19,819 bases of DNA from Nitrospinota bacterium (GTDB taxonomy: Bacteria; Nitrospinota; Nitrospinia; JACRGO01), in contig JACRGO010000004.1 of assembly GCA_016212295.1 (NCBI GenBank), forward strand, positions 1-19,819, given 5' to 3'. Shown here one piece after another: positions 1-19,819 of the stretch; within the stretch, counting starts at the first letter, position 1, and the number at the start of each line of letters is the position of its first letter. The position numbers were made by a program, and so were the translations under genes. A model generated the notes under the pieces. It saw only the letters and a program-made list of their open reading frames with translations. It was not told the origin of the DNA and ran no database searches.

Positions 1-18
1 CACGCGTGTGTAAGCCAT
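1..18 (-). CDS. 5' end of an unidentified gene leaving the window
   Basis: Only six codons lie inside the window: Met-Ala-Tyr-Thr-Arg-Val, read leftward from an ATG at 16-18. The start is supported by a strong Shine-Dalgarno, AAGGAG, six bases upstream on the minus strand (about 25-30). The product cannot be named from six residues. Further upstream on the same strand, a sequence beginning TGTAGATAGAAAAAGCC lies about 75 bases before the start, a spacing that would fit the tip of an insertion sequence, but no second end is visible. A mobile-element gene is therefore possible but unproven. Confidence 0.5.
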
Positions 19-220
19 GTCGTTCTCCTTGTGTTGTGGCACAATACGAAGAACGTAGCTTACCTCGCGTGGCTTTTTCTATCTACAAGTGTTGCAATAG
101 CCGGTAGCGCGCGGGAAAGAAAAAAGACTTAGTGTCTTATCAATAATATTTCAACCAATTTTGGCAAAATATTTCTAACCTTGTTTGGTTGTGGCTTGTC
201 CACGTTGGGAGAAAGGGGGA
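19..220. other. Intergenic region, no gene; weak hairpin at 119-138
   Basis: No convincing coding frame is present. The only structure seen is a 5-bp stem, AAGAC/GTCTT with loop TTAGT, at 124-138. On the minus strand it is followed by six T residues (118-123), so it could be a weak terminator for leftward transcription from the small coiled-coil gene 200 bases away. The short stem makes this doubtful. Confidence 0.35.
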
Positions 221-301
221 GAATTAGTTGAATCAGTTTTATTGGTTTTATTGGTTGGATTGGTTAAAACCAATTGAACAAACTGGACCAATAAAACCAA
301 T
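221..301. repeat. Dispersed inverted repeat R1, copy 1
   Basis: Low-complexity TTGG/CCAA-rich inverted repeat. A perfect 15-bp stem joins 241-255 and 287-301, and a nested perfect palindrome, ATTGGTTAAAACCAAT, lies at 259-274. It shares its first 18 bases, GAATTRGTTGAATCAGTT, and a 24-bp identical block (251-274) with a second copy at 866-942. The two copies are in the same orientation and flank the small coiled-coil gene. It has no coding content; the 167-residue plus-strand frame running through it is the antisense of the coiled-coil gene. Confidence 0.8.
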
Positions 302-346
302 ATCCTTCAGCATGTCCTTAACTTTACGGAGAGGAGGATTGAAAAG

Positions 347-763
347 TTACAGGAATTTGAGCATTCCGATGATAAGCAAGGCCTGGCCCATGAGCATTCC
401 CGCGACCCATTTGATGGTTTCTGATTTATGCTCCACGATTTTTGATTCAAGCCGGATTTCCATCTCCTTCATGTCGCGTCTGATGCCTTCTATGTCGCGC
501 TTGAGGCCGGTTTCCATCTCCTTCATGTCATGCTGGAGGGAGGTTTCCAGTTCCTTCATGTCGCGCTTAAGGCCGGCTTCCAGTTCCTTCATGTCGCGCT
601 GGAGCGCTATTTCAAGCTCTTTAAGATCATGTTTGGTTGAGAGGCGATCATCAATCAGGGCGGACAGGGTCTCCGCCTGGACTTCGGCCTGCTCTTCCGT
701 GAAACCAACGGCCTTGAGCTTCTTTACATAGACGTGAGTGTCAAAGGCAATGGCGTTTCCCAT
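347..763 (-). CDS. DUF1640-like coiled-coil protein with C-terminal membrane anchor
   Basis: A 138-residue protein. Residues 1-45 (start MGNAIAFDTHVYVKKLKAVG, then FTEEQAE) match my memory of the head of DUF1640/CCDC90-type proteins. Residues 53-103 are a charged coiled coil built from 11-residue units of the pattern xLxRDMKELEx, three to four copies, visible as a 33-bp DNA periodicity at about 455-607. Residues 117-138 form one hydrophobic helix ending LLIIGMLKFL, so the protein is probably tail-anchored. Function is unknown; small bacterial members are usually uncharacterised and often lie in accessory regions. I chose the ATG at 761-763 because the extra 23 upstream residues of the open frame look non-coding, and because a good promoter ends 6 bases before this ATG. 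No Shine-Dalgarno is present, so the message may be leaderless. The gene stands alone between two R1 repeats. Confidence 0.8.
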   Translation of the reverse strand: MGNAIAFDTHVYVKKLKAVGFTEEQAEVQAETLSALIDDRLSTKHDLKELEIALQRDMKELEAGLKRDMKELETSLQHDMKEMETGLKRDIEGIRRDMKEMEIRLESKIVEHKSETIKWVAGMLMGQALLIIGMLKFL

Positions 764-769
764 AAAAAG

Positions 770-798
770 AATATAGCATGAAGGGGATGGAAGTTCAA
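770..798 (-). promoter_or_regulatory. Sigma70-type promoter for the coiled-coil gene, probably leaderless
   Basis: On the minus strand, TTGAAC (793-798) is followed by a 17-base spacer and TATATT (770-775). Both boxes are near consensus and the spacing is ideal. Only six bases (764-769, all pyrimidines on this strand) separate the -10 box from the ATG, so transcription would start at or within a base or two of the start codon. Confidence 0.6.
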
Positions 799-865
799 GG
801 AGCAATGGGACGGGGAAATCGGGAATTGGCAATTTAAAATTGACGATCGGGCGAAGGGAGAAAAA

Positions 866-942
866 GAATTGGTTGAATCAGTTCAATTGGTTTGGTTGGT
901 TGGATTGGTTAAAACCAATAGAACCAGTTTAACCAACCAAAC
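866..942. repeat. Dispersed inverted repeat R1, copy 2
   Basis: Second copy of the repeat at 221-301. It starts with the same 18-base head and carries the same 24-bp block (896-919) with the palindrome ATTGGTTAAAACCAAT at 904-919. The outer arms differ: a perfect 12-bp stem GTTTGGTTGGTT (890-901) pairs with 931-942. The changed but still paired arms suggest the fold is maintained or was created by separate expansion of TTGG units. A/T-rich direct repeats (CGAATTTAA twice, 951-967) follow. Confidence 0.8.
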
Positions 943-968
943 TAATCAAACGAATTTAACGAATTTAA

Positions 969-1109
969 AAGAGCACAAACGGGCAATGCCTTGGCCCCAA
1001 GAATGGGGACATTTATTCCACCCCTTGCCCCCTGGAGCAAAAACATTGCATAGACCAGGTTTCGCCAGAGGAAATTCATGAGGCTGTGAGGATGGCTTTG
1101 AAAAAGTAA
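969..1109 (+). pseudogene. Possible gene remnant: C-terminal reading frame without a start
   Basis: Between repeat R1 and the tRNA-like sequence, one plus-strand frame reads about 46 sensible residues, including NGDIYSTPCPLEQKHC and ending EEIHEAVRMALKK before a TAA at 1107-1109. An in-frame stop (966-968) closes it just upstream and there is no ATG, GTG or TTG start, so if it was ever coding only a C-terminal piece remains. Family not recognised. An opposite-strand frame (942-1208) is longer but low in complexity at its end and not believed. This could equally be non-coding repeat-derived DNA. Confidence 0.25.
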
Positions 1110-1295
1110 AAAAAATAGTTCAATTCGTTTTGTTTGCTCAATTTGTTGATTGTGTCCAAATTGTGTCCAAACCCATCCAAATCGGCCATAATCAGCCGTA
1201 ATCACCATAATTGATTTACTTCCAATAACTCTTTATAACTCAAATAGATAGCGGCCAAATGCCGTATTATCAAGCAGTTAGAGAATTGTTAAAAT
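1110..1295. other. Intergenic region with an 11-bp tandem duplication and a weak promoter
   Basis: TTGTGTCCAAA occurs twice head to tail at 1150-1160 and 1161-1171, followed by a partial third match, CCATCCAAA. A possible promoter, TTATCA (1267-1272), 17 bases, TAAAAT (1290-1295), abuts the tRNA-like sequence; its start point would fall a few bases inside the acceptor stem. No gene is seen. Confidence 0.35.
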
Positions 1296-1354
1296 GTGCC
1301 TGGAAAGGACTTCGAATCCGCAGGTCGGGGGTTCAAATCCCTCCAGGCGCGCCA
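1296..1354 (+). pseudogene. tRNA-Arg(UCG)-like sequence lacking the D-arm
   Basis: The 3' half is a near-perfect tRNA: anticodon loop CTTCGAA (1310-1316, anticodon TCG), variable loop, T-arm GGGGG-TTCAAAT-CCCTC, acceptor strand CAGGCGC, discriminator G and encoded CCA (1352-1354). The 5' acceptor strand GTGCCTG (1296-1302) pairs with CAGGCGC with one G-T pair. Only 7 bases separate it from the anticodon loop, so the D-arm (about 17 nt) is missing, and the 5' side of the anticodon stem (AAGGA against TCCGC) keeps only three pairs. Total length is 59 nt instead of about 76. In bacteria this is most likely an internally deleted pseudogene, or a tRNA 3'-half left by recombinase integration. The acceptor sequence ending GCG-CCA fits Arg. 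Confidence 0.6.
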
Positions 1355-1362
1355 TATTTTTC

Positions 1363-1390
1363 CTTATAAACAAATAGTTATAAGTTTTTT
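1363..1390 (+). terminator. Weak rho-independent terminator after the tRNA-like sequence
   Basis: A perfect 7-bp stem, CTTATAA (1363-1369) and TTATAAG (1378-1384), with an 8-base loop is followed by six T residues (1385-1390). The stem is almost all A-T, so it would be weak. It lies 8 bases after the encoded CCA, where a tRNA terminator would be expected. Confidence 0.35.
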
Positions 1391-1435
1391 ATGTGTGCCT
1401 ATTTTTAAAGCATCACTTAAGAAAATTTTAAATTC

Positions 1436-2821
1436 TCAATCATAAACCCAAAAGATTTTTCCAGGATTCATGATATTGTTTGGATCAAAGGCGTTTTTGA
1501 TTCTTCTTTGAAGCTCCATGCTTGGCCCGCCTATCTCTTGCTCAATAAAGCGGCTCTTGGACAGTCCAACCCCGTGCTCCCCTGAGATGGTCCCGCCCAT
1601 CTTCAGCACCTCCGTGAAAATCTCTTCCAGGGCGGAGTGCGCCCTTTTCATCAAGTCTACATCCGCTTTATCCACCATCAGATTGACGTGAATGTTGCCG
1701 TCTCCTGCATGGCCGAAGTTGACTATGGTGATGGAATATTTTTTTTCCAGTCTTTCCAGCATGCGTATGGCTTCCGGTATTTTGGTCCTTGGGACCGTTA
1801 CGTCCTCGTTGATCTTCGTGGGGCTGATCTTTCGCAGGGAAGGGGATATCGCCCTGCGAGCTGCCCAAAGTTTTTCGCGGTCCCTGGATTCCACGGCGGA
1901 GGAAATTTTCACCGCCCCGCCTCTCGCGCATAGGTCCTCTATTTTTTTAGCTTCCCTTTCCACCGTTGTTTCAGGGCCGTCCACTTCAATCAACAGCATG
2001 GCCCCCGTTTTTTCCGGGATATCGCCGCCGCCTAAATATTCCTTGACGCATTCCACGGCCCGCCGGTCCATATACTCCAAGGTTGCTGGAATGATCCGCG
2101 ACCTGACTATTGAAGCAACGCACTCCGTCGCCAGATTCATGTTGGGAAAAACGGAGAGGACAGTCCTCGTTGATTCCGGCTTGGGCAAAAGCTTCAATGT
2201 GATCTGCGCGACAACTCCAAGGGTCCCCTCAGAGCCCACGAAAAGCTTTGTCAGGTCATAGCCCACGACCCCTTTGGCTGTCCTTACGCCGATATTAATT
2301 ATCTCGCCGGTCGGCAGGACCGTCTGGAGTCCAAGGACGTAATCCTTTGTGACCCCGTATTTGAAGGCCCTGGGACCCCCGGCGCAGGTGGCGACGTTTC
2401 CTCCGATGGTTGCGATCTTCATGGAGGCCGGGTCCGGCGGATAAAAGAGTCCCCTGCTTTCAACCTCCTGCTGCAACCTTTCGTTTATAACTCCTGGCTG
2501 GACCACGGCAAGCAGGTTGTCTTCATCTATTTCGATGATTTTGTTCATTTTAGCGAGGGCCAGGACGATTCCCCTTTGTATCGGCACTGTCCCGCCCACA
2601 TAGCCGCTACCGGCCCCTCTAGGGACAACCGGAATTTTTTTCGCGTTGGCGATTTTAAGGATTTGGGAGATTTGAAGGGTCGAATCCGGAAAAACAACTA
2701 AATCCGGCAGGGCCTTTAATCCTGTGGCGTCGAAGGAATAGCAAATGAGGTCTTCCGTGGCGGACAGAACCCTTTCCTTGCCGCATATTTCCTGGATATC
2801 GCGTATTAGGGAGTTTTCCAT
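1436..2821 (-). CDS. FAD-linked oxidase, GlcD / D-lactate dehydrogenase type
   Basis: A 461-residue soluble flavoprotein of the vanillyl-alcohol-oxidase fold, as in glycolate oxidase subunit GlcD and D-lactate or D-2-hydroxyglutarate dehydrogenases, which oxidise 2-hydroxyacids to 2-oxoacids. FAD-binding signatures are visible: VPRGAGSGYVGG in the first third, then GGNVATCAGGPRAFKYGVT, and GSEGTLGVV. The C-terminal catalytic half carries NFGHAGDGNIHVNL and GGTISGEHGVGLSKSRF, the metal/substrate histidine motifs. Length fits the family. The start was placed at the ATG giving MENSLIRDIQEICG; the frame is open 25 codons further and another ATG lies at 2846-2848, but those residues look non-coding. 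No Shine-Dalgarno is seen at any option. No GlcE/GlcF or Fe-S partner lies nearby, so the substrate is undetermined. A ~200-bp composite repeat ends 43 bases upstream. Confidence 0.9.
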   Translation of the reverse strand: MENSLIRDIQEICGKERVLSATEDLICYSFDATGLKALPDLVVFPDSTLQISQILKIANAKKIPVVPRGAGSGYVGGTVPIQRGIVLALAKMNKIIEIDEDNLLAVVQPGVINERLQQEVESRGLFYPPDPASMKIATIGGNVATCAGGPRAFKYGVTKDYVLGLQTVLPTGEIINIGVRTAKGVVGYDLTKLFVGSEGTLGVVAQITLKLLPKPESTRTVLSVFPNMNLATECVASIVRSRIIPATLEYMDRRAVECVKEYLGGGDIPEKTGAMLLIEVDGPETTVEREAKKIEDLCARGGAVKISSAVESRDREKLWAARRAISPSLRKISPTKINEDVTVPRTKIPEAIRMLERLEKKYSITIVNFGHAGDGNIHVNLMVDKADVDLMKRAHSALEEIFTEVLKMGGTISGEHGVGLSKSRFIEQEIGGPSMELQRRIKNAFDPNNIMNPGKIFWVYD

Positions 2822-2864
2822 GTATATTTTGAAATTGATATAGAACATGGCGCGGCGCCGCCGC

Positions 2865-3066
2865 AACCAAAGGGAAAATAAAATCCCGAATGACAAATAG
2901 CAAATTACAAATAAATTACAAATTACAATTACTGAATGTCCAAAGCAACTACATTTCTTTGTTTGTCATTTGTAATTTTGGTTATTGAGATTTATTTGAC
3001 AATTGAGATTTGTTGTACGGAGAAATAATTTTGTGGTCTTTGTGCCTTTGCGCGCTTTGTGGTGAA
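2865..3066 (-). repeat. Composite dispersed repeat R2, copy A
   Basis: Read on the minus strand this ~200-bp block starts with a CACCACAAAGCGC module, continues through TCTCAATTGTCAAATAA, TCTCAATAACCAAAATTACAAA and GGACATTCAGTAATTGT, then ATTTGTAATTTGTCATT-type A/T-rich DNA ending near TTTTCCCTTTGGTT. The same modules occur in the same order at 11893-12086 on the plus strand. It fills nearly all the space between the capD-like gene and the FAD oxidase and points toward the oxidase start. Internal ATTTGTAATTT and AAATTACAAAT blocks can pair with each other. No coding capacity is credible. Confidence 0.8.
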
Positions 3067-3124
3067 ATGGCTTTATATTTTTTTGCTGGACTGAGTTGCT
3101 GGTGCCTGGGGGCGGAGCTCGGAG

Positions 3125-4942
3125 TCAGACGTTCAACGGGCTGCGTTCGTAAATTCTATTTTCGGCAAAGCGGCTTAATTTTCCTTCAGGGACGATTTGG
3201 AGCAAGAGGGACGCCACCTCTTGTTCGCGCTGCTCCTGGACCTGCTTTATCAGGTCCCGGACAAGAAAGCCCAGGTTCCGGTCGGGTTGACAACCATTGG
3301 AGTGGGCCAGGAGGATATTTTCATAAGCCGTGGGTTTTTTCTTTTCTCCAGGCGTCCAAAGTTCCTCAACCATTTTTTCACCTGGCCTTAGTCCTGTGAA
3401 TTTGATTTGTATGTCCTTCCTGCCGGAAAGGGAAATAAGGCTCTTGGCCAGGTTCAATATCTTGATCGGTTTTCCCATCTCGAGGACAAAGGTTTCCCCT
3501 CCCAGGCCCATGGCGCCTGCCAGCATCACGAGTTGCGCGGCCTCCTTGATGGTCATGAAGTACCGGGTTACGTCCGGGTGGGTAATGGTCACAGGCCCGC
3601 CTTTCCTGATCTGCTCCTGAAACAAGGGAATCACGCTGCCGCGGCTCCCAAGGACGTTCCCGAAGCGGACCGTCATGAACTTGGTGCGGCTCTCCTGGGC
3701 GAAGTCCTTTAAAATCAGCTCCGCGACCCTTTTGGAAATCCCCATGACGCTGGTGGCGTTGACTACCTTGTCCGTGGAGATGTTCACGAAGCGCTCCACC
3801 CCATATTCCTCTGAAAGAAGGAGGAGGTTCCTGGTGCCTATGACGTTGTTCCTGACCGCCTGACATACGTTTTGCTCCATCATTGGCACGTGCTTATACG
3901 CAGCGGCGTGGTAAACAACAGAAGGGCGGTGCGTTTCCATGGCCTTGCGCACGTCACGCTCATCCGTAACGTCACCGATTACCGGGACAAATGAAATCCC
4001 TGGAAAATTTCTCTTGAGGATGAATTCCAGTTCATAGAGATTTGCCTCGTCCCGCTCGAACAGTATAACCTTTTCGGGTTTGAAGCGCATGGCCTGGCGG
4101 GCGAGCTCTGATCCAATGGACCCGCCAGCGCCAGTTATCATCACCCTTTGGCCCTTGATGGTTATTTCAATTTCCCCTGGCTCGATCTCAACGGCCTTTC
4201 TGCAAAGGAGGTCTTCAAGTGAAACGTCCCTGACAACTCCAAGGTTCACCTCGTCGTTTATCAATTCATCCTCCGCCGGCACTGTTTGGCAGGGGACCCC
4301 GGATTGAACGCAGTAGCGGACGATCTCCTTCATCTGTTTTTCCGAGGCGGAGGGAATGGCGATGAGTATTTTTTCAATATACCGTTCCCTGGCGATGCGG
4401 GGTATGTCCTTGCGCGTCCCAAGCACCGGGACCCCGCAGATGGCAAGGCCGGAGAGGTTCGGGTTATCGTCCACGAGCCCAACCACATGAAGGCGGAGTT
4501 CCGGCTTTGACTCGATTTCCTTGATAAGCCTCGACCCGGAATCGCCCGCGCCGATAATGAGCACTTTCTTAAGGTCTTTTTTTTTAACGATTCCGTTTCG
4601 GAAAAACGCCAGGTAAGAGGAGAAGAAGAGGAAAAAAAAGAGGCATTCCGCGAGAACCACCGGTTTGATCTCCCCGCCTGCTCCCCAAAGGAAGAGAAGA
4701 AAGGCCCAGGAAATTGACCCCAGGATGGCGGTCCTGAAAGCTGAAACAAGTTTTATTTTAGTTCCGGGGGCGGAAGGGTCGATACCGCCGTTTAATAAAA
4801 GCGGGAGCGTCTTTCCGGCGCAAAAGGCGCCGAAGAGGGCCATCCAGTAAAGAGGCCCTGCGGCGGCTTCCTGAAAAAAGGCAAGGAAGGGCAGGGCGGA
4901 GAAAAAAGATAAAAGAGAGATGGCAAAATAGATTTTGATCAT
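3125..4942 (-). CDS. Membrane-bound nucleotide-sugar 4,6-dehydratase (FlaA1/CapD/WbpM type)
   Basis: About 605 residues. Residues 1-115 hold four hydrophobic segments, the membrane domain of WbpM/PglF-type enzymes. A Rossmann domain follows at KVLIIGAGDSGSRL (about 126-139), then the extended short-chain dehydrogenase domain with VMITGAGGSIGSELARQ (about 267-283), YHAAAYKHVPMMEQ, ISTDKVVNATSVMGISKR and VRFGNVLGSRGSVIPLF. In MGISK, Met replaces the usual Tyr (Met400 and Lys404), matching the SMK triad known for the large membrane-bound class rather than the SYK of short soluble FlaA1. The family converts UDP-GlcNAc (or a similar sugar) to a 4-keto-6-deoxy sugar for O-antigen, capsule or protein glycans. 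Start uncertain: ATGs lie at 4942, 4957 and 4993, none with a Shine-Dalgarno, and the DNA upstream of 4942 begins to look like intergenic repeat. No other sugar genes are adjacent. Confidence 0.92.
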   Translation of the reverse strand: MIKIYFAISLLSFFSALPFLAFFQEAAAGPLYWMALFGAFCAGKTLPLLLNGGIDPSAPGTKIKLVSAFRTAILGSISWAFLLFLWGAGGEIKPVVLAECLFFFLFFSSYLAFFRNGIVKKKDLKKVLIIGAGDSGSRLIKEIESKPELRLHVVGLVDDNPNLSGLAICGVPVLGTRKDIPRIARERYIEKILIAIPSASEKQMKEIVRYCVQSGVPCQTVPAEDELINDEVNLGVVRDVSLEDLLCRKAVEIEPGEIEITIKGQRVMITGAGGSIGSELARQAMRFKPEKVILFERDEANLYELEFILKRNFPGISFVPVIGDVTDERDVRKAMETHRPSVVYHAAAYKHVPMMEQNVCQAVRNNVIGTRNLLLLSEEYGVERFVNISTDKVVNATSVMGISKRVAELILKDFAQESRTKFMTVRFGNVLGSRGSVIPLFQEQIRKGGPVTITHPDVTRYFMTIKEAAQLVMLAGAMGLGGETFVLEMGKPIKILNLAKSLISLSGRKDIQIKFTGLRPGEKMVEELWTPGEKKKPTAYENILLAHSNGCQPDRNLGFLVRDLIKQVQEQREQEVASLLLQIVPEGKLSRFAENRIYERSPLNV

Positions 4943-5000
4943 AGGCAAATCAGTCATTGGCCATTTTGGCAATAATTCAATAGTAAGCGACATCAGGCAG

Positions 5001-5092
5001 TAGTCATTGGTCAGTAGTCATTTGTCATTGATAAGCAGGAAGACGCCATAATGACTAATGACTACTGACTACTGACTACTGACCAATGACTA
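5001..5092. repeat. Long hairpin repeat with TGACTAC tandem units
   Basis: A perfect 20-bp inverted repeat joins 5001-5020 and 5073-5092, with a second pairing inside (GTCATT 5024-5029 with AATGAC 5050-5055). The right arm contains the 7-bp unit TGACTAC three times in tandem. A further AGTCATTGG lies at 4953-4960 inside the longest possible frame of the dehydratase. The hairpin fills the 150-base gap between the helicase stop and the dehydratase start, so it would fold in a shared transcript or block readthrough. Confidence 0.8.
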
Positions 5093-5147
5093 ATATTTTA
5101 TCTTATCGAAATAAATTGCAGAAAGAATAAGTTTTTTTAATCCCTCC

Positions 5148-7082
5148 TCAGAAATACTCCCATGATCCCAGTTTTTTCACCAGTCCGTTTTCACGCAACG
5201 GATGCAGGAATTGGGAAGGCGGGGCGGAATAAAAATTTCCGTAACGGTCCTTTTTCAGGGTGGAAAAGGTGAAGTAAAGCCGCTCCTTTGCCCTGGTGGC
5301 GGCCACGTAAAAGAGCCTGCGCTCTTCTTCCAGTTCTTCCTCATCCTCCACAGCATAAGGATTCGGGAAACTCCCCTCGTTTGCGCCCATAACAAAAACT
5401 GTATGCCATTCCAGTCCCTTGGCGGAATGCACGGTTGAAAGGACCAAGTGCTCCTCTCTGGTTTTGGCGTCGGCCAAGGCCCCGTTCCTGGACGCGTTCG
5501 GCGGCTCCAGGGCCATGTCAGCCAGGAGTTGATCCAGCTTTTTATATTTAGCGGCAATGCCGAGGAATTGGTCGAGGTCCCTCTTCCTCTTCGGGAAATC
5601 GTCGTATTTGGATTCCAGCGCGGGATTGTAATAATCGAGGACTTTTTCAATAATCAGGGACGGCGGCCTGTCCGCCGCTGTTATATGTCGGAAGAGCTGC
5701 TCCAGGTCATGCAGGGGTTTGCGGAATTTTTCAAATCCTTTCAGCTTTGTGAGGGCGAAGGGATTTTCAAGGGCTTGGATCTGCTGGATCACCTTGGCCG
5801 CGGTCTTGGGTCCCATGCCGTCCATGAGCAAGAGCAGCCTGGTCCAGCTCACGGCGTCATTAGGGTTCGCCACGACCCGCAAATGGGAAACCACGTCCTT
5901 TATGTGGGCGGTTTCAACGAATTTAAATCCGCCGTATTTCACGAAATGGATATTTCGCTTATTCAACTCCAACTCCAGCTCAAAGGAATGGAAGGAGTTC
6001 CTGAAAAGCACGGCTATGTCGTTAAGGGGAAGAGACAGGGTATGTGTTAGTTCCTCAATTGTATCAACGATGAAATATGCCTCTTCAGCCGGACTATCAC
6101 TTCCAACTACAGCAGGGACCTCTTTTCCTTTTTTAATTTTGGAAAAGAGATTTTTCGCGAATTTTTCCCTTGCCGGCGCCATGAGGGCGTTGCAGACATC
6201 CAGTATCTTCTGGGTGCTTCTGTAGTTTTCCTCCAGCTTAATCACCTGGAGGTCCGGGAAAAATCTTTCAAACTCCATGATATTGCCGAAATTGGCCCCG
6301 CGGAAGGAGTAGATGCACTGGGCAGGGTCCCCAACTGCCATTATATTATTGTGTCCACGACCGAGGAGGTTTATTATTTCCGCTTGCAGTATATTGGTGT
6401 CCTGGTATTCATCCACCATCAGGAAGCGGTATTGGCGCTGGACCTTTTCCTGGATTTCCGGCGACTCCAGGAGTTCCTTGAAGAGGACCAGGAGGTCGTC
6501 GTAATCAACCAGGTTGTGTTTCTTTTTGTACTCGGAATAGGCGGCTTTAAGGTGGGTGATCTCTTCCAGGAGGAAGAGGAACTGGGGATAGGCTTTCGCC
6601 AGGACCAGGTTCAGGGGCATCCGTTTGTTGATGGAAAAGGAAAAGATAGCGGAGAGGGTGGATTTTTTTGGAAAATTCTTGATTTCTTTCCCATAACCTT
6701 TTTCGGTCTTCAGTATACCGAGGCAATCCTGAGAGTCCGAGGAGTCCAGGATAGTAAAGCCCGGACTCATTCCTATCGCGGAGCCATATTTGCGGAGCAG
6801 CAGGTTCCCCACGGAATGGAAGGTGCCGCCTGAGACCCTGTTGCACCGGTCATCAGCCAGCATGGACGAGCGGTGAAGCATTTCCAGGGAGGCTTTTCTG
6901 GTGAAGGTAAGAAGGAGGATGCTTTCCGGCGGGATATCGCTTTCAACGAGCTTGGCAACGCGGTACACAAGGGTCCTGGTTTTTCCGGACCCCGCCCCTG
7001 CGATTACCAAAAAAACCCCCTCCCTCCGTGTCACCGCCTCGTATTGCGCGGGGTTCAGTTCCTTTTCATAATCTATCTTCAT
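5148..7082 (-). CDS. UvrD/PcrA/Rep-type SF1A DNA helicase
   Basis: A 644-residue 3'-5' helicase for DNA repair or replication restart. The SF1 motifs appear in order: Q-motif LNPAQYEAV, Walker A GAGSGKT (29-35), Ia LLTFTRKASLEML, Walker B DEYQDTN, III AVGDPAQCIYSFRGA, IV LEENYRST, V LSTVHSAKGLEWHTVFV and VI EEERRLFYVAATRAKERLYF. It is somewhat shorter than E. coli UvrD (about 720) and ends soon after motif VI, without the long C-terminal tail, so I do not choose between UvrD, PcrA and Rep. The ATG at 7080-7082 gives a normal N-terminus (MKIDYEKELNPAQYEAV). The leader is CTCC-rich with no Shine-Dalgarno. The preceding gene on the same strand is rpmB, 94 bases upstream. Confidence 0.95.
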   Translation of the reverse strand: MKIDYEKELNPAQYEAVTRREGVFLVIAGAGSGKTRTLVYRVAKLVESDIPPESILLLTFTRKASLEMLHRSSMLADDRCNRVSGGTFHSVGNLLLRKYGSAIGMSPGFTILDSSDSQDCLGILKTEKGYGKEIKNFPKKSTLSAIFSFSINKRMPLNLVLAKAYPQFLFLLEEITHLKAAYSEYKKKHNLVDYDDLLVLFKELLESPEIQEKVQRQYRFLMVDEYQDTNILQAEIINLLGRGHNNIMAVGDPAQCIYSFRGANFGNIMEFERFFPDLQVIKLEENYRSTQKILDVCNALMAPAREKFAKNLFSKIKKGKEVPAVVGSDSPAEEAYFIVDTIEELTHTLSLPLNDIAVLFRNSFHSFELELELNKRNIHFVKYGGFKFVETAHIKDVVSHLRVVANPNDAVSWTRLLLLMDGMGPKTAAKVIQQIQALENPFALTKLKGFEKFRKPLHDLEQLFRHITAADRPPSLIIEKVLDYYNPALESKYDDFPKRKRDLDQFLGIAAKYKKLDQLLADMALEPPNASRNGALADAKTREEHLVLSTVHSAKGLEWHTVFVMGANEGSFPNPYAVEDEEELEEERRLFYVAATRAKERLYFTFSTLKKDRYGNFYSAPPSQFLHPLRENGLVKKLGSWEYF

Positions 7083-7127
7083 GGAAAGGCCGGGGAGGAG
7101 GGAGAGCGTAATGCGTCATGAATGGTA

Positions 7128-7144
7128 AGTCATGGCTCATGACT
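7128..7144. repeat. Palindrome between rpmB and the helicase gene
   Basis: AGTCATG (7128-7134), GCT, CATGACT (7138-7144): a perfect 7-bp inverted repeat with a 3-base loop, with further TCATGA copies on each side (7116-7121). It is too short and lacks a T-run to be a standard terminator. Its TCATGACT units resemble those in the hairpin at 5001-5092. Confidence 0.5.
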
Positions 7145-7176
7145 CATTTCGACGTTCGATGCTCAGAGTTGGAGTC

Positions 7177-7368
7177 CTATGCCGCCTTCTGGATTTTTCC
7201 CGCCTTGATGCAGCGTGTGCAGACCCTGATGGTTTTAGTGGTCTTGTTCATAACTACCTTGACTCTTTGAAGGTTCGGGTTCCAGCGTCTCCTGGTTTTA
7301 TTGTTCGCGTGGCTGACGCTGTTTCCGAAAGAAGGAATTTTTTCACATACCTCACACTTTCTAGCCAA
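7177..7368 (-). CDS. rpmB: 50S ribosomal protein L28, zinc-binding form
   Basis: A 63-residue protein, full length for bacterial L28. It begins [29 protein letters not shown] and carries the C+ zinc ribbon: Cys5-x-x-Cys8 and Cys50-x-x-Cys53. It binds the 50S subunit near the exit-site region. The start codon is TTG (7366-7368), decided by a good Shine-Dalgarno GGAGG at 7377-7381, eight bases upstream; there is no ATG in a better place. A/T-rich DNA with TATATTTTAAAT just upstream (about 7383-7394) could contain the -10 box. The gene is divergent from the DUF1858 gene. Confidence 0.96.
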
Positions 7369-7376
7369 TGTTCTGT

Positions 7377-7381
7377 CCTCC
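7377..7381 (-). promoter_or_regulatory. Shine-Dalgarno that fixes the TTG start of rpmB
   Basis: GGAGG on the minus strand, eight bases before TTG. The second codon reads GCT (Ala), giving the normal MARKC N-terminus, so the rare start codon is well supported. Confidence 0.8.
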
Positions 7382-7588
7382 GTGATTTAAAATATAAGTT
7401 TTATTTGATTTTTGTAAGAGCCTACTTTATCATATAACTAACCTTTGTGGCAAGGTTGGTATGTCCCAACTTGAGCATGCAGGTATAAAATTTTTCACAA
7501 AGCCGCGAAGCACAAAGATTTGCAAAGCTTTTTCCATGGTTTTCTCTTTGTGTCCTCGGTGTCTTTGTGGTGAAGAGGCATATAAAAA
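7382..7588. other. Divergent intergenic region between rpmB and the DUF1858 gene
   Basis: The rpmB-proximal part (7382-7440) is A/T-rich and promoter-like for the minus strand. 7440-7492 shows nothing recognisable. 7493-7580 is a copy of the CACAAAG-type repeat described separately. No gene is seen. Confidence 0.5.
7496..7569. repeat. CACAAAG-type inverted repeat R3
   Basis: The left arm carries CACAAAG at 7496-7502 and 7511-7517, spaced by CCGCGAAG. The right arm carries CTTTGTG at 7546-7552 and 7563-7569, spaced by TCCTCGGTGT. The arms pair across a T-rich centre. The repeat ends about 20 bases before the DUF1858 ATG, and its tail GTGAAGAGG is the only Shine-Dalgarno-like sequence for that gene. 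Related CACAAAG/CGCAGAG units occur at about 3033, 7855, 11894 and 19421. Confidence 0.7.
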
Positions 7589-7798
7589 ATGGAAATAACA
7601 AAAGATTCTTCCATCAATGAAATTTTAAAGGAATTCCCGGAGTCGGCCAAGGTCTTCGATAAATACAACATGGGCTGCATGGGCTGCATGGGGGCTTCCG
7701 CCGAATCCGTTGAGAACGGGGCCTTGATGCACGGCTTGGACGCCAACATGATCGTGGAGGAATTGAACAGGATCATCGGCCGGAAACAGCAATCCTGA
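7589..7798 (+). CDS. DUF1858 domain protein
   Basis: A 69-residue protein that is a single DUF1858 domain: SSINEILKEFPESAKVFDKY, the cysteine turn NMGCMGCMGAS (Cys30 and Cys33), then a helical half, HGLDANMIVEELNRIIGRK. The same domain is found N-terminal in ScdA/RIC-type and hybrid-cluster-associated proteins; stand-alone forms are common in anaerobes, and a role with iron-sulfur clusters or redox sensing is suspected but not established. The cysteine region is encoded by a 9-base repeat, so Met-Gly-Cys is repeated. The ATG is preceded only by GAAGAGG, contributed by the flanking repeat. The gene stands alone, divergent from rpmB. Confidence 0.85.
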   Translation: MEITKDSSINEILKEFPESAKVFDKYNMGCMGCMGASAESVENGALMHGLDANMIVEELNRIIGRKQQS

Positions 7799-8162
7799 TC
7801 AATTTAGATACTTACACGTTCATTCTGACTGAGAATTCGTCTCTCCATTTTATTTACCGCAAAGGCGCAGAGACCGCAAAGAAAATCTTTTTTCAATTAT
7901 CAACTCTGCGCCGAGACCAGCTCCAGCCCGCTTTCATTATGCCTGAATCTGACCCGCAATCTGGAATTTAAAATATTTTTGCGTTTACTATAGCCTTTTT
8001 TACCAAGTGCTTTTTTATTTACGCCCGGCGAAATTCGTATCAAAAAAACCCCTGCCCGTCTTGTGCCTTGCCTTATCCGCCCTTTGCAAAAGGCCGGGCT
8101 TGTCTGGTACATTCTTAGGCGTCGAATCGAATGTAAATATCTTTTGGGAGGAGAGGGAAAAC
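7799..8162. other. Long leader region upstream of the CheA-like kinase
   Basis: This 364-base region has no credible separate gene, although the kinase frame stays open back to 8007. A CGCAAAG/CGCAGAG repeat unit lies at about 7855-7887, with a partial inverse match at 7904-7918. The rest is unexplained; it includes a small hairpin CCTTT-GCA-AAAGG (about 8081-8093) and T-runs at 7997-8018. A strong Shine-Dalgarno, GGGAGGAGAGGG (8146-8157), serves the ATG at 8163. No known riboswitch consensus could be matched. Confidence 0.5.
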
Positions 8163-10052
8163 ATGGCAACGCAAACAAAGGCAAGGGAAAAGCGGCAACT
8201 GCTTCAGCACGACGGCTTTCTTGGAAGGCTTGAAGATATAAAGGATCACTACCGCCTCAGATCCGGTGATTTGCCCGACTCATTCGACGTGGCGCGATTC
8301 ACAGCCGACATGAAAGAGGCCAACAGGGGCGTGGTCCCTTGCTGGGAGTTGAAAAAATGCGAACGCTGGTTTGGGGGAAAGAAGGAGCAGGAGCTTGGAA
8401 TGTGCCTCGTTTATCCTTGGGGCGGCTGGCAGTGCTGGGCCATCGCCGGCACACTCTGCGGGGGCGTTGTCCAGGGCTCGGCCGCTCAAAAGGAGGGAAA
8501 TTGCCAGATGTGTCCGCATTACCTCACCCTCATGGAAGATGATCCAGCGAAGCTAAAATCGGACAGCCTGTACTTTTCCACTGTCATGCAGCACATGCTC
8601 ATCGGGATCGGAACCATTAATCCAAAGGGGGTCATTGATTTTCAATCCTCCAGGAAGTTTCAGGAATTCCTCGGCAAGGACGTGGCCGGGAAAAATTTTG
8701 CCACTCCCTTGGCTCTCTCACCGGAAGACGATGCCAAATTGAACGAGTGGATCAAGGACGTATTTGAACTCTATGGGACCCTGAGCTGGGACATGCTTTG
8801 GGACATGTTCCCCCTCAAGGACAAGGAAATACCCGTTAACGGACGGCATTACCGTCTGACAATGGCCCCCTACCTCAGACGTGACGCCGGGAGCGGACAG
8901 GAAAAGCTGTTTCGCGTGCTCGTTCAGGTAAGCGACGTGTCCGCCGAGGTCAGGGCCAAGGAATTGGCCTACCAGGAGCGGGTCGTAACGGACACGATCA
9001 TGGCCAGGGTCAAGAACCTTGGCTCCTTCAAGGACTTCATCAATCAGTCCCACCAGATGCTTCCAAGGGCCGAGGTCCTGGTGAAAAGGTTCATGGAGGG
9101 AGACCGGAGTCCGGCGTTATTGGAGGAGGCGTACCGGATCATGCACACCCTCAAGGGCACCTCCGGGAACTTCGCCATGGATTCCTTCGTCAAAACGGCC
9201 CACGACTCGGAAAGGTTCTTCGGCATACTCATGAAGATCAGCGAACGGGACAAGGCCGGAGACGAGGTCAAGCAAGCCATCGGGGAATTCAAGAATGTTT
9301 TCAATAATTTCCAAAGCCTTCAAAACGAGATCAAGGAAGCGGTCCAGTTCATGGCGGACCACGCGGGAATAGAGATCGAGGTGGAGCAGGGGGGCGGCCT
9401 GGCGGTCAACGTGAACACTAAACTGCTGAATGAGGCCATGAAACTCATGAACGCGGGGAAGACCTTTGAGGCGATGAAGTTATTGCAGCGCGCCAAGGAA
9501 GTTCCAATCAAACCGCTCTTTCAGGAGATGGCCGCGCAAGTGGAGAGGATCGCCGCCGACCGGGGAAAGGAGGCCGTTTTCTCCTTCAAGGGAGACGATA
9601 TTACCATCGATAAGGACTTGCAGGTGGACCTCTCCGCGGTCCTGGTCCACATGGTGAGGAACGCGATTGACCATGGGATAGAGAAGCCGGAGGACCGTAT
9701 AGCCGCCGGCAAGGAGTCCGCCGGATATATAGAACTTGGGGCAGTCAAGGAAGAAGAGGCCCTCACTGTCACCTTGAAGGATGACGGAAAAGGGATCGAC
9801 CTGGAAAAGATCCGCGAGAAGGCCGGCCTGCCCGAAGGGACCCCTATGGAGCAGATAGTGGCCCAGATTTATAAATCCGGGTTTTCCACCTTGGAGAACG
9901 CAAACACCACTTCTGGCCGGGGAGTGGGGATGGATGTGGTTAAAACGACCCTTGAGGAAAAACTCAAGGGCAAGGTCCACTTGAAAACCGAACAGGGCCG
10001 CGGTACGGAGATAAGCCTGCATATACCTCTCAAGAATATCGGAAAATTTTGA
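8163..10052 (+). CDS. CheA-like kinase: two-CW / PAS-like / HPt / HATPase
   Basis: 629 residues, no signal peptide or membrane helix. Residues 55-125 form a cysteine domain: PCWELKKC (Cys60, Cys66), Cys81, QCW (Cys91), Cys99 and CQMC (Cys114, Cys117). This is the two-CW type seen in deltaproteobacterial sensors and probably binds metal or senses redox state. Residues about 135-260 are PAS-like. Residues about 295-390 are an HPt domain with the phospho-site His328 in MHTLKGTSGNF. Residues about 485-625 are a CheA-type ATPase with N-box MVRNAIDHGIE, KDDGKGID and SGRGVGMD. There is no CheW-like regulatory domain and no receiver. It should phosphorylate its own HPt and pass phosphate to a receiver elsewhere. 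The ATG at 8163 was chosen over the longer frame (from 8007) because of the strong Shine-Dalgarno. The next gene starts 84 bases downstream. Confidence 0.88.
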   Translation: MATQTKAREKRQLLQHDGFLGRLEDIKDHYRLRSGDLPDSFDVARFTADMKEANRGVVPCWELKKCERWFGGKKEQELGMCLVYPWGGWQCWAIAGTLCGGVVQGSAAQKEGNCQMCPHYLTLMEDDPAKLKSDSLYFSTVMQHMLIGIGTINPKGVIDFQSSRKFQEFLGKDVAGKNFATPLALSPEDDAKLNEWIKDVFELYGTLSWDMLWDMFPLKDKEIPVNGRHYRLTMAPYLRRDAGSGQEKLFRVLVQVSDVSAEVRAKELAYQERVVTDTIMARVKNLGSFKDFINQSHQMLPRAEVLVKRFMEGDRSPALLEEAYRIMHTLKGTSGNFAMDSFVKTAHDSERFFGILMKISERDKAGDEVKQAIGEFKNVFNNFQSLQNEIKEAVQFMADHAGIEIEVEQGGGLAVNVNTKLLNEAMKLMNAGKTFEAMKLLQRAKEVPIKPLFQEMAAQVERIAADRGKEAVFSFKGDDITIDKDLQVDLSAVLVHMVRNAIDHGIEKPEDRIAAGKESAGYIELGAVKEEEALTVTLKDDGKGIDLEKIREKAGLPEGTPMEQIVAQIYKSGFSTLENANTTSGRGVGMDVVKTTLEEKLKGKVHLKTEQGRGTEISLHIPLKNIGKF

Positions 10053-10136
10053 GTACCCGCATATGGTTCCAGCTTTTTTTATACTTCAACTTCAAAAGTT
10101 CCTGATAAATAAACATTTTTTGTCTTTCCTGGATAT

Positions 10137-11870
10137 ATGGGCCTGCAAGAAAAAATATTGGTAGTGGATACCGATCAAGGCGTTTTCAAATATCTGAGCG
10201 CGAGACTGGCTAAAAATGGGTTTCTCATGCAATACGCATCAGACAGTTTGGAGGCTATTGAACTGGTTAAACCCGGTTCCTTTGATATAGCGATAGTGGA
10301 GGTCGACATGCCGGAAATAAACGGAGTCACTATCTTGAAAAGATTCAAGGAGATTGATCCCTATCTTCAGGTATTAATGATGGGAAATACAGGGGACGCA
10401 AGGCAGGCGATGGGCGCCTTGAAATACAAGGCGGCGGATTTTCTTGTGAAGCCCTTTGGGGATTTTGGGGACATAGGGGCCGCTATTGGGCGTTCCCTGA
10501 AGGAAAAGAGATTGCATATGGAAAACAAGGCCCTGCTGAAGGAGCTTGAGGCCGCCAACAGGGAATTATCCGAAAAGGTGAAGGAAAAAACCAGGGAATT
10601 GCGGGATTTAAACTTATTGATGCTCGATTACACCGAGGAACTTGCAACCGTCATCCAGGGAATCACGTATCTTCAAATGAGTGCTGACTCCCGTCAGGCG
10701 GTGGAGAAAATAGTGGAGGGTTTGGAGAAAAATTTCCGGATAGACAAGGCATGTCTTTTGTTGTGTGAGCAGGGTAACATGCCGGTGGTGATCGGCCATT
10801 CCTCGAGTTTAGGTCCGGGCCTAATGGAATTTTCCAGCGAAAAAAGCATGGGGCCGGTCATGGAAACCGTTAAAACAGGCAGATCCTTGAGTTGGACTGA
10901 ATATGCCGGGGATTGGCCGCAGGGGCGCAAGGTATTTAAAGAGTGGGCAATTTTTCCGATGCGCGCCAGGAATGAGGTCCTGGGTGTTTTGATAGTCAAC
11001 GCCCCGGACAGGGAAAAACTGGACGCGCTCAGGATTTATATCAACATGTTCACCCTCGGCCTCTCGAATTTGCTCCTGTTCGAGGAGGTGCAAAAAAACG
11101 GCAAGGAACTGGCCGCGAAAAAAGATGAATTGGAAAAGGCCAATGCCAGACTGCGGGAACTGGACGCTCTGAAAACCAATTTCATGAACATGGTTGTCCA
11201 TGATATCCGGACCCCCTTGACCTCCATCAAGGCATATACCGATCTGATTATAATGTATAAGGATAAACCCGAAAAAACCAAGGAACAGTTCGCTCAAATC
11301 ATTAAATCCGAATGCGGAAGGCTGGAAACCTTGGTCAACAATTTCCTTAACCTCGAAAAAATTGAATCAGGCAACGTGGATTTTGTATTTGAACCAGCCT
11401 GCGCCCAGGATTTGCTGGAGCATTTCGTGTCCGTGTATAAGGCTGTTGCGGACGCAAGGAAAATCAAGATCGCTTTGGATTGCGAAAAAGACCTTCCATT
11501 GGTCGGCATCGATAAGGATGGCATTGGCCAAGTTGTCAGCAACCTTTTGAGCAATGCGATGAAATTTACTCCTGAGAATGGCGATATCCGAGTGGGGGCG
11601 AGGCTTTTGGATCCCTTTGTCGAAATCAGCGTTCAGGATAACGGCCCTGGAATTCCTGGAAACATGCTGTCAGCCGTTTTTAATAAATTCACACAGGCAC
11701 ACCGGAAGAAAGTCAAAGGAGGCACTGGCCTGGGGCTTGCCATCGCTAAAAATATCATTGAAAGGCACGGCGGAAATATCGGGGTGGAGTCCGAGGAAGG
11801 GAAGGGCAGCAGGTTCTATTTTACGCTTAAAATCCATAGAGAGGCGGAACCAGGAACAAGTTTAAAGTGA
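10137..11870 (+). CDS. Receiver / GAF / sensor histidine kinase
   Basis: 577 residues, cytosolic. Residues 1-120 are a receiver: KILVVDTDQ, FDIAIVEVDMPEINGV, then FLVKPF (Lys105). The phospho-acceptor position is Glu55 instead of Asp, one of the acidic pair is Thr12, and the switch Thr is Gly83, so it is probably not phosphorylated and may mimic the active state. Residues about 125-160 are coiled coil; about 165-315 are GAF-like; about 320-345 form a second coiled coil. The kinase core has the H-box MVVHDIRTPLTS (His355), N-box QVVSNLLSNAMKF, DNGPGIP, FNKFTQ and GGTGLGLAI. It is probably a sensor kinase gated by the receiver and GAF domains. No Shine-Dalgarno precedes the ATG. The last codons and stop lie in repeat-like DNA (ACAAGTTTAAAGTGAGCTAA). 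Confidence 0.93.
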   Translation: MGLQEKILVVDTDQGVFKYLSARLAKNGFLMQYASDSLEAIELVKPGSFDIAIVEVDMPEINGVTILKRFKEIDPYLQVLMMGNTGDARQAMGALKYKAADFLVKPFGDFGDIGAAIGRSLKEKRLHMENKALLKELEAANRELSEKVKEKTRELRDLNLLMLDYTEELATVIQGITYLQMSADSRQAVEKIVEGLEKNFRIDKACLLLCEQGNMPVVIGHSSSLGPGLMEFSSEKSMGPVMETVKTGRSLSWTEYAGDWPQGRKVFKEWAIFPMRARNEVLGVLIVNAPDREKLDALRIYINMFTLGLSNLLLFEEVQKNGKELAAKKDELEKANARLRELDALKTNFMNMVVHDIRTPLTSIKAYTDLIIMYKDKPEKTKEQFAQIIKSECGRLETLVNNFLNLEKIESGNVDFVFEPACAQDLLEHFVSVYKAVADARKIKIALDCEKDLPLVGIDKDGIGQVVSNLLSNAMKFTPENGDIRVGARLLDPFVEISVQDNGPGIPGNMLSAVFNKFTQAHRKKVKGGTGLGLAIAKNIIERHGGNIGVESEEGKGSRFYFTLKIHREAEPGTSLK

Positions 11871-11892
11871 GCTAAAGTTAAAAATTATTTTT

Positions 11893-12086
11893 TACCACAA
11901 AGCGCACAAAGCAGGCGCAAAGATCACGAAGTTTTAGTGAAATTTCAATTGTCAAATAACAAATAAATCTCAATAAACAAAATTACAAAGAATAAACAAG
12001 GAAATGGAACTGTTTTGGACATTCAGTAATTGTTATTTGTGCTTTATTTGTAATTTGTCATTTGGAATTTTGTTTTCCTTTTGGTT
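11893..12086 (+). repeat. Composite dispersed repeat R2, copy B
   Basis: Same modules and order as the minus-strand copy at 2865-3066: ACCACAAAGCGCACAAAG, TCAATTGTCAAATAA, TAAATCTCAATAAACAAAAT, GGACATTCAGTAATTGT, TTTGTAATTTGTCATTTGG, and TTTTCCTTTTGGTT at the end. Identity is high at the ends and centre, with short insertions between. It fills most of the 268 bases between the two signalling genes and ends 52 bases before the start codon of the downstream gene, in the same relative orientation as copy A. Confidence 0.8.
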
Positions 12087-12138
12087 CTCTTTGTCCGGGT
12101 TAGGCGCTTCAAACTTGTCAGCATAGGGAAATAAATTG

Positions 12139-14145
12139 ATGCAAACTACAAAAATCATGGTCATAGGCGCCGCTGAAGAGGTTTTTTCCGATCTTAACCG
12201 GAACATGGGGAATTCCTGCGTGCGCATGGACCAGGCCATGTTTGATTCAAACAAGATACTCGATGCCGGCCCTGACCTGATCCTCTTGTTTCAGGATGGC
12301 GACAGGGAAAATACCGTCTCCACTTTAATGCGGATCAGGGAGACGGACGAATCGTGGAATATTCCTATATTGCTGGTGGTCCCTGAAAAAGATGTTTCAG
12401 ATCCCGGCAAGTGGGCCGATATACCCTTGGACGACTTCATCACCGCTCCTATTAATTTCCTTGAACTAAAAACCAGGACGAAGTCTCTCCTGGAAAAAAG
12501 TGAGTTGCGCCATAAAGTCAAGGACATGGAGATGGCGATGGCCAAGTGCCAGGGCCACATGAAGGAAAAAATGTTCCTGATTACGACCCTATTTGTAGTG
12601 GGTGAAAAGTTAAAGGAGCACGTTGACCCTTCGGAAATATACAAGGCTATTCGAGACACCCTTGTCAGGATAGCCGACGTTGAATCTTTTTCCATTTATT
12701 TATTCGACGAGGAAAAAAAGAATTTGGCCAAGGTAAGCTTAAAGGGATTCGCGATGCAAATGCCGGACAAGTTGCCCCTGGAAGGACTGAGCGGACCTCT
12801 GAAAGAGGTCATGGATACGGAAAATGCTTTTTTCTATAAGAAGACGGATTTTGCTTTTCCTGCGGAAGATGCGAAGGAGGGGGTTCCGGCGGTTTTTTTA
12901 GGCCTTCCGTTATTGGCCGCGCTTCCCATTAAAACCGCCAGGATGAACCTGGGAGTCATACTCATACATAAGCTCAAGGACCCGGAGGGTGACAGGATTG
13001 ATTTTAATCTGCTAACCATATTGACCGCGCAGGTGGCCTCGGCGATTTATAATTGCCGCCTTCACAAGAAAATCGAGGATTATTCAACGGAACTCGACCT
13101 GACCAGCAAAAAATTGGAAAGGTCAAAACTGTCCCTTGAGGAGCAGATGTTCCATTTGAATACCGTCACGCTCTTCTCCTCGCAACTCCACTCAACCTTT
13201 AAACTCGATGATGTTTATGAAGTGATCCGGGACCTTTTGGTGAATTTCCTTGGAGCTGAAATATTTCACATCCTGTATCTGGATGAGGGCAACCATGAAA
13301 CTTTTACAGGATTTGCCGATGGAGTTACTGAGGAAGAAAAAGAGGAAGCCAATGTAAACAGGTTCCAACGGATAACGGATAAAGTCCTGCGAACAGGGGA
13401 ACCATTCTTGAATCCCTCCTTTGGAAAAGACCAAGCAGACCCCTCTTCTTTTTCTCATGATAACGCTCCCCTGGCCTGCCTGCCGCTCATGCTTGATGAA
13501 AAACCGGTCGGGGTCCTTATAATTGAAAGGTTCCTTCCTCAAAAAAAAGGTTTCAGCAAGGAAGACTATGAACTATTGTCTCTCCTTGCCCAGGAGGCGG
13601 CCATGGCCCTGATGACCGGCCATCTCTACCCGAAAACTCAAACCAAGGCCGTAAGCGATCCCATTACCGGATTATACAACCACAGCCATTTCCAAAGGTG
13701 CGTTGATCTCGAATTTCTCAGGGCCAGAAGATACAAGACCCCTCTGTCCCTTATCCTGGTGGATATAGACGATTTCAGGGACATTAACGCCATGCGCGGA
13801 TACATCCTGGGCGATATGATCCTTCGCGATATAGGGAACATCCTCCAACTGACCAGGAACGATTTGGATGTGCTGGCCAGATACGGCCCGGAGGAGTTCG
13901 GCGTCCTCCTTCCGCAAACCGGCCTGGAAGGGGCGATTATCCTGGCGGAGAGAATTCGCGAAAAGGTGCAAGCCCATCAATTTCAATCCAAGGAAGGCCC
14001 CTTTAAGCTCACGGTAAGCATCGGGATTGGAAACTACCCGAACCAAAAGGGCAGGGAGGCTTTGGTCAACGTGGCGGAAGCGTCCTTGCTGGACGCAAAG
14101 CGGGCCGGGAAGAACAGGGTGGTGTTTCGTGAACAAGTGAACTGA
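12139..14145 (+). CDS. Pseudo-receiver / GAF / GAF / degenerate GGDEF protein
   Basis: 668 residues, cytosolic. Residues 1-118 have a receiver-like pattern (KIMVIGAAEE, GPDLILLFQDGD, DDFITAPIN) but lack the acidic pair, the phospho-Asp (Phe51) and the Lys (Ala103). Two GAF-like domains follow (about 145-310 and 340-495), separated by a coiled coil. The C-terminal domain (about 505-663) starts SDPITGLYNHSHFQ and is a diguanylate-cyclase fold. Its signature reads RYGPEEF (581-587), with Pro584 where the second Gly belongs. Asp542 (metal) and Asn550 remain, but the usual Asp after that Asn is Ala551, and no inhibitory RxxD is in register. Catalysis is doubtful; it may be a GTP or c-di-GMP sensor. 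Start: ATG at 12139 after AGGGAAATAAATTG; a TTG one codon earlier is possible. The stop lies within GTGACAAG-type repeat DNA. Confidence 0.9.
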   Translation: MQTTKIMVIGAAEEVFSDLNRNMGNSCVRMDQAMFDSNKILDAGPDLILLFQDGDRENTVSTLMRIRETDESWNIPILLVVPEKDVSDPGKWADIPLDDFITAPINFLELKTRTKSLLEKSELRHKVKDMEMAMAKCQGHMKEKMFLITTLFVVGEKLKEHVDPSEIYKAIRDTLVRIADVESFSIYLFDEEKKNLAKVSLKGFAMQMPDKLPLEGLSGPLKEVMDTENAFFYKKTDFAFPAEDAKEGVPAVFLGLPLLAALPIKTARMNLGVILIHKLKDPEGDRIDFNLLTILTAQVASAIYNCRLHKKIEDYSTELDLTSKKLERSKLSLEEQMFHLNTVTLFSSQLHSTFKLDDVYEVIRDLLVNFLGAEIFHILYLDEGNHETFTGFADGVTEEEKEEANVNRFQRITDKVLRTGEPFLNPSFGKDQADPSSFSHDNAPLACLPLMLDEKPVGVLIIERFLPQKKGFSKEDYELLSLLAQEAAMALMTGHLYPKTQTKAVSDPITGLYNHSHFQRCVDLEFLRARRYKTPLSLILVDIDDFRDINAMRGYILGDMILRDIGNILQLTRNDLDVLARYGPEEFGVLLPQTGLEGAIILAERIREKVQAHQFQSKEGPFKLTVSIGIGNYPNQKGREALVNVAEASLLDAKRAGKNRVVFREQVN

Positions 14146-14300
14146 AGTGACAAGTGACGAGTGACGAGTAACAAGTTACGAGTGGCTAAAGTTTAAAGTG
14201 ACTAAAATTGTGGAAGTTATTTTTTTATTATAAAAAGAAACCTAACACAATTTTAGTTCACTTTAGTCACTTTAGCTCACTTGAAACTTTAGTCACTTTA
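14146..14300. repeat. AGTGAC / TAAAGTGACT repeat with long hairpin before ligA
   Basis: The first part is tandem 7-base-like units (AAGTGAC, AAGTGACGAGTGACGAGTAAC). The second is a ~30-bp imperfect inverted repeat: 14182-14212 pairs with 14246-14280 (ends ACTAAAATTGTG and CACAATTTTAGT), around a 33-base A/T-rich loop. Another TAGTCACTTTA follows at 14290-14300. It fills the whole gap between the GGDEF gene and ligA, stopping 12 bases before the ligA ATG. Confidence 0.75.
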
Positions 14301-14312
14301 TCCCCCCTCCCC

Positions 14313-16322
14313 ATGCAAAAAATCCAACAACAAATCCTCGAACTCCGCAAGAAGCTTCATTACCACAATCGCCGCTATTACGTGGACGACGCGCCGGAGA
14401 TCTCCGATTACGAATACGACCAACTCTACAAGGAACTCCAGGCCCTGGAGGCCGGGCATCCTGAACTCATCACCCCAGACTCCCCCACGCAGCGAGTAGG
14501 GGACAAACCAGCCGGGCAATTCCTCACCGTTCCCCACGCCAAACCAATGTTGAGCCTGGAGAACACCTACTCAGAAGGCGAACTCCGCGACTTCGAGGCC
14601 AGGATAAAAAAACTCCTGCCCGGAGAAGACCTTGAATATGTGGTGGAACTCAAGATAGACGGCGTGGGCATCTCAGTGGTTTATGAAAACGGCCTCATGG
14701 CGCGTGGCGTGACGCGAGGCGACGGTTTTTCAGGGGAAGAGATAACCCAAAACATACGCGCCATCCGCTCTATCCCCTTGAGCGTGGACTCAGCCGACCC
14801 TGCCGCAGGCGCCTTCGAAGTCCGGGGCGAGGTCTACATTCACCGGAAGGAATTCGAGCGCATCAATTTAGAGAGGGAAGAAAACGGGGAAGCGGCATTC
14901 GCCAACCCCAGGAACGCCGCGGCCGGATCACTCAGACTGCTGGACTCCCGCGTAACCGCAAGCAGAAACCTCCGCGCCTTTTTTTATTACGCGGACTTTC
15001 CGCCAGAGGCGGGCATTACAACCCAGGATCAGGCCCTGGCCAAACTAGACGCCCTGGGGTTCAAGACCAATCCCAACCGCGCCCGGTGCCGCGACATGGA
15101 GGAAGTGCTGGCATTCATACGCCATTGGGAAGGAAAGCGGGACGGTCTCGATTACGACGTGGACGGCATGGTGGTCAAGGTCAACCGCCTGGACCTCCGG
15201 GAACGTCTTGGGTCCACCTCCAAATCCCCCCGCTGGGCCGTTGCCTTTAAGTATCCTGCCCAGCAGGCCGCGACAAGAATAAAGGACATAGTGGTCCAGG
15301 TTGGCCGCACCGGGACCTTGACACCAGTGGCCGAGCTAGAACCTGTCTTTCTCTCCGGCTCCACGATCAGCCGCGCCACCCTCCACAACGAAGAGGAAGT
15401 CGCGCGAAAGGACATCCGCGTGGGCGACCACGTATTCATCGAAAAGGGCGGGGAGATCATCCCCAAGGTGATAAAGGTAATTTTAGAGAAGAGAACGGGC
15501 GAGGAACTGCTCTTTCAATTTCCAGCGGAATGCCCGGAGTGCGGCGCCTCGACCTATAAACCCGAAGGAGAAGTGGCGAGACGATGCTCCAATTCCGCCT
15601 GTCCAGCGCAGTTGAAGGAACGGCTGCGGCACTTCGCCTCCCGCGCCGCAATGGACATCGACCACCTGGGACCGAGCATCATCGACAAATTGGTGGACGC
15701 CGGGATGGTCCGCGACGCTGCCGATCTCTATAGTCTGGACTACCAGAGAGTGGCCTCCTTTGACCTGATGGGGGAGAAGTCCGCGCGCAACCTGGGCGAG
15801 GCAATGGAAAAGAGCAAGGGCGCTGGACTGAAACGGCTCATCTTTTCCTTGGGCATAAGGTTCGTGGGGGCCAGGGCAGCGGAAATTCTGTCGGAGCATT
15901 TTGATTCCATGGACAAGCTGGCCGAGGCAAGGGAAGAAGATTTGGAGTCCATACACGAGATCGGCCCCAAGATCGCCAGGAGCGTTGTCCTTTTTTTTCG
16001 GCAGGAGGAAAACCTCAAGGTGATCAGCAAGCTTAAGGAAGCGGGGATACGGATGGAGGCGGTGAAGCAGGAGCGGGGCCAACTACCCCTCAAGGGCAAG
16101 CAGTTCGTGCTCACCGGGACCCTTTCCTCCATGACGCGGAACGAGGCCAAGGAAAAACTCGCGAGGCTTGGGGGCCGGGTCATGTCCTCCGTGACCGCCA
16201 AGACCGATTTCCTGGTCTGCGGGGAAGAGCCAGGCTCTAAGCTGAAGAAGGCCAGGGAATTAAACGTGCGCGCGCTGGAGGAGAAGGAGCTTTTGGAGAT
16301 GATCGGAGAGGCTTTAAGCTGA
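14313..16322 (+). CDS. ligA: NAD-dependent DNA ligase
   Basis: 669 residues, nearly the same as E. coli LigA (671). It seals nicks in replication and repair using NAD. Domain Ia (YYVDDAPEISDYEYDQLYKEL) comes first, then the adenylation domain with the AMP-accepting Lys114 in VELKIDG, RGEVYI, FANPRNAAAGSLRLLD and DGMVVKV. The OB fold ends in a zinc finger (Cys407, Cys410, Cys425, Cys430). Helix-hairpin-helix repeats follow, and a C-terminal BRCT domain (about 596-669). The start is the ATG at 14313 giving MQKIQQQILELRKKLHYHNRR; the frame is open another 35 codons, but these are translated repeat DNA. The leader is C/T-rich (CCCCCCTCCCC) without Shine-Dalgarno. Confidence 0.98.
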   Translation: MQKIQQQILELRKKLHYHNRRYYVDDAPEISDYEYDQLYKELQALEAGHPELITPDSPTQRVGDKPAGQFLTVPHAKPMLSLENTYSEGELRDFEARIKKLLPGEDLEYVVELKIDGVGISVVYENGLMARGVTRGDGFSGEEITQNIRAIRSIPLSVDSADPAAGAFEVRGEVYIHRKEFERINLEREENGEAAFANPRNAAAGSLRLLDSRVTASRNLRAFFYYADFPPEAGITTQDQALAKLDALGFKTNPNRARCRDMEEVLAFIRHWEGKRDGLDYDVDGMVVKVNRLDLRERLGSTSKSPRWAVAFKYPAQQAATRIKDIVVQVGRTGTLTPVAELEPVFLSGSTISRATLHNEEEVARKDIRVGDHVFIEKGGEIIPKVIKVILEKRTGEELLFQFPAECPECGASTYKPEGEVARRCSNSACPAQLKERLRHFASRAAMDIDHLGPSIIDKLVDAGMVRDAADLYSLDYQRVASFDLMGEKSARNLGEAMEKSKGAGLKRLIFSLGIRFVGARAAEILSEHFDSMDKLAEAREEDLESIHEIGPKIARSVVLFFRQEENLKVISKLKEAGIRMEAVKQERGQLPLKGKQFVLTGTLSSMTRNEAKEKLARLGGRVMSSVTAKTDFLVCGEEPGSKLKKARELNVRALEEKELLEMIGEALS

Positions 16323-16367
16323 TCATCTTCTGCTTTATTGCGGGATTTTGATTTATAAGAGAAAAAA

Positions 16368-16443
16368 TGGTGGGCCGCGAAGGAATCGAACCTTCAACCT
16401 ACTGATTAAGAGTCATTTGCTCTGCCAGTTGAGCTAGCGGCCC
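16368..16443 (-). tRNA. tRNA-Lys(CUU)
   Basis: A 76-nt cloverleaf including encoded CCA (16368-16370). The acceptor stem GGGCCGC/GCGGCCC, D-stem GCTC/GAGC and T-stem GAAGG/CCTTC are all perfect. The anticodon loop CTCTTAA gives CTT, read as Lys. The anticodon stem AATGA/TCAGT has one A-G mismatch (positions 28-42). Poly-T follows the CCA directly on the minus strand. It lies downstream of the Xer recombinase gene. Confidence 0.95.
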
Positions 16444-16469
16444 GGTATTTATATTATTAAGCTTAGAAG

Positions 16470-16493
16470 TTTGCGTTTACCGCGCAAATTTTT
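16470..16493 (+). terminator. Possible terminator between tRNA-Lys and the Xer gene
   Basis: TTTGCG (16470-16475) pairs with CGCAAA (16483-16488) around a 7-base loop and is followed by five T on the plus strand. It could stop rightward transcription from ligA before it enters the minus-strand operon. The T-run is short and the ligA stop is 150 bases away. The rest of 16444-16587 shows no gene. Confidence 0.3.
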
Positions 16494-16587
16494 CACACTA
16501 TGAGGAACTTGAAATATATCATATCGCCTCATTTTATGTCAATTTCATGGCCTTATTTCATGGCCATATGCCTCATTCCTATTCTTC

Positions 16588-17493
16588 TCAGGCCCTAGGA
16601 TGATGCTTGTCGTAAACGGATTTCAACCTCTCCCTGGTCACGAAGGTGTATATCTGGGTCGTGGAGATATCAACGTGGCCGAGCATCTGCTGGACTGAGC
16701 GAAGGTCTGCCCCTCTATCCAGAAGATGCGTGGCAAAGGAATGCCTAAGCTTATGGGGGCTTATGCCGCGCCTAATCCCCGCCAGCAAGGCGTATTGTCC
16801 AAGGGTTTTCCAAAATGCCTGCCTGGTCATCTTTTTCCCGAACCTGCTGACAAACAACTCCGGCGCATGGTTTGTTTTAGATAGGAGGGGCCTTGAGGAT
16901 TCGAGGTATCTGACGATTTTTTCCCTGGCCGTTTCACCGACCGGGATTATGCGCTCCTTGGCCCCCTTCCCGAAGGCTATCACATAACCTGCTTCAAGGT
17001 TCAATTGGTTCGTTTTCAAGGAGATCAACTCGGAAACCCGCATCCCGGTGGCATATAGAAGTTCCAGCATGGCTGAGTCCCGGAGTCCAAGCGCTGTCTT
17101 TTCATCCGGTTGCGACAGAAGGCGGTCCACCTCTTCAACGCTGAGATAACCAGGAAGGGCCTTCTCCATGCGAGGGGACTCCAGGTTTTCCGTTGGATCT
17201 ATTTCAAGTTTTCCCTCGTTGACTAAAAATCTAAAAAAGGATTTAATGGCCGTTAAGTTTCTGGCGATGGACCTCTGTGATATTTTTTCCTCCCGCAATT
17301 TCAGCAAAAAGGAACGCAGACCTTCTCCCTTAATATCCATAAGGCCGTTCATGTCCTTGGGACTGAAGAAGGAAAGAAACCGCGTGATGTCGCGGCGGTA
17401 GGCATCAACGGTGTTTTCCGAAAATCGTCTTTCCACGACCATGAAGGTGAGGTAGGCGTCCATTATTTCCCGGCAGAACTCTTGATGAGCCAT
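16588..17493 (-). CDS. xerD: Tyrosine recombinase, XerC/XerD type
   Basis: 301 residues. The N-terminal SAM-like core-binding domain (YLTFMVVERRFSENTVDAYR) is followed by the catalytic domain with all active-site residues: Arg152 (ATGMRVSEL), Lys176 in GKGAKER, His247 and Arg250 (SPHKLRHSFATHLL), His273 (LGHVDISTTQ) and nucleophile Tyr282 (QIYTFV). The family resolves chromosome dimers at dif. Compact length and sequence fit housekeeping XerD more than a phage integrase, but XerC is not excluded. Start uncertain: the frame opens at a TTG (17515-17517) that overlaps the hemerythrin stop as TTGA and would add 8 residues; I prefer the ATG at 17493. Either way it is the last gene of the operon and likely translationally coupled. 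Confidence 0.93.
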   Translation of the reverse strand: MAHQEFCREIMDAYLTFMVVERRFSENTVDAYRRDITRFLSFFSPKDMNGLMDIKGEGLRSFLLKLREEKISQRSIARNLTAIKSFFRFLVNEGKLEIDPTENLESPRMEKALPGYLSVEEVDRLLSQPDEKTALGLRDSAMLELLYATGMRVSELISLKTNQLNLEAGYVIAFGKGAKERIIPVGETAREKIVRYLESSRPLLSKTNHAPELFVSRFGKKMTRQAFWKTLGQYALLAGIRRGISPHKLRHSFATHLLDRGADLRSVQQMLGHVDISTTQIYTFVTRERLKSVYDKHHPRA

Positions 17494-17513
17494 GTCAGCC
17501 GAACTCTCAACGC

Positions 17514-17924
17514 TCAAATTTTTTGCCTTAAAAACAATCCCAGCTTTTTGTCCGATGTTTTAATGTGGTTCGCGAACCACTCGTTTAAATCGAAACAGAG
17601 CTTCATGGCGGCCATGGTTCCGCCCTGGGAAGCATGAGTGGATTTAAATCTTTCCATTTTTCCGGCGAACATTACGTGTTCCCTGGAATGCGCCTCCAGT
17701 TCTGGATATTGGAATGTCTCCATGTATCTTTCCTCCAGGCCGAAGTGGTCCTTTACGTAAAAATCCAGGAAGGCCACTGTTTTTGAGACCTGCTCCCCGC
17801 TTCGTTTTTCTAAAATAGACTGGTGCAGGGAGTTCATGTTTTGGAGCAGTTCCTGATGCTGGTAGTCCTGCCAGATTATTTCAGTGCGCAGGTCATCAGA
17901 CCACTTGGTAAGGGCTTTGTCCAT
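17514..17924 (-). CDS. Bacteriohemerythrin
   Basis: A 136-residue single-domain hemerythrin. The full set of seven diiron ligands is visible: His23, His60 and Glu64 (KDHFGLEERY), His79 and His83 (HSREH), His120 and Asp125 (NHIKTSD). The family binds O2 reversibly at a non-haem diiron site and serves oxygen sensing, transport or scavenging. The start is firm: AAGGAG stands about 7 bases before the ATG. It follows the LOG gene by 19 bases and overlaps the Xer frame by 4 bases if that gene starts at TTG. Confidence 0.94.
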   Translation of the reverse strand: MDKALTKWSDDLRTEIIWQDYQHQELLQNMNSLHQSILEKRSGEQVSKTVAFLDFYVKDHFGLEERYMETFQYPELEAHSREHVMFAGKMERFKSTHASQGGTMAAMKLCFDLNEWFANHIKTSDKKLGLFLRQKI

Positions 17925-17943
17925 TTCATTCTCCTTAATATAC

Positions 17944-18696
17944 TCACGGATAAAAATTCATTTCAAACGGTCTTGGAACGCCGTTTTTTTTCCAATAATT
18001 CTTGATAAAAGGCGTTACTTCCTTGACTATCTTTGCCGGATCATCCATGATTTTTACATATCCAAGGTCCTGCTTGTCGATGTAATTATTTTTCAGAAGA
18101 TAGCCTTCAAGCCAGCCCATCATACCGTTCCAGAATTCCGATCCGCAAAGAATTATGGGGAAGGGCTCCACCCTTAAAGTCTGAATCAATGTCCACGCAT
18201 CGAACAATTCATCCAGGGTGCCGAATCCGCCGGGGAAAACTATAAACGCCTCGGCGAATTTCACCAGCAGGACTTTTCGCACGAAGAAGTATCGCATGGA
18301 AAGGAGATGCGTGACGTAAGCGTTTGAGGGCTGTTCCTCAGGCAGTTCTATGTTGAGTCCGACTGAAATCCCGCCGGCCTCATAAGCTCCCCTGTTGGAC
18401 GCCTCCATTATTCCAGGCCCGCCTCCAGTGATTACAGCGATTTTTTTCTTGGCCAGCATCCCGGCTATTTTCCGGGCCTTGACATAATAACGGTCATCAT
18501 TGCTTACCCTGGATGAGCCGAAAATAGTGACGGCCGGACCAATGGAGTGGAGCCGCTCGAACCCGTCCACGAACTCGGATACTATGCGGAATATGCGCCA
18601 GGCGTCGCCGGAAGTCCTGGCGTCCGCTATAAAACGATTATAAGGGTGGTCAGCGAGGGTTTTTTTAGAGTCCCTTTTTTTGTTTTTATCGTTCAT
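17944..18696 (-). CDS. LOG-family protein (nucleotide 5'-monophosphate phosphoribohydrolase fold)
   Basis: 250 residues, of the TIGR00730/LOG family. Diagnostic motifs are VTIFGSSR, VITGGGPGIMEASNRGA (89-105), RKVLLVKFAEAFIVFPGGFGTLDELFDAW with catalytic Arg140 and the PGGxGTxxE box (155-163). The family cleaves ribose 5'-phosphate from nucleoside monophosphates (cytokinin activation in plants, nucleotide salvage or (p)ppGpp-related roles in bacteria). A ~45-residue N-terminal extension (DARTSGDAWRIFRIVSEFVDGFE) matches the longer bacterial subgroup. The ATG at 18696 lies 5 bases after the ferritin-like stop with no clear Shine-Dalgarno, so it is probably coupled. Confidence 0.93.
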   Translation of the reverse strand: MNDKNKKRDSKKTLADHPYNRFIADARTSGDAWRIFRIVSEFVDGFERLHSIGPAVTIFGSSRVSNDDRYYVKARKIAGMLAKKKIAVITGGGPGIMEASNRGAYEAGGISVGLNIELPEEQPSNAYVTHLLSMRYFFVRKVLLVKFAEAFIVFPGGFGTLDELFDAWTLIQTLRVEPFPIILCGSEFWNGMMGWLEGYLLKNNYIDKQDLGYVKIMDDPAKIVKEVTPFIKNYWKKNGVPRPFEMNFYP

Positions 18697-18701
18697 TGCG
18701 G

Positions 18702-19388
18702 TTATTCAATCCAAGCCCTGTCGCCCGGCTCGCCCATGAAAGGGTCCACCCAATGAAAATCGGGGTCCATCGTGATGATGACTTCCTTTCTTTCAAATTC
18801 AGCCTTGAGTTTTTCCAGCTCTTTCAGGTGGTCCTTCTCCTCAAGCTTGATTTTCCCTATGAGCCATCCGAACCCGGCGTCCTGAAACTTCTCTTCGCCC
18901 TTCCTGTAATAATCAATTGCGGCCTTTTCCTGGGCTATGAAGAAGTCAAGATATTTATCGGGTCCCCAATTCTCTTTTCCCTTTTCAACAACGAAGGTGT
19001 AATCAGGCTCTCCTCCATGCTTGTTGATGAATTTAACAAGCTCCACGGCGTGGTTGGCCTCCTCCTTGCCATAGGCGGCAAGTTTTTTCTTGAGATCCTG
19101 GTTTTGGATCATGGACGCGAATTTTCTGTAGTCCAAAACCGATCCGTATTCCATCCTGAAGCCTTCGAGAAGAAACTCCAATTCTTCCAGTTGGGACTGT
19201 TTGTCCTCAAGCCAGGCTTTAAGTTCCTTGGCAGGGGAGGCGGTATTGGTCGAAAGGTCGTTAAGTATTTTATTAATGCCAGGATCAGAAATGCCTTCCC
19301 CCTGGCAAAGCGAGCTTGCTTCCTTCACAAGCCTTTCCAGTTTTTCCAGTTCCTTTCTCAATTCGTTTAATTTGAACAAAAATGCCAT
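18702..19388 (-). CDS. Ferritin-like / rubrerythrin-like diiron protein
   Basis: 228 residues. Residues 1-75 are mostly helical with coiled-coil character (LNELRKELEKLERLVKEA). Residues 75-200 form a four-helix diiron domain: Glu80 in FRMEYGS, Glu110-x-x-His113 (EEANH), Glu154 (AQEKAAIDYY), and Glu184-x-x-His187 (EEKDH). The C-terminus ends MDPDFHWVDPFMGEPGDRAW, with no rubredoxin domain. Diiron proteins of this class detoxify peroxide or store or oxidise iron; the exact subfamily was not recognised. The start is firm: AAGGAGGGG precedes the ATG. It is the first gene of a four-gene run with LOG, hemerythrin and Xer. Confidence 0.8.
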   Translation of the reverse strand: MAFLFKLNELRKELEKLERLVKEASSLCQGEGISDPGINKILNDLSTNTASPAKELKAWLEDKQSQLEELEFLLEGFRMEYGSVLDYRKFASMIQNQDLKKKLAAYGKEEANHAVELVKFINKHGGEPDYTFVVEKGKENWGPDKYLDFFIAQEKAAIDYYRKGEEKFQDAGFGWLIGKIKLEEKDHLKELEKLKAEFERKEVIITMDPDFHWVDPFMGEPGDRAWIE

Positions 19389-19420
19389 TTCCCCTCCTTG
19401 AATTTTATCAAATTTTTTTT

Positions 19421-19450
19421 AACCGCGGAGACGCGGAGGCGCAGAAAAAA
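19421..19450. repeat. CGCGGAGGCGCAG repeat unit R3
   Basis: AACCGCGGAGACGCGGAGGCGCAGAAA-type sequence, a G/C-rich relative of the CACAAAG/CGCAAAG units at 3033-3066, 7496-7569, 7855-7887 and 11894-11935. It lies about 30 bases upstream of the ferritin-like gene, so that gene's promoter must be in or beyond the repeat. Confidence 0.6.
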
Positions 19451-19509
19451 AATTTGTAACTATTCAGCGAAATATTATATGCCCTCGATAGTCGTCGTTA
19501 AATGCACCT

Positions 19510-19630
19510 TTACATCCCCCTTGATCCCCCTTGAGAAGGGGGAATTGGTTGTCACCCATCGCGCGCGGGGTTTCTTCCAGCCATCACACTTTCATTCCTC
19601 CTTGGAAAAGGGGGCCAGGGGGATGTGAAA
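19510..19630. repeat. Dispersed inverted repeat with CCCCCTTGATCCCCCTTG arms
   Basis: The left arm (19510-19542), ACATCCCCCTTGATCCCC then CTTGAGAAGGGGG, pairs with the right arm (about 19597-19630), CCTTGGAAAAGGGGG then CCAGGGGGATGT, with a ~55-base centre. This is the widespread AAGGGGG-type intergenic repeat seen in many environmental bacterial genomes. The plus-strand frame at 19398-19628 is a translation of this repeat and is not a gene. Confidence 0.7.
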
Positions 19631-19684
19631 ATCCCGGAAGCCCTTTAACCATGGAAGTTCACTACTAAAGAATGAACCAAAAAT

Positions 19685-19754
19685 CACTGCTGTCCGGTTA
19701 AAATTGTCATAGCATGCTCTAACATACTGTTTTTTAAAACAAAATAGTCGTTTT
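19685..19754. mobile_element. Possible insertion-sequence end (partial)
   Basis: CACTGCTGTCCGGTTAAAAT starts about 70 bases before an ATG whose frame runs off the window. A terminal repeat followed at this distance by a transposase start is the usual IS layout, and CTGTCCGGTTAAA resembles IS ends as I remember them. No second end or target duplication can be seen, so this is tentative. Confidence 0.25.
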
Positions 19755-19819
19755 ATGGGTGTTACCGACTTGAATTTTAAAATATATCCCTTTATTCTCC
19801 CCCGCAGGATTATTTCTGA
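19755..19819 (+). CDS. Possible 5' end of an unidentified gene leaving the window
   Basis: The ATG at 19755-19757 opens a frame of 21 codons to the window edge, beginning MGVTDLNFKIYPFILPRRI. There is no Shine-Dalgarno. If the upstream sequence is an insertion-sequence end, this would be its transposase. It could also be chance; the frame is short. Confidence 0.3.
   Translation, partial: MGVTDLNFKIYPFILPRRIIS

Follow-up and report, generated by a model that had tools for sequence, protein, structure and literature searches.

A high-copy, PATE/BIME-like intergenic repeat with a hairpin-YATG end in a Nitrospinota genome

Results

Two repeat copies upstream of unrelated genes

We found that a repeat lying upstream of two genes in the window (the whole 19,819-nucleotide stretch of Nitrospinota DNA analysed here) is a member of a family with at least 149 matches in its genome. 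The family is probably a non-autonomous mobile repeat of PATE/BIME-like character, inserted 3' of YATG by what would be an HUH (Y1) enzyme. An initial annotation of the window had noticed the two copies and suggested a mobile leader, an untranslated regulator or a small non-autonomous element. The first two of these, as a conserved feature, are unlikely; the last agrees with the high copy number, the intergenic placement, the lack of coding capacity and two sites that are empty in a sister genome.

Copy A, on the minus strand, and copy B, on the plus strand, are 83% identical over 124 nt, with a further match of 79% over 57 nt on the 3' side and no difference in GGACATTCAGTAATTGT. In both, a core of ~140 bp runs from CAAATCTCAATTG to TTTTCC (copy A, 2873..3012, minus; copy B, 11940..12078, plus, with similarity extending to 12086). 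The 5' arm of copy A is 7 bp, or one CAAATAA unit, below the family consensus length. As initially reported, each copy is directed into its next gene, and the two genes are unrelated. The 3' end of copy A faces a gene for an FAD-linked oxidase (GlcD-like; 1436..2822, minus), and that of copy B faces a GAF-GGDEF gene (12139..14145, plus), with a response-regulator/histidine-kinase gene upstream (10137..11870, plus). The distances of 43 and 52 nt given for the two copies agree with ATGs at 2822 and 12139.

The limits of the repeat had to be redrawn at both ends. Copy A had been placed as ending at 2865; it continues into a hairpin, GGTTGCGGC-loop-GCCGCGCCATG (hp3; 2846..2871, minus), whose sequence, TTTGGTTGCGGCGGCGCCGCGCCATG, is an exact match and forms the right end of the element. 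An alternative ATG of the oxidase gene, at 2848, falls within this hairpin, which is absent from copy B, unlike copy A. On the 5' side, the similarity of the two copies holds up, but the proposed composite of about 200 bp is not one unit. Fused to each core is a repeat of a separate family, ACCACAAAG..CACAAAG (about 3029..3063, minus, in copy A; 11894..11935, plus, in copy B, where it runs ACCACAAAGCGCACAAAG..CAAAGATCACGAAGTTTT). This repeat, which joins the core at CAAAGTTTT, is also found solo elsewhere.

Other repeats were observed in the window. Two inverted arrays of ATTGGTT-type nonamers lie at 211-310 and 865-965, and an inverted intergenic TGACTACTGAC / GTCAGTAGTCA repeat at 4973-5113 represents another dispersed family. 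Short repeats at 7803-7893 and 19504-19550 recur at many positions of G001, the sister genome. An inverted repeat of ACTTTAGTCAC/GTGACTAAAGT words at 14146-14300 also occurs in G001, unlike the core, and has the same hp3 end at other sites of the present genome.

Copy number, placement and orientation

The genome comprises 3.74 Mb in 237 contigs, in an assembly that is 90% complete. The BLASTN comparison that the initial annotation had proposed, run with copy B as the query, gave at least 40 strong matches among 274 candidates. When we searched with a 23-base core pattern, allowing up to 3 mismatches, at least 149 matches were found (76 on the plus and 73 on the minus strand), compared with 4 for the reversed pattern. 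What had been read as two independent insertions are two of these copies. No match to the core was detected in viral contigs, phages or plasmids.

Placement was examined in 476 kb around core copies, with genes called by a simple codon-usage script. Only 1 of 105 sampled copies lay within a called gene, though 78% of the sampled sequence was coding. Repeat families such as that of the core made up 34% of the sampled intergenic DNA, a value biased upward by the core-centred sample. The core measured 128-168 bp in nearly all copies, too short for a transposase, and no gene was found inside it. The only strong candidate for an empty site within the genome, a pair of tRNA-Ser genes, was rejected as not being an insertion. 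One core copy lies between two tRNA-Ser-like tRNA genes (L061, G000:C170, about 2787-3287).

Among the 98 sampled copies with both flanks, 40 lay between genes in tandem with the same direction as the element, 29 between tandem genes with the opposite direction, 14 between convergent and 15 between divergent genes. The gene on the 3' side ran in the direction of the element in 55 cases and in the opposite direction in 43 (p=0.27). The distance from the 3' end to a start codon was widely spread (median 37, interquartile range 12-102); from the 5' end the median was 113.5 (p=7e-4). Stop codons were even closer to the core 3' end than start codons, and extra repeats were frequent on the 5' side, so that the difference in distance is no sign of leader function. 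Given this breadth of orientations and distances, the matching orientation and spacing of copies A and B, to which meaning had been attached, is a two-copy coincidence.

Sister genome and other lineages

Among 60 genomes searched with the core pattern, G001, the only same-genus genome compared (99% complete), yielded no core copy, and elsewhere there were at most single 2-mismatch matches; one 3-mismatch match in G001 is due to chance. At the site of copy B, the kinase stop and the GGDEF start are 3 bp apart in G001, compared with ~270 bp, including the copy, in the present genome. At a second site, carrying a copy on contig C146, the interval between holB and a PSP1-domain gene is 6 bp in G001 and 297 bp here. 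These two closed operon junctions indicate that the copies were gained in the present genome. The flanking genes at both sites are only ~67-74% identical, and the exact insertion points are therefore unreadable. A third site (the L042 region) had no orthologue in G001, and the copy A site is not comparable because the gene next to the FAD oxidase on its upstream side is another one there.

In HyVt-354, 22 matches to related elements were found in 0.8 Mb, with none in the control. Loci L126, L128 and L133-L153 of this genome are distantly homologous to the core: they share its TTTTGRACATTNGGTAATT middle and its CAAATNN arms, and some are broken by short hairpins. Related elements were present in low number in 4 of 5 other examined members of the same small phylum, which is unrelated to that of the present genome. 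The distribution of the core across phyla is patchy. A match in Kuenenia (L127) was discarded as a core homologue, being short and partial.

Anatomy of the unit

The whole unit is ~175-190 bp long, with a core of ~147 bp. It begins with AAA(A/C/T)TCCAAATC; CAAATNN heptamers make up the left arm and NNATTTG heptamers the right arm, on either side of a middle, GGAAATGGAATTGTTTTGGACATTCRGTAATTG, that is highly conserved. The unit closes with a GC-rich hairpin whose last bases are YATG. Core lengths were multiples of 7 in 47 of 81 copies, most commonly 147 and 140 nt, a clustering that fits gain and loss of heptamers.

We found that ATG stands directly left of the left end, AAANTCCAAATC, in 46 of 85 copies, compared with a background of 1.4%. 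After removal of copies with known upstream repeats the proportion was 15 of 45 (p=5e-17), and the sequence beyond this ATG was unrelated between copies. ATG was present at the right end in 42 of 68 copies; ~40% of copies lack it on one side or the other. The left end and the right end, GCCGCGCCATG, are unrelated, so that terminal inverted repeats are lacking. In 21 copies, with one choice of ends, target duplication was not detected, the LCS being 4.0 compared with 3.78 +/- 0.16 for shuffled pairing.

The consensus folded better than dinucleotide-shuffled sequences did (z of -4.5 for DNA and -4.9 for RNA) because the CAAATNN and NNATTTG arms are loosely complementary. RNAalifold on 43 copies gave zero consensus pairs and no compensatory changes in the core, and searches of Rfam at the gathering threshold and at E<=1 returned nothing credible. 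The promoter scan gave no match in copy B and only weak ones in copy A; a TTGGAC-N17-TGTAAT string in the core was considered as a promoter and rejected, since the scan did not support it.

The hp3 hairpin and candidate enzymes

The hp3 hairpin is a palindrome of ~25 nt with 237 occurrences in the genome, mostly intergenic (control 0), and 12 variants in G001. It occurs solo or joined to at least 4 repeat bodies besides the core. Its stem is retained in most of 81 sequences, largely via one-sided changes from G-C to G-T. It is followed by CATG, and its consensus has neither a GTAG nor a CGTC tag. Right-end hp3 was present in about 65-75% of core copies, and a left hairpin, hp5, in only about a third to 40%. 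At 9 places (control 0) an hp3-like end runs into a core-type left end via a single shared ATG. Three of these junctions (L213, L214 and L216) clearly terminate another repeat family; a further one, L217, stops short of the core and is probably due to chance.

The genome has two Y1 genes, one on C179 (product of 329 aa) and one on C211 (180 aa), and no core copy was found within about 1.5 kb of either. No transposase carrying the ends of the element was found in this genome; the carrier may be missing, as the assembly is fragmented and incomplete. None of the sampled pairs of core halves flanks a transposase as an autonomous version would, the interruptions being non-coding repeats. Two interrupted copies, on C168 (about 4303-4652, in L060) and C15 (about 6289-6644, in L076), contain nested MITEs whose inverted ends are of the GTAAC type and whose target duplications are 8 bp long (TGGAATTG and GTTATTTG). 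These ends may resemble those of the IS66 family. Elsewhere, a small RAYT-like Y1 transposase of 180 aa (L122, G000:C211) is surrounded by many GTTACGGATTTGCAATCCGTAACG-type palindromes and likely forms a REP/RAYT system of its own, distinct from that of the core.

Discussion

The ends of the element suggest how it may move. Following the logic of IS200/IS605 (HUH/Y1) elements, it would travel as single-stranded DNA: an enzyme acting in trans would bind at the hairpin of the right end, which it recognises, and cut 3' of YATG, and the element would be joined 3' of another YATG with the target not duplicated. Insertion at YATG without duplication fits what is described for IS200/IS605 elements and PATEs (PMC7290912, PMC3119063). 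Each right end would recreate YATG as a landing site, letting further elements land side by side, and mosaic arrays would be the outcome. Any influence on adjacent genes would be incidental. The ATG could also be part of the element itself and not of the target, and the mosaics could have arisen by recombination between short repeats.

Among known systems, PATEs of Haloquadratum walsbyi (PMC3119063) and Halanaerobium (PMC7290912) come close: they too are short, high-copy elements without a transposase gene, terminal inverted repeats or target duplication, and MITEs target both PATEs (PMC3119063) and the core. PATEs have palindromes near their ends; in the core family the right-end palindrome is present in most copies and the left-end one in only a minority. 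In known PATEs, the end palindromes also occur on an IS605-type transposon of the same host. No such transposon was found here, and the family is therefore PATE-like, not PATE. Bacterial MITEs (for example Chunjie in Geobacter uraniireducens, QMITEs in Coxiella; PMC10969869) are likewise non-autonomous, AT-rich and intergenic, 100-250 bp long and represented by many truncated copies, but differ from the present element, which lacks terminal inverted repeats and target duplication. The TAACTGA repeats of Beggiatoaceae (PMC4679880) are also intergenic units of seven bases; they form plain direct arrays immediately ahead of start codons, whereas the heptamers described here form two opposed arms in a dispersed element with no start-codon specificity. 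Stem-loop-containing sequence families (PMC2267715) are similarly dispersed, foldable and mostly intergenic; they are a descriptive class from 40 genomes, and the core here has no conserved pairing.

In a leader, the repeat would stand in one orientation before start codons and control the next gene as an RNA or a promoter. Both window copies, aimed into genes at 43-52 nt, the better-than-shuffle folding and the shorter distance from the 3' end to start codons would agree with such a function. The initial annotation had named random orientation, scattered distances and a lack of compensatory changes as evidence against its own suggestion, and this is close to what we observed. Orientation is 55:43, the 14 copies between convergent genes adjoin no start codon, neither the alignment of 43 copies nor Rfam offers a conserved structure, and promoter matches are weak or missing. 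The proximity to start codons is exceeded by that to stop codons, and the 5' side is often laden with repeats. The leader reading is largely refuted by orientation and context, and we regard it as very improbable. A MITE of the classical kind, mobilised by a DDE transposase, would likewise be short, AT-rich, intergenic and numerous, and genuine GTAAC-type MITEs with 8-bp duplications occur in this very genome, nested in core copies. The ends of the core, AAACTCC.. and ..GCCGCGCCATG, are not mutual inverted repeats, though; its duplication signal does not rise above shuffled pairing, and its left flank is a fixed ATG in place of a variable duplication. We consider this origin quite unlikely.

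Another alternative is a REP/BIME system proper, in which hp3 would be a REP spread by the RAYT (TnpA-REP) of this genome and the core a passenger between palindromes. REP, BIME and REPIN systems with RAYTs (PMC3733652, PMC8266576, PMC3116915) resemble our family in their hundreds of intergenic palindromes, their mosaics and a suspected Y1 enzyme, and the abundance of hp3, solo or on several bodies, together with two Y1 genes, would suit them. Yet hp3 carries neither GTAG nor CGTC, the tags by which the known REP superfamilies are defined (PMC3733652), the palindromes around the RAYT on C211 are different ones, and the heptamer-armed core of ~147 bp was found near neither Y1 gene, which makes this account unlikely, if less so than a classical MITE. 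The repeats might also have spread with no transposition at all, through slippage of heptamers together with recombination, or gene conversion, among the short repeats that lie between genes. The 7-bp steps in core length and the mosaic junctions at short shared strings (CAAAGTTTT, ATG) agree with this, but it leaves unexplained both the presence of single, scattered copies at operon junctions where the sister genome has no gap to hold one and the precise, ATG-bounded left end beside unrelated upstream sequence. We find it the least credible of the alternatives.

Insertion 3' of YATG by an HUH enzyme thus remains the reading we favour. A broader proposal, which we advance tentatively and think rather doubtful, is that the CAAATNN-heptamer core, the TTTAGTCAC arrays, the ATTATTACGTT family and others are unrelated passengers of one HUH enzyme that needs only the shared right-end hairpin-YATG; the core homologues in HyVt-354 and its relatives would then show that this unnamed class crosses phyla.

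Two copies alone can make families of this kind look like leaders or regulatory RNAs. If the YATG/hairpin reading is right, the family would provide a testable case in which one end signal serves several unrelated passenger repeats, and it would extend PATE-like systems to a lineage that is uncultured.
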